Source: Flavobacteriales bacterium (GTDB lineage: Bacteria > Bacteroidota > Bacteroidia > Flavobacteriales_D > Sanyastnellaceae). Taken from it: a DNA stretch of 64,000 nucleotides. Each line of letters starts with the position of its first letter. Within the stretch, counting starts at the first letter, position 1. Under the pieces are notes generated by a model that had not been told where the DNA came from, made no database searches, and saw only the letters and a program-made list of their open reading frames with translations. Positions 1 through 64,000 of the stretch are shown piece after piece. The stretch is from NCBI GenBank assembly GCA_027491075.1, contig JAIXWX010000025.1:1-64000 (forward strand). Reading direction: 5' to 3'. The position numbers were made by a program, and so were the translations under genes.

Positions 1-234
1 ATCACTTTAACGCTTTCCGAGACGATTCAATCACAATTTCAGAACGGAGATTTTGTATTGCATTTGTTTTCGATGGATGGTAGAAAAGTTTTGGAACAAC
101 GCGTTGCCTCTTCACAAATTATCCATGGTACTCCCTATCTACTTGATGTGTCTGCCCTTCCCTCCGGGCCATATTTACTGCACCTCACACAGAATAATTT
201 ATGGATCGATTCCCAAACGGTGGTGAGGGAGTGA
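1..234 (+). CDS. 3' end of a T9SS type A cargo protein (partial)
   Basis: This is the last 77 codons of a gene whose start lies before the window; frame 1 is open from base 1 to a TGA at 232-234. The translated tail has the features of a type A T9SS C-terminal sorting domain: a beta-rich run with FSMDGRKVLEQ (where these domains usually have a D(x)xGR/K turn), then LPSGPYLLHL, which matches the usual L.xGxYxlxl strand, and a short basic ending. From family knowledge, such domains direct a signal-peptide-bearing protein through the outer membrane to the surface. The function of the missing N-terminal part cannot be inferred. Confidence 0.8.
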   Translation: MTLTLSETIQSQFQNGDFVLHLFSMDGRKVLEQRVASSQIIHGTPYLLDVSALPSGPYLLHLTQNNLWIDSQTVVRE

Positions 235-237
235 GAT

Positions 238-756
238 TCAATACTTACTCTCCAGCTCGGCTCGGATGGCGTCGAGCGCCGTTTTAATGGCGCGGGTATT
301 CGTGGATGCCTCTAATTTAAAAATCTCTCGGCTCAAATCAATCGCGGCACTTTCGGGTTTAACTTTAAGAAACGCTTCTTTAATTAGCTCTAGCACTTCA
401 TCCTTTGCATTGCGCACCTTTTCCCAAGTGTCGTCGGAAACATACAATTGAAGTGATATGTTGTGCTCAAATTCTTCTCTCACGCTGCGCATCAATTCCA
501 ACTGTAACATTGCTGCAGATGAACCAGTGATGTTTTGACGCATCACCAAACTCGTAGGACTTATGCGCTCCAACATAATTATGACACGCTCATAAGCAGT
601 GATCCGAAGGGTACTCAACGCTTTATTATTATCTGACTTCAGTTGAAATGCCCAATTGCGTTCTTTATACTGCATCCATTGATTGAACATCCGTTGCACC
701 AATACAATAAGTACAATAAACAAGGAAAGGAATAAAGCTATAATGATGTAAGTCAT
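238..756 (-). CDS. Membrane-anchored conserved Bacteroidota protein (DUF7935-like)
   Basis: The 172-residue protein has one strongly hydrophobic N-terminal segment (about residues 3-20) without a cleavage site, followed by a mostly helical cytoplasmic or periplasmic body. It contains LRITAYERVIIMLERISP and a later REEFEHNISLQLYVSDDTW stretch, which I associate with an uncharacterised Bacteroidota family (I believe DUF7935; name from memory). The start codon lies 10 bases after the stop of the upstream FAS1-like lipoprotein gene, so the two are probably cotranscribed. No catalytic motif is visible and function is unknown. Confidence 0.8.
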   Translation of the reverse strand: MTYIIIALFLSLFIVLIVLVQRMFNQWMQYKERNWAFQLKSDNNKALSTLRITAYERVIIMLERISPTSLVMRQNITGSSAAMLQLELMRSVREEFEHNISLQLYVSDDTWEKVRNAKDEVLELIKEAFLKVKPESAAIDLSREIFKLEASTNTRAIKTALDAIRAELESKY

Positions 757-766
757 AAATGTAATT

Positions 767-1342
767 TTATCTTAAGTCTTGAAGCATTAATTGTGTTAGG
801 TAAACCACACTTCCCGATGCTGTCATGATTTGTTTCTCGCTATAAATGGCCGTTCCAATATTACGCCCTCCGGGCTGGAGTTCTATATTTTCTCCGGAAA
901 TAGTAGCCAGTTGCTTTACTCCCGTTTCTTTTGCTAAAGTTAAGTTTTCCTTCACGATATAGCGGCCTACAAATTCATCCATTAAATAGCTTTTATTGGG
1001 GTCTCGGAGTGCTTTTAATTTTTCTTCTCCTAAACCCAAAAGCAATTCGTTCTTTATTCCCAATATAAGCCATGGTCCATTTTTGAGTGTTTCCGCCCAT
1101 TTCGAACGCCTCACCATTCCTGCCCAGATTCCCATTTCGGGATCAGAGACGAGGTAAGCGAAAGCACTGTTTCTGTCATACGCGCCTTCTCGATTGGCGC
1201 GAATCTGCACGCTGCGCTGCTCGGGTGTAAGCGTCGTATCTTTTCGTTGCTCTGTTGGGGAATTTTTAGGGCCCCTTGTATCACTGCAGGAAAGGAGTGT
1301 AACAAATAGAAGGATAAAAAGAAAAATATCTAATTTTCTCAT
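767..1342 (-). CDS. FAS1 (fasciclin)-like lipoprotein
   Basis: I start at the ATG at 1342 (191 aa) rather than an in-frame ATG at 1378, because a -7 promoter box (1354-1347) lies between them. The N terminus MRKLDIFLFILLFVTLLSCS is a lipoprotein signal with lipobox LLSC. The body resembles a single FAS1 domain: a GPWLILGIKNELLLGL segment at the place of the usual 'TLFAPtNdAF', then a spacer, FVGRYIVKENLTL at the usual Y/H-h-V position, QLATISGENIEL, and a C-terminal strand SGSVVYLTQLML where FAS1 ends in 'ngvihvid.vL'. FAS1 domains mediate adhesion or protein contacts. The match is by pattern only; a generic lipoprotein is the alternative. Confidence 0.7.
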   Translation of the reverse strand: MRKLDIFLFILLFVTLLSCSDTRGPKNSPTEQRKDTTLTPEQRSVQIRANREGAYDRNSAFAYLVSDPEMGIWAGMVRRSKWAETLKNGPWLILGIKNELLLGLGEEKLKALRDPNKSYLMDEFVGRYIVKENLTLAKETGVKQLATISGENIELQPGGRNIGTAIYSEKQIMTASGSVVYLTQLMLQDLR

Positions 1343-1346
1343 GCGG

Positions 1347-1354
1347 CGAAGGTA
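1347..1354 (-). promoter_or_regulatory. -7 box TACCTTCG of the FAS1-like gene
   Basis: It matches the Bacteroidota -7 element TAnnTTTG with C for the third T. Only four bases (CCGC) separate it from the ATG at 1342, so the transcript is predicted to begin at or next to the start codon. Confidence 0.6.
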
Positions 1355-1390
1355 CAATTTCCATTGAATAATCATCATATTTGCTTCTGT

Positions 1391-3640
1391 ATGAAATGCA
1401 TGAATGCCTTATTCTTGATTCTATCTGTTATGATAGGATTGGATTCTTTTTCTCAAGAAAGAATAAGATCAAGAGATCTGCCGCAAGTAATTGAAAACGA
1501 TATCGCATTGAAAAACGCGTGGGCAGGAGGATTGAATTCACCTCAATTCAATCAACTGGACATCAATTATGACGGACTACTTGATTTATTTGTGTTTGAT
1601 CGGCATGGAGATAGAAAAATGCTTTTCGAAAACATGGGCAATGGTTCATATCATTTTACACGTGCATTCAATAATCAATTGCCCGCAGGATTGGATAACT
1701 GGGTGGTGACTCGGGATTTTAATTGCGATGGTAGAATGGATATTGCCACAAATTCTCAAAGTGGTTTTGTTCTCTTTTTTAATATCGGAAATGCCCAAAA
1801 TGGGATGAATTGGGAGCAGTTGCAGACGCCCAATTTCAACAATTTGGTTATGGCGGAATATGACTTTAGTAACGATCCATTTACAGCTCCGATTTATTCT
1901 CTTTCAATCGATATACCCAGTTTTACTGACCATGACGATGATGGGGATATAGATCTTTTCACCTTTACAGAACTCAGCAATACGGTCTATTATTATAAAA
2001 ATATGGCAGTTGAAAATGGAAATTGTACTGTGCCTGCCTTCGAATGCGTGAATAGATGTTATGGTTATTTCAGCGAGAGCGTTGAGTCGTTCGATATGTT
2101 TTTTGGAGATGAGGCAGAGTGTCAGTTCAATGTAATTGATCCTAGATCATTTCGTCCGGAAGATTTGGAGAGCAGCAATCGTCTCCACGCAGGTGGTACA
2201 ATGCTACAAATTGATTTGGACAACAACGGAATAGATGATTTAATTCTCTCGGATGTTACAGAATCAAACATGGGAGCATTATTAATGACCAATTCTACAG
2301 AGAATAGAGATAGTGTTGCTACCGTACAATTCGATTTTCCTTTGAATAACGGAAGCAGTGAGCCTGTAAATATGAGCGTCTTTCCCGCGGGATATTATTT
2401 GGATTTAGATGGCGATGGAACCAAGGAACTACTCGTGAGTCCCAACACTTCATCTGAATCAGAAGATCGATTTTCTGTGTGGCATTACTCGAACGATGGT
2501 CAAAATGATTTGCCTCTGTTTGAACTTACCTCTACACGTTTTTTACAAGAGGAAATGATTGATGTAGGTACCAATGCAAGTCCATGTTTTGAAGATCTGA
2601 ACTATGATGGATTGGTTGATTTAGTAGTTGCCAATCGGCGCCATAGTACTCCCGATAATTCGTTCTCTTCAAAATTGCGCTATTACAGAAACATCGGTTC
2701 AAATGAAGTTCCGGTTTTTGAATTAATAGATGACAACTATCTCAATATCCCTTCCTTTCAGTGGAGGTCAATTTATCCTGCATTTGCAGACTTGGATGCG
2801 GATGGAGATCGCGAATTGTTGCTAGGAGATCTAGATGGAGTGATTCATGTTTTCTACAATTCTAACAACGGCATTGGAGAGTCACAGTTTTCAGCTCCAC
2901 CGGTTTTGCTAACGAACAACACCAATCAGAATATCGATGTGGGACAAAGTTCAACTCCACAGGTATTGGATTACGATGAGGATGGCTTATTGGATTTGAT
3001 GATTGGAGAAAAAAATGGGAACATTAATTTTTATCGAAATATTGGAACAACTCAAAACGCAATTTTCGAATTGATGGAAGATACTGTCGGAGATGTTTTA
3101 GCCACAAGTTTCTTGGGAGTGGATGGTTTTTCTGTTCCCCTTTTCTTTAAGAATGATCAAGCTCAATGGGAGTTGTTGGTGGGTTCTGAAACGGGACAGT
3201 TGGGTTATTACGATGCACCTTATTCATTAATATTTGAATCATATAATTTTCTTGCAGAAGATTATTTTGGTGATGTAGAGGGTACTCGGACTGCTGTCGC
3301 TATGCGCGATATTACCAACGACGGAATTACAGAAATAGCGGTTGGATTGGTCGGAGGAGGTATTGCAATGCACTTATCTGAAGATTTGACCGTAAGGGTG
3401 AACGAGCTGAGCATGGAAAAGGCCTGGAGCCTTTTTCCCAATCCTGTTCAAAGAGGCAGAAACTACTGTATTTCTCGAGATGTTTCCTTCCCAACCACCC
3501 TCGAGATCTTCGATGTGGCTGGTAAAAGAATTATGCAAACAAGTATTTCGGGAGAAAAAGCATTCATTCCAGCGCCCATGGATTCCGGTACTTATTTTAT
3601 CCGGATACAAGGGCAAACAGGGGTAATGCTTGTTTACTAA
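1391..3640 (+). CDS. FG-GAP/VCBS-repeat T9SS type A surface protein
   Basis: The 749-residue protein begins with a signal peptide (MKCMNALFLILSVMIGLDSFSQ); a longer in-frame start at 1364 would put polar residues before it. The body carries repeated calcium-loop motifs of the FG-GAP/VCBS type: LDINYDGLLDLFVFD, DFNCDGRMDIATN, DHDDDGDIDLFTF, DLDNNGIDDLILSD, DLDGDGTKELLVS, DLNYDGLVDLVVAN, DLDADGDRELLLGD, DYDEDGLLDLMIGE. This predicts a beta-propeller. The last ~75 residues are a type A T9SS sorting domain (SLFPNPVQ..., EIFDVAGKRI, DSGTYFIRI). Proteins of this kind are exported and surface-attached or released; ligand unknown. A near-consensus -7 box CATATTTG at 1376-1383 lies 7 bases before the ATG. 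The gene is convergent with the DUF551 gene and shares CTAA with it. Confidence 0.9.
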   Translation: MKCMNALFLILSVMIGLDSFSQERIRSRDLPQVIENDIALKNAWAGGLNSPQFNQLDINYDGLLDLFVFDRHGDRKMLFENMGNGSYHFTRAFNNQLPAGLDNWVVTRDFNCDGRMDIATNSQSGFVLFFNIGNAQNGMNWEQLQTPNFNNLVMAEYDFSNDPFTAPIYSLSIDIPSFTDHDDDGDIDLFTFTELSNTVYYYKNMAVENGNCTVPAFECVNRCYGYFSESVESFDMFFGDEAECQFNVIDPRSFRPEDLESSNRLHAGGTMLQIDLDNNGIDDLILSDVTESNMGALLMTNSTENRDSVATVQFDFPLNNGSSEPVNMSVFPAGYYLDLDGDGTKELLVSPNTSSESEDRFSVWHYSNDGQNDLPLFELTSTRFLQEEMIDVGTNASPCFEDLNYDGLVDLVVANRRHSTPDNSFSSKLRYYRNIGSNEVPVFELIDDNYLNIPSFQWRSIYPAFADLDADGDRELLLGDLDGVIHVFYNSNNGIGESQFSAPPVLLTNNTNQNIDVGQSSTPQVLDYDEDGLLDLMIGEKNGNINFYRNIGTTQNAIFELMEDTVGDVLATSFLGVDGFSVPLFFKNDQAQWELLVGSETGQLGYYDAPYSLIFESYNFLAEDYFGDVEGTRTAVAMRDITNDGITEIAVGLVGGGIAMHLSEDLTVRVNELSMEKAWSLFPNPVQRGRNYCISRDVSFPTTLEIFDVAGKRIMQTSISGEKAFIPAPMDSGTYFIRIQGQTGVMLVY

Positions 3641-3903
3641 GGCTTATCTGGTATGGGCATCCAATGAGTCACATCTTTGAAGAAGTGATTACTATTTCCT
3701 TCGCCTTGCCAAAAATGCGAACCATGCTTTAATTGTTTTTCGCTACCTTCTGGATAAAAGTCTTGAAGAAAGCGTAACACAATGATTTCACGTAATTCAA
3801 ACTCTCCTGATTTTCCTGGGAGAAAGACTTTGTTATTTGGAACAAAGGCTAGAACTCTTTGCCCATCAGTGGGTAAACTATTTTGAATGGAGTACCAGTT
3901 CAT
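3637..3903 (-). CDS. DUF551-like small protein
   Basis: The 88-residue protein starts MNWYSIQNSLPTDGQRVLAF and ends with VTHWMPIPDKP, the W...LP..G..VL / THWMP.P pattern of DUF551-type proteins known from phage and bacteria. Its ATG overlaps the stop of the upstream BstA-like gene in ATGA, so it is the last gene of the seven-gene reverse operon, and its TAG stop overlaps the TAA of the convergent VCBS gene. No signal peptide or catalytic motif is visible; function is unknown. Confidence 0.7.
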   Translation of the reverse strand: MNWYSIQNSLPTDGQRVLAFVPNNKVFLPGKSGEFELREIIVLRFLQDFYPEGSEKQLKHGSHFWQGEGNSNHFFKDVTHWMPIPDKP

Positions 3904-4421
3904 AGCTGAGAGATCACTCTAATTTGTGCAGTATGATGTTTTCCGTGCCAATGAAAATAAGAAAGTACTTCGGATAAGGGGACAAGTCTGTCATATTCTG
4001 GATGATAATAGCATCTCGAAAAATCTTCTATACTCATCGAATAAAATACCTTGGAGATTCGGTCGTGGACGCCTTCAATCATTCGAAGAGAACCTTCTAA
4101 GTATTCCGAAGTCGCGTCTGGCATTTCCGCCCACGTATTTTCATCGTAAGGCTTCACAGTAGGATTGTTTTCTGCTAGAGCAAGTTTTACGCGAACAAAA
4201 ATATTGCAATGGGCATCTGCTAAGTGATGCACGATTTGCAATGCAGACCAACCTCCTGTTCGATAGGAGAGATGGAGTTGTTTTTTAGACAAGGATGTAA
4301 CAACTTTTCGGAGGTCTGTTGGTACCTGAGCGATGTCATTGATCATAATCTTTAAAACACCTTCGGTGATTTGCTCCGTTTTTTTGAATTTACCAATGGG
4401 GTAAGTTGCCGCGTCGAGCAT
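3900..4421 (-). CDS. bstA: YfiT/BstA-family DinB-fold bacillithiol transferase
   Basis: The 173-residue protein (start at the ATG at 4421; an upstream in-frame start would lie inside the previous gene) has the hallmarks of the YfiT branch of DinB-fold proteins: N-terminal YPIGKF, VHHLADAHCN, RVKLALAENNPTVKPYDE and C-terminal HWHGKHHTAQI. The first HH and the late HxxxH supply the three-histidine metal site of the fold. Family members transfer bacillithiol onto electrophiles for detoxification. A bacillithiol biosynthesis gene, bshA, is at 53022 in this window, so the substrate thiol is plausible here. It begins one base after the stop of the PaaG-like gene, with AAAGGA upstream. The exact acceptor is unknown. 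Confidence 0.85.
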   Translation of the reverse strand: MLDAATYPIGKFKKTEQITEGVLKIMINDIAQVPTDLRKVVTSLSKKQLHLSYRTGGWSALQIVHHLADAHCNIFVRVKLALAENNPTVKPYDENTWAEMPDATSEYLEGSLRMIEGVHDRISKVFYSMSIEDFSRCYYHPEYDRLVPLSEVLSYFHWHGKHHTAQIRVISQL

Positions 4422-4422
4422 A

Positions 4423-5202
4423 TTATTTTCCTTTAAAATTGGGCTTTCTTTTTTCCATAAATGAGGCAACGCCTTCCTTGTAGTCGGCGCTTCGTCCTGC
4501 TTTTATTTGTAAAGATTCTTCAAGCTGAAGTTGTTGTTCGAAGGAATTAGTCATGGCTAGATGGAGGGCTTTTTTAGTCAAGCTTATGCCATAAGTAGGC
4601 ATTTGTGCAAGAGTAGAAGCCAACGCAAATACTTCTTGAGAAAAAGTTTCGTCACTAAAAACTTTATAAATCATTCCCATTTTTTCGGCATCTGGTGCGC
4701 TTACTTTTTCACCAAGCATCATGAGTGCAGAAGCTTTCTGAAAACCGATTAGTCTCGGTAAGACATATGTACCTCCGCTATCGGGTATCAATCCGATTTT
4801 AGAAAATGCTTGAATGAAGGATGCGCTTTCTGCGGCCACCACAATGTCGCAACACAAGGCGATATTGGCACCTGCACCCGCTGCCACTCCATTGACCGCA
4901 GCTATTACGGGCTTCGGTATTTCCCGGATACGTGTCACAATTGGATTGTAATGTTCAGCTAGGATGCTTTGAAATCCAGGATTTTCAGGTCCTGATACTT
5001 CTGCTAAGTCTTGACCCGCACAGAAGGCTTTTCCATCCCCAACGATAACGATACAACGCACTTCTTCGTCGTTTTTACAATCGTCTAATGCACTTTGCAT
5101 GGCGAGCGCCATTTCACGGTTGAAGCTATTAAAAACCTTAGACCTGTTTAAAGTGATCGTAGCAATGCTCGATTCCTTTTTCAGAAGAATGGTGTCACTC
5201 AT
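4423..5202 (-). CDS. paaG: Enoyl-CoA hydratase/isomerase, PaaG-like
   Basis: This is a full-length 259-residue crotonase-fold protein. FCAGQDL and VNGVAAGAGANIALCCD form the CoA-binding and oxyanion-hole regions, and GLIPDSGGTYVLPRLIG carries the acidic residue (Asp of IPDSGG) typical of PaaG isomerases, which lack the second Glu of true hydratases. PaaG isomerises ring-1,2-epoxyphenylacetyl-CoA to the oxepin in aerobic phenylacetate degradation. No other paa gene is in the window, so another 2-enoyl-CoA isomerase or hydratase role is possible. It sits between bioY (3-base gap) and the BstA-like gene (1-base gap) in a tight operon. Confidence 0.8.
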   Translation of the reverse strand: MSDTILLKKESSIATITLNRSKVFNSFNREMALAMQSALDDCKNDEEVRCIVIVGDGKAFCAGQDLAEVSGPENPGFQSILAEHYNPIVTRIREIPKPVIAAVNGVAAGAGANIALCCDIVVAAESASFIQAFSKIGLIPDSGGTYVLPRLIGFQKASALMMLGEKVSAPDAEKMGMIYKVFSDETFSQEVFALASTLAQMPTYGISLTKKALHLAMTNSFEQQLQLEESLQIKAGRSADYKEGVASFMEKRKPNFKGK

Positions 5203-5205
5203 GAG

Positions 5206-5769
5206 TTATTTTTTTAAATAAAAATCTTTTCTTCCAGCCAATAAACGTATCAGTATAGTCATTACTAGAAAACCTAAGGATGATTTTATTGCGGCTCCGG
5301 GAAGTACATTTCGTAAGTCATTCATGTATTGATCGGGACGAAAACTTTTTAGCCATAAAGCACCCATTACAAGGATTATGGCATGCCCAAGAAGCCAATT
5401 TCCAAAATGGCCAAAAGGATTTTTCGAGAATTCAAAATCAGTGAGAAAACCGCATATCAATGAAGCAGCAATGAATCCGAAAAAGAAACCTCCTGATTGA
5501 CCGATCACATTTTCGTAGCCTCCCACATACCCGCTGAAGATGGGTAATCCAGCCATGCCAAACAATGTATAAAGGAGTGCATTCAATCCTCCAACTTGCC
5601 ATCCGAAGGCAATAGCAAAGAAAAGAAGAAATAATGTTTGCAGTGTTATGGGAAGAATTCCTTCCGTTTTAATCACTAGCGGCCCTAGGCTGCAAGTGAA
5701 CACCAAACTGATCAGTAGTTTTATCACTAGATCATATTGTGGAGAAAAGCGGAGGTAATTGTTGAGCAT
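5206..5769 (-). CDS. bioY: BioY-family biotin transporter S component
   Basis: The 187-residue integral membrane protein (start ATG 5769; longer reading would overlap the M1 peptidase gene) has about six hydrophobic segments. ITLQTLFLLFFAIAFG and GMAGLPIFSG...GG...QSGGFFFGFI match the BioY signature (QT.fv.la, G.PvF.gg.gG...GptGGyl.Gf). BioY is the substrate-binding subunit of an ECF transporter that takes up biotin. No EcfA/EcfT genes are adjacent; BioY can use shared energising modules. It is translationally close to the M1 peptidase gene (TAA, one base, ATG). No biotin-type operator is obvious because it lies inside an operon. Confidence 0.85.
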   Translation of the reverse strand: MLNNYLRFSPQYDLVIKLLISLVFTCSLGPLVIKTEGILPITLQTLFLLFFAIAFGWQVGGLNALLYTLFGMAGLPIFSGYVGGYENVIGQSGGFFFGFIAASLICGFLTDFEFSKNPFGHFGNWLLGHAIILVMGALWLKSFRPDQYMNDLRNVLPGAAIKSSLGFLVMTILIRLLAGRKDFYLKK

Positions 5770-5770
5770 A

Positions 5771-7630
5771 TTAACGTTCGATAATGAAGTTATAAGGTGT
5801 TGCTGGCACGGCAAGGGTATTATTGTCTCTATCAGTGTCTGCCAATCCTTCGAATGGATCAATAACAATTGAGTCAATTTTATCCGCGCTGAATGGTATT
5901 TCCATTTCATAGAATGGATCTACCCATCTCCAATCTTCTTTCACCTCCCATGCCTTGCCATTATAATCCTCTTTCGCTTTTGAGCCGCGCATCAGTTCCA
6001 AAGGAATACTATACATGTATCGGTCACCATTTTTAAGGACTATTTCTACATCGAGAGGCATAGGCATTAAACCGACTTTTTCTAGTACCACGGTACTTTT
6101 GTTTTCTTGGCCGTATAGTGCCTTAATTTTATAGTCGATCGTTTTGGTTGAAAGCACAAAATACTCATAATACCAATCGAGTACTAATCCACTTTGTTTT
6201 TCCATCACCGCAATGAAATTTTTATCCGTTGGATGCTTGAATTTCCATTGATCATAATAGGCGAGCATTCCTTTGTCAAAATTTTCTTTTCCCATGATAT
6301 ATCTCAATTGAGCAAGAAAAACTTCTCCCTTGGAATAGGATGCAGTGCCATAAGCATAATTGGTAATATAATGATCAGCATGGGTGCTCAGGGCTTCTTC
6401 TTTTCCTTCTTTCACAATGCTTAAATAACCACTATACGCATCACTGTGATCACCAGGAATTCGACCAGCAAACAATCGATTAAAGGCCTCTGAGGAAGCA
6501 AAGCTCGTAAAGCCTTCATCCATCCAAGGATACAGAGATTCATTTGTCGCAAGAATTCCTTGATACCAGCTGTGTGCAGCCTCATGGAGTATTACTCCCA
6601 CCAGGCTTGGCTGCTTTCTATTACCAGTGATCAGTGTCGCCATGGGATATTCCATTCCACCATCACCGCCTTGTATAATGGTGTACTGCGAATAGGGATA
6701 TTTTCCGAAGTTTTCGGAAAGAAATTGAAATCCTTTTTTTACCAAATCAACGCTTTCATTCCACACTTTCCCATAGATGGGATCGTTTTGAAAAAAGAAG
6801 TGCAAGAGAGGACCGTTTTCAATTTGTGCGGTTGTGTGCACGTAATCTGGATCTGCTGCCCAAGCGAAATCATGAACTTTCTCCGCCTTAAACTTCCAGG
6901 TTAAAGTATTTCCAGAAGGACGTTTTACTTTGGCTTCATCGATGTATCCATAACCAATTTCTTGTGGGTTTTGAAGCACTCCTGTTCCTCCAATGATGTA
7001 CTTCTTATCCATGGTGATGTTCACTTCAAAATTACCCCAAACACCATAGAACTCACGACCAATATACGGATTGGGATGCCAGCCATCTTGATCATATTCG
7101 CAAAGCTTTGGATACCATTGTGTCATACTGTAATCGATTCCTTCAGTACTATTTCTGCCTGAGCGACGCACTTGTGCTGGAACCTGTCCTTCAAATTCTA
7201 AGTCAATAATCACTTTTTGACCCTTACCAATAGGCTTGTCAAGGGATACTTCTAAGATGGTTTCATTTTCCAAGAAACGTTGTTCTTTTCCATTAACCTT
7301 AAGTTTTTTAACATGTTGATGACCGTACTCCTCAGGCTTTAATTTGGATATGCGATCTCCTACACGAGGATCTGGATCGGCGATGAGTCTGGAGCGCACA
7401 TCCATGCTACTCAGCGGCTGGAAGGCATTAAAGTACAAATGAAAAAACAGTTGGTTTAAATCGTCAGGTGAATTGTTAGTATAGGTAATACTGCTCGTTC
7501 CTGAAAATTGATGGGTTTTATCATTGAGTTGGATATGGATTTTATAATCAGCACTTTGCTGCCAGTATTGAGCAATGCCAGAAAATTCAATCCCTACAAA
7601 AAGAAAAATAAGAGTGAAATACTTTATCAT
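5771..7630 (-). CDS. Exported M1-family metallopeptidase
   Basis: The start is taken at ATG 7630 (619 aa), two bases after the kdsC stop; an alternative ATG at 7639 overlaps kdsC. The N terminus MIKYFTLIFLFVGIEFSGIAQ is a signal peptide. The catalytic part has GGMEYP (substrate-binding GxMEN-type loop) and HEAAH followed 18 residues later by Glu in MDEGF, the complete HEXXH-X18-E zinc site of gluzincins. Peptidases of this kind trim peptides in the periplasm or outside the cell. C-terminal to the catalytic domain is a helical/beta region without a clear sorting domain. A second, different M1 enzyme lies at 10524-12377. Confidence 0.9.
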   Translation of the reverse strand: MIKYFTLIFLFVGIEFSGIAQYWQQSADYKIHIQLNDKTHQFSGTSSITYTNNSPDDLNQLFFHLYFNAFQPLSSMDVRSRLIADPDPRVGDRISKLKPEEYGHQHVKKLKVNGKEQRFLENETILEVSLDKPIGKGQKVIIDLEFEGQVPAQVRRSGRNSTEGIDYSMTQWYPKLCEYDQDGWHPNPYIGREFYGVWGNFEVNITMDKKYIIGGTGVLQNPQEIGYGYIDEAKVKRPSGNTLTWKFKAEKVHDFAWAADPDYVHTTAQIENGPLLHFFFQNDPIYGKVWNESVDLVKKGFQFLSENFGKYPYSQYTIIQGGDGGMEYPMATLITGNRKQPSLVGVILHEAAHSWYQGILATNESLYPWMDEGFTSFASSEAFNRLFAGRIPGDHSDAYSGYLSIVKEGKEEALSTHADHYITNYAYGTASYSKGEVFLAQLRYIMGKENFDKGMLAYYDQWKFKHPTDKNFIAVMEKQSGLVLDWYYEYFVLSTKTIDYKIKALYGQENKSTVVLEKVGLMPMPLDVEIVLKNGDRYMYSIPLELMRGSKAKEDYNGKAWEVKEDWRWVDPFYEMEIPFSADKIDSIVIDPFEGLADTDRDNNTLAVPATPYNFIIER

Positions 7631-7632
7631 AA

Positions 7633-8157
7633 TTACCATATATGTCCTTCGGCATCGAGCCAAAGATTTTTGATTTTTAATGCTTGTTCAAGGATGTCCC
7701 GTACGCAACCTTTTCCTCCATTTCGATCGGAAATATAATCACATATTTCTTTGATCTCTGAAGCGGCATCGGCAGGACATGTTTTCAATCCAACGTACTG
7801 TAAAACGGGAAGGTCGGGAATGTCATCTCCCATATAACATACCGTTGATATATCAATTTCGTTTTGTTTTAAATAGGCTTGAAGAATTGGCAACTTTTCG
7901 GAAGAGCCAAGAAAGATGTCTTTTACTCCCAGTGATTCAAAACGCTTTCTTACTATTTCGTTTTTTCCTCCAGAAAGTATAACTATTCTCAAGCCTTTTT
8001 TGACGGCCAATTGCACTGCATATCCATCTCTAACATTAGCGGTGCGCATTTGCTCCCCGTCAGCGGTGAGATACACTATATTGTCGGTAAATACTCCGTC
8101 GATATCAAAGACAAAGGTGCTTATTTCTTTTAATTTAGATTTATAGTTGAGTGTCAT
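7633..8157 (-). CDS. kdsC: KdsC-like HAD phosphatase (Kdo-8-P phosphatase)
   Basis: The 174-residue protein has the length and motifs of class C0 HAD phosphatases: DIDGVFTDN (nucleophile Asp18 and acid/base Asp20), ILSGGK (motif II Ser), a conserved Lys region, and MGDDIPDLPVL (motif IV acidic pair). KdsC removes phosphate from 3-deoxy-D-manno-octulosonate 8-phosphate in lipopolysaccharide core synthesis; YrbI-type relatives can act on other sugar acid phosphates. No kdsA or kdsB is in the window. The gene start overlaps the DUF2520 gene by 17 bases, indicating cotranslation. Confidence 0.85.
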   Translation of the reverse strand: MTLNYKSKLKEISTFVFDIDGVFTDNIVYLTADGEQMRTANVRDGYAVQLAVKKGLRIVILSGGKNEIVRKRFESLGVKDIFLGSSEKLPILQAYLKQNEIDISTVCYMGDDIPDLPVLQYVGLKTCPADAASEIKEICDYISDRNGGKGCVRDILEQALKIKNLWLDAEGHIW

Positions 8158-8917
8158 AGTATTTTTTGATAATTGAATCAGTCATTACTCTGTAAATATT
8201 CTTTACTTCATCAAGTCCAGCTAAAGATTCTAAATGCTTTTCAATCGTATTTTGATCATTGCGAAAGGCTGGACCCGTTTGAATTTGCGACGGAAGCATC
8301 GTTTGAAGCTTCTCATACTGCGACTCAATGATTGGCCTCAAAACATCGAAAGGAATATCTTCTTTTTGGAGCAACCCATGTGCGACGGTTAGCAGATGAT
8401 TGGTGAAATTATTGGCAAATACCGCAGCTATGTGCAAAGTGGTGCGTTGTGCGCTATTCGCCTCGTAGATTACCCCGCCAATTATTTCCACCAATAACTT
8501 CATTTTTTTAGAAAGCACAGAATCACTGCTCTCAATGAAGAATGGAGCGCCTTTGAGAGAGCCCGGCTGATTTTTCTTCAGGCTTTGTAGTGTCCATAAG
8601 ACTCCGCGCTGAGCGCGCTGAAGCATAAGTATATCTACGGCTCCTGCTGTATGAATTACTGGAAGATGGGAAGGTATTCTTGAATCAATATCGGATATAG
8701 CATTGTCACTTATGGCGAGCAGAACGAAGTCGGTATCCAAAGGCAATTTTTCCAACTCATCAATAACCGGAATTCCATGGGCCAGAGAGAATTCTTGACG
8801 GTGCAAAATATTTCTGGAGTATACAGCATTCCAACGGATCGAAGTGTTTTTTGTGGCCTGCACGAAGTGCCATGCAACATTTCCCGTACCTACCAACGCT
8901 ATGTTCATTCCATTCAT
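8141..8917 (-). CDS. Rossmann-fold / DUF2520 domain protein
   Basis: The 258-residue protein begins MNGMNIALVGTGNVAWHFVQA, a GxGxxA dinucleotide-binding loop directly at the N terminus. LLAISDNAIS and a HTAG motif (VIHTAGAVDIL) follow, then a helical C-terminal half typical of DUF2520 (LHIAAVFANNFTNHLL). This architecture resembles F420/NADP-dependent and pyrroline-carboxylate-reductase-like dehydrogenases, but the substrate is not known. I chose ATG 8917 because a -7 box ends 6 bases upstream; ATG 8908 is also possible. It is the first gene of the seven-gene reverse operon ending at 3637. Confidence 0.85.
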   Translation of the reverse strand: MNGMNIALVGTGNVAWHFVQATKNTSIRWNAVYSRNILHRQEFSLAHGIPVIDELEKLPLDTDFVLLAISDNAISDIDSRIPSHLPVIHTAGAVDILMLQRAQRGVLWTLQSLKKNQPGSLKGAPFFIESSDSVLSKKMKLLVEIIGGVIYEANSAQRTTLHIAAVFANNFTNHLLTVAHGLLQKEDIPFDVLRPIIESQYEKLQTMLPSQIQTGPAFRNDQNTIEKHLESLAGLDEVKNIYRVMTDSIIKKYYDTQL

Positions 8918-8923
8918 CGAATG

Positions 8924-8931
8924 CGAAAGTA
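8924..8931 (-). promoter_or_regulatory. -7 box TACTTTCG of the seven-gene reverse operon
   Basis: A TAnnTTYG element ends 6 bases before the ATG at 8917 and drives DUF2520-kdsC-M1-bioY-paaG-bstA-DUF551. It faces away from a second box at 8974-8981. Confidence 0.55.
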
Positions 8932-8973
8932 GAAAAGTAGGACGAACGGGCACACATTTTCACATTTATATCA

Positions 8974-8981
8974 TAGGTTTG
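8974..8981 (+). promoter_or_regulatory. -7 box TAGGTTTG of the methyltransferase/TA/M1 operon
   Basis: A perfect TAnnTTTG ends 6 bases before the ATG at 8988, excluding upstream in-frame starts and predicting an almost leaderless mRNA. Confidence 0.55.
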
Positions 8982-8987
8982 CAGTCT

Positions 8988-9875
8988 ATGTCTACTTCTT
9001 TAGAAATAATTACACCCCAGAGATGGAAGAATTACGAACTGTTGGATTGCGGGGATTTTGAGAAGCTGGAGCGCTTTGGCGATTACGTAACAATTCGCCC
9101 TGAACCACAAGCAGTGTGGCACAAGCGCTGGTCGGATGCCGAATGGAAAAGATTAGCACATATTCGGTTCGTTCCAAAAAATAGTCACAGTGGCGAATGG
9201 CAGAAATTAAAAAAAATGCCCGACCAATGGCATTTGAGATATGCGTTACCAGATCAAAAGGAGATCGCTTTTCGATTGGGCTTGACGTCTTTCAAACATG
9301 TAGGGGTGTTTCCTGAACAAGCAGCGAATTGGGACTTTATCAATGAAACGATTGCTTCCATGAAAACGCCCAACCCCAAAGTCCTAAATCTTTTTGCATA
9401 CACGGGGGGAGCTTCCCTTGCAGCGGCGGCTTCTGGCGCTGACGTCACTCACGTGGATAGTATAAAACAGGTAGTGACCTGGGCCAATGAAAATATGCAA
9501 CTTTCAGAACTTTCAGACATACGATGGATGGTGGAAGATGCAATGAAGTTTGTGCAAAGAGAGGAGAGAAGAGGAAACAAGTATAACGGAATCATCCTTG
9601 ATCCACCGGCTTTCGGACACGGTCCCAAAGGGGAAAAATGGAAGTTGGAGGACAATATCGCGGAAATGATGGAAGGGGTCATAAAAATTCTTGACCCGAA
9701 AGAGCATTTCCTCATTCTTAATGCCTACAGTTTAGGCTTGTCAGCGTTAGTTATCGAGAACTTCCTCGGAGAAACTGCCGGTAAGAACTTGAAGATAGGA
9801 GAACTATATCTACAAGCAAAGAGCGGAGTAAAACTTCCCTTGGGTGTATTTGGACGTTATAGCTTAAGGAAATGA
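8988..9875 (+). CDS. Class I SAM-dependent methyltransferase, RlmI/RlmK-like
   Basis: The 295-residue protein carries VLNLFAYTGGASLAAAASGA (motif I, SAM-binding), VTHVDSIKQVVTWANEN (acidic residue binding the ribose) and ILDPPAFGHGPKGEKW (motif IV, DPPxF). These are the features of the large-subunit rRNA methyltransferase RlmI/RlmK group and its shorter Bacteroidota relatives, which lack the N-terminal PUA domain. A catalytic Cys as in m5C enzymes is not seen next to the DPP motif, so the precise target base is open. The upstream extension to 8844 is excluded by the -7 box at 8974. Its TGA overlaps the ATG of the following MntA-like gene. Confidence 0.85.
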   Translation: MSTSLEIITPQRWKNYELLDCGDFEKLERFGDYVTIRPEPQAVWHKRWSDAEWKRLAHIRFVPKNSHSGEWQKLKKMPDQWHLRYALPDQKEIAFRLGLTSFKHVGVFPEQAANWDFINETIASMKTPNPKVLNLFAYTGGASLAAAASGADVTHVDSIKQVVTWANENMQLSELSDIRWMVEDAMKFVQREERRGNKYNGIILDPPAFGHGPKGEKWKLEDNIAEMMEGVIKILDPKEHFLILNAYSLGLSALVIENFLGETAGKNLKIGELYLQAKSGVKLPLGVFGRYSLRK

Positions 9876-10156
9876 TAGAGGAAGCGCACCACAGGCTCAC
9901 CTCTTTGAAACCTATTTTAATGGAAAAATGGGGAGTGAAAAAATTGGGATATTTCTATGAGTACAGGGATGTCCATCATACAGTCAACTGTGAATTAAAC
10001 GTTTTGGTAGAATTGGAAAAACCTTTGGGATGGGAGTTCTTTACATTGAAAGAGTTTATTCAAGAAAAACTGGAAATCCCAATTGATATATGCACCCCAA
10101 GAGCGTTGAAAGTGGCTTTGAAAGAGGAAATATTGTCAAAGGTTAGGTATGTATGA
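9872..10156 (+). CDS. MntA-like nucleotidyltransferase antitoxin with eroded active site
   Basis: The 94-residue protein has the length and fold pattern of minimal nucleotidyltransferases that pair with HepT: an N-terminal helix, a strand-loop-strand, and the end motif IPIDICTPRALK. In MntA proteins the loop reads GSX10DXD. Here alignment from VLVELE backwards puts Tyr29-Glu30 in place of Gly-Ser and Glu41-Leu-Asn43 in place of Asp-x-Asp; only the third carboxylate (Asp of PIDICTPR) remains. It may therefore bind but not AMPylate the toxin. It is ATGA-coupled to the upstream methyltransferase and to the downstream HepT-like gene. The pairing supports the assignment more than the sequence alone. 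Confidence 0.75.
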   Translation: MIEEAHHRLTSLKPILMEKWGVKKLGYFYEYRDVHHTVNCELNVLVELEKPLGWEFFTLKEFIQEKLEIPIDICTPRALKVALKEEILSKVRYV

Positions 10157-10527
10157 ATAAAGTAAGGAGACGTTTTGATTTCTTTATCGATGACATGGCC
10201 AAGGCCATTGAGAAAATTCTTATCTATACCGAAGGTAAATCGTATAAAGATTTCGTAACCGATAGCATGATGAGGGATGCGGTCATCAGAAACTTTGAAA
10301 TTGTAGGAGAGTCAGTAAAACATGTTCCATATAAGTTTCAAAGAAAGTACAAGCAAATTCCTTGGCAGCACATGTTTTCTATGCGGAATTTTATTGTTCA
10401 TGAGTATTTTGACATCGATGATGAAATTCTCTGGGAAATTATCCGGGTCGATCTAAGAAAAAATCATGCAGACCTAGTAGAAATTCTTCGCAACGCTTCA
10501 TTTGATTATATCTTCAAAAGAAAATGA
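10153..10527 (+). CDS. HepT-like HEPN toxin (DUF86 family)
   Basis: The 124-residue all-helical protein contains RNFIVHEYF: Arg78-X4-His83-X-Tyr85, the RX4HXY ribonuclease motif of HepT toxins, preceded by IRNFEIVGESVKHVP, the family's conserved IIGEA-type helix. HepT proteins cleave RNA; in characterised pairs MntA silences them by AMPylating the motif tyrosine. All key toxin residues are present here although the partner's catalytic residues are not. The ATG overlaps the MntA stop, and its own stop overlaps the start of the M1 aminopeptidase gene, so the module is embedded in a coupled operon. Confidence 0.88.
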   Translation: MNKVRRRFDFFIDDMAKAIEKILIYTEGKSYKDFVTDSMMRDAVIRNFEIVGESVKHVPYKFQRKYKQIPWQHMFSMRNFIVHEYFDIDDEILWEIIRVDLRKNHADLVEILRNASFDYIFKRK

Positions 10528-12377
10528 GATTTATTATTTATTTCATAGCATGCATTGCACTTGCTTTGAGTTCATGTAAAAATGAAAATAACCCTTCTCA
10601 ATCGGAAAAAGTGAGAAATATGATTGCTGCATCCAAACTGGCTCAAGATGCCCATTCCTATAGTCGTCCCAACGAGATACGCGTGAAGCATTTGACATGG
10701 AACGCTCGTGTTGATTTCGATAAGAAGATCATCGAGGCTACTGCGATATACGAACTACAACACCTGGCTCCAGCAGATGAGGTGGTGCTTGATGTTAAGG
10801 CACTGAATATAACAAGTGTTCAAGTTGATGATATAGAAGTAAAATATGCTGTGTCTGAGGAAAAACCTTTTATTGGCGCGAGCTTAACGATACCCGTAAA
10901 AAGAGACTCGAAACAAATCGCCATTTCGTACAATACGACAGAAGGCGCAGAAGCATTGTTATGGATGGAAGGTGAGCAACCATTTTTGTTCACTCAATCA
11001 CAAGCAGTCCTAGCGAGAACATGGATTCCTTGCCAAGACAGTCCAGGGGTGAGGATCACTTATGATGCAACCGTTAAAGTGTCTCCGGGCTTGATGGCCC
11101 TAATGAGCGCGACGAATCCAACAGAAAAGACGGTGGATGGAGTGTATCATTTCAAAATGGATCAACCGATTTCAACCTATCTCATGGCGCTTGCAGTTGG
11201 CGATGTCTCTTTTCGCTCCTTGGGTAACCGAACAGGAGTTTATGCCACCAAAGACTTGATTGATGTTTCAGCAAAGGAGTTTGAAGACATGCAAGCTATG
11301 CTAGAAGCTGCAGAAAAATTATATGGTCCATATGCTTGGGGACGTTACGATGTATTGGTACTTCCGGCTGCGTTTCCCTTCGGTGGTATGGAAAATCCGA
11401 GATTGACATTTGCTACACCGACCATTCTCGCAGGGGATAAGTCGCTGGTATCTCTTATCGCACATGAGCTTGCTCACAGTTGGAGTGGAAATCTGGTTAC
11501 AAATTCTACCTGGGACGACTTTTGGCTCAATGAAGGATTTACGGTGTATTTTGAAGAAAGAATAATGGAGGAAGTGTATGGCAGGGAATATTCTGAAATG
11601 CTCGCATTATTGAACAAACAAGACCTAGAGCGCTCAGTTGAGGAAATCTCAGCAATCAATGCGGACGATACAAAGTTGAAATTGACCTTAGTAAATCGAA
11701 ATCCTGATGATGGAATGACCGATATAGCTTATAACAAGGGGTATTTTTTTCTTCGACTTTGTGAGGAACAAGTGGGGCGCGAGAAGTGGGATGATTTTTT
11801 GAAGAAGTATTTCAGTGAACATGCTTTTCAGGTTATGGATACGGAAAGATTCCTGGATTATTTGAGAAAGAATTTAGCTTCAGAAAGAATTGAAGAAAAA
11901 GTGAATATCGAGGAATGGGTCTATAAACCAGGAATTCCTTCTAACATTCCTATCGTAAATAGCAATAGAATGGAATTGGCGAAATCGAGTGCTACAAAGT
12001 TTGCACAGAATGGCGATACAAAAGCCATTCGTTGGTCGGAGTGGTCATACCAAGAAAAAGTAGCATTCTTAACAAACATGCCTGCTCCAAATTTGATGCA
12101 GATAAAGCAACTGGATAAGTCGTTTTCAATCTCTAGTACAAAAAACAATGAAGTACTTTTTGCATGGTTGGATTTGGCTATCATAACGGAATACAAAGAG
12201 GCATATCCACAACTTGAAGAGTTTTTAATTCGCGTGGGTAGAAGGAAGTTTGTCGCCCCTCTGTATGAGCGACTCATCAGCACGAACCAAAAAGATATAG
12301 CAAAAGAGATATACCAAAAGGCTCGACCGAATTATCATTCGGTTACGATCAATACTATTGATGAAATGATAAAATAA
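10524..12377 (+). CDS. M1 aminopeptidase lipoprotein, leukotriene A4 hydrolase-like
   Basis: The 617-residue protein has a lipoprotein signal (MRFIIYFIACIALALSSC, lipidated Cys18), so it is probably attached to a membrane facing the periplasm or surface. GGMENPRLTF is the GxMEN peptide-binding loop; HELAH and, 18 residues on, Glu of WLNEGF complete the zinc site; DIAYNKGYFF gives the transition-state Tyr. The surrounding sequence (SWSGNLVTN, TWDDFWLNEGFTVY) is the LTA4H-type subgroup, and a helical C-terminal domain follows as in that group. It is ATGA-coupled to the HepT-like gene, an unusual partner. Confidence 0.92.
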   Translation: MRFIIYFIACIALALSSCKNENNPSQSEKVRNMIAASKLAQDAHSYSRPNEIRVKHLTWNARVDFDKKIIEATAIYELQHLAPADEVVLDVKALNITSVQVDDIEVKYAVSEEKPFIGASLTIPVKRDSKQIAISYNTTEGAEALLWMEGEQPFLFTQSQAVLARTWIPCQDSPGVRITYDATVKVSPGLMALMSATNPTEKTVDGVYHFKMDQPISTYLMALAVGDVSFRSLGNRTGVYATKDLIDVSAKEFEDMQAMLEAAEKLYGPYAWGRYDVLVLPAAFPFGGMENPRLTFATPTILAGDKSLVSLIAHELAHSWSGNLVTNSTWDDFWLNEGFTVYFEERIMEEVYGREYSEMLALLNKQDLERSVEEISAINADDTKLKLTLVNRNPDDGMTDIAYNKGYFFLRLCEEQVGREKWDDFLKKYFSEHAFQVMDTERFLDYLRKNLASERIEEKVNIEEWVYKPGIPSNIPIVNSNRMELAKSSATKFAQNGDTKAIRWSEWSYQEKVAFLTNMPAPNLMQIKQLDKSFSISSTKNNEVLFAWLDLAIITEYKEAYPQLEEFLIRVGRRKFVAPLYERLISTNQKDIAKEIYQKARPNYHSVTINTIDEMIK

Positions 12378-12404
12378 GTTTCAAGTGAATCCTGGAACTT
12401 ATTT
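12372..12404. terminator. Possible weak bidirectional terminator
   Basis: AAATAAGTTTC and GGAACTTATTT can form an 11-pair stem (one G-U) with an 11-base loop between the convergent M1 and T9SS genes, overlapping both ends. The stem is AU-rich and lacks a clear T-run. Confidence 0.35.
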
Positions 12405-15400
12405 CATCAAATACAAATGTCCTTCCAACTCATTGCGCTCACCAGTCGCTATTGAAGTGATTTTGGCTCTCCAAAAATAAATGCCATTTTGAGAGTAGTA
12501 GTCACCATCATTTGTTTCGCCGAGCCAAAAGCCTTCCGGGTCGAGGGTTTCGAAGACCACTTCTCCCCAGCGATTGAATACCTGTAACTTGAAATTGGCC
12601 GGATCAATATCTACTCCATAAACTTTCCACACATCGTTGATGCCGTCATTGTTGGGGGTAAAGCTGGTTGGGATATAATAGGTCAGGATGTCGTTAATCA
12701 CTACGTCCTGCGTGTATATATCTGTGCAGCCATTGGTGTCTGTAATGGTCAATCGAATAGGATAAACTCCACCTTGTCCTCCAGGGAATTCAAATACAGG
12801 ATTTTGCTCTAAGCTCTCACCGAGCATGTCGGTATAATTAAACTCCCAAACATGCGAAACTATTTGTCCATTGCTGATATCATTAAATGTAATCTCCGTG
12901 TTCTCAATATTTGTAGGTTGAGGAGTGGCATACCATTGCGCTTCTGGGGAGTCATACAAGGAGATATAACCTTCCTCTGTGAGCTCATATTGACAACCTA
13001 TAGCCGAGGTGAGCTTTAAAGAAACATCATAAAATCCTGGCGCAGCATAATTATGATCGAAATTATTCTGGTTGAAAAAAGTCGTATTGTCTCCAAGTGT
13101 CCATTCAGAGTTTACGAATGTTCCAAGAGGAGTATCGTTATTAAATGTAAATGTGTGAGGGAAACATGCCCGAGTGGTATCTACGGAGAATGATACGGTA
13201 ATCGGTTGCTCTACCAAAACATTAAAACAATCTTCTACTGTAACACCACACTGGTCTATCACTTCAAGACAGGCTACGCCTGATATTCCGGGCACATAAT
13301 CAGCATTGGCCGCTGAACTTACTAAGGTTCCATTGTATCTCCAGCGATAGGTAAAGGGCTCGACACCGTTATCAATAGAAAGCAAATCTAGATTTATTGC
13401 TCCTCCTGCGCACAAAGATGTGTCATTTGGAACAGTAATGATTTGCGTGGTGCTTTCGGAAAGGGTGAGTACCGAACTCAATAAGCATCCTGGGTTTCCA
13501 ACAGAGTAGGTATATGCTCCTGGAGCATCAACCCCTGGAGTGAATGTTCCACTAAAGGGCGCACCAAGTGGATCGGTCCATGTACCTCCTCCTGCTGGAT
13601 TTCCATCAAGCTCGTCGATGGTCTCGAATGCTGGTCCATTAATGCAGTAAAATAGGTCAGTATCTATTCCTGGACTTGCGCTGGGATCTATATTCACTAC
13701 TACATCGTCTGACACTCCGCAATCAGGTTGTCCTACGGGATATGCCGTTAAAGTAAATACAGTACTCTGAGTTACTTCTGCTAAAGGTGTCGGACTGGAT
13801 GGGTTATCCAAGAATTCCGCAGGTGTCCATTCCCAAGTGTAGAGCGGTCCACCATTGCCACAAGTTACTTCGTACTGCCATTCGGTGAAGGAGCCCCCAT
13901 CACAAGATACTGAGCCATCTGAGGTAAAGGTGATGGTCAAACATCCATCAGGATTGGTTGCTGTCCAAGATAGACCGTCTAACATTCCTGTTGCTGTGCC
14001 AAGAAAAGGAGCGCCGGTATCACTGCCATCGAAGACGGTGATGTTATCGAAGAAGTTTTCTACTTGGCCTGAAAGGAAGGTAAAAGTCATAACAGTACCA
14101 TCGCCGGGATCATCAGGACAAAAGGTCCATGTGAGATTGTCATTGTCAGTATAGCAATAGGTAAATACTCCTCCATCTTGAGCACAAGCTGGGGTAGGAA
14201 GACCTTCAAAACCTCCCAGTAATTCTACTGGATCACAAACAAAAAGCTGATCGGGACCCGCAGTAATTGGCAGTGTTTCCTCCCAAGTCACCGTAATGGT
14301 TGTATCAAACTGACAACCGAAGCTGTTGATAACATTGTATTGGTAATCATATGATCCAGCGGCTGGAGGAACCAAATACAAGGTGTCTAAGTTAATGTCC
14401 GATGAGGTAATAAATGGGCCAGTCCAGTATGAACTGTCAGCTCCAATACCAATAGAGGGTTGAAATGTGGTAACGTCTGGAAATAGTGCAGGGTTCAAAT
14501 CCACACCCCACCAGAAGATATACCCGTTATCTGCGGCTAAGTTGTCGGTTACGGTGAAGGTCCAACTTCCGTTTAAAGGACAGCCAACAAGATCGCAAAG
14601 ATTGCCTTGCGCCTCATAAGAGCCCGCAGGAAGGGATGGCGGTCCACCAAACCCAGCATTATCTCCCCATGTTCCATTCGTGGCGTCAGGGTCCCAAGTA
14701 TAGGTATATCCAATTCCAGGGTCAGTGCCAGGATCATTATCAATGGCCTCCCCTAAAAAAGTTCCACCTCCACCGTTGACTCCCCATTCTACTAAGTCAA
14801 CCTCTGTTCCGTCAGGACAGGTAATGCTTAGCCCTAGGTCACCCATGAAACTATGTTCCATGTTAACAGTAATGCCTAAAAGGTCATCGCAAGTTTCTAA
14901 TACAGCTCCTGGTTCAAAAATATCAAAGGTCAAAGAGGTTGTGTACGAGAATCCAGCACCATCAGCTAGGTACGTTTCTCCAGCGACAACTTGTGGAGGA
15001 AGTGCGGTCCACAAGGTGGATATTGCATTGCCAACAAGTTCTACGGGCTCTGGAAAACAAGTAGTGAAATCTTCCATTCCAGGAAATAAAGGAATAGTAG
15101 ATACAAGCACTTGCAAAGGCTGCACGTTGGTGCTAAAACAACCGTTGTCATCTTGAACGGTCATTGTTACTATGTATTCTCCAGGTTCCGCAAATGCGTG
15201 ACTAACAGTCTGATCCAAGGTCTCCAAAACGGTACCGTCGTCAAAATTCCAAATGTAGTTGGCTATATTAAAACCCTGGGCAGCAGAAGATCCTATAGAA
15301 TTAAAAGTAATGGTCTCATTTAAGCAAACGCTTACGCTCTGTCCACCATTAGAGGGACTCGGACTAACAATGGCTGACGCTCCCGATGGTGCTTCACATG

Positions 15401-15839
15401 GAATCGTACAAGAAACGGACGCTTCCCAACCTGGAGAGCCTGCATTTGCAGGACCAAGCGTATTGAAAAAAATAGTCAAACAGCCACTGGTATTGTCGCT
15501 ATTTCCTGTCACTTGAAAACCTTGCAGAGAGTTCCCACCATAAGTACCTAAGGATGGGGCATCGGTATCCGGTCCATTGAAAATTTCGATGTAATCGCTC
15601 TGATTGTTGCCAGGAGAGTTCTGTAGTGCAAATGCACTAAACTCCAATAATATCACTTGACCAGGTTGATCTGGACAAATGGTGATGGTATAATCGGTAT
15701 TAGTATAGGCTCCTCCAACACCATCATCGGTGAATGTGCCTCCACAGGCTTCGAAAGTACCATTGGTCATAGCGATATTCTGTGCTATGATACTGGTAGA
15801 ATAAAGAAAAAAACTTAGTAGTAGTAAAGGTATTCTCAT
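12399..15839 (-). CDS. Giant T9SS type B surface protein (CUB, PKD, P-domain)
   Basis: The 1146-residue protein has a signal peptide (residues 1-20), a CUB-like domain (about 32-144), a PKD domain (about 170-245, YIWNFDDGT), a proprotein-convertase P-like domain (about 315-450, with NMEHSFMGDLGL and PLNGSWTFTVTDNLA), a second CUB-like domain (about 552-660), one ~75-residue module (about 720-795) of the kind repeated in the protein at 19203-22667, further PKD-like regions, and a gliding-motility/CHU_C type B sorting domain at the end (PTSFTPNNDGINDVW, VFNRWGEVVF). It is therefore expected on the cell surface. It is a tandem paralogue of the gene at 15893-19123. Ligand and role are unknown; adhesion or matrix function is an inference. 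Confidence 0.9.
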   Translation of the reverse strand: MRIPLLLLSFFLYSTSIIAQNIAMTNGTFEACGGTFTDDGVGGAYTNTDYTITICPDQPGQVILLEFSAFALQNSPGNNQSDYIEIFNGPDTDAPSLGTYGGNSLQGFQVTGNSDNTSGCLTIFFNTLGPANAGSPGWEASVSCTIPCEAPSGASAIVSPSPSNGGQSVSVCLNETITFNSIGSSAAQGFNIANYIWNFDDGTVLETLDQTVSHAFAEPGEYIVTMTVQDDNGCFSTNVQPLQVLVSTIPLFPGMEDFTTCFPEPVELVGNAISTLWTALPPQVVAGETYLADGAGFSYTTSLTFDIFEPGAVLETCDDLLGITVNMEHSFMGDLGLSITCPDGTEVDLVEWGVNGGGGTFLGEAIDNDPGTDPGIGYTYTWDPDATNGTWGDNAGFGGPPSLPAGSYEAQGNLCDLVGCPLNGSWTFTVTDNLAADNGYIFWWGVDLNPALFPDVTTFQPSIGIGADSSYWTGPFITSSDINLDTLYLVPPAAGSYDYQYNVINSFGCQFDTTITVTWEETLPITAGPDQLFVCDPVELLGGFEGLPTPACAQDGGVFTYCYTDNDNLTWTFCPDDPGDGTVMTFTFLSGQVENFFDNITVFDGSDTGAPFLGTATGMLDGLSWTATNPDGCLTITFTSDGSVSCDGGSFTEWQYEVTCGNGGPLYTWEWTPAEFLDNPSSPTPLAEVTQSTVFTLTAYPVGQPDCGVSDDVVVNIDPSASPGIDTDLFYCINGPAFETIDELDGNPAGGGTWTDPLGAPFSGTFTPGVDAPGAYTYSVGNPGCLLSSVLTLSESTTQIITVPNDTSLCAGGAINLDLLSIDNGVEPFTYRWRYNGTLVSSAANADYVPGISGVACLEVIDQCGVTVEDCFNVLVEQPITVSFSVDTTRACFPHTFTFNNDTPLGTFVNSEWTLGDNTTFFNQNNFDHNYAAPGFYDVSLKLTSAIGCQYELTEEGYISLYDSPEAQWYATPQPTNIENTEITFNDISNGQIVSHVWEFNYTDMLGESLEQNPVFEFPGGQGGVYPIRLTITDTNGCTDIYTQDVVINDILTYYIPTSFTPNNDGINDVWKVYGVDIDPANFKLQVFNRWGEVVFETLDPEGFWLGETNDGDYYSQNGIYFWRAKITSIATGERNELEGHLYLMK

Positions 15840-15851
15840 CGTTTCAAATGA

Positions 15852-15871
15852 CTAGTCTTACACTAGACTAG
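15852..15871. repeat. Inverted repeat in the 5' leader
   Basis: CTAGTCT and AGACTAG are separated by six bases, forming a 7-bp hairpin between the -7 box (15885-15878) and the ATG at 15839 (reverse strand). No T-run follows, so a leader structure or protein-binding site is more likely than a terminator. Confidence 0.4.
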
Positions 15872-15877
15872 AAGAAT

Positions 15878-15885
15878 CAAAGATA
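15878..15885 (-). promoter_or_regulatory. -7 box TATCTTTG before the 12399-15839 gene
   Basis: A perfect TAnnTTTG lies in the 53-base gap after the upstream paralogue. It would allow independent transcription of the downstream copy; no TTG is seen at the usual distance. Confidence 0.4.
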
Positions 15886-15892
15886 AGTTGCT

Positions 15893-18800
15893 TTATCGTA
15901 TCACCGTTATATGACCTTGATATTCATAACGAACATCGTTCTCAATGTCTTGTATTTTAATGAAGTAAAGATACACTGCATCCTGGCTGAAGTAGCTTCC
16001 ATTATTGGTCTCACCCAACCAAGGTTCTGTTGGATCGGTTGACTTAAAAACCGGTTGGCCCCATCTGTTATAGATGGTAACTTCGTAGTTTCGAGAGGTA
16101 AAACCGCCTCCTTTTATGAGCCAAACATCGTTAACCCCATCACCATCAGGAGTGAATGAATTTGGAATAAACAAATCTATATCATCTTTCACACTCACAA
16201 TCCGCTGAGTTGTATCTGTGCACCCCAATTCGTTGTAAGCAATCTGAGTAATAACATAAACCCCTCTCGTATCTGCAGGAAATGAAAAGATAGTATCAAA
16301 AGCACTGGAACTTCCCCATTGATCGAACAGGTAAGAGACATTCGATGCATTCACCGCTGTATTGATTACATTGAAAGAGGTTTCAGGTAAATATGCTATT
16401 TCTTCGGTGGTAAAGAATGAAGCGATGGGCCTAGCTACTACGGTAATTTCATTATTGAGGGTATCGCTGGTCACACATCCAAATAAATCAGTCATCACGA
16501 GGTAAGGTAAATAATCACCGGCCTGAGTAAACTGGAAAGTAGCTGTACCCAATACATTGACACTATCCGTTTCCGAAAAATGCCACCACATGGATTGAAG
16601 ATTTTGATAGGCTGTATAATCGCTTTCCAGACTAATTGTATGTGGACTGCATCCCTGAGGGGAACCTCCTATTAGATCAAATGTGGCTGGCACGGAAGGA
16701 TAAGGAGTAATGGTGGTGCAATCCTGTGCTGTCAAGTTACACCCGTCCATCACTTCAACACAGGCTTCTACACCCGAATTTACAACGTAATCAAACTCAG
16801 GAGTGGAGAAGGTGGTGCCATCACTAAGTGTCCAAGTGAATGCATAATCTGGTGCGCCTCCAATAATTTCTGGAGCTGAAACAGAAACGGTATTACCTAC
16901 ACAAGCGCTGTAATCGTTGAGAATCTCGACTTCCAATGAGAGATTAACAGTTACTTCCATTTGGTCACTAGATGCACACTCTGGAAATCCTTCGGGATAC
17001 CCAGTGAGAGTGAAAACGGTTGTTTCACTTATAGTCTCAAGCGTAGGAGTTGGAGAAGCTGTAGAGCTTAACCCCGCTGCCGGACTCCAAGACCAAACAA
17101 AATTATTTGGGTCAGCACAGCCAACTTCGTATTGAATACCTTCTGGGAAGGTTCCACTTTCACATGAGAAAATTCCGTCAGAGTCAAGCTCCAATGTAAT
17201 ACATCCTCCAGGGTTGGTAGCAACAGCAGTAATCCCCGCGAGTTCGCCAGAAATATCTTGAAGCAGTATGGGGGAGGAGGTCGATGCACCGTCATAGATG
17301 GTTATGAAATCGTATGATGTTTCTACTTCGCCAGACAAGAATGTAATACTCATCGAAGTGTTTTCATCTCCAGGTGTATCTGGGCAATAGGTGACTACAT
17401 AGAGCTCGTTATCCCCATAGCAATAATCATAAATTCCAGAATCATTGCTGCAGGAAGGAGTGGGAATGTTGAGGTAACCTCCTTGTATCTCAACTGGCTC
17501 ACAAGCGTAAATGATGTCTGGACCTGCAGTAATTTCAACAGGAGGTTCAATCACGATGACAATCGAGGTGTCGTTTTGACAACCGAAATTATTGGTCACG
17601 TTATAAACGTATTCGTACGTTCCAGGCTCTGTAAGTAATAGTTCTATTTGATCATGCCCAGCGTCCAAGAACTCAATATTGGGACCTGTCCAATACGATG
17701 AATCAGCTCCTCCACCAAACGTGGGCGTGAAGGTGGTAACACCAGGATACAGGCTAGGATCAAAGTTAATCCCCCATTCAAAAATATACCCATTATCGAA
17801 GGCAGCATCATCTGTGACTGTAATGGTCCAAGTGCCGTTCAAAGGACAGCCCACCAAATCACACATATCTTCAAAAGAGGAGTAAGTACCAGGAGGAAGG
17901 GACTCGCTTCCTGTGCCTTCTTCATCCATAGTTCCCAAAGTAGCAGTAGGGGCCCAAGAATAATCGTATCCTATGCCAGGTGTCGTGCTTTCATCATCTA
18001 CCGGTTCGCCTAGCCAAATCGGTCCGCCTAAATTGTTAGGATCTAAAAGAGTGACGATGGTATTGTTAGGACATGTAATGGTAATGCCAAGGTCCCCCAA
18101 GAAACTATGCTCCATATTGATGAAGATTTCTCCCAACTCATCACAAGACTGAAGAACAGCGCCATCATCAAAAAAGTCAAAAGACAAAGGACTGTCGTAG
18201 CTAAAGCCAGCTCCATCGGCAAGCTCAGAAACTCCCGCCACTACTGATTCCGGAAGCGAACTCCACGTTGGATAAGTAACATTAGCAGCATTTAATGTTA
18301 CAGTTTGTCCAAAACAGTATTCTGTTCCAATGTCTGCGATGCTACCAAATTGCGCTTGTGTGCTCACTAGCACTTGGATGGGTATGATATTCAAACTTGC
18401 GCAACCGTTATTGTCAAAAACAGTAAGGTTTACCAAGTATTCTCCTGGCTCATTAAATGCATGTTCTACTATCGGATCTGTCTCAGACACAAGTGTTCCA
18501 TCATCGAAATTCCAACTATATTGGGCAATGCTAAATCCTTGCTCTGCGAAGGATGTGCTTCCATCAAATGCAACGGTTTCTCCAACGCAAACAGAAATGC
18601 TTCCTCCTTGATTCACTGCCGCAGGAGCTGTGGTTTGAAAAGAAGATGTAGGATTAGCGCATGGTGTGGCGCATGCAATGGAGGCCTGAAATCCCGGAAA
18701 CCCTGTATTCGCAAGTCCATTGTCTGAAAACACCAAAGTCAAACAACCTGTAGTGTTAAACACAGTTCCAGTTACAGATATTCCTTGTAAGTCGTTTCCT

Positions 18801-19123
18801 GTATAACTTCCTAGACTTGGTGCAAGTGTCGTTGGACCATCAAATATCGTTAAGTAGTCTGAAGAGTTAGGGTTGGGTGAGGTTTGCAATGCAAAAGCAG
18901 TAAAAGAAAGTTGAACTACATCGCCAGGTGTATTGGTACAAATGGTCAGTTCAAAGTTCTCATCTGGATAGGCATCGCCTCCACCAGCGTCATACAAAGT
19001 ACCCCCGCATAACAAAAGAGCGTCGTTCGACATGCAGTAGTTGCCAGGAACATCGCATCCTGTCTGGCCTTTAACGAGGATTACGCTAATGAGCAGATTG
19101 AATAAAATGATTATCTGTTTCAT
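15893..19123 (-). CDS. Giant T9SS type B surface protein, paralogue of 12399-15839
   Basis: The 1076-residue protein has a signal peptide (MKQIIILFNLLISVILVKGQ) and repeats the domain order of its neighbour: CUB-like (~38-150), PKD (~170-255, YSWNFDDGT), P-like domain (INMEHSFLGDLGI, PLNGTWTITVTDD), CUB-like (~565-680), PKD-like, and a type B sorting domain (PNSFTPDGDGVNDVW, IYNRWGQPVF). It lacks the ~75-residue module present in the neighbour. The N-terminal two thirds are clearly homologous and the central part differs, as expected for an old tandem duplication. It follows the 19203-22667 gene by 79 bases with no consensus -7 box that I can see, so cotranscription is possible. Confidence 0.9.
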   Translation of the reverse strand: MKQIIILFNLLISVILVKGQTGCDVPGNYCMSNDALLLCGGTLYDAGGGDAYPDENFELTICTNTPGDVVQLSFTAFALQTSPNPNSSDYLTIFDGPTTLAPSLGSYTGNDLQGISVTGTVFNTTGCLTLVFSDNGLANTGFPGFQASIACATPCANPTSSFQTTAPAAVNQGGSISVCVGETVAFDGSTSFAEQGFSIAQYSWNFDDGTLVSETDPIVEHAFNEPGEYLVNLTVFDNNGCASLNIIPIQVLVSTQAQFGSIADIGTEYCFGQTVTLNAANVTYPTWSSLPESVVAGVSELADGAGFSYDSPLSFDFFDDGAVLQSCDELGEIFINMEHSFLGDLGITITCPNNTIVTLLDPNNLGGPIWLGEPVDDESTTPGIGYDYSWAPTATLGTMDEEGTGSESLPPGTYSSFEDMCDLVGCPLNGTWTITVTDDAAFDNGYIFEWGINFDPSLYPGVTTFTPTFGGGADSSYWTGPNIEFLDAGHDQIELLLTEPGTYEYVYNVTNNFGCQNDTSIVIVIEPPVEITAGPDIIYACEPVEIQGGYLNIPTPSCSNDSGIYDYCYGDNELYVVTYCPDTPGDENTSMSITFLSGEVETSYDFITIYDGASTSSPILLQDISGELAGITAVATNPGGCITLELDSDGIFSCESGTFPEGIQYEVGCADPNNFVWSWSPAAGLSSTASPTPTLETISETTVFTLTGYPEGFPECASSDQMEVTVNLSLEVEILNDYSACVGNTVSVSAPEIIGGAPDYAFTWTLSDGTTFSTPEFDYVVNSGVEACVEVMDGCNLTAQDCTTITPYPSVPATFDLIGGSPQGCSPHTISLESDYTAYQNLQSMWWHFSETDSVNVLGTATFQFTQAGDYLPYLVMTDLFGCVTSDTLNNEITVVARPIASFFTTEEIAYLPETSFNVINTAVNASNVSYLFDQWGSSSAFDTIFSFPADTRGVYVITQIAYNELGCTDTTQRIVSVKDDIDLFIPNSFTPDGDGVNDVWLIKGGGFTSRNYEVTIYNRWGQPVFKSTDPTEPWLGETNNGSYFSQDAVYLYFIKIQDIENDVRYEYQGHITVIR

Positions 19124-19202
19124 GATTCTGAAGAGCCCGCAAGTTACTATGCTTGAATGGGAATCGATGAGAAAAAAATCAACAATTCCTTGGATCTTAA
19201 TC

Positions 19203-22200
19203 TCAACGTATCAATGTTACGTGGCCTTGAAAAACCTGATAATCGGCCATTTTATCGACTTTTAATTGAACTTGCCAGCTGTAAACTCCATCTTGAGAAT
19301 AATATTCTCCTCCGTTTTTTTCTCCCAACCATCCCTCTCGCGGATCGGTGCTGGTGAACACCAAGCCACCCCATCGATCATATATCTGCATTTGAAATGT
19401 ACTTTCTTCGAATCCTTCAAAATATACCTGGAACATATCATTCAATCCGTCATTGTCGGGCGTGAAGGCATTCGGAGCAAAAAATACATAATCGTTTTCG
19501 AGACTAATGGTCCTGCACACGGTGTCGGTGCATCCAAACTCACTATAAGTTATCAAGCAAGCATTGTAATTGGCCGCCTCTTCTGCCGAGTATATGAAGC
19601 TTGGAGAAATTTCTTCACTGGAATCTCCTGTGCCAAATGTCCAGAAATAGTTACTCCCTCCAACGGAAGCGTTGTCAAAGTAAACCTCATTGTTCAGCGT
19701 GGAGGGATTGTTCGGTGAGATTGCAAATGCTGCTATTGGGTTGGGATAAATGGTAAGAAAGTCTTGGAGGCTAACGGTATCTGCACAACCAAAAGTGGTA
19801 TACCCCACAACGTTTAAATCGTATATGCCCGCTTCCGTTAACACAGCACTTAATTGAGGTGTAGAACTGTACCAGATATCGTTCAACTGCCAGTTAAAGC
19901 TAGTGATGTTGTCTGTGAGCATTTCGGCGGAAAGATTCAATACTGCAGGTGGACAAGTATTAATAGAATTGGTAATAACTTCAAACTCGGGCAAGGGATT
20001 AACAGTGATACTTATCTGATCTTGTGAAATACAACCAAAATCATTTTGACCTGTAAGAGTGAATAGCTGATCAAAATCAACGCTGATGGCTTGCACTATG
20101 GCACTTGGATCTGTGAAAAATAGACTGGGTGCCCATTCATAAGAAGAACCACCGCTAGCGAACAGCTCGACACTTTCGCCTAAACAAATGAATTGATCTT
20201 CTCCTGCGTTTATGGTTGGTGTCGGGAAAATGGTAATCGCAACTTGATCTTCTGCAAAGCAAATTCCATTGTTCGCAGTCAATGTGTACTCGAGATTCAA
20301 CACATCTTCATCGCTATTATTTGTAGCAATCAAATTGGTTGTAGCTCCAAAAGGATTATCCAAGTTTTCCGATGGAAACCACTGGTATTCCAAGCCTAAT
20401 TGAGCATCAGCTCCGAGTGTCAAACTCCCAAATCCGTTGCATACTTCTTGATTCTCTCCCGCATTTACTTGAATAGAAGGATGAATAATAACAACGTGTT
20501 GAGATGCGTCGGCAGCACAAGCTCCGTTAGATGGCACTTCGTATTCAAATGAGAACTCACCTGGAATAGTAAAAAATAGATTAGCATCTATTTCCGTACC
20601 ATTGCTTCTCCACAATCCATTCGCATCGTCTGTCTCTAGCAAACTGGATAGGTCAAAGGTCCCAATATCAAAACACAAATCAACAGAATTGTCAGGTCCA
20701 GCCTCATATGGTTCAAACACATTTAATGTAAGTTCAAGTTGCTGAACGGGACAAGCGCTAATGACATTGGATGCAAATACGTATTCATATGTCCCCGCCT
20801 CTCCAATCGAAACAGTTCCAGATATTGCAGCACCTGAAGAGTTGAACCATGATCCTAGCGCTTCTTTTTCTGGCAGAATAAACTGATCTAAGGAAAATGG
20901 AGAATCATCTGAGCAAACATCGAAATTGTAATCAACTCCAGTGAAGGGGAGAGTGTCGACTACAAGGGTGATATTTGCGCTTCTGTTTTCGCAAACATTT
21001 CCAGATAAGCTGGTTATGGTAAATACGGATTCTCCTGGCTCAAGATCTATTAGTGAAGAAACTGCGTTTCCTGAAGAATTTGTATAAAGAAAAGGATTTG
21101 TTATCGTGTTATACTCATCCAAATCTATGGGGGTGTCTGTTATACAAAAGTTCAAAGATTGGTCTGCTGGTGTTTGAGGAGGAGCGACTACTCCAATGGT
21201 GAGTTCTGCAATATCGGTGGCGCAAACGGGAGAACTTACGCGGTACTGTATAGTAGTTAATTGTGTCCCAGAAATACTAAACTCCGCTGGTATGGGGTTG
21301 TTGAATTCATCATAAAAAATACCTCCAGGCTCACCACCTACAAGCAGTTCTGTTAGATCTATCGGAATCTCTGATTGACAAAACTCATAGGTCGCGTTGG
21401 CTCCTGCCTCTGGAGTTTCCACTTCCAAAATAGTCAGAGGTACTTGAGCGGGGCTACATCCTACATTGGGATAATAATAAAAAAAAGTACTTGCATCATC
21501 GATTGCTGGATCGTAGAGGTTGTCTACAATTTGTCCTGCCTCATTTCTCCATATTCCTCCTGGCAATGGAGAACCCTCCAGTGAATCGGTCATGTTTATT
21601 TCTAAACCATTGCTGCACAGCGTAATGGTAGAGCTTTCTCCTGAAGGATTTTCTACAACGAATTGTATATTCAGAGTGGCCTCTTGATCAGAACAAGGTG
21701 CTGGTGCGGTCACTACGTATCTGTAGTTTCCAGGGGGATGGATTGCGGGATTGAAAGTTCCAGCAAATGGCGTATTGGATGGACTAAACCAAAAACCGCC
21801 GTTCATGGGATTGCCTTCCAGTTGATCAAAAAGAGAAAATGGAGCAGCATTTTGACAAACAATGATGCTGGTATTAATGCCGGCATTGGGGGTGGTATTC
21901 TCTTGAATGACCATCGTATTGAATGCAGCAGGACAACCGGGCACGCTATTGATTGAATATACGAATAAACCACTATTCATGGTCGAGGGATCATAAATTC
22001 CTGAAATGGGTTGACCACTGCTATTTAACCATAGACCTCCAGGGTCTGGACTTCCTTCTAAATAATCGAACATTTCAAACGCGGCATAGCTATCGCATAT
22101 GATATAGGTAGTCTGAATTCCAGCGTTCGCATTTTGGATTTCATTTACTGCTACTCCAGTCACGTTCTCACAACCATTAATCAGTATAGTGTAAGTATAG

Positions 22201-22667
22201 ATTCCAGTGTTGTCAATGTTTGGGTTATACATCCCATTGAAAGTGGTTCCATTCGGCTTGCGCCAAGTGCCACCAGGTAGTATGGATCCTACTTGTAAAT
22301 TTAAATTTTGTGCAGCAGTTCCAGAACAAATACTAAGACTGCCTAAGATTCCTGCACTGCCATCGAGTGATGTAACCTGAACAATTTCGTTGAAGCTTCC
22401 ATTTGGTGTGGTTGCTTGCAATTGATACACTGATGGGCACAGACCTGCAAATACCGCTATGCCAGAAACTTCATTGGTAGAGGATAGAAGAACACCTGAA
22501 GAAGATAATAAATTGAAAACTCCTGGGTTTCCTGGGTCGGGTTCATATTGAATCGAACCATTACATGAGCATGATGTGGAAGATGGAAGAATAGAGAACT
22601 GTGTTTTTGCACAAATGCCAAAGAGCATGAATATAAATAATAGACACTGTGCTAAATGCGACCCCAT
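19203..22667 (-). CDS. Giant T9SS type B surface protein with eight tandem modules
   Basis: The 1154-residue protein has a signal peptide (~1-22) and then about eight tandem modules of ~75 residues with the pattern C-x-(N/D)...F..(F/L)D.LEG.P..GG.W....G.P..G.Y(D/N)P....G.Y.Y......C. Best copies contain LFDQLEGNPMNGGFW and MFDYLEGSPDPGGLW; later copies are degenerate. PKD-like domains (NAGENQEVC, NAGEDQFIC, YFWTFGTGDSS) follow, then a type B sorting domain (PNAFTPDNDGLNDMF, IYDRWGGLVF). The modules are probably beta-sandwich spacers on the cell surface. It is the first gene of the three-gene surface array and has its own -7 box and a palindrome upstream. Confidence 0.9.
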   Translation of the reverse strand: MGSHLAQCLLFIFMLFGICAKTQFSILPSSTSCSCNGSIQYEPDPGNPGVFNLLSSSGVLLSSTNEVSGIAVFAGLCPSVYQLQATTPNGSFNEIVQVTSLDGSAGILGSLSICSGTAAQNLNLQVGSILPGGTWRKPNGTTFNGMYNPNIDNTGIYTYTILINGCENVTGVAVNEIQNANAGIQTTYIICDSYAAFEMFDYLEGSPDPGGLWLNSSGQPISGIYDPSTMNSGLFVYSINSVPGCPAAFNTMVIQENTTPNAGINTSIIVCQNAAPFSLFDQLEGNPMNGGFWFSPSNTPFAGTFNPAIHPPGNYRYVVTAPAPCSDQEATLNIQFVVENPSGESSTITLCSNGLEINMTDSLEGSPLPGGIWRNEAGQIVDNLYDPAIDDASTFFYYYPNVGCSPAQVPLTILEVETPEAGANATYEFCQSEIPIDLTELLVGGEPGGIFYDEFNNPIPAEFSISGTQLTTIQYRVSSPVCATDIAELTIGVVAPPQTPADQSLNFCITDTPIDLDEYNTITNPFLYTNSSGNAVSSLIDLEPGESVFTITSLSGNVCENRSANITLVVDTLPFTGVDYNFDVCSDDSPFSLDQFILPEKEALGSWFNSSGAAISGTVSIGEAGTYEYVFASNVISACPVQQLELTLNVFEPYEAGPDNSVDLCFDIGTFDLSSLLETDDANGLWRSNGTEIDANLFFTIPGEFSFEYEVPSNGACAADASQHVVIIHPSIQVNAGENQEVCNGFGSLTLGADAQLGLEYQWFPSENLDNPFGATTNLIATNNSDEDVLNLEYTLTANNGICFAEDQVAITIFPTPTINAGEDQFICLGESVELFASGGSSYEWAPSLFFTDPSAIVQAISVDFDQLFTLTGQNDFGCISQDQISITVNPLPEFEVITNSINTCPPAVLNLSAEMLTDNITSFNWQLNDIWYSSTPQLSAVLTEAGIYDLNVVGYTTFGCADTVSLQDFLTIYPNPIAAFAISPNNPSTLNNEVYFDNASVGGSNYFWTFGTGDSSEEISPSFIYSAEEAANYNACLITYSEFGCTDTVCRTISLENDYVFFAPNAFTPDNDGLNDMFQVYFEGFEESTFQMQIYDRWGGLVFTSTDPREGWLGEKNGGEYYSQDGVYSWQVQLKVDKMADYQVFQGHVTLIR

Positions 22668-22690
22668 TTGGTTAGGTTAGTTCTAGGAGG

Positions 22691-22698
22691 CAAATGTA
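22691..22698 (-). promoter_or_regulatory. -7 box TACATTTG of the three-gene surface array
   Basis: A perfect TAnnTTTG lies 23 bases before the ATG at 22667. The identical octamer is found upstream of the ECF sigma gene (24669-24662). Confidence 0.5.
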
Positions 22699-22711
22699 CA
22701 ACAACAAGTTA

Positions 22712-22725
22712 TCAACACGTGTTGA
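22712..22725. promoter_or_regulatory. Perfect 14-bp palindrome, candidate operator
   Basis: TCAACACGTGTTGA is a perfect palindrome centred about 33 bases upstream of the predicted transcription start of the 22667 gene, so it would overlap the -33 element. A dimeric regulator bound here could block or assist polymerase. Confidence 0.45.
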
Positions 22726-22748
22726 AAACTCAAAAATTAATCAAAAGA

Positions 22749-22770
22749 AAATCCCGGCGAACCGGGATCT
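22749..22770 (-). terminator. Terminator of the sigma/PKD-protein operon
   Basis: On the reverse strand AGATCCCGG-TTCG-CCGGGATTT folds into a GC-rich stem with a TTCG loop, followed by TTCTTTT. It separates the sigma operon from the surface-protein array. Confidence 0.8.
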
Positions 22771-22797
22771 TCTCGTTTGGTTTTTATTTGGTTTTGG

Positions 22798-24048
22798 TTA
22801 AGGAAGGATCGTTACAGTGCCACTGAAGTATTTCTCTTCGTTGGTGGTTTCGTTATAAATGAGAACTATCCAAGGGAAAGTACCTTGCTCAGCAATGGCA
22901 CCGCCGGGAAGTTTTCCATCCCAACCCTTGTTTTTCTGAGTTGTTTCGAAAATTGCCTGATTCCCATTGTATACGGTCATTTTGAAATTGACTTTTCCAC
23001 CTTTGAGAGCAGCGGGAAGAAACGTTTCTTTACGTGGATTGAATTTCTCGGGAGCCATCAAATTGTACTCCTCGTTGATGTGAATGTATTTTATGCTTTC
23101 ATCCTTACAACCCCATTCGTTGGAAACTTCTAAAACAACTGCTTTTTTACCTTTCTCTGTATAGGATTTGATTGGGCTAATAGCATTTGAAGAGCTTCCG
23201 TCGTTGAATTTCCAGCTGTAAGTGGTAGCATTTTCGCTGGTATTAACGATTTTAACGGTTGGTTCATCCATAGCAGAATTGACGAACTCATATTCAAAGT
23301 CTGCATTCGGCGATGGATGAATAGTGATTAAGTCATTCATCACTGTAGTGTTAATCTGTCCATCTTTCTTGCTGGTAATGGAAAGAGAAACATCATAAAC
23401 CCCTGGCTTCATGTATTTATGCTTTGGGTTTGGTTTGTTGGAGAAATTACCATCACCAAAGTTCCATAGGTAGCTTCCTTCTTTCGGGCCATTAGAAGCG
23501 GAGAACTCAATTTCCCCCCCAGCACAACTCTTGGTGATATTTGGCACAACACTGAGAGCAGTAGAAGATAAACCAGTGTTAGGGAGATTAATCATTCCAT
23601 TGGAGTCGGCCTCCTCTGTAGCTTTATTTTGGGTTGAAGAGATGTCTAAAGCAGCAGATGAAGCATCTCCTTTCTCGTTGTTTTGATTGAGCTCGGTGTT
23701 TTTTGAAAATGTAAAATCAATTCCAACTTTGTCTGAGGAAATAATTAAAGATTCTGAAGATTCTTCACTAGGTGTGATAATTCCCTTAGCTACTAACTGA
23801 GATTCAAAACGGGGAGCATGCTGACCAATCGTTGCTCGCACTGGAGTAAAGGTGAACTTATAGATAGACCATGCACCAACGGAAGTAAAAAAACAAGCTG
23901 CAACAAGAGCAACAACCCATGTATGGGATGCTACTTTCTTGTCAAGTCTATCAGCGAGCTCATTCCAACTATTGCCATCGTATGGCAACTCGTACTGCTC
24001 TAGCGATTGTCTTACCTTTTCTTCAAACGGCGTAAGTTTCTTACTCAT
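22798..24048 (-). CDS. Single-pass membrane protein: anti-sigma-like N terminus, PKD domains, type B-like C terminus
   Basis: The 416-residue protein has no cleavable signal. Residues 1-40 are charged and helical (EEKVRQSLEQYELPYDG, ELADRLDKKV), as in short cytoplasmic anti-sigma regions; ~41-62 is a membrane segment; ~65-150 is a low-complexity linker. Two PKD domains follow (YLWNFGDGNFSN; YSWKFNDGSSSN), and then an ~85-residue end (MAPEKFNPRKETF, MTVYNGNQAIFET, GTVTIL) that resembles the CHU_C sorting domain. It overlaps the sigma gene by 8 bases, supporting a sigma/anti-sigma pair with the PKD part outside the inner membrane. Direct sigma binding is inferred from position only. Confidence 0.8.
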   Translation of the reverse strand: MSKKLTPFEEKVRQSLEQYELPYDGNSWNELADRLDKKVASHTWVVALVAACFFTSVGAWSIYKFTFTPVRATIGQHAPRFESQLVAKGIITPSEESSESLIISSDKVGIDFTFSKNTELNQNNEKGDASSAALDISSTQNKATEEADSNGMINLPNTGLSSTALSVVPNITKSCAGGEIEFSASNGPKEGSYLWNFGDGNFSNKPNPKHKYMKPGVYDVSLSITSKKDGQINTTVMNDLITIHPSPNADFEYEFVNSAMDEPTVKIVNTSENATTYSWKFNDGSSSNAISPIKSYTEKGKKAVVLEVSNEWGCKDESIKYIHINEEYNLMAPEKFNPRKETFLPAALKGGKVNFKMTVYNGNQAIFETTQKNKGWDGKLPGGAIAEQGTFPWIVLIYNETTNEEKYFSGTVTILP

Positions 24049-24598
24049 CGGTTTTACCGTAATTCTTTAAAAGTATCTTTTTCATATTGCGCTTTGCCTT
24101 GGCGAAATTGCTTTTGGAAGTTCCAACACTTATTCCCAATGCATCAGCAATATCTTGATGCGTATAATTTTCAAATACATAAAGGTTGAACACGGTACGA
24201 TACGCAGGCGACAACTGTTGCATCGCCTCGATGATTTGATTTGGCTTAAAGTCGTAGTACGCCTCTTCCACAGTCTCCTCTTCCTCTACGTCATCACTCC
24301 AATCATTCTCATTCATCGTTCCATTGAGAAGAATTAAATCATTTTTCTGTTTACGAAACCTATCTATTGACAAGTTCACCATGATTCTTCTTACCCAACC
24401 TTCAAATGACCCAGCTCCTGAGTACCTTTCCATGTTTTGGAAGACTTTGATAAAGCCTTCTTGGAGGACATCCATCGCTTGGTCTGTATCCTTGGTATAT
24501 CGAAGACAAACGGCCTTCATTTTTCCATAAAGGGCCTTATATACAGCTTGTTGCGATTTCCTGTCTCCTCGAAGACAGCCCTCGATCAGCTGTTGCAT
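24041..24598 (-). CDS. ECF (sigma-70 family) RNA polymerase sigma factor
   Basis: Using ATG 24598 gives 185 residues; the longer ATG at 24658 would lie at or before the transcription start predicted from the -7 box at 24669-24662. Region 2 includes AMDVLQEGFIKVFQNMERY and GSFEGWVRRIMVNLSIDRFRK; an acidic linker (DDVEEEETVEEAY) follows; region 4 contains QLSPAYRTVFNLYVFENYTHQDIADALGISVGTSKSNFAKAK, quoted here only as the helix-turn-helix region around YTHQDIADALGIS. ECF sigmas redirect polymerase to a small regulon. The downstream membrane protein is the likely partner, and the surface-protein array beyond the terminator is a candidate target. Confidence 0.93.
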   Translation of the reverse strand: MQQLIEGCLRGDRKSQQAVYKALYGKMKAVCLRYTKDTDQAMDVLQEGFIKVFQNMERYSGAGSFEGWVRRIMVNLSIDRFRKQKNDLILLNGTMNENDWSDDVEEEETVEEAYYDFKPNQIIEAMQQLSPAYRTVFNLYVFENYTHQDIADALGISVGTSKSNFAKAKRNMKKILLKNYGKTDE

Positions 24599-24661
24599 GT
24601 GCTTATCTTCACCCACAGAATACGTGTTTAAGACGCCCCTCTTTGGAAGGGTTGCCAATTA

Positions 24662-24669
24662 CAAATGTA
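24662..24669 (-). promoter_or_regulatory. -7 box TACATTTG (with TTG 18 bases upstream) of the sigma operon
   Basis: A perfect TAnnTTTG; on the reverse strand a TTG at 24690-24688 lies 18 bases upstream. This placement favours the sigma start at 24598. Confidence 0.6.
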
Positions 24670-24729
24670 ATTGTTCCTGCTTTTTTTCAAAATATATTAT
24701 AAGTCTGGCACGCAGACTTTTTCGGTTTG

Positions 24730-24737
24730 TACCTTTG
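24730..24737 (+). promoter_or_regulatory. -7 box TACCTTTG of mnmA
   Basis: A perfect TAnnTTTG followed by four bases (TACC) and the ATG at 24742, predicting a leaderless mRNA. It excludes the in-frame upstream start at 24727. Confidence 0.65.
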
Positions 24738-24741
24738 TACC

Positions 24742-25932
24742 ATGTCAAAAAGAGTAGTGGTCGGACTTTCTGGTGGCGTCGATTCCAGCGTCACTGCTCA
24801 TCTTTTATTGAAACAGGGTTATGATGTGGTGGGTATTTTTATGAGAAATTGGCACGATGAGTCAGTCACTATCAACAATGAATGCCCCTGGATCGACGAC
24901 AGCAACGACGCGATGTTGGTCGCCGAGCATTTAGGAATCCCCTTTCACGTTTTGGATCTCAGCAAGGAATACAAGCTGCGAATTGTAGACTACATGTTTC
25001 GTGAGTATAACTCAGGAAGAACGCCTAATCCAGATGTCCTCTGCAATCGCGAAATTAAGTTCGACATCTTTTTGAAAGCTGCTTTAAATCTTAAAGCGGA
25101 CTTTGTAGCCACAGGTCATTATTGCCGAAAAGACGAAATAACGGACAGCCAAGGAAAACCAATTTTTCGCTTGCTGGCAGGAATGGACCCCAACAAGGAT
25201 CAAAGTTATTTTTTGTGTCAACTCACTCAAGATCAGTTGTCAAAAGCACTTTTCCCTATCGGTCACCTACAAAAATCAGAGGTAAGAGAAATTGCACGTC
25301 AAATAGGTCTACCAACCGCAGAAAAAAAAGATAGCCAGGGTTTATGCTTTATTGGAAAAGTAAAATTACCCGTTTTTTTGCAGCAACAACTTGAACCGAA
25401 AAAAGGAGCTGTGATCGAAGTTCCTGATAACAGGGATTGGTATCCGATGTCAGACAAGGCATTTGGAGAAAATGAAGCCCCGGAGGATTTTTCATTTTCT
25501 CACTCTTTTGGTATGAACCAAGGTAAGGTGGTGGGTACACACAACGGGGCGCATTTTTATACCATAGGCCAAAGAAAGGGCCTGGGGGTTGGCGGTAAAG
25601 CAGAACCCTTGTTTATTGTGCATGTGGATACGCAAACCAATACGCTTTATACTGGGCAAGGAGAAAATCATGCAGCGCTGAATAGACGTGGCTTGAAAGT
25701 ATCAAAAGAGGAAATTCATTGGATTAGACCAGACCGTATACTCAAAACTGGAGAACGGGCGCGTTACCAAGCAAGAATTCGTTATCGTCAAGAACTTATT
25801 GATTGTTCGTTAATTCAGTCGACTTCAGAGCTCCATGTAGTTTTCGATAAGCCCATGAGAGGCATCGCAAGAGGACAATTTGTAGCATGGTATGACGGTG
25901 ATGAATTGATTGGCAGTGGAGTTATCAACTAA
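24742..25932 (+). CDS. mnmA: tRNA-specific 2-thiouridylase MnmA
   Basis: The 396-residue enzyme has the N-terminal PP-loop [10 protein letters not shown] that binds ATP, the catalytic cysteine in [13 protein letters not shown], the second cysteine in [12 protein letters not shown], and ATGHYCR and [13 protein letters not shown] motifs of the family. MnmA puts sulfur on C2 of wobble uridine 34 in tRNA-Lys, -Glu and -Gln. The length is slightly above the usual 360-370, with an insertion around residues 225-250 ([16 protein letters not shown]). It is divergent from the sigma operon and is monocistronic. Confidence 0.97.
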
Positions 25933-25977
25933 ATGCAACCATTTTACCCTAGGTGGTTGTCTTCCAAATAATTTACC

Positions 25978-25985
25978 TATCTTCG
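25978..25985 (+). promoter_or_regulatory. -7 box TATCTTCG of the modular T9SS gene
   Basis: TAnnTTCG with a TTG at 25957-25959, 18 bases upstream; 20 bases before the ATG at 26006. Confidence 0.55.
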
Positions 25986-26005
25986 GTAAGCCAAATTAGA
26001 ACCCT

Positions 26006-28612
26006 ATGAAACCAATCTACGCTATCTGGGCATTTATTGCTTTGTTGTTTAGTTCTCCTTTCCTTCATGCACAATTTGAACAAGGCTCTGTATGCTCCTT
26101 TCCAATTGAGCTCTCTGCTCCTCCTGCAAATCAGGCGGAGATCATTACTGGAACATTCGAGGACAACTGGTATACTCTTACAGTCGAAGAGGACGCACAA
26201 ATCATATTGTATATGTGCGGAATCAATACCTGTGATACTAGAATTTGGATTTATTCAGCATGTCCCACAAACTTAGAATCAAATCAGAATATCGTTGCAC
26301 AGAATGACGATGCGTGCGGTATGCAATCTCAGTTGATTACCAATTTAATTGCAGGCAATACGTATTTAATTAGGATAGGTGACTTCGCCACAAGCTGCCC
26401 AGGTTCAGTAGTGTTTTCATGGAGCCTTTCTCCTGTTAACGGGGGCTGCACGAATCCTGCATCTATAAACTATGATCCTTCCGCAACGTTTGACGATGGG
26501 TCATGTATTATCCAAGGATGCACAGACAATACTGCAATGAACTATGATCCATATGCAAACCAAGACAATGGGTCATGCGAATATTGTAATGGTGAAGGAA
26601 GCTCGTTGGCTACTTTATATTTATGTACTTTCAGCAACGCAGCAAACGTAAGTCTAACCATAACGAATGAAAGTGGAGATGTCGTAGCAGTGGCAAATGG
26701 TGCCAATGCGCCTCCTATTCAGTATTTACAAATATGTCTTCAGGAGGGGGTGTGCTATACAGCTACAATGACCAATCTTGCAGGGCCCTTTGGTTGGTAT
26801 GGAGGTTATTTTTGGGTAAATGGCAATGGTCAACAGTTCATTAACGCTCAGCCTGCTTCGAACGCACAATCTCAAACTGTTCAATTTAGCATCGACGGAA
26901 CATGTGGACCCGTGGTGGGCTGTATGGATCCTCAAGCAGACAATTACAATCCATTAGCAACCCAATCTCAATACGGCTCTTGTATTTATTCAGGGTGCAT
27001 GGATCCTTATGCTTTGAATTATGACCCTACAGCAAACGCTAGTGATGACTCTTGCGAGTATTGTTCTGACTCGAACGGGATTTCAGCTCAACTTTATGTA
27101 TGCACGTTTTCAAACGGCAATCAGGTTGAACTACAAATTTTGGATGACTCTGGTAACGAGGTGATTTATATAGAGAACCTCCCTACCGGTGCCATTGAAT
27201 ATTATAATTTGTGCCTTCAACCAGGTGTTTGTTACACGGTGAACATGATTAACAATACAGGACCGTTTGGATGGTATAACGGATATTACTGGGTGAACAT
27301 CAACGGGTACGAATTCAGCACAGGGGCACTATCGGCTGGCCAGCAGCAGGCATCCACCATTTTTAGTCTGGACGGAACTTGCGGAGCAGTTTTGATACCT
27401 GGCTGCACTGATCCAGCGGCAATCAATTTTAATCCTCAAGCGAATGTGTACGATGGCTCATGCGTGTATCCTTACACGGGTTGTATGGATCCAATTGCGA
27501 TTAATTATGATCCCTATGCAACGATCGAAGGAGAATGTTTTTACCCAGAAGAATGCTTGCTAAACTGGATTCAGTTTGACCTCTACGGTTCTGTGTTTCC
27601 CTACGAAATGTACTATGAAATCGTCGCTGAAAATGGCGAATATGTAGGATCTGGATTTGCTGGAAATCAAGGGTTTTGTTTGCCAGATGGGTGCTACACA
27701 TTGATTCTCGGGGACAACTTCGGTGATGGATGGGACAACGGTGTATTAGACGTAATTGTAAATGGAGCGTTCTTCAATCAATTCACTTTAGAAAATAGTT
27801 CATGGGGAACTGCAATTTTATCGATAAACAGTGAAGGTTGTTCCCTTGAAATTGAGGGCTGTATGGATGGTAATGCAATGAACTACAATCCTTACGCTAC
27901 AACAGATGATGGATCTTGTGTTTATTACGAAGATTGCGTAGATAACCTTGTTTCTGTCTCTATCACGACACAAATTTGGGGAAGCGAAGTGAGCTGGTCA
28001 GTTGTAAATTCTGCTGGTGCAACTGTAATGACTGGTAATGGCTATGACAGTTGGGAGGATCAAACGGTCTACGGATGTTTGCCTACCGATTGCTACGAAC
28101 TTCAAATGATGGATAGCTGGGGAGATGGCTGGAATGGAGCGTATGTGGTGATAAGTGGGTATAATACTTATGCTGATGCGACTTTGCAGTTTGGTGCATA
28201 TGGCACTGTGATGTTTGGATCAGGAATGAGTTGTTTCGACGTAACCGGATGCACAGATTCTCAGGCAATAAACTTCAATCCGGAAGCGAATGTGGAAGAC
28301 GGATCTTGTGTGTACAACCAAAATGGTCAATTCAACGGCTTTACTACCACTGTAAGCACGTTTGACGCGTTATTGTTCCCAAATCCGACAAATGGAATAG
28401 TGCAACTACAACTTTCAGACGTGATGGTAAATGAGAAAGTAGAATGGAAAGTATTTTCTTCTGACGGTCGATTGATTGAAACCAAAGAGCTAATGGCCGA
28501 TGATACATTTAAGAGAATAGAGCTGAATTACGATTGGCTCGAATCTGGAATTTACTTCTTACATGTTACCAATAATGGAAACAACAAAACGATTTCCTTT
28601 ATCAAGGAATAA
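26006..28612 (+). CDS. Modular T9SS type A protein with GCxD...DGSC repeats
   Basis: The 868-residue protein has a signal peptide (MKPIYAIWAFIALLFSSPFLHAQ), an N-terminal beta domain (~25-145), then eight ~23-residue cysteine-bracketed repeats of the form GC(T/M)D..A.N(Y/F).P.A...DGSC. Between them lie two homologous ~110-residue domains (both with the motif GPFGWY.GY(F/Y)WVN) and two homologous domains with GDNFGDGWDNG and DSWGDGWNGA. The C terminus is a type A sorting domain (LLFPNPTNGIVQL, VFSSDGRLIET, ESGIYFLHV). The Asp/Asn-rich repeats look calcium-binding (inference). It is expected to be surface-displayed, with unknown ligand. Confidence 0.9.
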   Translation: MKPIYAIWAFIALLFSSPFLHAQFEQGSVCSFPIELSAPPANQAEIITGTFEDNWYTLTVEEDAQIILYMCGINTCDTRIWIYSACPTNLESNQNIVAQNDDACGMQSQLITNLIAGNTYLIRIGDFATSCPGSVVFSWSLSPVNGGCTNPASINYDPSATFDDGSCIIQGCTDNTAMNYDPYANQDNGSCEYCNGEGSSLATLYLCTFSNAANVSLTITNESGDVVAVANGANAPPIQYLQICLQEGVCYTATMTNLAGPFGWYGGYFWVNGNGQQFINAQPASNAQSQTVQFSIDGTCGPVVGCMDPQADNYNPLATQSQYGSCIYSGCMDPYALNYDPTANASDDSCEYCSDSNGISAQLYVCTFSNGNQVELQILDDSGNEVIYIENLPTGAIEYYNLCLQPGVCYTVNMINNTGPFGWYNGYYWVNINGYEFSTGALSAGQQQASTIFSLDGTCGAVLIPGCTDPAAINFNPQANVYDGSCVYPYTGCMDPIAINYDPYATIEGECFYPEECLLNWIQFDLYGSVFPYEMYYEIVAENGEYVGSGFAGNQGFCLPDGCYTLILGDNFGDGWDNGVLDVIVNGAFFNQFTLENSSWGTAILSINSEGCSLEIEGCMDGNAMNYNPYATTDDGSCVYYEDCVDNLVSVSITTQIWGSEVSWSVVNSAGATVMTGNGYDSWEDQTVYGCLPTDCYELQMMDSWGDGWNGAYVVISGYNTYADATLQFGAYGTVMFGSGMSCFDVTGCTDSQAINFNPEANVEDGSCVYNQNGQFNGFTTTVSTFDALLFPNPTNGIVQLQLSDVMVNEKVEWKVFSSDGRLIETKELMADDTFKRIELNYDWLESGIYFLHVTNNGNNKTISFIKE

Positions 28613-28630
28613 CCAAATACTACTAATTCA

Positions 28631-28664
28631 AAATAAAAGAGCGGCTATAGCCGCTCTTTTATTT
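28631..28664. terminator. Bidirectional terminator (34-bp perfect palindrome)
   Basis: AAATAAAAGAGCGG and its complement flank the centre CTATAG, giving a GC-rich core with A- and T-runs on both sides. It serves the convergent T9SS gene and the GT2 gene, whose last codons lie within it. Confidence 0.9.
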
Positions 28665-29595
28665 TATACTCATTTCTTGAAGAGGAATTCCGGGCGATCA
28701 ATTCTCCTAGAAAACCAGCTAGAAAAAGCTGTGTGCCAATAATCATAGCTGTCAGTGCGATGTAGAAGATACTCTGCTCTGCAATGTTCTTCTCGTATTC
28801 GTTGTTGAGTAATGCGATCAACTTATTGCCACCGATAATGGCAAACGCGATGAATCCAATGAAAAACATGATCAATCCGATAGATCCAAAAAAATGCATT
28901 GGCTTCTTACCAAATCGAGATATGAAAGTAATGGTCAATAGGTCTAAAAATCCATTAATGAATCGCTCCAAACCAAACTTGGATACGCCGTACTTTCTCG
29001 CTCTGTGCTCCACCGATTTCTCCCCGATTTTTTTAAACCCTTCTTTCTTGGCCATCACTGGGATATAGCGATGCATCTCACCGTAAATTTCCAAAGACTT
29101 GACGACATCGTAACGGTAAGCTTTTAGACCACAGTTAAAATCATGTAAGCTTATTCCGCTCATCATCCTTGTAGCCCAGTTGAAAAGTTTAGTAGGAATG
29201 GTCTTTGAAATAGGATCATAGCGTTTTTGTTTCCATCCACTAATCAAATCGTATTTATCTTCTAGAATCATCCGTCTCATCTCTGGAATTTCATCCGGTG
29301 AGTCTTGAAGATCTGCATCCATAGTGACCACAACATGAGCATCTGACATTTCAAACCCAACATGAAGTGCTGCACTTTTTCCGTAGTTTCTTTGGAATCG
29401 CACGCCTCTTACATGAGGATCTTTTTTCTGAATATCTCCTATTACCGACCATGAGCTATCCGTACTCCCATCGTCAATAAATATGACTTCATATGTAAAT
29501 TGATTTTTATTCATCACCTGGACAATCCAATGGTGCAGCTCTCCCAAAGATTCCTCTTCGTTGAATAGTGGGATGATGACGGATAGATCTTTCAT
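28645..29595 (-). CDS. Family 2 glycosyltransferase, DPM1/GtrB-like
   Basis: The 316-residue protein (ATG 29595) begins MKDLSVIIPLFNEEESLGEL, has FIDDGSTDSSW and VVTMDADLQDSPDEIPEM (the metal-binding D-A-D), and ends with two membrane segments (~230-250, ~265-290). This is the layout of polyprenyl-phosphate glycosyltransferases (GtrB, ArnC, DPM1 types), which load a sugar from a nucleotide donor onto undecaprenyl phosphate at the cytoplasmic face of the inner membrane. The sugar is not identifiable. The last residues KIKERL are encoded within the terminator palindrome. Confidence 0.88.
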   Translation of the reverse strand: MKDLSVIIPLFNEEESLGELHHWIVQVMNKNQFTYEVIFIDDGSTDSSWSVIGDIQKKDPHVRGVRFQRNYGKSAALHVGFEMSDAHVVVTMDADLQDSPDEIPEMRRMILEDKYDLISGWKQKRYDPISKTIPTKLFNWATRMMSGISLHDFNCGLKAYRYDVVKSLEIYGEMHRYIPVMAKKEGFKKIGEKSVEHRARKYGVSKFGLERFINGFLDLLTITFISRFGKKPMHFFGSIGLIMFFIGFIAFAIIGGNKLIALLNNEYEKNIAEQSIFYIALTAMIIGTQLFLAGFLGELIARNSSSRNEYKIKERL

Positions 29596-29704
29596 AAAAT
29601 TTTCTCTGAAGCAAAGCAAACCTCTTTTTTTTTTGAATCAAAGGGAAATAGAAGGAAAATGATAAAAAAATCCATACATGTTTTTTTTTAAAGCAAAGCA
29701 GAAC

Positions 29705-29712
29705 TACTTTCG
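29705..29712 (+). promoter_or_regulatory. -7 box TACTTTCG of the SRP RNA gene
   Basis: TAnnTTCG ends 4-6 bases before the first paired bases of the SRP RNA, which gives a local calibration of box-to-start distance. Confidence 0.6.
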
Positions 29713-29716
29713 CCCC

Positions 29717-29820
29717 ACAAAGGCAAGTCTTATACGACCAGCTCCCGCCCAATCCTCCAGGGTCGGAAGGCAGCAAAGGCAGGTGGTTGTAGCGGTGCGA
29801 TATAAGGGGCTTGCCTTTCT
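29717..29820 (+). ncRNA. ffs: Signal recognition particle RNA (4.5S-type)
   Basis: The ~100-base transcript has a closing stem (AAAGGCAAG at 29719-29727 with CTTGCCTTT at 29810-29818) and the conserved domain IV hairpin: CTCCAGGGTCGGAAGGCAGCA, in which the GGAA tetraloop and the flanking asymmetric loop that binds Ffh are recognisable (GGTCGGAAGGCAGC at 29761-29774). A T-run follows at 29820-29826. It is a short bacterial form without an Alu domain. The RNA scaffolds Ffh and FtsY for cotranslational membrane targeting. Ends are good to a few bases. Confidence 0.93.
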
Positions 29821-29835
29821 TTTTTTGCTCAAAAA

Positions 29836-30354
29836 ATGACCAGTATAGTAGATATTGAGAAATATAAACGCAGAGCCTTTCGCAAAAAGAAAGACTTGGT
29901 GAAGTTTCTTAAAAAGCTGGTAAAGAAATCTCCTAAAGGACTCACTAAACTGAGCGCCCAAGCGGAAAAAGAAGCATGGAGTCAAATCAATTGTCAGAAA
30001 TGTGGAAATTGCTGCATGACAATGACTCCAACTTGGAAAAAATCGGAAGTCACAAAGCTTGCGAGTCATCTTGGAATGACTTACAAAGAGTTCTACGATA
30101 AATGGCTGTACACCGAGGAGTCTACTGGGGACATTATGAATAGATCTACTCCTTGTCAATTCTTTGATAAGAGAAAGGGCCTCTGTAAAGTATATCATCT
30201 TCGCCCACACGATTGTGCCACCTTTCCGCACCTTTATCGAAAAGACTTTAAGGACCAAGTCGAGGTGTATGAAGCAAATCTTCATAGATGCCCAGCAACA
30301 CTGGTAGCAATCGAAGCATTAGAAAAAATTGTGACGGAAAAAGGCATTCTTTAA
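29836..30354 (+). CDS. YkgJ-family cysteine-cluster protein
   Basis: The 172-residue protein has a basic N terminus and the cluster CQKCGNCC, followed by STPCQFFDKRKGLCKVYHLRPHDCATFPH. The CxxCGxCC...C...C...RP.xC spacing is the signature of the YkgJ/UPF0153 family, thought to bind zinc or an iron-sulfur cluster. Function is unknown. Its ATG lies only nine bases after the T-run of the SRP RNA gene, and no separate -7 box is visible in between, so expression by read-through from ffs or from a promoter within it is likely. Confidence 0.88.
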   Translation: MTSIVDIEKYKRRAFRKKKDLVKFLKKLVKKSPKGLTKLSAQAEKEAWSQINCQKCGNCCMTMTPTWKKSEVTKLASHLGMTYKEFYDKWLYTEESTGDIMNRSTPCQFFDKRKGLCKVYHLRPHDCATFPHLYRKDFKDQVEVYEANLHRCPATLVAIEALEKIVTEKGIL

Positions 30355-30420
30355 CTTTTTTCTTCATTTCACTGTAAAGAACTAGGGTTCCTTGTTACAA
30401 CTTTGCCGTTGTATTCTTGT

Positions 30421-30428
30421 TACCTTTG
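30421..30428 (+). promoter_or_regulatory. -7 box TACCTTTG that sets the GTG start at 30451
   Basis: A perfect TAnnTTTG, with a TTTG at 30402-30405. Because it lies downstream of the in-frame alternative start at 30403, that start cannot be on this transcript; GTG 30451 follows 22 bases later. Confidence 0.6.
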
Positions 30429-30450
30429 TATAATCATTATTGTTACTACT

Positions 30451-31935
30451 GTGGATTTAGAAAGAGTCGTTCTGTCAGCCAGCCAAAAAGCACTTCGCAT
30501 CAATCTCAACCCTGAGATCTACGGAACCTATGCGGAAATAGGTGCTGGACAAGAGGTGGTTCGCCATTTTTTCAGAGCGGGCGGGGCCAGTGGAACTATT
30601 GCAAAGGCAATGAGTGCTTATGACAAGGACTTTTCAGATGCAATCTATGGGAAGGAGGAAAAGGGAAGATATGTTTGCAAGCCTCGTTTGATAAATATGC
30701 TCAACCATGAGTATAAACTTATCGAACAACGTCTCAATAGAAAGGACCACCCAACCAAAAAATTCTTTGCTTTCGCAGACACTTTTGCAACGATAAATTA
30801 CACTAAAACCATTCAAGGGCATGGGTGGATGGGGTTGAAATTCCAAACAGATCAAAGTAAAGAACCCAACATTGTTATTATTCATGCGCGACTGCACGAA
30901 CCAGATGCTTTACTCCAACAAGCTACTGTAGGAGTATTGGGAGTGAATCTGATCTATGGCTCCTATTTTTTCTACAATAAGCCCAAAGAACTTCTCCTAA
31001 GTCTTTATGACAACCTTGGTCGAGATCAAGTTGAAATTGATATGATCCAAATGTCTGGGCCTGACTTTGAAAAAGTAGACAACCGTTTACTCTCTCTCCA
31101 ATTGGTAAAGAATGGAATGACCGACGCGGTGATCTTTTCGCCAGATGGAAGAAACTTACAAGCAGCGGACGTACTCTATAAAAAGAATATCCTCGCAATT
31201 CGTGGTAGCTTCCGCCCTGTGACCAAGGTCAACATGGACATGATCGTAAAAGGCATGAAGCTTTTCGAAAAAGAGTACCGCGTGGATCCAAATAACATTC
31301 AGGTTCTCTTTGAGATTACTTTGAATAATCTGAAAGCTGAAGGCGATATTGATGAACAAGACTTTTTGGATCGAGCCGATATCCTATGTTCGCTAGGACA
31401 AACTGTGCTTGTATCTAACTATTCCAAATATTATAAGTTGGTGGAGTATTTCAGCAAATACACCACAAAACGCATGGGTATTATCATGGGCACCAATATG
31501 CTCATGGAATTATTTAACGAAAAATACTACCGCGACATAAACGGCGGTATTTTAGAAGCGTTCGGAATTTTGTTTAGTAGGGACTTGAAAATCTATTTGT
31601 ATCCGTGGAAGGATATGCAGCATAATAGAATGGTGAATAGTCAGAACGCACCTATTCATCCTCGTTTAAAGCCTTTGTTTGATTATTTAGTGTACAATAA
31701 GCGACTCGTTGATATCATCGACTATAGTCCAGATGTCATTGATATCTATTCGAAAGACGTTTTGGATATGATTAAGCATGGACATAGCGGATGGGAAGAC
31801 TTGGTGCCTACTTATGTTGACACTATTATCAAGGATAATCAGCTTTTTGATTATGACCCTGAAAAGAAGCCAGATCCCAATTATATACCACCTACGAGAA
31901 GATCCTCTGAACAGCAGCGAGTGAATCCTTTCTAA
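30451..31935 (+). CDS. Conserved Bacteroidota family of unknown function (~495 aa)
   Basis: The protein (GTG start, 494 residues) is soluble, without signal peptide or membrane segment. It contains strongly conserved-looking blocks: EIGAGQEVVRHFFRAGGASG, SAYDKDFSDAIYG, LQQATVGVLGVNLIYG, LVKNGMTDAVIFSPDGRN, RGSFRPVTKVNMDM and ILCSLGQTVLVSNY. I recognise it as a widespread Bacteroidota family that databases often label 'TonB-dependent receptor' or a nucleotide adenylyltransferase; neither fits, since there is no plug or barrel, no signal peptide and no HxGH motif. Function is unknown. Its stop overlaps that of the convergent MBL gene (CTAA). Confidence 0.85.
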   Translation: MDLERVVLSASQKALRINLNPEIYGTYAEIGAGQEVVRHFFRAGGASGTIAKAMSAYDKDFSDAIYGKEEKGRYVCKPRLINMLNHEYKLIEQRLNRKDHPTKKFFAFADTFATINYTKTIQGHGWMGLKFQTDQSKEPNIVIIHARLHEPDALLQQATVGVLGVNLIYGSYFFYNKPKELLLSLYDNLGRDQVEIDMIQMSGPDFEKVDNRLLSLQLVKNGMTDAVIFSPDGRNLQAADVLYKKNILAIRGSFRPVTKVNMDMIVKGMKLFEKEYRVDPNNIQVLFEITLNNLKAEGDIDEQDFLDRADILCSLGQTVLVSNYSKYYKLVEYFSKYTTKRMGIIMGTNMLMELFNEKYYRDINGGILEAFGILFSRDLKIYLYPWKDMQHNRMVNSQNAPIHPRLKPLFDYLVYNKRLVDIIDYSPDVIDIYSKDVLDMIKHGHSGWEDLVPTYVDTIIKDNQLFDYDPEKKPDPNYIPPTRRSSEQQRVNPF

Positions 31936-32783
31936 AGAGCATCTAAAGGAAATGCTTCAGCGAGTCGGATGCCTTTGTCGGTGAACTGAACACTGCAGCA
32001 TTCATTTATACTATCATGTTCTAATACCAGTACGTAATTATTTTCTGCAGCCTCATAAAGAAATTTACCTTTTTCTTCTAGGGTAATCAGCGGTCGGGTG
32101 TCATAACCCATCACATAAGGAAGTGGAATATGACCAACACTTGGAAGCAGATCTGCCATAAAACATACTTTTCTTCCTTTATAGTCGATCATAGGAATCA
32201 TCATACTATCGGTATGCCCATCTACGAAAGTGAGCCCAAAATTGAGCTCTGAAGTAGTCTGTTGATCAGATTTTCTTTCAACGAAGCGAAGTTGTCCGCT
32301 TTCCTTTATAGGCATTATATTTTCTGAAAGAAAGCTTGCTTTTTCTCGTTGATTAGGCTCTGTTGCCCATTTCCAGTGACGGGCATTGCTCCAAAACTGA
32401 GCGTTCTTGAAAGCAGGACGGTATGATTGAGATGAGGAATCAAACTCTATAGCACCGCCGCAATGGTCAAAGTGTAGGTGGGTTAAAAAAACATCGGTGA
32501 TATCATTTCGATGAAAACCTTTGGCCTGGAGGGAATGATCCAATGTGTCGTTGCCGTGTAAGTAATAATGAGAAAAAAACTTTTCACTCTGTTTATTTCC
32601 GATTCCGGTATCCACAAGAATGAGTCGATTGCCGTCTTCAATGAGAAGGCAGCGCATGGCCCACGTGCACATATTATTTTCATCCGCTGGGTTGGATTTA
32701 GACCAAATAGACTTGGGAACCACACCAAACATCGCTCCTCCATCCAGTTTGAAAAAACCAGTATTGACAATATGTAATTTCAT
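31932..32783 (-). CDS. MBL-fold metallo-hydrolase
   Basis: The 283-residue cytosolic protein has the metallo-beta-lactamase fold motifs: ILVDTGIG, HLHFDHCGG (HxHxDH, binding two metals), a later FVDGHTDSMM (His) and CFMADLLPS (Asp) and a C-terminal VLEHDS (His). It is closest in style to quorum-quenching lactonase/AttM-like or general MBL hydrolases of about 280 residues; the substrate cannot be named. It is divergent from purB and has its own -7 box. Confidence 0.88.
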   Translation of the reverse strand: MKLHIVNTGFFKLDGGAMFGVVPKSIWSKSNPADENNMCTWAMRCLLIEDGNRLILVDTGIGNKQSEKFFSHYYLHGNDTLDHSLQAKGFHRNDITDVFLTHLHFDHCGGAIEFDSSSQSYRPAFKNAQFWSNARHWKWATEPNQREKASFLSENIMPIKESGQLRFVERKSDQQTTSELNFGLTFVDGHTDSMMIPMIDYKGRKVCFMADLLPSVGHIPLPYVMGYDTRPLITLEEKGKFLYEAAENNYVLVLEHDSINECCSVQFTDKGIRLAEAFPLDAL

Positions 32784-32802
32784 ATAAAATCGTCTCTTGA
32801 GG

Positions 32803-32810
32803 CGAAGTTA
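32803..32810 (-). promoter_or_regulatory. -7 box TAACTTCG of the MBL hydrolase gene
   Basis: TAnnTTCG, 19 bases before the ATG at 32783, back to back with the purB promoter. Confidence 0.5.
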
Positions 32811-32835
32811 ACATATTCATCTGCGTGCTTATTCG

Positions 32836-32843
32836 TATTTTCG
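32836..32843 (+). promoter_or_regulatory. -7 box TATTTTCG of purB
   Basis: TAnnTTCG, 25 bases before the ATG at 32869. Confidence 0.5.
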
Positions 32844-32868
32844 CGACTTTCTTAAAAGTTTTGTAATC

Positions 32869-34251
32869 ATGGAGCTAAATGCACTCACGGCTATTTCACC
32901 GGTAGATGGGAGATATCGATCACAATCTGAAATCCTCTCTGGATATTTCAGCGAAATGGCTTTAATACGTTATAGAGTGTGGGTGGAGGTGGAGTATTTT
33001 ATTGCGCTATGCGAGTTGCCTTTGCCTCAATTAGAAGCGATCGAAGAGAAAACGCTTGAAAACCTTCGAAAGATTTATATTGATTTCTCAGAGAAAGATG
33101 CCATTAAAATAAAGGACTTGGAGAAAACAACGAACCATGATGTAAAAGCCGTTGAGTATTTCTTGAAGCAAGCTTTTGATGAACTTGGACTTTCTCCGTA
33201 TAAAGAATTCATTCATTTTGGTCTGACCTCTCAAGACATAAACAATACTGCAATTCCCGCATCTTATAGAGATGCAGTGGAGGAGGTGTATATTCCAGCA
33301 GTGGATAGAGTCATCGAGCGATTAATCGAAATGTCAAGTGAATGGAGAGATGTGTCTATGTTGGCTCGGACGCATGGTCAACCCGCCTCTCCTACCAAAT
33401 TGGGAAAGGAGGTCTACGTGTTTGTAGAGCGATTGGATGAGCAATTGACCCGATTAGAAGAGACTCCGTATTCAGCTAAGTTTGGTGGGGCAACAGGAAA
33501 CTTTAACGCCCATCATGTAGCCTATCCAAACATCGATTGGGTGGATTTCGCCAATGAGTTTTTAGCAGGAAAATTGGCCCTTAGAAGATCAAAGTTTACA
33601 ACTCAAATTGAACACTACGATAACCTCGCAGCTTCATTTGATGCTCTTAAAAGAACGAACACAATTCTAATAGATTTGTGTAGAGATATGTGGACGTATG
33701 TGTCCATGGATTATTTCAAGCAGAAAACCAAAGAAGGCGAGGTTGGATCCTCGGCGATGCCGCACAAGGTAAACCCAATCGACTTCGAAAACGCTGAGGG
33801 CAACTTAGGTGTAGCAAATGCACTTCTGGAACATTTTGCTTCAAAGCTTCCCGTATCTCGATTACAAAGAGACCTCACAGATTCTACAGTCTTGAGAAAT
33901 ATTGGTGTTCCTCTAGCGCATACATTGATTGCCCTTAAAAGCATTGAGAAGGGACTATCAAAGTTGTTATTGAACCAAGATGCATTGCACAAAGATTTGG
34001 AAAGTAACTGGGCTGTCGTAGCAGAAGCTATCCAGACAGTGTTGAGAAGAGAAATGTATCCAGAACCTTACGAAGCATTAAAAAATCTGACTCGAGGCAA
34101 AGCTCAAGTGAATCGAGAAGATATTGAAGTATTCATTGATTCATTGAATGTTTCCAATGAAGTAAAAGTGGAGCTGAAAAATATCACTCCGTCTAATTAC
34201 ACAGGTATGAATTTACTGGACTCAGAATTGGCAGGTCAAATCAATGAATAA
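32869..34251 (+). CDS. purB: Adenylosuccinate lyase
   Basis: The 460-residue enzyme matches the E. coli-type PurB in length and motifs: N-terminal SPVDGRYRSQ, KTTNHDVKAVEYFLK, FGLTSQDINNTA, ARTHGQPASPT (general-acid His169 region) and the fumarate lyase signature GSSAMPHKVNPIDFENAEGN (293 onward, with the catalytic serine). It cleaves SAICAR and adenylosuccinate in purine synthesis, releasing fumarate. The gene overlaps the next one, an ABC exporter, by 8 bases. Confidence 0.98.
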   Translation: MELNALTAISPVDGRYRSQSEILSGYFSEMALIRYRVWVEVEYFIALCELPLPQLEAIEEKTLENLRKIYIDFSEKDAIKIKDLEKTTNHDVKAVEYFLKQAFDELGLSPYKEFIHFGLTSQDINNTAIPASYRDAVEEVYIPAVDRVIERLIEMSSEWRDVSMLARTHGQPASPTKLGKEVYVFVERLDEQLTRLEETPYSAKFGGATGNFNAHHVAYPNIDWVDFANEFLAGKLALRRSKFTTQIEHYDNLAASFDALKRTNTILIDLCRDMWTYVSMDYFKQKTKEGEVGSSAMPHKVNPIDFENAEGNLGVANALLEHFASKLPVSRLQRDLTDSTVLRNIGVPLAHTLIALKSIEKGLSKLLLNQDALHKDLESNWAVVAEAIQTVLRREMYPEPYEALKNLTRGKAQVNREDIEVFIDSLNVSNEVKVELKNITPSNYTGMNLLDSELAGQINE

Positions 34252-36055
34252 ATTCCGCGAAATATTTGCGCTTGTAAAGGTCTATCCGTCTAGCTTATTG
34301 AGCAATCTGGTGTTCAACATTCTGAATGCGGTTTTTTCACTTTTTACTTTCGCGGCAATTGTTCCTTTTCTTCAAATACTGTTCAAGATACAAACGCCTG
34401 CCTTACCAGATGCGAATGCCTCAAGTTCTGCTAAGCTTTGGTATCAGGCAACGCAATGGTTGGATCAATATATTGCCAACTACGGTCAAATCAGCGCATT
34501 GGTGTGGATGTGCTGCGGGATCGTCGTTTTAGCCTTGTTAAAGAATATTGTAGGCTATCTTTCCGTAATGAGCATCGCATTGTTGCGAACAGCGGTGAGT
34601 CGTGACTTAAGAGAAAAGCTTTATGCAAAGATTCTGAGACTTCCAATGTCCTACTATTCCAATGAAAGGAAAGGGGATATTGTTTCAAGAATGACTAATG
34701 ACTTAAATGAAATTGAATTCTCTGTAATCGGAGCAGTAGAATCGGTTTTTAAGTCTCCGGTGTTGATCTTAAGTTACCTCTTTACTTTGTTTTTTCTTAG
34801 TTGGAAATTGACTCTTTTTGCGTTGATATTTCTTCCCATCAGCGGATTTTTAATTTCTGTCATTGCGAAAAGTCTGAAGAATGCAGCCAAGAGAGGAAAG
34901 AGCAGCCACAGTGACTTAGTTTCTATTATTGATGAGACGCTCACGGGTATTCGAATTGTAAAAGTGTTCAACGCTGAAAAACAATTTCGACAGAAGTTTG
35001 ATCGAAACAACGATTTCTACTTTCGCTTGATGCATCGCCTGTATAGAAGAGAATATTTGAGTTCGCCAATGAGCGAGTTCATCGCTCTCTCAGTGATTAG
35101 TATTTTGCTTTTTGTCGGCGGAAGCATTGTGATCAAAGGTGAACTAGGAGGCGGGTTGCTAATTTTCTATTTGCTTGTTTTTTCTCAAATTATTCCACCT
35201 GCACGCGCACTATCTGATGCAGTGTTCAAAATCAATAAGGGTTATGCTTCTTTAGAGAGAATAAAGGAAATTCTTCAAGCGGAAGAAACGATTTCAGATA
35301 GGCCTGATCCAATTCAACTAAATGAGTTTAAGCATTCCATTGAGTTCAAAGATGTGCGCTTTGCTTATGAAGGCAAAGAAGTAATTAAGGGAATCAACTT
35401 AAAAATAGAAAAGGGGCAAACTATTGCATTGGTGGGGCCATCAGGCGGTGGTAAAAGCACTGCGGCGTCTTTGCTCGCACGTTTTTATGACCCCACACAG
35501 GGCCAAGTCCTTATTGATGGCATTTCTCTAAAAGATTATGAGCTGGAGTCTGTAAGAAAGCACATGGGATTTGTATCGCAAGACAGCATCCTATTTAATG
35601 ATTCAGTGAAAAATAATATCGCTCTTGGCTCCATAGGGATTCAAATGGACGCGATTATAAGGGCTTCTCAAATCGCGAATGCTGACGAGTTCATTCAAAA
35701 ACTTGAAGGTAAATATGAGTTTGTGGTGGGCGAAGGAGGAAACAAATTGAGTGGAGGACAGAAACAGAGGCTTTCTATCGCGAGAGCAATCTTCAAAAAT
35801 CCACCCATTCTGATTTTAGATGAAGCCACTTCAGCTTTAGATACCCAGAGCGAAAAGTTGGTGCAAGACGCAATCAATAAGTTAATGGAGAACAGAACAA
35901 GTCTTGTCATTGCTCATCGATTGTCCACAATTCAAAAGGCGGATAGAATCGTCGTAATTCAAAATGGAGAAATTGCGGAGCAAGGAACACACGATGAGCT
36001 AATTGCGGCGGGCGGGGTTTACAAAGCGTTGGTTGAAATGCAAAATTTTAACTAG
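34244..36055 (+). CDS. MsbA-like ABC exporter (fused permease/ATPase)
   Basis: The 603-residue half-transporter has an N-terminal six-helix domain (~15-330) and a C-terminal ATPase with Walker A GPSGGGKST (398-406), Q-loop SQDSILF, signature LSGGQKQRL (502-510), Walker B ILILDE (522-527), and switch His in IAHRLST. It is of the lipid/multidrug exporter type (MsbA family), which as a homodimer flips lipid A-core or hydrophobic compounds across the inner membrane. Cargo is not determinable from sequence. It overlaps purB by 8 bases and ends 3 bases before the convergent T9SS gene. Confidence 0.92.
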   Translation: MNKFREIFALVKVYPSSLLSNLVFNILNAVFSLFTFAAIVPFLQILFKIQTPALPDANASSSAKLWYQATQWLDQYIANYGQISALVWMCCGIVVLALLKNIVGYLSVMSIALLRTAVSRDLREKLYAKILRLPMSYYSNERKGDIVSRMTNDLNEIEFSVIGAVESVFKSPVLILSYLFTLFFLSWKLTLFALIFLPISGFLISVIAKSLKNAAKRGKSSHSDLVSIIDETLTGIRIVKVFNAEKQFRQKFDRNNDFYFRLMHRLYRREYLSSPMSEFIALSVISILLFVGGSIVIKGELGGGLLIFYLLVFSQIIPPARALSDAVFKINKGYASLERIKEILQAEETISDRPDPIQLNEFKHSIEFKDVRFAYEGKEVIKGINLKIEKGQTIALVGPSGGGKSTAASLLARFYDPTQGQVLIDGISLKDYELESVRKHMGFVSQDSILFNDSVKNNIALGSIGIQMDAIIRASQIANADEFIQKLEGKYEFVVGEGGNKLSGGQKQRLSIARAIFKNPPILILDEATSALDTQSEKLVQDAINKLMENRTSLVIAHRLSTIQKADRIVVIQNGEIAEQGTHDELIAAGGVYKALVEMQNFN

Positions 36056-36058
36056 ACA

Positions 36059-38815
36059 TTATCGAATGATAGTGACCGTTCCGTAAGTTACAGGGTTGTC
36101 AAATATCGGATTCCCATATTTATCCAAGGCTTGCAAGGAATAATTATAAACACCGTCGGGAACGTAATAGCCATCAATACCTCCATCCCAACCCTCATCT
36201 GGATTGGTAGAACGGAAAAGAACCTCGCCAAAACGATTGAAAATAATTAACTCATAAGACAATATATCGTTTGCGATTATGCTGAAAAAATCATTCACTC
36301 CGTCATTGTCGGGCGTAAAACTATTCGGGATAAAAATAGTGGAGCATTCTACGTTCACACGCACGGGAACTATCGTTATACAATCATTCAAAACAGCAGT
36401 GATAGTAAATGTAGCATTACGAGCAGGATTAGCAATAGCCATATTGGGCGATACCACTTCAATGTAATTGTCGAGGGACCAAGCAATGAAACCATCAGAA
36501 AAGGCTTCCACGACGGCGCCTTGAACACAGTCACTTTGCACCACCGCAGGTACGTCTATAAACGGCAGCGGTGAGACTACAACTTCGATGGAGTCGGTTG
36601 TTTCACAGTTATTTTCATCTCGAACAGTTACGAAATACTCTCCACTTTCTTCAACGTAGATTAAGTTAAGCGTTTCACCAGTACTCCATAATGTGCTTTC
36701 GTATATGGCAGGAACTTGAAGCACGATCGCTTCACCAACGCAAACGGTGTCTTCCGAGGCGGTAATGTCAACTACAGGAGCATCTAGAAAATTTATTTCT
36801 GTCATAAATGGCGAGGAGGTACATCCATTGGATCCCACTGCTACCACGGAATACGTGCCTTCTAAAGTTACGTTCAATGTGGATTGTATCTGCCCAGGGA
36901 TCGTAGCGCCATTGAATTGCCAGATGTAGGTATTTCCACCTGTTGCATCTATAGATACTTCAGGAATACAGCTTACAATAGAGCTGCCTTGAAGTATTTG
37001 AGAAGAAGGGACTACTAAAATATCTACTGGAATGGAATTGGTGATGGTTTCACAATTATTTGGACTTAACAAAACTGCCTCGTAGTTACCTTCAACATTG
37101 GCGACAATGGTATTCGACACTGATTCTATGGGAGTCCCATTGAGCAACCATTGCAGTGAAGTATGGTTGCCGTTGGCTTGAAGATTCACAAGGCCTCCCT
37201 CACAAAAAGTAGTGCTGCCAAGTGCATTAATGGAGCCCACAGGCGCCAATTCAATTGAAATAGTAGTTGCGTTGCTAGTCGATAAACAACCAAGAATATT
37301 TGCTTCTAAGGTGTAATTTCCTGCATCACTGGCGACGAATGTAGGATCGCTACCCACAACCGTTCCATTGAGCAACCATTGATATCCATCATATACTTCA
37401 GAAGCGGAAAGCGCAATGCTGGTGCCTTCGCAAATGATCTGATTTCCGACTGGCAAAATTTGAGGAACAAAGGCATCAACTGCCTCAACAAATACCTCTG
37501 AACTTATTCCAGAACACCCTCCATTGTTAGTTACCTCTACACTATAGTTTCCTGTATTCTGAACCACCAAGTCTAGACCATTTGCACCAGATATTGGAAC
37601 CCCCTCCAATAGCCATTGATATGAGGTGAAAACTTCTGTGCTCAAAGTTTCGGTTTCCCCATCACAAACAACAAAGTCAATTGCCGATATGGTTGGTAAG
37701 GGAGTCGATGTAACTACCACCTCCATAGGAACGGATATAGCGCCACAACCGCTTCCTATTTCCAAAGTATACGAGCCACTTGAAATTACAAGCAGATTGA
37801 AATCGTTTGCAAAAGGAATTGGGGAGCCGTCTACAAACCACTGATACGGACCAGCTGCCCCGGTAAGAAGATTTACAAATTGACCTTCACAAAACGTAGT
37901 CAGGCCCGCAGCATTTACTATGGGCGGGGCGGAGGGACTCACGCTAATGAAATCTGGGAATGTTTCTGTTATTGCTCCGCAAGTGCCGCTAATGGTGAGA
38001 CTCACGTCGAACGTGCCCGGAGTGGTATAACAAATGCCTGTTGGATTTTCAAGTGAGGAACTGGCGATAGTGGCTCCTTCAAAAGTCCAGGAGTATATAT
38101 TTCCTTGAGCGGTCGAAAGGTTTGAAAATGAAACACAATCGCCTGCGCAGACGGTAGCGTCTGAAACATCAAAATCAACAAATCCAACTAAGCCATTTGT
38201 TGCGCCAGCAGTTATTTCAGTAGTGCATCGCATTTCCCAATCCGAACTGCCATCGCATGCTCTCGCGTAAGAACAGCCGTTATCTCCTGCGTCAATTGCG
38301 ATCAATTCGAATATTCCGCTTCCAGCATTGAATGAAGTGTTGATTGGATTGCACCCCGCAGCTGGGGAATTCACACTTACAGGCAGCTGTCCGGCACCCC
38401 ACAGGATGGCATCTTGCACAATAGCGTTGTTGTTTAGAAGAACCAATTGCTCAGTGTCATTGGTAAAAATACCTACCTCACTATTGTTGGTGGTGCAACT
38501 GCAATTGGCCCAGTCGAGATTTATAGGAACTCCTGAATTTATGCTGCCAATTACGAAATGGCTATTCGCAGGAATAGTCGTTCCAGCAGGAAACCGCAGG
38601 GAAAAGTCGCCATCAAATAAAACAAAACATGAGATATCAACAGGAGTATTACAGGTATTGTAAAGCTCTACCCATTCTTCCGTCTCTGGTGCGCAAGATC
38701 CGTCGCATGTTCCAGCAGCATCAATTACAATTTCATTAATGATAACACACTGGGCTAGCAACGAGAATTGCAATCCACAAAATAATAAAAGTAGTACTAA
38801 AAATCTCCTAACCAT
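36059..38815 (-). CDS. T9SS type B protein with lamin-tail and Ig-like repeats
   Basis: The 918-residue protein has a signal peptide (MVRRFLVLLLLFCGLQFSLLAQ), a lamin-tail domain (~23-150: IINEIVIDA..., EWVELYNTCNTPVDIS, PANSHFVIG), a PKD domain (~215-290, YSWTFEGA), then about five ~80-residue Ig-like repeats with the signature YQWLLNGT/YQWLLEGVP and FCEG, more divergent repeats, and a type B sorting domain (PNSFTPDNDGVNDFF, IFNRFGEVLF). Lamin-tail domains occur in secreted bacterial nucleases and surface proteins, but no nuclease domain is present. A surface-displayed adhesin or scaffold is the likely role (inference). Confidence 0.9.
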   Translation of the reverse strand: MVRRFLVLLLLFCGLQFSLLAQCVIINEIVIDAAGTCDGSCAPETEEWVELYNTCNTPVDISCFVLFDGDFSLRFPAGTTIPANSHFVIGSINSGVPINLDWANCSCTTNNSEVGIFTNDTEQLVLLNNNAIVQDAILWGAGQLPVSVNSPAAGCNPINTSFNAGSGIFELIAIDAGDNGCSYARACDGSSDWEMRCTTEITAGATNGLVGFVDFDVSDATVCAGDCVSFSNLSTAQGNIYSWTFEGATIASSSLENPTGICYTTPGTFDVSLTISGTCGAITETFPDFISVSPSAPPIVNAAGLTTFCEGQFVNLLTGAAGPYQWFVDGSPIPFANDFNLLVISSGSYTLEIGSGCGAISVPMEVVVTSTPLPTISAIDFVVCDGETETLSTEVFTSYQWLLEGVPISGANGLDLVVQNTGNYSVEVTNNGGCSGISSEVFVEAVDAFVPQILPVGNQIICEGTSIALSASEVYDGYQWLLNGTVVGSDPTFVASDAGNYTLEANILGCLSTSNATTISIELAPVGSINALGSTTFCEGGLVNLQANGNHTSLQWLLNGTPIESVSNTIVANVEGNYEAVLLSPNNCETITNSIPVDILVVPSSQILQGSSIVSCIPEVSIDATGGNTYIWQFNGATIPGQIQSTLNVTLEGTYSVVAVGSNGCTSSPFMTEINFLDAPVVDITASEDTVCVGEAIVLQVPAIYESTLWSTGETLNLIYVEESGEYFVTVRDENNCETTDSIEVVVSPLPFIDVPAVVQSDCVQGAVVEAFSDGFIAWSLDNYIEVVSPNMAIANPARNATFTITAVLNDCITIVPVRVNVECSTIFIPNSFTPDNDGVNDFFSIIANDILSYELIIFNRFGEVLFRSTNPDEGWDGGIDGYYVPDGVYNYSLQALDKYGNPIFDNPVTYGTVTIIR

Positions 38816-38831
38816 TTCCTATACAAGGACG

Positions 38832-38865
38832 CAAAGGTACGCCCAAAGGTTGAGCCATTGTACAA
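38832..38865 (-). promoter_or_regulatory. Promoter of the lamin-tail T9SS gene: TTG-N23-TACCTTTG
   Basis: A perfect -7 box at 38839-38832 with TTG at 38865-38863; 16 bases from the box to the ATG at 38815. Confidence 0.65.
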
Positions 38866-38898
38866 GGAAGTGTTAAGCTATTCACATTATAGATCTCG

Positions 38899-39303
38899 TC
38901 ACTCTCCTTTTCTATAAGGAATAAAAAAATGAGCCCAGATGGATCTCGAAAGCCTAAATAAATAGGGGAAAAGAACTAGACTCACCAAAATTCCCGATAA
39001 TAAAAAAGTGACAGGGTGAGTAAAAAAAGAAAAGGTGATCCACCCAAAAGCATCAAAAGCATTCAAAGCCAATAGCACGGATACCCATGTAGCAACTGTC
39101 AATGCCCAACTAACATAAGCTGCTCCAAAATAAAATCCGGGCTCGGGTTGAAGATCCACACCGCATCGATTGCAAAACTTATGGTTCTTGCCTAGTTTTT
39201 TTAGACTAAACGTATTGGGATTTTCATACATGGACGCTTCTCTACAATGGGGGCACTGCAGCGTGAACATGGAGCCGATTAGAGATTTTTCTTGCTTTGG
39301 CAT
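38899..39303 (-). CDS. DUF983 family zinc-ribbon membrane protein
   Basis: The 134-residue protein has a rubredoxin-like zinc ribbon (CPHC...CNRCG) followed by DLQPEPGFYFGAAYVSWAL, the family hallmark, and two membrane segments (~68-88 and ~100-122). DUF983 proteins are small inner-membrane proteins of unknown function, common in Bacteroidota and Alphaproteobacteria. The -7 box TAATTTTG ends four bases before the ATG. Confidence 0.9.
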   Translation of the reverse strand: MPKQEKSLIGSMFTLQCPHCREASMYENPNTFSLKKLGKNHKFCNRCGVDLQPEPGFYFGAAYVSWALTVATWVSVLLALNAFDAFGWITFSFFTHPVTFLLSGILVSLVLFPYLFRLSRSIWAHFFIPYRKGE

Positions 39304-39307
39304 TGGC

Positions 39308-39315
39308 CAAAATTA
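39308..39315 (-). promoter_or_regulatory. -7 box TAATTTTG of the DUF983 gene
   Basis: A perfect TAnnTTTG, then GCCA, then ATG at 39303: a predicted leaderless mRNA. Confidence 0.6.
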
Positions 39316-39352
39316 ACTCATGTTTTGGACGGAGGGAGTAACAAAAGTCACC

Positions 39353-40342
39353 TTACTGACAAATCACTGTATCGTATACAGCGCCATAACCGATGAATGC
39401 ACCAAGGCCGCCAGTTACATTTGTTTCTAAATTATACGGAACAGAGAAAGGGCTCCCTTGACTGGAAATTTGGTTTTCATAACTGTCTATAAATCGAAAT
39501 GCCTGCCTATCAATAACACAACCCTTTACCGCAATGGTGTCCCCTTTTTTGTAGAAGCCCCTTTCTTCATTCAAGTCATCAAACTTGGAAGGGTTAGGTC
39601 CTGTACCTCGATAATACCCAAACTCGAAAGAAAGCCCGTTGAAGAATGTATCATCGAATACGCTTCCCAGCGGCGCGATATATACAGGATCCTTTTGCTG
39701 CCCAGCTAGGCCATCTGGTGCCCAAGAAGGGTAGGAGTTAATTCTCTTCGCAAACCAACGATAGGCGTTGCCAGTAGTGTCTGGGTCACTTAATATTCCG
39801 TAAACGAATCCTAAGCTGTCATCATTCTCTTCATTGGGTATGGCAAACCAGAGACTATCTAATTCAACGATAGTATTTATTTTGGTTGACGCTGTGAGCA
39901 AGTGCTCGTTTTTTTCCACTTTCAAAGTATACGTCTTGCCTTCTTGACCCCAAAGGTTTTGATTTAAAGTGGTATAAGCACAAATATTGAATGTGGAAAG
40001 CTGATCTGGTGTAAATCCTACCAAACCAGCGATGGCTTCCAGCTCTTGTGGGCTTAACTCTGAGGAACAAATTTCGAATAATGAATCAGTAGTTGTGCCG
40101 TCGGTAAGAGTAACCTTTGCACCTCGAACAAAAAATGATTCTAAACTTGATATGTCGGTAGGTTCAAAATAGCCTTGAGAATAGGTCAGCAGAACCAGAG
40201 GAGGCTGGCCTTGCTCGATAGTTCCTTCAATCACAATGCGCGGCTCGACTTCGGGAAGATCAACAGTGATTTCTTTTTCACAAGAATAAAAAGAAAATAC
40301 GATGAAAGTGATAAACAGTATGTTGAGGCTTTTCATTGGCAT
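39353..40342 (-). CDS. DUF4249 lipoprotein
   Basis: The 329-residue protein has a lipoprotein signal (MPMKSLNILFITFIVFSFYSC, Cys21), followed by EKEITVDLPEVEPRIVIEGT, the typical start of DUF4249 proteins, and a beta-rich body. The start at 40342 is preferred over 40336 because the -7 box ends exactly four bases upstream. DUF4249 proteins are usually encoded next to a TonB-dependent receptor and are thought to be outer-membrane partners of it. No receptor gene is adjacent here. Confidence 0.88.
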   Translation of the reverse strand: MPMKSLNILFITFIVFSFYSCEKEITVDLPEVEPRIVIEGTIEQGQPPLVLLTYSQGYFEPTDISSLESFFVRGAKVTLTDGTTTDSLFEICSSELSPQELEAIAGLVGFTPDQLSTFNICAYTTLNQNLWGQEGKTYTLKVEKNEHLLTASTKINTIVELDSLWFAIPNEENDDSLGFVYGILSDPDTTGNAYRWFAKRINSYPSWAPDGLAGQQKDPVYIAPLGSVFDDTFFNGLSFEFGYYRGTGPNPSKFDDLNEERGFYKKGDTIAVKGCVIDRQAFRFIDSYENQISSQGSPFSVPYNLETNVTGGLGAFIGYGAVYDTVICQ

Positions 40343-40346
40343 AGCG

Positions 40347-40354
40347 CAAACTTA
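40347..40354 (-). promoter_or_regulatory. -7 box TAAGTTTG of the DUF4249 gene
   Basis: A perfect TAnnTTTG, then CGCT, then ATG at 40342: a predicted leaderless mRNA. Confidence 0.6.
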
Positions 40355-40475
40355 CATTACATCTTCCAAACCCTTATTTCTAAATGTTGTTTAATAAAAA
40401 TTTATCGAAATGTTAGAATCAAAATGGCTTAACACTTGTTAAGACCAGTTGAGCAATCTTATTAATTTCGCTCGT

Positions 40476-40483
40476 TACTTTTG
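40476..40483 (+). promoter_or_regulatory. -7 box TACTTTTG of the Do-like protease gene
   Basis: A perfect TAnnTTTG with TTG at 40449-40451 (24 bases apart), 24 bases before the ATG at 40508. Confidence 0.55.
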
Positions 40484-40507
40484 ACTTCACAAGTAAAATG
40501 AAATGCC

Positions 40508-41965
40508 ATGTTGAAAAAGAGTTTATTGTTCGTTTTGTCAGCTGTTTTAGGAGGTGCAATTTCTCTAGCAGCCTTCAGTTACTTTAATCAAAAATCTACA
40601 GCAGGAGCATATTCTTTTAGCGCTCCTGAGTTTCCAGCCATGACTGCAGGTTATGCCGCTTTACCGGATGGAAATCTTGACTTTACCACTGCCGCTGAGC
40701 GCACGGTCAATTCAGTAGTTCACGTTAAAACCCAAACCAAAGTTCAAACCGTTTACAACCCATGGTTTGATTTTTTTGGATACCAACTGGAACCTCAGGT
40801 CCAAATGGGCTCTGGTTCGGGCGTCATAATTTCGCAAGATGGATATATCATTACAAACAACCACGTTGTGGAGGGCGCGGAGAAACTAATTGTCACTTTA
40901 AATAACAATAAGAACTACGAGGCTGTAATTGTTGGAAGAGATCCAAGTTCCGATATCGCCGTGATTAAAATAGAAGAGAGCAATCTTCCTGCAATTCCTT
41001 GGGGAAATTCTGAAGAGGTTAAAATAGGTCAATGGGTCTTAGCAGTGGGCAATCCATTTGAGTTGACTAGCACTGTTACCGCAGGAATTGTAAGTGCAAA
41101 AGCACGAAACATTAATCTGTTATCGGAGCGCAGAACCAATGAGGAAATTTTTCCGGTAGAATCATTTATTCAGACGGATGCTGCCGTAAATCCTGGCAAT
41201 AGTGGTGGGGCTTTGGTAAATGTTCGCGGTGAACTCGTTGGAATCAATACAGCGATAGCTTCCCGTACTGGTGCATATTCTGGTTATTCTTTTGCCGTTC
41301 CAACAACCATAGCTAAAAAAGTTTCGGAAGATTTAATCAAATACGGAAATGTTCAGCGCGCCTTTATCGGGGTGCGCATTCAAGATGTTACAGAAGAGCA
41401 AGCCAAAGCGGCTGGATTGAAAGAGGTAGCGGGCATTTATGTGAGTGCTTTGACTGAGGGTGGCGCTGCCGCTGATGGAGGTATTCGTGAAGGTGACATT
41501 ATTCTAAAGGTGGGCGAGATGAGTGTTAAAAATGTACCTCAGCTTCAAGAGCAAGTGAGTAAGTATCGTCCTGGTGATAAAATTGGTGTCACCGTTTGGA
41601 GAGATGGTAAGTTGCAGAATGTCACTGTCACTTTGCGCAACCGCGACGGAAAAGCAGAGCTAGAAGACTTTACAGCGAAGAAAGAAGTGTCTGTAAGCTC
41701 TCTGGGCGCTGAGTTTTCTCTGCCCACGCAAAGTGAGAAAGAATCACTTAAAATCAATGGAGGGGTTAAAGTAGAGAGCATTGTGCCTGGAAAACTTAAG
41801 TCTGTAGGAGTTCAGAAAGGATTTATTATTACTAAAGTGGACGGCACACCCGTATCGGGACCAGATCAATTGGAGTCTTTACTTCAACAGAAATCTGGAA
41901 ATGTGCTGCTAGAAGGAATTTATCCCAACGGCACGAAGGCATATTATGGATTCTCAGTAAAATAA
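40508..41965 (+). CDS. Do/DegQ-like periplasmic serine protease with two PDZ domains
   Basis: The 485-residue protein has an N-terminal hydrophobic signal/anchor (~5-25), a trypsin-like domain with catalytic triad His119 (ITNNHV), Asp149 (DPSSDIAVIK) and Ser232 (NPGNSGGAL), and two PDZ domains (~285-375; ~400-480, the second degenerate). HtrA/Do proteases degrade or refold damaged envelope proteins. The N-terminal segment may remain uncleaved, which would anchor the protease to the inner membrane. The gene has its own promoter and a strong terminator, so it is monocistronic. Confidence 0.95.
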   Translation: MLKKSLLFVLSAVLGGAISLAAFSYFNQKSTAGAYSFSAPEFPAMTAGYAALPDGNLDFTTAAERTVNSVVHVKTQTKVQTVYNPWFDFFGYQLEPQVQMGSGSGVIISQDGYIITNNHVVEGAEKLIVTLNNNKNYEAVIVGRDPSSDIAVIKIEESNLPAIPWGNSEEVKIGQWVLAVGNPFELTSTVTAGIVSAKARNINLLSERRTNEEIFPVESFIQTDAAVNPGNSGGALVNVRGELVGINTAIASRTGAYSGYSFAVPTTIAKKVSEDLIKYGNVQRAFIGVRIQDVTEEQAKAAGLKEVAGIYVSALTEGGAAADGGIREGDIILKVGEMSVKNVPQLQEQVSKYRPGDKIGVTVWRDGKLQNVTVTLRNRDGKAELEDFTAKKEVSVSSLGAEFSLPTQSEKESLKINGGVKVESIVPGKLKSVGVQKGFIITKVDGTPVSGPDQLESLLQQKSGNVLLEGIYPNGTKAYYGFSVK

Positions 41966-41980
41966 TTTCTTGTTCCATAA

Positions 41981-42016
41981 AAAAACACCCGATGATGCAA
42001 ATCATCGGGTGTTTTT
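41981..42016 (+). terminator. Rho-independent terminator of the Do-like protease gene
   Basis: A 16-bp perfect stem (AAAAACACCCGATGAT / ATCATCGGGTGTTTTT) with a GCAA loop and a T-rich tail. Confidence 0.95.
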
Positions 42017-42026
42017 ATTTTTAGTG

Positions 42027-42034
42027 TACTTTTG
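42027..42034 (+). promoter_or_regulatory. -7 box TACTTTTG of gap
   Basis: A perfect TAnnTTTG just after the terminator, giving a leader of ~55 bases before the ATG at 42096. Confidence 0.5.
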
Positions 42035-42095
42035 TTCCGCCAAAATTGGTCAATGAATCCCGATTAAGGTATTAACAATCAAAATTTTAAATTAA

Positions 42096-43559
42096 ATGTC
42101 AAATTCAACTCTTGCAAACGACACTTACAGCAATGAACTGCAGGTGTATGTGAATCAGGAAAAAGCGGCCGTGTCTCTAGCCAACAGTGTCGGAAAATTG
42201 CTCTTCGACAAGTCGATTGAGCTAGTTCTATTTAGAAATCACTTGGTTGATACCAGTGTAACCGAGATCCTCCGACTTCATAAGTACGCCGCGGAAGTGG
42301 TTGGAAAGCCGATCAGTGTTTTCGATACAGCAGATTTAGCAAAAGAGCTCTACAACATGAGCCTTGCACCTGCTAAAATTGATATTGGTAAACTCGCAAG
42401 CGAATGGCTCACCGCTCGTGACCATTACAAAACCCATCGCGAGTTTTTGAACGATAAGTTGAGCAACTTTATGCTCGAAGAGGGCAATAGCATTGAGCCC
42501 AGAGATGTTGTTTTATATGGATTTGGACGTATTGGAAGATTAGCAGCCCGTGAATTGATTCGTCAAGCAGGTAAAGGTCAGCAACTGCGCCTGCGTGCTA
42601 TTGTGACCCGAGAAAACGACGAATTGTCTTTGAAAAAGCGCGCTGCATTGTTTGAAAATGACTCCGTTCATGGACGTTTCAAAGGCACAGTGGATGTGGA
42701 TTACGAAGGCAAAGCACTTTTAATCAACGGTCAAAGAGTGTACATGATTGCTACCAATGATCCATCAACTGTGGATTATACAGCTTATGGTATTGATAAT
42801 GCCTTAATGATAGATAATACAGGTGTATTAAAGGATAGAGCGGGTTTGAGCAAACACCTTCAAGCCAAAGGAGTAGCAAAGGTCATTTTGACGGCGCCAG
42901 GAAAAGAGGTTCCTAACATCGTTTATGGAATCAATCATCGCGATTTGGATATTGAGAATGAAACAATTTTTTCAGCAGCGAGCTGCACCACCAACGCAAT
43001 CAGCCCTATTCTTTATGCGATACACAACGAGCTAGTGATTGATAAGGGACACATAGAAACGGTGCATGCGTATACGAATGATCAGAATCTATTGGATAAC
43101 ATGCATAAGAAGAGTAGAAGAGGAAGAAGTGCTGCTGTCAATATGGTGATCACAGAAACGGGCGCTGCTAAGGCTGTTACCAAGGTTATTCCAGATTTAG
43201 CGAATAAACTCACTGCAAATGCGGTCCGCGTCCCTACACCCAATGGATCCTTGGCAATCATTAATGTATATGTCAGCAAGCAAACCACTTTAGAAGAAGT
43301 GAATGCGATCATCAGAAAAAGAGCCTTGGACGGTGACTTGGTAAATCAGATTTACTACAGCATCAGCGAGGAGTTAGTTTCTAGTGATATCATAGGTAAT
43401 GAATGCTGTTCTGTGTATGATTCGCAGGCAACAATTGTTAACAGCGAAGGAAAAGGGTTGGTACTCTACGTTTGGTATGACAATGAATATGGATATACCA
43501 AACAGGTAATACGATTGGCTAAGTACGTAGCCAAAGTGCGCAGAAATATTTATTATTGA
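42096..43559 (+). CDS. gap: Glyceraldehyde-3-phosphate dehydrogenase, long form
   Basis: The 487-residue protein has the GAPDH core from about residue 137: YGFGRIGRLAAREL (NAD-binding), the catalytic SAASCTTN (Cys297), HAYTNDQ, and the C-terminal WYDNEYGYTKQ. The ~135-residue N-terminal extension (with LYNMSLAPAKIDIGKLASEW) is absent from classical 335-residue GAPDHs but is found in a long subgroup that occurs in Bacteroidota and other marine bacteria. It catalyses the reversible oxidation and phosphorylation of glyceraldehyde-3-phosphate; whether the main direction is glycolytic or gluconeogenic cannot be told. It has its own promoter and terminator. Confidence 0.95.
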   Translation: MSNSTLANDTYSNELQVYVNQEKAAVSLANSVGKLLFDKSIELVLFRNHLVDTSVTEILRLHKYAAEVVGKPISVFDTADLAKELYNMSLAPAKIDIGKLASEWLTARDHYKTHREFLNDKLSNFMLEEGNSIEPRDVVLYGFGRIGRLAARELIRQAGKGQQLRLRAIVTRENDELSLKKRAALFENDSVHGRFKGTVDVDYEGKALLINGQRVYMIATNDPSTVDYTAYGIDNALMIDNTGVLKDRAGLSKHLQAKGVAKVILTAPGKEVPNIVYGINHRDLDIENETIFSAASCTTNAISPILYAIHNELVIDKGHIETVHAYTNDQNLLDNMHKKSRRGRSAAVNMVITETGAAKAVTKVIPDLANKLTANAVRVPTPNGSLAIINVYVSKQTTLEEVNAIIRKRALDGDLVNQIYYSISEELVSSDIIGNECCSVYDSQATIVNSEGKGLVLYVWYDNEYGYTKQVIRLAKYVAKVRRNIYY

Positions 43560-43580
43560 TTTTTACCCGTTAACTTTTTT

Positions 43581-43620
43581 AAACCATCTCTCATCCTTTT
43601 TGAGAGGTGGTTTTCTTTTT
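43581..43620 (+). terminator. Rho-independent terminator of gap
   Basis: Stem AAACCATCTCTCA / TGAGAGGTGGTTT (13 bp, one G-U), 7-base loop, then TTCTTTTT. Confidence 0.9.
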
Positions 43621-43626
43621 CTAGAC

Positions 43627-43634
43627 TACCTTCG
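43627..43634 (+). promoter_or_regulatory. -7 box TACCTTCG of the SPFH gene
   Basis: TAnnTTCG with a TTG at 43600-43602 (24 bases apart); 17 bases to the ATG at 43652. Confidence 0.55.
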
Positions 43635-43651
43635 TTTCAAAATTAATTACC

Positions 43652-44599
43652 ATGATAGCAGACTTACTAGGGGGCAATGTAATCATCTTTGCCATTGTCA
43701 TTTTTCTTTTGGTGCGTTCTTTTCGTACCGTTCAACAAGGAACGATCGCTGTCGTTACTATATTCGGAAAGTACCGCCGCGTGTTACAACCAGGATTGAA
43801 TTTAGTTATTCCGTACATTGAGGTTATCTTCAAAAGAATTTCTACGCAGAACCGTTCGGTAGAATTGGAGTTCCAGGCGGTTACACAAGATCAAGCAAAT
43901 GTATATTTCAAGAGTATGCTTTTGTATTCTGTATTGAATTCTGATGAAGAAACGATAAAGAGAGTGGCCTTTAAATTTATTGATGAGCGCAGTTTGATGC
44001 AAGCGCTTATACGTACTATCGAGGGTTCTATTCGTGCTTTTGTTGCGACAAAAAGACAAGCTGAGGTCTTGTCACTGCGCGGTGAAATTGTTGCACACGT
44101 GAAAGAGCAAATTGATCAGGCGTTAGAGGAGTGGGGTTATCACTTGCAAGATTTGCAAATCAACGATATCACTTTTGATGAGGCAATTATGCGATCCATG
44201 AGCCAAGTGGTAGCTTCACATAACTTGAAAGCTGCTGCTGAAAACGAAGGTCAAGCTTTACTTATCACGAAGACCAAAGCAGCAGAAGCGGAAGGTAATG
44301 CCATTAAAATTGCCGCGGAGGCGGAAAGAGAAGCAGCGCAACTTCGAGGACAAGGTGTGGCTTTGTTTAGAGAAGAAGTTGCACGCGGAATGAAAGATGC
44401 TGCGCGCGAAATGCAACAAGCGAATCTCGATACAAGCATGATTATGTTTTCAATGTGGACTGAGGCTGTAAAGAATTTCGCTGAGTACGGAAAAGGAAAT
44501 GTGATTTTCCTTGATGGTAGCTCAGAGGGAATGCAAAAAACTATGCAACAGCTAATGGGAATGAGTAATATGATGAGTAATCAGAACCCGAATAAGTGA
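43652..44599 (+). CDS. SPFH/Band 7 (stomatin/QmcA-like) membrane protein
   Basis: The 315-residue protein has one N-terminal membrane segment (~8-24), then the SPFH domain (RTVQQGTIAVVTIFGKYRRVLQPGLNLVIP at its start, cited as RTVQQGTIAVVTIFG) and a long alanine/glutamate-rich coiled coil (~190-260). Family members oligomerise into large membrane-associated cages, organise microdomains and modulate proteases such as FtsH. No NfeD-like partner is adjacent. Its terminator is shared with the convergent RnfD/DUF2330 gene. Confidence 0.93.
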   Translation: MIADLLGGNVIIFAIVIFLLVRSFRTVQQGTIAVVTIFGKYRRVLQPGLNLVIPYIEVIFKRISTQNRSVELEFQAVTQDQANVYFKSMLLYSVLNSDEETIKRVAFKFIDERSLMQALIRTIEGSIRAFVATKRQAEVLSLRGEIVAHVKEQIDQALEEWGYHLQDLQINDITFDEAIMRSMSQVVASHNLKAAAENEGQALLITKTKAAEAEGNAIKIAAEAEREAAQLRGQGVALFREEVARGMKDAAREMQQANLDTSMIMFSMWTEAVKNFAEYGKGNVIFLDGSSEGMQKTMQQLMGMSNMMSNQNPNK

Positions 44600-44611
44600 A
44601 TATAGTAAATG

Positions 44612-44640
44612 AAAAAGTCTCCCTATAAGGGAGACTTTTT
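44612..44640. terminator. Bidirectional terminator
   Basis: AAAAAGTCTCCCT / AGGGAGACTTTTT, a 13-bp perfect stem with a 3-base loop, serves the SPFH gene and the convergent RnfD/DUF2330 gene, whose stop codon lies within it. Confidence 0.92.
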
Positions 44641-46872
44641 CTTAAAGAAAGTGAGAATAAATAAAGTGAATAAAATCAGGCTTATTGCCTTCATCAAAAG
44701 GGACCCAGAGACCTCTGAAAGAAACCCATTTTTCTGATATTGAATCGCATTCTGTTTCTTAAACTCATGAATATAGGATGAACTATTTTTAAACGGAGTT
44801 CCAGTTAAGGCACTATACTCATCAACTTCAATTTTTCTGCGATTAGACAATTCATCAATGTACAGCTGGCCAGCCTCGCAGTTCAAATCCCCTTGAGCAG
44901 GATTGGTCAAAACATACCGCGCTTGAAAATTCTCATTGTTGGGAGTGACTTGAAAAACTAAATCAGAGGGAAACTTACTCTTTTCATAGCGTACGTGTAA
45001 TCTGGTAAAAAAAGTCTGTTGATTTCCCCACCAAACACCAGCATCAACAAGCTCTTGATTCATTGGGGGAGGACCTACACACGGATCACATTTCATGGAC
45101 CAGTTAGGTGTTACATCCCATGCATACTCTAAGAACACAGCATTTCGGTTTTCCGCTTTCCAAGTTTTTTCAAAAAGCTTTTTATAGAAAGGATTGAATT
45201 CACTTTTTACGGGTAGTGGAATTTTTCTATCGGTGGGAATTTTCACGGTTCGGTAGTTGGTGCATTCTACCCGACCAGTTCTCGTGAGTGCATATACTAT
45301 CATATCCTGAGCACCTTGACTATTGGCCATACCTAATCGGATGGGTAACATGAATTTTGGAGAATCAAATTTTATTTGTAGAGGATTTAAGTATTGAAAT
45401 CCTTGCTTCTTAAACTCGGCTATATCCACCTTCACCACAAAGAACTTCATATTGCTTTTTATGTAAGGATTTAAAACTTCGTCTGCAGTAGTAGGTATTT
45501 TGTAACCGTTCTGTATCAACCAATCTCGAAGGCCAGTGCTTTCCGTTGCACTGAGAATAAGAATGTCATAGTGACCAATCTTGTATTGAGCTTCAATTTT
45601 CACCGCTTTACTGTAGGATTCTATATTTCCAGTGCGACTGCTGCTTTTGATGGTAGCATTATCTGCCATGCTCATCATAGATTCCTCGACGTAGCGATAG
45701 CAAGGATTGTGGTCATAATACTCAACCAATCGCGGGGCGCTGTATGCATCTAAATATTCAAAAATCTTCCGGTCCACGATCTTTATATCTTCTTTTTTAA
45801 GAACAACAGGCACGGGCACTACCATTGCAAAGTCTGAGACATCGCCGTTGAAATCATTACTCATGGTGATCACGTTAGTATCCCCATCACGTACCATGAT
45901 GACTTCACTTTTATTGTTGAATATGGAAGCGTCGGCTTTGGCTACATAGAATCCGCAAAAACCGTAAGAGGTTTGATAAAGAAAAAGGGTCGCAGTAAGT
46001 ATTGCGACGATCTTAGCAAATAAGGTTCTCATAAGCATACTTGATTTTAAGGTGAATTTTTTTGATTGAAGCCATTGAAAGTGCTTGTTTCCAGTGAAAT
46101 AATTGATTACGGGAACTAGCGGTGTGGAGAAGAATAGCACCCATTGCATTGCGGTAGGAATAAACTTGAAATTGATCAAGTAGAAAGACAATGATGCGAC
46201 GAGTATTGCCCAGATTATTCTAATGCTCTTTCTAGTTGGAGTGGTCATTGGATCGGTGATCATGAATAAGCCAAAAAGCCACAAACTACCTGAGGAAATA
46301 CGGTGAAGCCAAACTTCGTATTCCCAACCTAAATAAATTACCGTTCTAAAAAAATCCAAAACAATAAAAGTGAGAAGAAACGCAATAGCGGTATCGTTAC
46401 GGTTAATGCGTGAAAGAATATTTAGGCCCGCAGCACTTATAATCAAAACCAAAATAGCCTCAGTTCCCCATTGACCGGGAGATACCCAGCTTCCTTTTGA
46501 AAGAATAATTGAGATAATGATTCCGAAGTTTGCTGGATTCCATAAATGATATCCATAGGGTCTAAATGCAAATTTTTGTCCTATGGATACTCCTGCGGCA
46601 GCGAATAGAATCCATGGGGAATTTGCTTTGAGTAAAAGACATATACCCAGTGAGGTGATGAGCGCACTTTTCATACTATCCGCAGGAATAGCTGCAAATC
46701 GAATAAAAAGTGCTTGGGTTAAAGTGGCTCCGACAAATGCGGCAATGAAATACCAGTAGGTCTGATCCCATTGAAGAAAGAACAACCCGTATGTTAAGAA
46801 AAATAGTTGAGAAATAATTTGATAATGTCGGGCATCAGACTGGAGCCATTTTAATGGAGCGATAGAGATCAT
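44623..46872 (-). CDS. RnfD/NqrB-like membrane domain fused to DUF2330
   Basis: The 749-residue protein (ATG 46872; the longer form would need a TTG) has an N-terminal polytopic domain (~15-260) resembling RnfD/NqrB subunits: SLGICLLLKA, HLWNPANFGI, SSGSLWLFGLFMITDPMTTP. I do not see the S-G-A-T motif used for covalent FMN attachment. After a short loop comes a hydrophobic stretch starting MRTLFAKIVAILTATLFLYQ (~281-300) that looks like a signal peptide, then a DUF2330 domain (~305-650: GFCGFYVAKADASIF, DFAMVVPVPV) and a final membrane segment. DUF2330 would face the periplasm. Function is unknown; two neighbouring genes joined in frame are the likely origin. Confidence 0.8.
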   Translation of the reverse strand: MISIAPLKWLQSDARHYQIISQLFFLTYGLFFLQWDQTYWYFIAAFVGATLTQALFIRFAAIPADSMKSALITSLGICLLLKANSPWILFAAAGVSIGQKFAFRPYGYHLWNPANFGIIISIILSKGSWVSPGQWGTEAILVLIISAAGLNILSRINRNDTAIAFLLTFIVLDFFRTVIYLGWEYEVWLHRISSGSLWLFGLFMITDPMTTPTRKSIRIIWAILVASLSFYLINFKFIPTAMQWVLFFSTPLVPVINYFTGNKHFQWLQSKKFTLKSSMLMRTLFAKIVAILTATLFLYQTSYGFCGFYVAKADASIFNNKSEVIMVRDGDTNVITMSNDFNGDVSDFAMVVPVPVVLKKEDIKIVDRKIFEYLDAYSAPRLVEYYDHNPCYRYVEESMMSMADNATIKSSSRTGNIESYSKAVKIEAQYKIGHYDILILSATESTGLRDWLIQNGYKIPTTADEVLNPYIKSNMKFFVVKVDIAEFKKQGFQYLNPLQIKFDSPKFMLPIRLGMANSQGAQDMIVYALTRTGRVECTNYRTVKIPTDRKIPLPVKSEFNPFYKKLFEKTWKAENRNAVFLEYAWDVTPNWSMKCDPCVGPPPMNQELVDAGVWWGNQQTFFTRLHVRYEKSKFPSDLVFQVTPNNENFQARYVLTNPAQGDLNCEAGQLYIDELSNRRKIEVDEYSALTGTPFKNSSSYIHEFKKQNAIQYQKNGFLSEVSGSLLMKAISLILFTLFILTFFKKKSPL

Positions 46873-46948
46873 AAAGCGAATTTTTTCTCCCGTACCTTTC
46901 AAAATCGAAATCGTTCAAACTATTTAAAAAAAAAGAGTTTTGAATTTT

Positions 46949-46982
46949 TTGGATTATTAATGCGATTCGCTTTCTAATTTTG
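46949..46982 (+). promoter_or_regulatory. Promoter TTG-N23-TAATTTTG
   Basis: A perfect -7 box at 46975-46982 with TTG at 46949-46951; 15 bases to the ATG at 46998. It excludes the upstream in-frame TTG at 46980. Confidence 0.6.
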
Positions 46983-46997
46983 AAGAAAACAATACCA

Positions 46998-47408
46998 ATG
47001 AAAAGATTCGGTCTATTCCTCCTTATAATTTTGGGTTCCTCCATGTCTTCTTTCTCTCAATACAGCGCCTTCAAGGAAATAGACAGTCTAGAATTCAGCA
47101 CAAAGTGGGTAAGAGAAAAATGGTATAAGAAAAATAGTCCCCTAGTGCTTGCTATAAAAGTGACAAATAAGAGCAGTCAGGATTGTACTTATACTCTGGG
47201 AATAGAGTTTTTTCAGCAAGGAGTGCTTATAGAGTCTTCTCCTGAGTTGAGCTACGAAATTCGCAGAAAATCGACACGAAGAGGCAAATTGAATGGAATC
47301 ATATTTAAACCTGAAAAGCTGTCCTCCCAAGACATTCGCTCTGGAAACTTCACGTTAGAACTTTCTGGACTTGATGTTGCGCCGAAGGCTAAAACTACTG
47401 ATTCATGA
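46998..47408 (+). CDS. Small exported protein of unknown function
   Basis: The 136-residue protein has a signal peptide (MKRFGLFLLIILGSSMSSFSQ) and a beta-rich body: ESLEFSTKWVREKWYKK-like start (DSLEFSTKWVREKW), LAIKVTNKSSQDCTYTLGI, LSYEIRRKSTRRGKLNGI. The pattern suggests one immunoglobulin-like beta sandwich. I do not recognise a family. It converges on the next gene, overlapping it by 14 bases. Confidence 0.7.
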   Translation: MKRFGLFLLIILGSSMSSFSQYSAFKEIDSLEFSTKWVREKWYKKNSPLVLAIKVTNKSSQDCTYTLGIEFFQQGVLIESSPELSYEIRRKSTRRGKLNGIIFKPEKLSSQDIRSGNFTLELSGLDVAPKAKTTDS

Positions 47409-48093
47409 ATTCATTTACCACTTTATCCAGTTGAGAGGTCATCTCGTTAAAGGATAGTTTTTTGTATTCCGTTGGAACAAGAAAGGCTTGATCAGGAATC
47501 GCTTGAAACTTTACATCCTTAGCTCTAAGTCGCATACGTTTACCATATTGTTCTACTTCATATCCAAGAAGAAAACCATCCAATTGGTTGAACTGGTTCC
47601 ACCAGTTTGGATTTTTGAATTTCAGTTCCTTTGTATAATAAAGGTCAATAGGAGGGAAGCTATCATTTGTGAAATAAGCAACGCTTTTGTTACATAAGTA
47701 TCCCGCAATGGTGAGCGTGTCGGTACTTTCTTCAATCCTTATGCCTGGGTTGCGTTCCAACCAAAGTTTGATTTCATCTCCAACGAGAGTCATTTGATAT
47801 TTATCACCAAAAGATTTAAGCATTTGAGTGTACGATTTCTGATCGTTATCAATAATCAACTCGGAGCTTACAATTCCCCAAGTAGATTTTAAGGAAGCTT
47901 TCATTTTGTCATCCTTGAAATCAAAAAGCATTTCCTTTGGATATAGCTCTAGAATTATTGTGTTTTCCTCATATGGGAAACTCACCTCATAGGTGATAGT
48001 TCCTTCTTTTTTAGAAGAGAAGAAATCTTTCCCGTCACATGAAAGCAAGGAGAGAGAAAGTAAAAAGCAATAACCAATTATAAAGTGTTTCAA
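47395..48093 (-). CDS. Lipoprotein of unknown function (DUF4412-like pattern)
   Basis: The 232-residue protein has a lipoprotein signal (MKHFIIGYCFLLSLSLLSC) encoded from a TTG at 48093; no ATG is available in frame before an upstream stop. The body (KEGTITYEVSFPYEENTII, EMLFDFKDDKMKASLK, ESTDTLTIAGYLCNKSV) resembles periplasmic Bacteroidota proteins of the DUF4412 kind, which read G.i.Yev...., ...k...... and T.e.kkI.Gy.ckka. The family call is tentative. Likely anchored to the outer or inner membrane. Confidence 0.7.
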   Translation of the reverse strand: MKHFIIGYCFLLSLSLLSCDGKDFFSSKKEGTITYEVSFPYEENTIILELYPKEMLFDFKDDKMKASLKSTWGIVSSELIIDNDQKSYTQMLKSFGDKYQMTLVGDEIKLWLERNPGIRIEESTDTLTIAGYLCNKSVAYFTNDSFPPIDLYYTKELKFKNPNWWNQFNQLDGFLLGYEVEQYGKRMRLRAKDVKFQAIPDQAFLVPTEYKKLSFNEMTSQLDKVVNEFMNQ

Positions 48094-48116
48094 AGTCTGA
48101 AAGGCATTAGTGCGCG

Positions 48117-48124
48117 TATATTCG
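48117..48124 (+). promoter_or_regulatory. -7 box TATATTCG of ctlX
   Basis: TAnnTTCG, 21 bases before the ATG at 48146. Confidence 0.45.
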
Positions 48125-48145
48125 CTCGCCTAGAGCGATTTAACG

Positions 48146-49072
48146 ATGCAAAGTACAAATACAATATTGATGGTTAGGCCACTTTTTTTTCGATTGAATG
48201 AGCAAACGGTCGTGAATAACTATTACCAATCCAATAGAACCTATGATTTGTCATCCATTGAGCAGCTTGCTCTTAGAGAATTTGATAGCTCTGTAGAGGA
48301 ACTCAAATCTCATGGTATTTGTGTACTGGTGGCACAAGATCGACCTGATGTCAGAACTCCTGACAGCGTTTTTCCTAACAACTGGTTTTCAACTGATCGT
48401 TGGGGGAACTTGATTTTTTACCCAATGTTTGCGCCGAATAGGCGGTTAGAGCGAAGACCTGATTTGAAATTATTGCTTTCCAATTGGGGATTCCAAGTAA
48501 AGAGCTTTTTGGATTTGTCAGCTCATGAAGAAAAAGGACAGTTTTTGGAGGGAACGGGGAGCTTGGTTCTGGATCGAAGGCTGAAGAAGGCGTATGCATG
48601 TATTTCTGAGAGAACCTCTAAAGAATTAATCTTGGAATGGTGTCGATTATTTGACTACAAGCCTGTGATTTTTGAAGGATTCCAAAGTATATCTGATAAA
48701 AGGCTGCCAGTTTACCATACCAACGTACTAATGTCAATTGGTACTAATTGGGCATTAATATGTGCAAGCGCAATTGACGATGAAACCACTAGGGAGGGTG
48801 TATTAAAGAATTTGAAAGAAGGACGAGAAGTGAGAATCATCTCAGAACCAGAAATGAATAGGTTTGGGGCAAATATTCTGGAGGTGGAAAATGACAGGGG
48901 AGAAAGACATATCGTTCTTAGCCAAACAGCCTTTGAACACATAGATGACGGTACTAAAAGCTTCCTTCAACTCTATGGAAAATTGGTGATTTTGAATATC
49001 TCTACCATAGAAGAGTATGGGGGGGGCAGTGCTCGTTGCATGTTGGCCGAGGTTTTCTTGCCAAAGTCATAG
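48146..49072 (+). CDS. ctlX: CtlX-type citrulline/arginine-handling amidinohydrolase
   Basis: The 308-residue protein has the N-terminal MQSTNTILMVRPLFFRLNEQ and TVVNNYYQ of CtlX, PDSVFPNNWFS (substrate-binding acidic residue), VYHTNVLMS (His191) and GGGSARCMLAE (nucleophile Cys298). It belongs to the guanidino-group-modifying superfamily (arginine deiminase, amidinotransferases); CtlX has been linked to citrulline use. No other citrulline gene is adjacent, so the metabolic role here is inferred only from the family. Confidence 0.92.
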   Translation: MQSTNTILMVRPLFFRLNEQTVVNNYYQSNRTYDLSSIEQLALREFDSSVEELKSHGICVLVAQDRPDVRTPDSVFPNNWFSTDRWGNLIFYPMFAPNRRLERRPDLKLLLSNWGFQVKSFLDLSAHEEKGQFLEGTGSLVLDRRLKKAYACISERTSKELILEWCRLFDYKPVIFEGFQSISDKRLPVYHTNVLMSIGTNWALICASAIDDETTREGVLKNLKEGREVRIISEPEMNRFGANILEVENDRGERHIVLSQTAFEHIDDGTKSFLQLYGKLVILNISTIEEYGGGSARCMLAEVFLPKS

Positions 49073-49091
49073 AATATTCCAGGAAAAAAGG

Positions 49092-49099
49092 TATTTTCG
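49092..49099 (+). promoter_or_regulatory. -7 box TATTTTCG of cmk
   Basis: TAnnTTCG, 24 bases before the GTG start at 49124. Confidence 0.45.
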
Positions 49100-49123
49100 C
49101 ACGCACCGAAACCAACCCAATCC

Positions 49124-49834
49124 GTGAAGCAGAAAATTAACATAGCCATAGATGGTTACTCGTCTTGTGGAAAAAGCACTGTTGCAAAAGCCATTGCCAA
49201 AGAACTTAACTACGTCTACGTAGACACGGGAGCAATGTATAGGGCCATGACACTCTACGCATTACAGCACGGTTATATCGCAGTCAATGGCACCTTGGAC
49301 GGCGAGGCGCTCGAGAAGGCCTTGGATCTAGTGCTTATTAATTTTAAATACAATTTCGATACTGGAGTTATTGAAACATTTTTGAATGGTCAAAATGTAG
49401 AAAAAGAAATTCGATCGCTGCAAGTATCAAAGCATGTCTCAAAAATATCTGACGTGAAGGCAGTGCGTTTGAAGCTAGTGAAACTTCAAAAAAGGATGGC
49501 CGAAACCAAAGGTGTGGTGATGGACGGACGAGATATCGGAACGGTAGTGATCCCGGATGCAGAGTTAAAGTTTTTCATGACTGCCGATAGTAAGGTGAGA
49601 GCAAAGCGCCGTTATGATGAGTTGAAGTTTATGGGAGTTGAAACCACGATGGAAGAGGTACTTCTAAATGTCAACAGCAGGGACGAGTATGATACAAAAA
49701 GAGCAAATGATCCATTGCGCCAGGCATCAGATGCCATTGTAATTGATAATTCAAATCTTACTATTGAAGAACAATTTCAGTTTGTAATGGGGCATGTGTT
49801 GAAGAAAACGGGCGCGCCAGAAAGCATTTCTTAA
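49124..49834 (+). CDS. cmk: Cytidylate kinase
   Basis: The 236-residue enzyme starts at GTG 49124. It has the P-loop GYSSCGKSTVAKA, YVDTGAMYRA, VMDGRDIGTVV and FFMTADSKVRAKRRYDE, the motifs of bacterial CMP/dCMP kinases, and the insert typical of monomeric Cmk. It phosphorylates CMP and dCMP using ATP in pyrimidine salvage. Confidence 0.97.
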   Translation: MKQKINIAIDGYSSCGKSTVAKAIAKELNYVYVDTGAMYRAMTLYALQHGYIAVNGTLDGEALEKALDLVLINFKYNFDTGVIETFLNGQNVEKEIRSLQVSKHVSKISDVKAVRLKLVKLQKRMAETKGVVMDGRDIGTVVIPDAELKFFMTADSKVRAKRRYDELKFMGVETTMEEVLLNVNSRDEYDTKRANDPLRQASDAIVIDNSNLTIEEQFQFVMGHVLKKTGAPESIS

Positions 49835-49918
49835 ATTCACAGTCACTTGTTCTTAATACACCATAACCTTGGTGTGATGATTGCTGTATAATACTTTGAT
49901 TTGTATATGCTGCAAATC

Positions 49919-52900
49919 ATGAAGCCTGTGATAAAAAATGCTTTTTTCTTTTTAAGTCTTTTGCTCTTAACTAGCAAGACCAATGCCCAGGTTCCTGTTT
50001 TTTTACAAAAAGCCTCTCCTTGGGCGGATTCTCTATTCGAACAATTAACCCTGGATCAAAAGATCGGTCAGTTGTTCATGGTGGCAGCATGGAGTGATCC
50101 AAGCCATAAAAGCTATGATCATACAGGTATGATCCAACTTATCAAAAATTATAATATTGGTGGGATCATCTTCTTTCAAGGAAGTCCTGCTCGTCAAGCC
50201 ATATTGACCAATCACTATCAAAGTATTGCGCAAGTTCCACTGCTCATTAGCATGGACGCTGAATGGGGACTCGGAATGCGGCTAGATAGCACCATCGCTT
50301 ATCCACGTCAGATGACGCTGGGTGCCGCGGATAGTGATGAATTAAGTTATGAGTTCGGAGTAGAAATGAGCCGCCAATTGAAACGTGTAGGAGTGCACGT
50401 TTCATTCTCTCCAGTAGTGGATATCAATAATAATCCCAAGAACCCTGTCATTTCTAACCGAGCATTTGGAGAAGATCGTGATCTCGTCACGCGAAGAGGG
50501 CTGATGTATATGAAGGGCCTTCAAGACAATGGTGTTATGGCTGTTGCGAAGCACTTTCCTGGTCACGGAGATACGGATACAGACAGCCATAAAGATCTTC
50601 CTGTTATACCTTATTCTCGCGAACGATTAGATAGTCTGGAGTTTTATCCTTACAAGGAATTAATGGCAAAAGGACTCGGAGGAGTCATGATTGCCCACCT
50701 ATATGTCCCAGCATTGGATTCTACTCCTAATCTTCCTTCTACTTTAAGCTCAAAAATTATAAATGGAGTACTACGATCGGAAATGGGATTTGATGGTCTG
50801 GTATATACGGACGCCCTGAATATGCAAGGTGTGGCTAAATACTGGAAGCCAGGAGATATGGATGTTCAGGCTATCCTCGCAGGAAACGATGTCCTTCTCT
50901 TTTCTGCAAATATCCCATTAGCCATTCAAAAAATTAAAGAGGCTATTCAGTCTGGTCTGCTTACAATGGATGTTATCAATGATCGTTGCTTGCGCATATT
51001 AAGAGCCAAAGAGTGGGCAGGTTTGAATCAGGAATCTCCCATTCGTATATCAGGTATTTTTGAGGATCTCAATTCGCCTTATGCTAAAAATCTTCAACGC
51101 AGAATGGTCGAACAAAGCCTCACGGTGGTGAGAAATGAAAATGATATTCTGCCATTGAATCCAAGAGTGTTTAAGAATATTGCAGTCGTCGAAGTTGGTG
51201 CTACTTCACCAACGGAGTTTTCAAAAACGATTACCCGTTATATGCCTTGTGATGTATTTGCAATGGAGAAGAATCCCGACTACAACAATGCCATGTTATG
51301 GTATGATAAACTCTCAAAGTATGATTTGGTAATTGCCTGCCTTGTTGGTACCACCAACAAAGCCTCGAAGAACTTCGGTGTTACAAATGAAAGTGCTCGT
51401 ATTCTCAATGGAATAGGGGAGCACACTAAAGTGATCCTAACGATTCCTGCCAACCCATACGCATTAGAGACACTCCGAGATTTAAAGAACGTAGAAGGAA
51501 TAGTAGTTGCTTATCAAGATGATGCCAATACGAGGAAGGCTTGTGGAGAGCTTATTGCGGGCGCAATTGGTGGTAATGGTAAATTACCGGTTTCTGCTAC
51601 AGGAATGTTCTTATGTCATGATGGATGCAGTGTGAATGGCGGCGGTAAACTTCGTTGGGCCAACGATCAGCAAAATGCAAATTTCGTTGAGGTGAAGTCG
51701 GCCTCTAAAATAAAGGGAGCTCCTGCTGGAGATTATGAAGAAGATATGATGAACGATGAGACAGGCAAGTATACCATGACGATTCATCAACAAGCATTTA
51801 ACAAAGTAGATAGTATAGCGCTCTCAGGAATTTTATATGAAGCCTACCCTGGTTGTAGAGTTATGGCAATCAAGGACGGATGGGTAGTATATGACAAGTC
51901 TTTTGGAACGCTTAACTGGAATGATCCTTCCGAAGTTACGGAGAATACAGTTTACGATCTAGCATCCATCACTAAAGTGGCAAGTGGCACCTTAGCAGCA
52001 ATGAAGCTGGTAGATCTTGGAAATCTGGATGTAAATAAAACACTAGGGGATTACTTGGATATTCCATCTAATAACCCATATTCTTCCGTTGGAATCAAAG
52101 AAATGCTGTCCCATACCGCAGGTTTTGCTGCGTGGATACCATTTTATACTTCTACTTTGGAAAGTGGAAAGTTGAATCCCGAAATCTACTCTACCGTTCC
52201 AAAGAAAGGATTTACTACTCCTGTGGCAGAAGGAATCTTTATTAAGGACGATTATAAGCAAGAAATATTCAACAGAATTCTTCAATCACCAATCAGTGCG
52301 GACAAGTCATACAAATACAGTGATCTTGCTTTTTACTTCACGCAACATTTGGTCGAGAAAATTTCAGGAAAGTCTTTGGATGAATTTGTTTACGAGAGTT
52401 TTTATTTACCTATGGGGCTTTCAACAATAGGATATAATCCACTTGAACGAATGCGGGCTTCGGTAGTAGCACCAACAGAAGATGATAAGACTTTTAGAGG
52501 CCAGCACATCCGTGGATACGTTCACGATCAAGGAGCTGCAATGCAAGGTGGTGTGGCTGGACATGCTGGCTTGTTTAGCAATGCTCAGGATTTAGCTGCA
52601 GTCATGCAAATGCTCATGGATGGAGGGGAATATGCTGGCAGAGTTTATATAACTAAGGAAACCATCAAGTTGTTTAACACAAGGCATTTTACAGGAAATA
52701 GAAGAGGTCTTGGCTTCGATAAGCCAGCGTTTAATAAAAAAGCAGGTTCCGCTTGCCCAGAAGTTTCCGAAGAGAGTTTCGGACATACTGGCTTTACAGG
52801 AACGATGTGCTGGGCTGATCCGGTAACTGGTATTGTTTACGTTTTCTTAAGCAATCGGGTTAATCCGGATGCAGAGAATAAGAAACTCCAAAACCTCGAC

Positions 52901-52948
52901 ATCCGCACCAAGATACAGTCTGAAATCTATAGGGCACTTGGTTATTGA
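49919..52948 (+). CDS. GH3 beta-N-acetylhexosaminidase fused to a class C beta-lactamase-type domain
   Basis: The ~1009-residue exported protein (signal peptide from ATG 49919; ATG 49907 is an alternative) has an N-terminal GH3 domain with the NagZ signature KHFPGHGDTDTDSH (211-224) and catalytic Asp298 in YTDALNM, a C-terminal GH3 accessory domain, and then a serine-hydrolase domain with SxxK (Ser683-x-x-Lys686 in ASITK), YSD in YKYSDLAFYF and HTGFTGT as the third motif. GH3/NagZ enzymes cut GlcNAc from peptidoglycan fragments; the second half resembles penicillin-binding esterases. The fusion, known from Bacteroidota, suggests cell-wall turnover in the periplasm. Confidence 0.93.
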   Translation: MKPVIKNAFFFLSLLLLTSKTNAQVPVFLQKASPWADSLFEQLTLDQKIGQLFMVAAWSDPSHKSYDHTGMIQLIKNYNIGGIIFFQGSPARQAILTNHYQSIAQVPLLISMDAEWGLGMRLDSTIAYPRQMTLGAADSDELSYEFGVEMSRQLKRVGVHVSFSPVVDINNNPKNPVISNRAFGEDRDLVTRRGLMYMKGLQDNGVMAVAKHFPGHGDTDTDSHKDLPVIPYSRERLDSLEFYPYKELMAKGLGGVMIAHLYVPALDSTPNLPSTLSSKIINGVLRSEMGFDGLVYTDALNMQGVAKYWKPGDMDVQAILAGNDVLLFSANIPLAIQKIKEAIQSGLLTMDVINDRCLRILRAKEWAGLNQESPIRISGIFEDLNSPYAKNLQRRMVEQSLTVVRNENDILPLNPRVFKNIAVVEVGATSPTEFSKTITRYMPCDVFAMEKNPDYNNAMLWYDKLSKYDLVIACLVGTTNKASKNFGVTNESARILNGIGEHTKVILTIPANPYALETLRDLKNVEGIVVAYQDDANTRKACGELIAGAIGGNGKLPVSATGMFLCHDGCSVNGGGKLRWANDQQNANFVEVKSASKIKGAPAGDYEEDMMNDETGKYTMTIHQQAFNKVDSIALSGILYEAYPGCRVMAIKDGWVVYDKSFGTLNWNDPSEVTENTVYDLASITKVASGTLAAMKLVDLGNLDVNKTLGDYLDIPSNNPYSSVGIKEMLSHTAGFAAWIPFYTSTLESGKLNPEIYSTVPKKGFTTPVAEGIFIKDDYKQEIFNRILQSPISADKSYKYSDLAFYFTQHLVEKISGKSLDEFVYESFYLPMGLSTIGYNPLERMRASVVAPTEDDKTFRGQHIRGYVHDQGAAMQGGVAGHAGLFSNAQDLAAVMQMLMDGGEYAGRVYITKETIKLFNTRHFTGNRRGLGFDKPAFNKKAGSACPEVSEESFGHTGFTGTMCWADPVTGIVYVFLSNRVNPDAENKKLQNLDIRTKIQSEIYRALGY

Positions 52949-52980
52949 TAAACTAGAAATAAGAGACTATTCTTTTTTCC

Positions 52981-53007
52981 TAGCGCTGAACTTACGACCT
53001 TAGCGCT
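52981..53007. repeat. Direct repeat TAGCGCT upstream of bshA
   Basis: Two copies of TAGCGCT (palindromic core AGCGCT) start exactly 20 bases apart (52981 and 53001), ending 14 bases before the bshA ATG. Helical-phase spacing of about two turns is compatible with a regulator site; no -7 box is visible here. Confidence 0.35.
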
Positions 53008-53021
53008 CTGTTTATTTATAT

Positions 53022-54161
53022 ATGGCTCAAAATCTCAAAATCGGTATTGTTGGATATCCTACTTATGGGGGAAGTGGTGTGGTAGCAACCGAGCTCGGTA
53101 AAGCACTGGCCGATAAAGGGCATGAAATTCACTTCATCACTTATAGCCAGCCAGTGAGATTGGGTGCCATGAGAAAGAACGTACGATATCACGAAGTTAA
53201 CGTAAGTGATTATCCGCTGTTTTTATATCCCCCGTATGAACTGGTGCTAGCAAGCAAGATGGTGGACGTCGTGAAGTACGAGAAATTAGATCTTCTGCAC
53301 GTGCATTATGCCATTCCCCATGCTTCCGCGGCAATTACAGCCAAACAAGTGTTAGCGGAAGAGGGAATAAATCTACCTGTGATTACAACTCTTCATGGCA
53401 CGGATATTACCCTCTTGGGAAAAGATGCAAGCTTCGAGCCTGTGATTTCATTTGCTATAAATAAAAGCGATGCTGTAACTGCAGTGAGTCAAAGCTTAAG
53501 ATTAGACACTTACAAACTGTTTGGAATTAACAGAGAAATTGAGGTAATACCGAATTTTGTTAATCTTGAGAATCTAGATCGCAGCAATAGCGAAGAGCTA
53601 AAAAAGGAGTATGCGCCGAATGGTGAAAAAATACTGGTACATATAAGTAATTTCAGACCGGTGAAGCGTGTCTTGGATGTGGTAGAAATATTCTCTCGCA
53701 TTTATTTAGATGTGCCCTCGAAGTTGATTTTTGTGGGCGATGGACCAGAGCGGAGCAAAGCGGAACAGCTTTGTAGAGAAAAGAATTTGTGTGAGGAGGT
53801 AATTTTTTTAGGGAGTGTAAAAAATCCTACTGATGCGCTGAAGGTTGCAGATTTGTTTGTGCTTCCTTCAGAAAGTGAAAGCTTTGGACTGGCGGCCTTA
53901 GAAGCTATGGCATGCGGTGTTCCTGTAATAAGCACCAACACTGGGGGATTACCCGAGGTAAATCGCCATGGAGTCACAGGAATGATGAGCAACGTCGGCG
54001 ATGTTGAAGACATGGCCAAGAATGTCAAGTACCTTCTCTCTGATCCAGCTCGGCTTGCGAAGTTTAGAGTTAAGGCTGTAGAAAGAGCCGCGGAGTTTAG
54101 TATTGATAAGATTCTTCCGCAATATGAAGCATTGTATAATTCTGTCTTAGAAACTGTATGA
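53022..54161 (+). CDS. bshA: N-acetyl-alpha-D-glucosaminyl L-malate synthase BshA
   Basis: The 379-residue GT4-family enzyme begins KIGIVGYPTYGGSGVVATEL and GHEIHFITYSQPVRL, the diagnostic BshA start; the C-terminal half has ESESFGLAALEAMACGVPVI (quoted as ESESFGLAALEAMACG), the sugar-nucleotide binding EX7E region. BshA joins UDP-GlcNAc and L-malate, the first step of bacillithiol synthesis. BshB and BshC are not in the window. A YfiT/BstA-family transferase at 3900-4421 would use the product. Its stop overlaps the next ATG (ATGA). Confidence 0.95.
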   Translation: MAQNLKIGIVGYPTYGGSGVVATELGKALADKGHEIHFITYSQPVRLGAMRKNVRYHEVNVSDYPLFLYPPYELVLASKMVDVVKYEKLDLLHVHYAIPHASAAITAKQVLAEEGINLPVITTLHGTDITLLGKDASFEPVISFAINKSDAVTAVSQSLRLDTYKLFGINREIEVIPNFVNLENLDRSNSEELKKEYAPNGEKILVHISNFRPVKRVLDVVEIFSRIYLDVPSKLIFVGDGPERSKAEQLCREKNLCEEVIFLGSVKNPTDALKVADLFVLPSESESFGLAALEAMACGVPVISTNTGGLPEVNRHGVTGMMSNVGDVEDMAKNVKYLLSDPARLAKFRVKAVERAAEFSIDKILPQYEALYNSVLETV

Positions 54162-54727
54162 ATCAAAGTGCTCCGAAATTTATCGGAAAGAGAATTAGTG
54201 TAGTTCGCTCGAAAGAGGATATAGTCATCACTATCACCCAGCAAATAGAACGTTGGCAAGAAGCACTTCTGGTGGGTTGGCTTTTAGCCTGGACTTTTTG
54301 TGGAGCTGTATTTATAAAGTACGCCATTCAAACCACAGTCTTTTCTGATAGAGTCTTCTTTATAATTTGCACTTCCCTCTGGGCTTACTTTTTCGTGAAG
54401 ATTATAAAAGTTTATTTGTGGAGAAGGGGAGGAAGAGAAATTATTCGCATAAGTAAGGGTAAGCTTTCTATCATGAATGCATACTGGAAAAGGGCATTGC
54501 CTGAAGAGTTCTTTATTAGGAATATTTTCAAGCTTGGAATTATTAAAAGAGATCCATCTAATTTCCTCGCTTTTTTGGACGACAGCTTTTGGATTATCGG
54601 GGGTGAAAGAGTTGGATTTAGTTATTCAGGTTCAAAAATCCGACTAGGGAAGCAACTTGAACTCAAAGATGCTGAGCTCCTTGTTCGCGTTATTGAAAGC
54701 GCAATTCGTGAATTTGGAAAAGAATGA
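54158..54727 (+). CDS. Membrane protein of unknown function, coupled to bshA
   Basis: The 189-residue protein has two membrane segments (~38-56 and ~64-85) after a ~35-residue N terminus, and a soluble C-terminal domain (~90-189) with IRISKGKLSIMNAYWKR and FWIIGGERVGFSYSGSKIR. The layout resembles PH-like membrane proteins, but I do not recognise a family. ATGA overlap with bshA indicates cotranslation; whether it has a role in thiol metabolism is unknown. Confidence 0.8.
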   Translation: MNQSAPKFIGKRISVVRSKEDIVITITQQIERWQEALLVGWLLAWTFCGAVFIKYAIQTTVFSDRVFFIICTSLWAYFFVKIIKVYLWRRGGREIIRISKGKLSIMNAYWKRALPEEFFIRNIFKLGIIKRDPSNFLAFLDDSFWIIGGERVGFSYSGSKIRLGKQLELKDAELLVRVIESAIREFGKE

Positions 54728-54732
54728 TTTCA

Positions 54733-55173
54733 TTACCCTGCGTAATTATCTAACAGGAATTGGAGCGCCATTTCATAAGACCAAAGTCCAAATCCACTCA
54801 CTACGCCCAGCGATGCAGCACTAGTTATTCCTACATGTCGGAATTCCTCTCTTGAGTGAATATTAGTCATGTGCACCTCTATGACCGGCGAAGAAATTGC
54901 CTTGATGGCATCGTGTAGCGCTACACTGGTATGTGTATATCCTCCTGGATTGAAAATTATACCTTCAAATGAAAATCCAACTTCATGAAGTTTATTGATG
55001 AGCTCTCCCTCAATGTTCGATTGATAGTACTCGAGGGTAACCTCGTCTTCGAAATTCTTTTTTAATGCTAAGAAAAAAGATTCAAAGTCTTTCGATCCGT
55101 AAACTTCTGTTTCCCGTTTTCCTAGCAAATTAAGATTGGGGCCATTGAGAATAAGAACACGCTTCTTCATCAT
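54733..55173 (-). CDS. aroQ: Type II 3-dehydroquinate dehydratase
   Basis: The 146-residue enzyme has the family motifs ILNGPNLNLLGKRE (with a Tyr of EVYGS in the active-site lid), NPGGYTHTSVALHDAI and EVHMTNIHSREEFRH (catalytic His). It dehydrates 3-dehydroquinate in the shikimate pathway as a dodecamer. It is the downstream, ATGA-coupled partner of the large coiled-coil gene, an odd combination that makes its expression depend on that gene. Confidence 0.96.
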   Translation of the reverse strand: MMKKRVLILNGPNLNLLGKRETEVYGSKDFESFFLALKKNFEDEVTLEYYQSNIEGELINKLHEVGFSFEGIIFNPGGYTHTSVALHDAIKAISSPVIEVHMTNIHSREEFRHVGITSAASLGVVSGFGLWSYEMALQFLLDNYAG

Positions 55174-57890
55174 TCCGCTGTTTCCAATGTCTCTTGAATC
55201 CAGGTTTGTTTTGTAATGGGTCTACCGTTTTTGAAATAGTAAATTCCGGTTTTTGAAACTGATTTCATATACACGTTGACTTTCCCATTGGTTTTTACGG
55301 TACGCTCGGTTATCATTTGACTATTGAGCTTATAAGATTTTTCCGTGACCCCTTCTGGCACATTCTCAGAACCAGGTGTAGGACGTTCAGTATTGTTCTG
55401 TCCTGTATTTACATTAAAGAGCTCTTTTCTTTTATCGTATCTCTCTTCTGCAGCCTTATTCTCTTTTTTGATCTGCATCATTTCCGCCTGCGCTTTTTTC
55501 TCTGTAATGTCCATCATGGCGGAGGAGGTGTTATTATTTTCTACGCTGCTCATTTGTTCAGCGTTTTCTTTCTGTTCAGCAATTTTATTTTCGGAGGTCT
55601 CTAGACGCACGTTGGCTGCTGTTTGTGTGTCTGCCATTTTATTGGTCTGATCTTGTTTTTGCTCTTCCGCCAAACGCTTATTTTCTTCACGTACTTTTTC
55701 TCCTTCGAAAGCCATGTCTGTTTGATTTTGCTTTTGCTTATCGATTTTCATGGAATTGTCAGTGCGTAAAGTTCCTCCTTTGGTTTCGTAGCCTTTGTTA
55801 TTATTGTCGATTTCGGCTTTCTTATTCTTCTGTTCTGTAATACGCTTTTGACGATTTCTGTCGTTTTGCGTAATTCCCTCTTGAGATTTTTTCTTGTCTT
55901 GCATTTGATCTTCTGAGGATTCAATTCTTCCTTCAGCACGTTGCGCATAGTCAAGATCATTCTTAGTATCTTGATCCTTCAGTGCATTAGTTTCAGCAGT
56001 GCTTCGAGCGGTGAATGAATTGCCTCTATTATTCATAGCAATCATTTGGTCTTTGGTAGAAGCAATGCCCATTTCAGTTTCTCGAATTTTATCTCCAGAT
56101 CTCCTGTTTCGTTCTTCGAGAAAGTTTTGATTTTGTTGAGCCTTGTTTCTAACTGCAGCATATTTGATACTATCTTCTAGTTGACGTGCTTCACGGTAAT
56201 AGCGCTCTACATCGTCCTCATTATCACGATTGGCGTTGTTATTAAAATTGGAAGGCTTGTTTGCCTTGGCCATTTCTTCCTCTTTCTTGCGTCTTTCTTC
56301 CTCCTCTTCTGCTAAGCGCTTCTGACGCTGCTCCTCTGCTAAACGTTCTTCTTCTTCTCTCTGCTTTCTTAACTCTTCTTCTCTGCTCTTGCGCTCTTCT
56401 TCTTTTAAACGATTGGCTTCTGCTAAGTTGTCGGCTTCACTTTTGGCTTTTTCTTGTGCTAAAATGTCTTCAATAGACGCAATTCTTGCACGCGGATATT
56501 GAGCTTCTTTCAAAGCAAGTGCCTCGAGATATTTCGCTTTAGATGCATCCCAAGATTTCGAGGAATAAAGTTTGTCGGCTTGCTGCACGAGGTCGTTGAA
56601 TTGCTTTTCCAATTCTTCTCTTTGCTTATTAGCGAGAGCGTCGGCATCCGCTTTCTGGCGATCTCGTTCCATTTGAGCAAGAAGATCCTCTATTTCTTTT
56701 ATCTTATTTTTAGGTGTGGCTTCTTCTGGCTTGAGAGCAGAGGCCTCTCGGAAGTTGGTAATAGCGCTCTCAAACTTGCTTTCGCTTTTATTCTTATCGC
56801 CCAGTGCCATCAGGTCATTGTATCGCTGCTCTATTTGCTGCTTTTTAGCGGCATCAGCTAACATTTGATCAAGGGCTTGTTGAGCTTTGGCTATCTGATC
56901 TTTAGGGTAAGAAATAGAAGGAATTACTTGATTAGCTTGCTTGTATTTTTCAATACTCAGCGCGTAATCTTTATTTCCAAAGTCTTTGTCTGCTGCCGCT
57001 ATAAATGCATCGTACTCAGCTTGCTTTTCAGCATTAGCCATAAGCTGATCTATCTCATAAAGCTTTTCTTTAGGAAGCTTTTCTTGAGGCTTCATGTTTT
57101 TCGCCTCGGTAAACTTCTTCTTGGCATCGTCCCATTTCTTGGCAGAAATAGCTGCGTCCCCATCCTTCAATAGCTGCGCATATTTGGCTTCTCCAGCAGC
57201 AGCGGCGAGCTCAGCATCGTATAATACTTTTGCGTCATCATATTTTTTCTTGGCACCAGCATCTTGTGGGAATAGCTTCAAGGCTTCGGTAAATTTATCC
57301 ATACCATCCTTGTATTTTTTTTCTATTACCTTTTGATCTCCTTCACGAACAAGCTTTTCAAAATCAGCTCTAATTTTATCTTGGCCATTTTTCAACGCGT
57401 CAAGACGCTTTTTTTCAGCCGCTATTTTTTCTTTCATTCGCTCGGTATAGCCTTCATCGAATGCCAGCGAATTTTCTTGACTACTAAATGCAAGCTTTAC
57501 TACAGGCTCTTTCATGATGTCGGTATTGAAACCTTCGATCATTTTAAAGAGAACCCCTGGCAAATCCAATTGAAAACCCCCAGCTCGATCTTCTTCTGGA
57601 ATATTTCTAGAATCGACTCGAACGGACTTTGAAACATATTCTGCCCTGGTAAATTTGATGTCATAAGTATAACCAAGTGGTAGACGAAATTCATACTTAC
57701 CACTGGTTCCACATTCGTAAGTGTCGAATTGCACCCCATTTTGAAAAACGATCACTTGGCAGTTCTCAAGTTTTTTCAATGTCTCCTCGTCTTTGACAGC
57801 ACCTTTGATGATTAATTCATCTTGCGCTGTACTAAGCAGTGAGAGCATAAGTAGCAAAACGGTCGTTATGTGCTTGATAGCTAGACTCAT
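55170..57890 (-). CDS. Large periplasmic repeat and coiled-coil protein
   Basis: The 906-residue protein has a signal peptide (~1-22), a carboxypeptidase-regulatory-like beta domain (~25-110), five helical ~60-residue repeats (~165-480; consensus D...-G-D..-..K.(Y/W)..A..K(Y/F).(E/Q)A...P....K.KI), a strongly charged single helix (~480-560; runs of EEERK/REEE), a Gln/Asn/Lys-rich low-complexity part (~570-830) and a short C-terminal domain (~845-906: TERTVKTNGKVNVYMK). The repeats resemble TPRs. No membrane anchor or sorting domain is seen. I recognise this as a Bacteroidota-type protein of unknown function; an elongated periplasmic scaffold is an inference. Confidence 0.8.
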   Translation of the reverse strand: MSLAIKHITTVLLLMLSLLSTAQDELIIKGAVKDEETLKKLENCQVIVFQNGVQFDTYECGTSGKYEFRLPLGYTYDIKFTRAEYVSKSVRVDSRNIPEEDRAGGFQLDLPGVLFKMIEGFNTDIMKEPVVKLAFSSQENSLAFDEGYTERMKEKIAAEKKRLDALKNGQDKIRADFEKLVREGDQKVIEKKYKDGMDKFTEALKLFPQDAGAKKKYDDAKVLYDAELAAAAGEAKYAQLLKDGDAAISAKKWDDAKKKFTEAKNMKPQEKLPKEKLYEIDQLMANAEKQAEYDAFIAAADKDFGNKDYALSIEKYKQANQVIPSISYPKDQIAKAQQALDQMLADAAKKQQIEQRYNDLMALGDKNKSESKFESAITNFREASALKPEEATPKNKIKEIEDLLAQMERDRQKADADALANKQREELEKQFNDLVQQADKLYSSKSWDASKAKYLEALALKEAQYPRARIASIEDILAQEKAKSEADNLAEANRLKEEERKSREEELRKQREEEERLAEEQRQKRLAEEEEERRKKEEEMAKANKPSNFNNNANRDNEDDVERYYREARQLEDSIKYAAVRNKAQQNQNFLEERNRRSGDKIRETEMGIASTKDQMIAMNNRGNSFTARSTAETNALKDQDTKNDLDYAQRAEGRIESSEDQMQDKKKSQEGITQNDRNRQKRITEQKNKKAEIDNNNKGYETKGGTLRTDNSMKIDKQKQNQTDMAFEGEKVREENKRLAEEQKQDQTNKMADTQTAANVRLETSENKIAEQKENAEQMSSVENNNTSSAMMDITEKKAQAEMMQIKKENKAAEERYDKRKELFNVNTGQNNTERPTPGSENVPEGVTEKSYKLNSQMITERTVKTNGKVNVYMKSVSKTGIYYFKNGRPITKQTWIQETLETAE

Positions 57891-57965
57891 TCTTTATTAA
57901 TTCCTTGCACGGTAAATATACGCTGATTTATCCAATCAACTATGAGTGTACGCAAAAATTGTGGT

Positions 57966-57973
57966 TAAGTTCG
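57966..57973 (+). promoter_or_regulatory. -7 box TAAGTTCG of the DAO-type gene
   Basis: TAnnTTCG followed by CGCC and the ATG at 57978: a predicted leaderless mRNA. Confidence 0.55.
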
Positions 57974-57977
57974 CGCC

Positions 57978-59108
57978 ATGAGTAAAGAATTCAGTTACTG
58001 GGAGTATGCTTCTTACCTCAAAGGCATAGATGTACTGATAATCGGCGGAGGTATCGTGGGCATGAGTGCTGCATTGCATCTTAAAAGAAAAAGTCCAAAA
58101 GCACGGGTGGTAGTGGTGGAAAGGGATCCTTTTTCTGCTGGAGCAAGCACAAAGAATGCAGGATTCGCCTGTTTTGGCAGTCCAACAGAACTTCTCGATG
58201 ATTTGGAAACTATGTCGGAAGGAGAAGTGCTGGGGTTGGTGGAGAGAAGGTTTCGTGGATTGAGTTATTTGAGACAACTCTTAGGGGAGAACGAAATAGA
58301 TTATCAAGCATCTGGTGGGGTAGAGCTGTTTGCCCCCAACGACAATGATTCATGGTCGAACACGGTAGAGAAGTTAGACTACCTGAATCGGATTTTGTTT
58401 GAAATTACGAAATCTGAAACGTACAAGGTTCTTTCAGAAATACCAGCTTGGAAAGGTAAAATTAGATTTACTAAAGGCATTGTTAATGTCCTTGAGGGCG
58501 CTATAGATACGGGCAAGATGCACCGACGTTTTTCTGATCTGCTTCGAAGCGAAAGCGTCGAATTTTTCCATGGCATGAATGTAAAATCTATCGAAGAAGT
58601 CTCCGATGGAGTGGAAGTGAATTGGGGAAATGGCTACTCAAAGGTTTCTCAGGTGTTCGTCTGTACCAATGCGTTTGCAAAACAACTTGTGCCGAGTTTA
58701 GATGTACGACCTGCGCGAAATCAAGTCATTGTTACGGCTCCTGTAGAAGGAATTCCTGATCAAGGGACGTTTCATTACGATAAAGGCTACGTTTATTTCA
58801 GACCTATACATGGAAGGATTCTGTTGGGAGGGTTTAGACATATGGACAGGTTGACGGAGTCGACAGATGAATTCGGATTGACTGATACGATTCAGCACAT
58901 GTTGGAAGCTTTTCTATACGAGTACTTGGCTCCAGAGACCACTCCAATTGAGTACCGATGGTCTGGTATTTTAGGGCTCGGTCCGGATAAAACGACTATT
59001 GTAAAAAGCGTTTCTCCCCGAATTCATGTAGGGGTAAGAATGGGAGGTATGGGAGTAGCTATTGGAAGTGAAATTGGAAGGGAATTATCCAAGTTGTGGA
59101 TCTGCTAA
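57978..59108 (+). CDS. FAD-dependent oxidoreductase, DAO / glycine-oxidase type
   Basis: The 376-residue protein has an N-terminal Rossmann motif VLIIGGGIVGMSAALHLKR (GxGxxG), an acidic residue in VVERDPFSAGASTKNAGFA, and a C-terminal FAD-binding GVRMGGMGVAIGSEIG. The pattern places it in the D-amino-acid oxidase/dehydrogenase superfamily (ThiO, DadA, SoxA). The substrate is not determined. Thiamine genes are not adjacent. It converges on the next gene with a 24-base overlap. Confidence 0.88.
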   Translation: MSKEFSYWEYASYLKGIDVLIIGGGIVGMSAALHLKRKSPKARVVVVERDPFSAGASTKNAGFACFGSPTELLDDLETMSEGEVLGLVERRFRGLSYLRQLLGENEIDYQASGGVELFAPNDNDSWSNTVEKLDYLNRILFEITKSETYKVLSEIPAWKGKIRFTKGIVNVLEGAIDTGKMHRRFSDLLRSESVEFFHGMNVKSIEEVSDGVEVNWGNGYSKVSQVFVCTNAFAKQLVPSLDVRPARNQVIVTAPVEGIPDQGTFHYDKGYVYFRPIHGRILLGGFRHMDRLTESTDEFGLTDTIQHMLEAFLYEYLAPETTPIEYRWSGILGLGPDKTTIVKSVSPRIHVGVRMGGMGVAIGSEIGRELSKLWIC

Positions 59109-60653
59109 TCGTTCGGCAATCTTAATGGCAATTTTTTCCCCATCAATTGCAGCGCTAACAATTCCTCCCGCATAACCTGCTCCTTCACCGCAAGGGTAAA
59201 ACTTCTTGAGGCTGATGTGTTCTAGTGTCAAAGGATCCCTTGGAATACGGACTGGAGAGGATGTTCTGGATTCAGTGGCCACAATAATAGCTTCCGGGTG
59301 AAGGTAACCGCGCATTTTCTTTCCAAAAGATTTTAATCCTCTTCGAAGTGCATTCGTTATAAAGAAGGGAAGTATGTCTTGCAAATTCACTGATTTTAGT
59401 CCTGGTTGATAGGAGCATTCAGGCAAGGAGGTGCTCTTTTTATTCTCAATAAAATCAATGATGCGCTGAGCTGGAGCAGTCTGATTCATTCCTCCTGCTT
59501 GCCAGCATTTGTGTTCTACACTTTTTTGAAATTCCAGTCCTGCGAGTGGACCATATTGATGAAACTCAGGAATGTCTTCCCAATTAACCGTTACCACCAT
59601 GCCTGAATTGGCCCAAGGATTATTCCGTTTGCTAGGGGACCAACCATTGGTAACAACTTCTTCACTGTCCGTAGCGCATGGTGCAATAATTCCCCCAGGA
59701 CACATACAAAATGAATAGACTCCTTTGCCCTCTACTTGTTCTACTAAGCTATAGGATGCGGGAGGTAAATATTCTCCACGATCTTCGCAATGATATTGAA
59801 TTTGATCAATTACACTTTGCGGGTGTTCTGCCCTTACCCCAAGTGCGAATGGCTTGAATTCTATGGTAATGTGTTTTTTATCTAATAAGTAAAATATATC
59901 TCTTGCGCTGTGCCCGGTAGCTAAGACAACAGCTTTGGAGAAAATGGTTTCTTCATTATTTACAACCACACCTGTACAAACACCATTTTCGGATGCTATA
60001 TCCGTCAATTTTGTTGAGAAACGAACCTCTCCGCCCGATGCAATGATCTGTTCACGCATGGATGAAATTATTCCAGGGAGTTTATTGGTCCCTATGTGCG
60101 GATGGGCTTCTGTAAGGATGTTTTCGTTGGCTCCAAAGTTAACCATTGTATTCAAAATGGATTGGACATCTCCTCTCTTCGTGCTTCTTGTATAAAGCTT
60201 TCCATCGCTATATGTACCAGCTCCACCTTCTCCAAAGCAATAGTTGGATTCGGGATTTACAAGGTGTTTTTTGTTGATGTTTGCAAGATCCCTTCTGCGG
60301 GCTCTGACGTCTAGTCCTCTTTCTATCACAATTGGACAAAGTTGGAGTTCAATCAGTTTTAAAGCACAGAATAAACCCGCGGGGCCTGCGCCTACGACAA
60401 TTACTTTTGGTTTAGTAGATACGTCGAGATAATTGGGAGCAATAAAAGATGGAGGAATTTCTTCTCCCTTTTTATAAATCTCGACTCGAAGGTTGATTTT
60501 TATATCTCTTTGTCGAGCATCAATGGACTTTTTGCGAACTTTTAAAATCGAATCATCCTTTTCCCAAAGATTTTTTTTCTTTAGAAAAACTTGGATAGTT
60601 TCTTCGCTAAATGCTTCGGAGGGTGAAGCTACTATTTGAATAATTTTGCTCAT
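59085..60653 (-). CDS. FAD-dependent dehydrogenase of the COG2509 type
   Basis: The 522-residue protein has an N-terminal ~85-residue alpha/beta domain, the FAD loop VVGAGPAGLFCALKL (GxGxxG), a conserved CFGEGGAGTYSDGKL block, and C-terminal FYPCGEGAGYAGGIVSAAIDG. These are the hallmarks of the uncharacterised 500-540-residue flavoprotein family COG2509 (YhiN/GidA-distant). Function is unknown; the family is widely conserved in anaerobes and Bacteroidota. Confidence 0.9.
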   Translation of the reverse strand: MSKIIQIVASPSEAFSEETIQVFLKKKNLWEKDDSILKVRKKSIDARQRDIKINLRVEIYKKGEEIPPSFIAPNYLDVSTKPKVIVVGAGPAGLFCALKLIELQLCPIVIERGLDVRARRRDLANINKKHLVNPESNYCFGEGGAGTYSDGKLYTRSTKRGDVQSILNTMVNFGANENILTEAHPHIGTNKLPGIISSMREQIIASGGEVRFSTKLTDIASENGVCTGVVVNNEETIFSKAVVLATGHSARDIFYLLDKKHITIEFKPFALGVRAEHPQSVIDQIQYHCEDRGEYLPPASYSLVEQVEGKGVYSFCMCPGGIIAPCATDSEEVVTNGWSPSKRNNPWANSGMVVTVNWEDIPEFHQYGPLAGLEFQKSVEHKCWQAGGMNQTAPAQRIIDFIENKKSTSLPECSYQPGLKSVNLQDILPFFITNALRRGLKSFGKKMRGYLHPEAIIVATESRTSSPVRIPRDPLTLEHISLKKFYPCGEGAGYAGGIVSAAIDGEKIAIKIAERLADPQLG

Positions 60654-60685
60654 AGATGGGTCGGTCTATTCAACCGAAAACAAAG

Positions 60686-60693
60686 CAAAAATA
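60686..60693 (-). promoter_or_regulatory. -7 box TATTTTTG of the COG2509 gene
   Basis: A perfect TAnnTTTG, 32 bases before the ATG at 60653 on the reverse strand. Confidence 0.45.
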
Positions 60694-60713
60694 ACCTATT
60701 TACAATTTTTCCT

Positions 60714-60721
60714 TACCTTTA
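60714..60721 (+). promoter_or_regulatory. Near-consensus -7 box TACCTTTA
   Basis: TAnnTTTA, 31 bases before the ATG at 60753. Confidence 0.35.
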
Positions 60722-60752
60722 AGGTTTAAATGCTCGAGTAAAAATTATTGTT

Positions 60753-61664
60753 ATGAAAAAATCCCTCTACTTTTTCTTTGGGTTCTTCGCGTTAACTCAA
60801 ACTCTTTTATCCCAAGATTACAATGAACCGAACCCGAGTCCTGCCCCAAAAAGCACCTCTAAGATAACCCAATTTCTTTGGCAGCAAGGCACATTCCCGG
60901 CTATTACAAGAACTATCCAGCCAGAGGAGCTCGAGCGTTTTTATGACTTATCAAATGAAGAAGGCTATCTTCGGACTAACGCACCTCGAAGCAGCTTAAT
61001 TAACGTGGCGAGGAGTAGCGGCTTTTCTGTAGGCATTGGGCTGAGAGGAAACGAAAAATTTCAATACGGAATCAAGCCAGAGTGGCGATTATCTGCATTT
61101 TTTTCGTCTACTAGTTTAGCGAGCTACGGTGCTAACAACGAAGAGTATACCCCATTTGATACCTTAACTTCTTCTCAAACGGCCGATGTTATTTATGTTG
61201 ATTCAGTAGTGACTCGTAATTGGGAATTGATGATTAATCAAGCGACAGTTGGTCTAAGGGCCGATTATATTGGCACGCTACAAGCTGGTTCACTTTGGCA
61301 GTTCTATGCAGGGGTGGGCTTATCTACAGGCTTTATTGTGAGTACGAATTCAAACTTTTTTTATAGTGAGTTTTCTTATGCTGCCGCCAGAGACAATGAT
61401 TTGATTAGTTATGATTTCGGCAGATCCAATGCAGACGACGATCGCTCCTACGAAAAAGGAAGAAGAAACAGTTCAGGATTTATTGGAACAGTAAATTTCC
61501 CTATGGGTGTAAACTTTCAGTTGGGTAAGAAAAGAGAATTTTGGAAGCGCATGGGCTTGAATTTTGAATTCAATCCTTTTGTAAGCGCTGGTAGTATATC
61601 AGAATTGGGAACCACATTTAATAGCGGAACAACTTTTCTTGGCGGAATTAGAGTGAAGATTTAG
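60753..61664 (+). CDS. Predicted outer-membrane beta-barrel protein
   Basis: The 303-residue protein has a signal peptide (MKKSLYFFFGFFALTQTLLSQ), a proline-rich linker, and a body of alternating amphipathic strands (FSVGIGLRG, PEWRLSAFFSS, WQFYAGVGLSTGF, FPMGVNFQLG, GLNFEFNPFVSAG) that ends in TTFLGGIRVKI, a typical barrel-ending strand with a hydrophobic C-terminal residue. No family recognised. Function unknown; porin-like or structural role possible. Confidence 0.75.
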   Translation: MKKSLYFFFGFFALTQTLLSQDYNEPNPSPAPKSTSKITQFLWQQGTFPAITRTIQPEELERFYDLSNEEGYLRTNAPRSSLINVARSSGFSVGIGLRGNEKFQYGIKPEWRLSAFFSSTSLASYGANNEEYTPFDTLTSSQTADVIYVDSVVTRNWELMINQATVGLRADYIGTLQAGSLWQFYAGVGLSTGFIVSTNSNFFYSEFSYAAARDNDLISYDFGRSNADDDRSYEKGRRNSSGFIGTVNFPMGVNFQLGKKREFWKRMGLNFEFNPFVSAGSISELGTTFNSGTTFLGGIRVKI

Positions 61665-61676
61665 CATTGAAGCCCT

Positions 61677-61684
61677 TACCTTCG
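61677..61684 (+). promoter_or_regulatory. -7 box TACCTTCG of the E1 gene
   Basis: TAnnTTCG, 19 bases before the ATG at 61704; it lies downstream of the barrel gene's stop (61664). Confidence 0.5.
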
Positions 61685-61703
61685 CGTCGAAATTTTTTTG
61701 AAA

Positions 61704-63713
61704 ATGACGACATTAAGTAAGCCCGTGATAAAGTTTAAGCGCTCAGGATTATCTGATGCGGAATTAATGACGCTTTATAGGGCAATGCTGAAACCCAGAT
61801 TGATCGAGGAGAAAATGCTCAGTCAATTGCGTTTGGGTAAAATTAGTAAATGGTTTTCTTCATTCGGACAGGAAGCTATTTCCGTAGGAGTAGCTCTAGC
61901 GATGGCGGAAGATGAGTTTATCCTTCCCATGCACCGCAACCTTGGAATATTTACTGGTAGAAATCTTCCATTAACTCAACTTTTTGCTCAATTCCAAGGA
62001 AAGGAGGAAGGTTTTACCAAGGGACGGGATCGCAGCTTTCATTTTGGTACCAAAAAGCACCATCTTGTGGGTATGATCTCACATCTAGGGCCACAGTTGG
62101 GTATAGCAGACGGTATTGCACTTGCAAATAAACTTTCAAAAGAAAAGAAGGCAACAATTGTATTCAGTGGGGATGGTGGCGCAAGCGAGGGGGATTTTCA
62201 CGAAGCTTTAAACGTTGCTACCGTCTGGGATTTACCCGTAATTATTGGGATCGAGAATAATGCTTGGGGGTTGTCAACACCCAGCAGAGAGCAATTTAAG
62301 TGTAAGCAGTTTATCGATAAAGCCATAGGATATGGAATGCCCGCCGAGGACGCCATCCAATTAGATGGAAACAATATTATTGAGGTGTATTCTACTGTCA
62401 GAAGAGTGGCGGAGAGCATTCGAGAAAATCCTCGTCCGATACTCCTTGAATTCATGACTTTCAGAATGAGAGGACATGAGGAAGCAAGCGGAACAAAGTA
62501 TTATCCTGAAGGTCTCATCGAATCCTGGGAGGCGAAAGATCCAGTGGATAATTTCGAATCATGGCTTTTAGAAATCGGCTTGATTAAAGACACCGACGTT
62601 TTATCAATTCGCGAGGAGATTAAGCTGGAAATCAATACAGCCTTAAAGGCTGCTTATGATATACCCAACATTATCCCAAACACCGATAGTGAAATCAACG
62701 ATGTTTTTGCTCCTTTTGCCAACCAGTTAATAGAACCAAGTGGATCAAAGACAGTCAAGCGCTTCATTGATGCTATTAGTGAGGGTTTGCGCCAAAGCAT
62801 GGAAAAGCATCCCAACTTGGTGCTGATGGGGCAAGATATTGCTAAGTACGGTGGAGTTTTTAAAGTTACTGAAGGTTTTGTAGAGCAATTTGGGGTGGAA
62901 AGAGTGCGGAATACTCCGCTTTGTGAGTCGGCAATAGTTGGAGCCGGATTAGGCCTCAGCATGAAAGGTTACAAAGCAATGATAGAAATGCAGTTTGCTG
63001 ATTTCGTTACATGTGGATTCAACCAAATTGTAAATAACCTTGCGAAGCTTCACTATCGTTGGGCGGAAAAAGCAGATGTTGTGGTGCGTATGCCAACGGG
63101 AGCCTCTGTCGCAGCAGGACCGTTTCATAGTCAAAGCAATGAAGCATGGTTTTTTCACACTCCGGGACTAAAAATAGCGTATCCCGCATTTCCTGCAGAT
63201 GCAAAAGGCTTGTTGTGCCAAGCATTTGAAGATCCAAACCCTGTAATGTTCTTTGAACACAAAGCTCTTTATAGAAGTATAGAGGGGGAAGTACCTGATG
63301 GCTATTATACCCTTCCTTTTGGAGTGGCAAATACGGTCAGAACAGGACATAGAGCAACAATTGTAACCTATGGGCTCGGCGTACATTGGGCAATGAGTCT
63401 AGCGGACGAGCATCCCGAATGGTCTGTTGAGGTAATTGACTTAAGAACCCTTGCACCACTTGACATGCAAACGGTTTACGAAAGTGTTCGCAAAACCGGA
63501 AGGGTGTTAGTGCTTCATGAAGACAATCTTACTGGCGGAATTGGCGGTGAATTGAGTGCTCGAATTACCGAGGAGTGTTTTTCTCATCTCGACGCTCCTG
63601 TTTCGAGATGTGCAAGCCTGGACACTCCTATTCCATTTAATGCTGAACTTGAGAAGAACTATCTGGCAAATAGCCTTTTAAAGAATAAAATGGAGGCATT
63701 ATTGCAGTTTTAA
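61704..63713 (+). CDS. Fused alpha/beta 2-oxo-acid dehydrogenase E1 component
   Basis: The 669-residue protein joins an E1-alpha half (~1-330) and an E1-beta half (~345-669). The alpha half has the thiamine diphosphate motif GDGGASEGDFHEALN...ENN (GDG at 156-158, NN at 185-186); the beta half has LMGQDIAKYGGVF, FADFVTC-type (QFADFVTCGFNQIV) and the C-terminal RTLAPLD region. Order and length match the branched-chain 2-oxo-acid dehydrogenase E1 fused form of Bacteroidota. A lipoyl E2 would be encoded elsewhere. A pyruvate or acetoin substrate is less likely but not excluded. The start is ATG 61704 rather than TTG 61698. Confidence 0.9.
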   Translation: MTTLSKPVIKFKRSGLSDAELMTLYRAMLKPRLIEEKMLSQLRLGKISKWFSSFGQEAISVGVALAMAEDEFILPMHRNLGIFTGRNLPLTQLFAQFQGKEEGFTKGRDRSFHFGTKKHHLVGMISHLGPQLGIADGIALANKLSKEKKATIVFSGDGGASEGDFHEALNVATVWDLPVIIGIENNAWGLSTPSREQFKCKQFIDKAIGYGMPAEDAIQLDGNNIIEVYSTVRRVAESIRENPRPILLEFMTFRMRGHEEASGTKYYPEGLIESWEAKDPVDNFESWLLEIGLIKDTDVLSIREEIKLEINTALKAAYDIPNIIPNTDSEINDVFAPFANQLIEPSGSKTVKRFIDAISEGLRQSMEKHPNLVLMGQDIAKYGGVFKVTEGFVEQFGVERVRNTPLCESAIVGAGLGLSMKGYKAMIEMQFADFVTCGFNQIVNNLAKLHYRWAEKADVVVRMPTGASVAAGPFHSQSNEAWFFHTPGLKIAYPAFPADAKGLLCQAFEDPNPVMFFEHKALYRSIEGEVPDGYYTLPFGVANTVRTGHRATIVTYGLGVHWAMSLADEHPEWSVEVIDLRTLAPLDMQTVYESVRKTGRVLVLHEDNLTGGIGGELSARITEECFSHLDAPVSRCASLDTPIPFNAELEKNYLANSLLKNKMEALLQF

Positions 63714-63744
63714 TGGAAGTTAAATTTCAATTATCAAGATTTTC

Positions 63745-63777
63745 AGGGGCTTCAATTATTGAAGCCCTTCTTTTTTT
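63745..63777 (+). terminator. Rho-independent terminator of the E1 gene
   Basis: GGGCTTCAA (63747-63755) and TTGAAGCCC (63759-63767) form a 9-bp stem with a TTA loop, followed by TTCTTTTTTT. Confidence 0.93.
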
Positions 63778-63790
63778 AGGTTGAATTTAT

Positions 63791-63798
63791 TAAATTCG
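63791..63798 (+). promoter_or_regulatory. -7 box TAAATTCG
   Basis: TAnnTTCG, 60 bases before the ATG at 63859. Confidence 0.45.
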
Positions 63799-63858
63799 CA
63801 CCGCTACGGCAACTTTCGGGTCAAAGAATCCGACTTATAACCAAAGCCAAAATCATCT

Positions 63859-64000
63859 ATGAAGCAATTTCTAAGGATTAGCCCGTTGGTGGCCTTTTTG
63901 TTATTGTTAGGTTTTTCCTCAAAGGCTCAATTGGCAAACCCAGCCTATGAAATCGAATACACTGTGCACAATGGCAGTTATGGCGGAGTGGATCTAACCG
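63859..64000 (+). CDS. Exported protein, N-terminal part only (runs off the window)
   Basis: The first 47 codons are present. They encode a signal peptide (a basic start MKQFLRIS, a hydrophobic core VAFLLLLGF, and SSKAQ as the cleavage region) followed by LANPAYEIEYTVHNGSYGG. No domain can be assigned. It is preceded by its own -7 box and the E1 terminator. Confidence 0.8.
   Translation, partial: MKQFLRISPLVAFLLLLGFSSKAQLANPAYEIEYTVHNGSYGGVDLT

Follow-up and report, generated by a model that had tools for sequence, protein, structure and literature searches.

The membrane proteins RnfD and NqrB (PF03116, TIGR01946) share a 10-helix fold and bind riboflavin, which is contacted in NqrB by N200, N203, T162, D346 and, through its backbone, F342, and in RnfD by N123 and D249 (PMC10643135, PMC11889175). 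RnfD also carries covalent FMN as its periplasm-side redox centre. RnfD/NqrB-type membrane proteins serve extracytosolic partners outside Nqr and Rnf as well, in the flavinylated systems described in PMC8238504, which combine a cytosolic domain of NqrF type with a partner that binds FMN. UnbU, a short RnfD-like protein, is known from annotations of enediyne clusters on Streptomyces plasmids, and its partner is UnbV (FG-GAP/ASPIC). DUF2330 (PF10092) is absent from the main text of PMC8238504, and a text search of 5.39 million papers found no mention of it. Literature searches on P35-like bacterial proteins, UnbU and RnfD-like proteins returned nothing useful.

The window analyzed here, a 64,000 nt stretch of a contig from a Flavobacteriales bacterium (JAIXWX010000025.1), pairs an RnfD-like protein with DUF2330. 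The RnfD-like half shares the 10-helix fold and the riboflavin-contact residues of RnfD/NqrB but is only about 280 aa long, lacks the covalent-FMN motif, lies outside an rnf/nqr operon, and falls far under the TIGR01946 cut-off (35.2 vs 207 bits). Like the systems of PMC8238504, it would be an RnfD/NqrB-type protein with an extracytosolic partner, but the pair has neither the NqrF-like domain nor the FMN-binding partner. No UnbV/ASPIC partner is adjacent in the window, where the partner is DUF2330.

Both halves are encoded in a single open frame of 749 codons (46872-44623, minus strand), which contains an RnfD-like domain, a complete signal peptide and DUF2330 (Table 1). A Pfam search matched PF03116 in the portion preceding the internal start (E 2.8e-15, about the first 279 residues) and PF10092 in the portion after it (E 1.7e-73; E 5.6e-73 as a full domain match), the latter scoring 246 bits against a curated cut-off of 24.7. 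A sequence-only reading of this DNA had proposed such a frame, and the junction it described, KSSMLMRTLFAKIVAILTATLFLYQTSYG/FCGFYVAKADAS, was found as stated, together with the two ATGs in frame at 46038 and at 46032. The AF2 model of the whole fused protein has pLDDT 87 and pTM 0.84, and charge suggests that the N- and C-terminal ends of the RnfD-like domain are both cytosolic. When aligned, free DUF2330 proteins start at the Met equivalent to the internal Met of the fused frame, and FCGF is invariant at the mature N-terminus, which places an invariant Cys there. The proposed signal peptide is real by these comparisons. Since the helix belongs to the downstream gene as its signal peptide, the frame is a fusion of a gene pair, and the helix is not a conserved built-in element of an RnfD-like family. 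The hairpin terminator at 44611-44641 also encodes the KKKSPL tail and is common to the fused gene and a convergent Band_7/SPFH gene (43652-44599).

Table 1. Features of the fused gene in the window (aa, residue of the fused protein).
Feature	Position	Strand	Evidence
RnfD-like membrane domain, aa 1-268	46069..46872	-	PF03116 E 2.8e-15; AF2 model; 10 predicted transmembrane segments
Asn112, equivalent of NqrB N203 (riboflavin site)	46537..46539	-	invariant 69/69
Asp207, equivalent of NqrB D346 / RnfD D249 (riboflavin site)	46252..46254	-	invariant 69/69
Internal in-frame ATG, aa 279, first candidate internal start	46036..46038	-	upstream 20 nt 45% A
Internal in-frame ATG, aa 281, equivalent to start of free DUF2330 genes	46030..46032	-	alignment with separate homologues
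DUF2330 signal peptide, aa 281-304, cleavage expected after SYG	45961..46032	-	sequence; homologue alignment
DUF2330 domain, aa 304-640	44953..45963	-	PF10092; model pLDDT 84, pTM 0.78
Met-rich disordered DUF2330 loop, aa 392-423	45604..45699	-	pLDDT <50 over most of loop
CDPC motif, aa 595-598	45079..45090	-	both Cys invariant 72/72
C-terminal transmembrane anchor, aa 724-745, tail KKKSPL	44638..44703	-	sequence and AF2 model
Hairpin terminator, 14 bp, spans the stop codon of the fused gene	44611..44641	-	fold z -6.67

The arrangement of the two genes was compared across genomes. In a first sample of 60 related genomes DUF2330 was present in 30, and 27 of the 30 loci fetched from related genomes have both genes (23 separate, 4 fused). 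A one-genome-per-species scan added the best 80 of 566 relatives. Most of these are Bacteroidota; Acidobacteriota and Cyanobacteria contribute one record each. Fused and separate states were called using HMMs built from the first alignments, followed by deduplication. Among the resulting 90 deduplicated loci with both genes, a set that draws on the best 80 of 566 relatives and still holds near-identical strains (e.g. L007/L009, L070/L072, L040/L042/L043), 70 have the genes separate but adjacent, an arrangement the sequence-only reading had proposed to search for, and 20 have them fused. With duplicates counted the fused share is 22/105, and the count leaves out 9/99 deduplicated rows without an RnfD-like match. 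On the DUF2330 tree, which excludes four rows (L113, L114, L029, L030), the fused state needs 11 changes, gains and losses together, at least 10 of them forced by well-supported branches. In Acidobacteriota a strong DUF2330 match (E <1e-70) is present in 9/199 sampled genomes. The RnfD-like gene adjoins DUF2330 in all nine, split over two frames in L117, and the two are fused in four (L115, L119, L120, L121). A conserved gene pair has merged into one frame, repeatedly, and on comparison of these sequences the fusion is real and recurrent.

Gene spacing was measured in 67 separate rows, three others having no ATG in range and giving no distance. The genes overlap in 26/67 and are spaced 0–30 nt apart in another 26/67. 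Because they overlap or nearly touch, loss of the stop codon alone yields a fusion when the frames agree. Seven loci (L003, L004, L006-L010) have both genes in the same frame with a stop codon between them. One genus contains two fused members (G466, G560) and two separate ones (G013, G032), and the congeners G000 and G002 are fused and separate, respectively, the genes of G002 overlapping in different frames. Two frames in a congener speak for a sequencing or assembly error at the window junction, with two genes in the actual genome. However, the same architecture occurs in 19 other deduplicated loci from two phyla, the fusion is absent step-wise in relatives, and the 749-codon frame is intact with in-frame homology on both sides, so that such an error is very improbable.

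Besides the pair no recurrent neighbour was found among 80 loci, the next cluster reaching 11/80 with clusters only partly identified. No other rnf/nqr genes recur in the operon at these 80 loci either, and no linked electron-donor gene was found at the loci. Several loci depart from the simple pair. The RnfD-like gene is split over two frames beside an intact DUF2330 in L068, L093, L099 and L178, by frameshift, decay or assembly error. Tandem DUF2330 genes follow one RnfD-like gene in L059 (six, the last cut by the locus end), L108 (three), and L097, L105 and L089 (two each). Three Bacteroidota loci (L066, L098, L105) have DUF2330 with CxxC and no RnfD-like match nearby; L105 is on the same contig as L108, which has such a match. 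On a plasmid of Deinococcus sp. QL22 (L113, 7875-9158) the DUF2330 gene is in pieces with no RnfD-like gene nearby.

We then asked whether the start of the downstream gene is retained after fusion. Counting back from the first Cys in the mature part, an ATG lies at a distance of 14–35 codons in 16/20 fusions, the exceptions being L002, L041, L053 and L086, the last from Flavisolibacter longurius BT320. Flavitalea sp. BT771 (L084) is one of the fused species that have the internal ATG. As this range is too loose as sole evidence, a range of 23–27 codons, in which 15/20 fusions have an ATG, was used together with a synonymous-codon test. One clade, made up largely of Chitinophagaceae, contains two separate and ten fused rows, and 9/10 of the fused ones have the ATG exactly 25 codons before the Cys despite differing linkers. 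The 20 nt upstream contain 50.6% A in the 16 fusions, compared with 49.8% at 67 separate starts and with 26.8% and 15.1% at ordinary internal ATGs in the DUF2330 and RnfD parts of fused genes (controls overall 15–28%). Folding near the internal start is weak, -2.5 kcal/mol vs about -9 kcal/mol at ordinary internal ATGs. In synonymous-codon resampling A-richness was above expectation in 16/16 fusions with the ATG (mean z 1.9), although the loci are related and the p-values of this test overstate independence. As controls, 172 ATGs inside these genes gave a mean z of -0.13, and in the four fusions without the ATG the A-rich context is gone as well (mean z -0.17). A-richness beyond synonymous expectation indicates that the context is not explained by the encoded protein. 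The internal start of the window itself gives a moderate signal (A z 1.93, folding z 0.23).

The four fused Acidobacteriota genes have a Shine-Dalgarno-like site before the internal ATG (-8.8, -9.3, -8.7 and -5.6 kcal/mol), against a control mean of -3.06 kcal/mol with 17/78 controls at -6 or lower. With an A-rich context in the 16 fusions above and Shine-Dalgarno-like sites in Acidobacteriota, two lineages with different start signals retain the internal start. By the -3/-1 rule, signal-peptidase-like residues are also kept in 19/20 fusions and 67/70 separate genes.

A different explanation of these data is that only the single fused protein is made, the internal ATG and its context being left over from a recent fusion. 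The four fusions lacking the ATG indicate that a pure fusion is viable, and that free DUF2330 is not always needed. Against this stand the exact 25-codon spacing in one clade, the excess of A over synonymous expectation, and the disappearance of the context where the ATG disappears, and we consider a single product rather unlikely. Together these results are strong evidence for a retained internal start that bears a nucleotide-level signature of selection in most fusions. Free DUF2330 can probably still be made alone from this start in most of them. The sequence-only reading had offered a gene fusion or two products as alternatives, and both hold in combination, with the internal start signals kept in 16/20 fusions. 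Its description of the signal peptide as a relic was partly wrong, for the peptidase-like residues persist and the start is mostly retained.

The RnfD-like half was examined for features of RnfD and NqrB. Its structure matches RnfD (8rbq_D) with a VIA Z of 23.5 over 252 residues (rmsd 4.3) and NqrB with Z about 20–21; ammonium and urea channels match the fold with Z about 10–11. An alignment of the window protein with 68 of 72 references (69 sequences) was used to examine individual residues. The full flavinylation motif [DN]x(1-3)[ST]GA[ST] occurs in 0/69, the window included, so its absence, noted from the window alone, extends to all aligned relatives; a bare [ST]GA[ST] occurs in 2/69. The equivalents of the riboflavin site are conserved, T/S73 and N112 in 69/69, F203 in 68/69 and D207 in 69/69, and the equivalent of NqrB N200 is H109, His in 69/69, with the first-half mapping resting on low-scoring HMM alignments backed by the structural match. 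The riboflavin-contact residues fall within the motifs FNPxN and FMxTDP. A short loop with W129, S131, P132, Q134, W135 and G136 is conserved in 66–69/69 and appears to take the place of the longer FMN-bearing segment of RnfD. Since covalent FMN is the periplasm-side redox centre of RnfD, its absence leaves a gap in the outward electron path.

The RnfD-like half is the sole PF03116 match in the window genome. Full NqrB/RnfD is present in 20/30 pair-bearing genomes and absent from 10/30, and in genomes without the pair NqrB is present in 22/30 and absent from 8/30. Co-occurrence with NqrB was rejected as a clue, the pair being found both with and without it. Where a genome with the pair lacks NqrB, its sole ApbE is a divergent one (E 1e-8 to 1e-28, e.g. 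G000:C20:3438-4247). For the membrane half, a redox role is the interpretation that fits best, as an inferred function. The functional link suggested earlier between DUF2330 and electron-transport-like membrane proteins is supported by the genomic pairing and the kept riboflavin-site residues but stays putative.

Other members of the RnfD-like family have other partners. On a Metabacillus plasmid the relative overlaps by 4 nt a gene for a membrane-anchored AhpC/TSA redoxin with CxxC, and on a Serratia plasmid it lies near an FG-GAP/UnbV_ASPIC protein (Pfam) that has CAPC. The Metabacillus and Serratia relatives led to UnbU, as 46 of 50 matched plasmid records were from Streptomyces, many annotated as enediyne biosynthesis protein or UnbU. 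The pairing with UnbV was seen by Pfam in the Serratia plasmid and in Acidobacteriota. The RnfD-like profile matched 44/247 Acidobacteriota genomes, from which 30 loci were fetched. A DUF2330 partner is present in 12/30 and an FG-GAP/UnbV-like ORF in 14/30 (13 by motif, L192 by Pfam); six of the 13 motif calls were checked and 6/6 match UnbV_ASPIC. An FMN_bind ORF is present in 2/30, next to the more remote relatives L193 and L194, and ApbE, looked for in L194, is present there. In the other two loci (L177 and L195) no partner was recognised. At 13 loci the upstream UnbV-like ORFs, which are partial, were inspected and none has CxxC, so CxxC is no rule for partners. Because relatives are paired with UnbV, FMN_bind or a redoxin, DUF2330 probably takes the place of an extracytoplasmic partner, a placement that does not amount to proof of electron transfer.

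The DUF2330 half was aligned with 71 of 75 references (72 sequences). Five Cys are invariant in 72/72, including both of the CDPC (CxxC), and may form plain disulfides plus one free thiol. In a small comparison, CxxC was absent from the remote PF10092 members inspected, which have no RnfD neighbour (Nocardia L114, Acidobacteriota L125-L128), in contrast to the RnfD-linked branch. The disordered loop is 25–35 aa, nearly constant in length and variable in sequence, with 7.5% Met vs 2.3% elsewhere across the 72 sequences.

The DUF2330 model resembles the overall fold of baculovirus P35/P49 caspase inhibitors. It matches P35 with a VIA Z of 10.3–10.8 over 216–227 residues, the next unrelated chain scoring Z 7.0, and the top three matches among BFVD viral models are P49/P35 proteins from three viruses. 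In P35 a reactive-site loop is cut by caspase and the N-terminus moves into the caspase active site, and P35 inhibits gingipain K too (PMC3375223). One could therefore imagine a non-redox pair, in which the RnfD-like protein is channel-like or a scaffold, as its matches to ammonium and urea channels might suggest, and DUF2330, with an invariant Cys at its mature N-terminus, is a P35-like inhibitor of envelope caspase-fold (clan CD) proteases. However, Foldseek TM-scores of the model to P35-type folds are low (0.23–0.42), and DUF2330 has no sequence similarity to P35, its profiles matching nothing among PDB sequences up to E 10, so the likeness to P35 is only a lead. DUF2330 also differs from P35/P49 in being predicted as secreted, membrane-anchored and cysteine-rich. 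Clan-CD proteases proved uninformative, C25 (PF01364) being present in 58/60 genomes and C14 (PF00656) in 7/30 with the pair vs 3/30 without it. The non-redox pair leaves the riboflavin-site residues unexplained, and we regard it as quite doubtful. DUF2330 may be a thiol redox partner or something else.

Our preferred explanation, a stop-loss operon fusion with two products acting as a redox conduit with DUF2330 as partner, is held as a whole with moderate confidence. A two-gene operon would have lost its stop codon, so that the reading frame of the RnfD-like protein continues straight into the partner's signal peptide. The fused gene would then make a 12-helix fusion and, from the internal ATG, a free membrane-anchored DUF2330. 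In either product the signal helix should insert with its N-side cytosolic and may be cut by signal peptidase after the helix, and both routes would leave DUF2330 outside. The RnfD-like part would bind riboflavin without covalent FMN and could connect the extracytoplasmic partner, by passing electrons, with the quinone pool or with a donor in the cytosol. DUF2330 would be that partner, and its invariant CDPC cysteines are a candidate redox site.

A broader reading, which we put forward tentatively and think unlikely to hold in every part, is that these RnfD-like proteins, standing alone and lacking FMN, form a family that serves as a general electron conduit in the membrane and swaps DUF2330, UnbV, redoxin and FMN_bind partners. 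The operon of the DUF2330 branch would repeatedly collapse into one gene with two products, in which the signal peptide is internal and the internal start is under nucleotide-level selection. The P35 fold would have a bacterial relative in DUF2330 and might even derive from it.

Through this pairing DUF2330, an unstudied domain, gains a conserved membrane partner and testable chemistry, and a link is drawn from it to UnbU/UnbV, the pair known from enediyne clusters. Should the likeness to the P35 fold prove real, it would bear on where the viral caspase inhibitor came from. Separate genes, fusions with an internal start and fusions without one form a natural series in which to study how operons can merge and yet retain two products.
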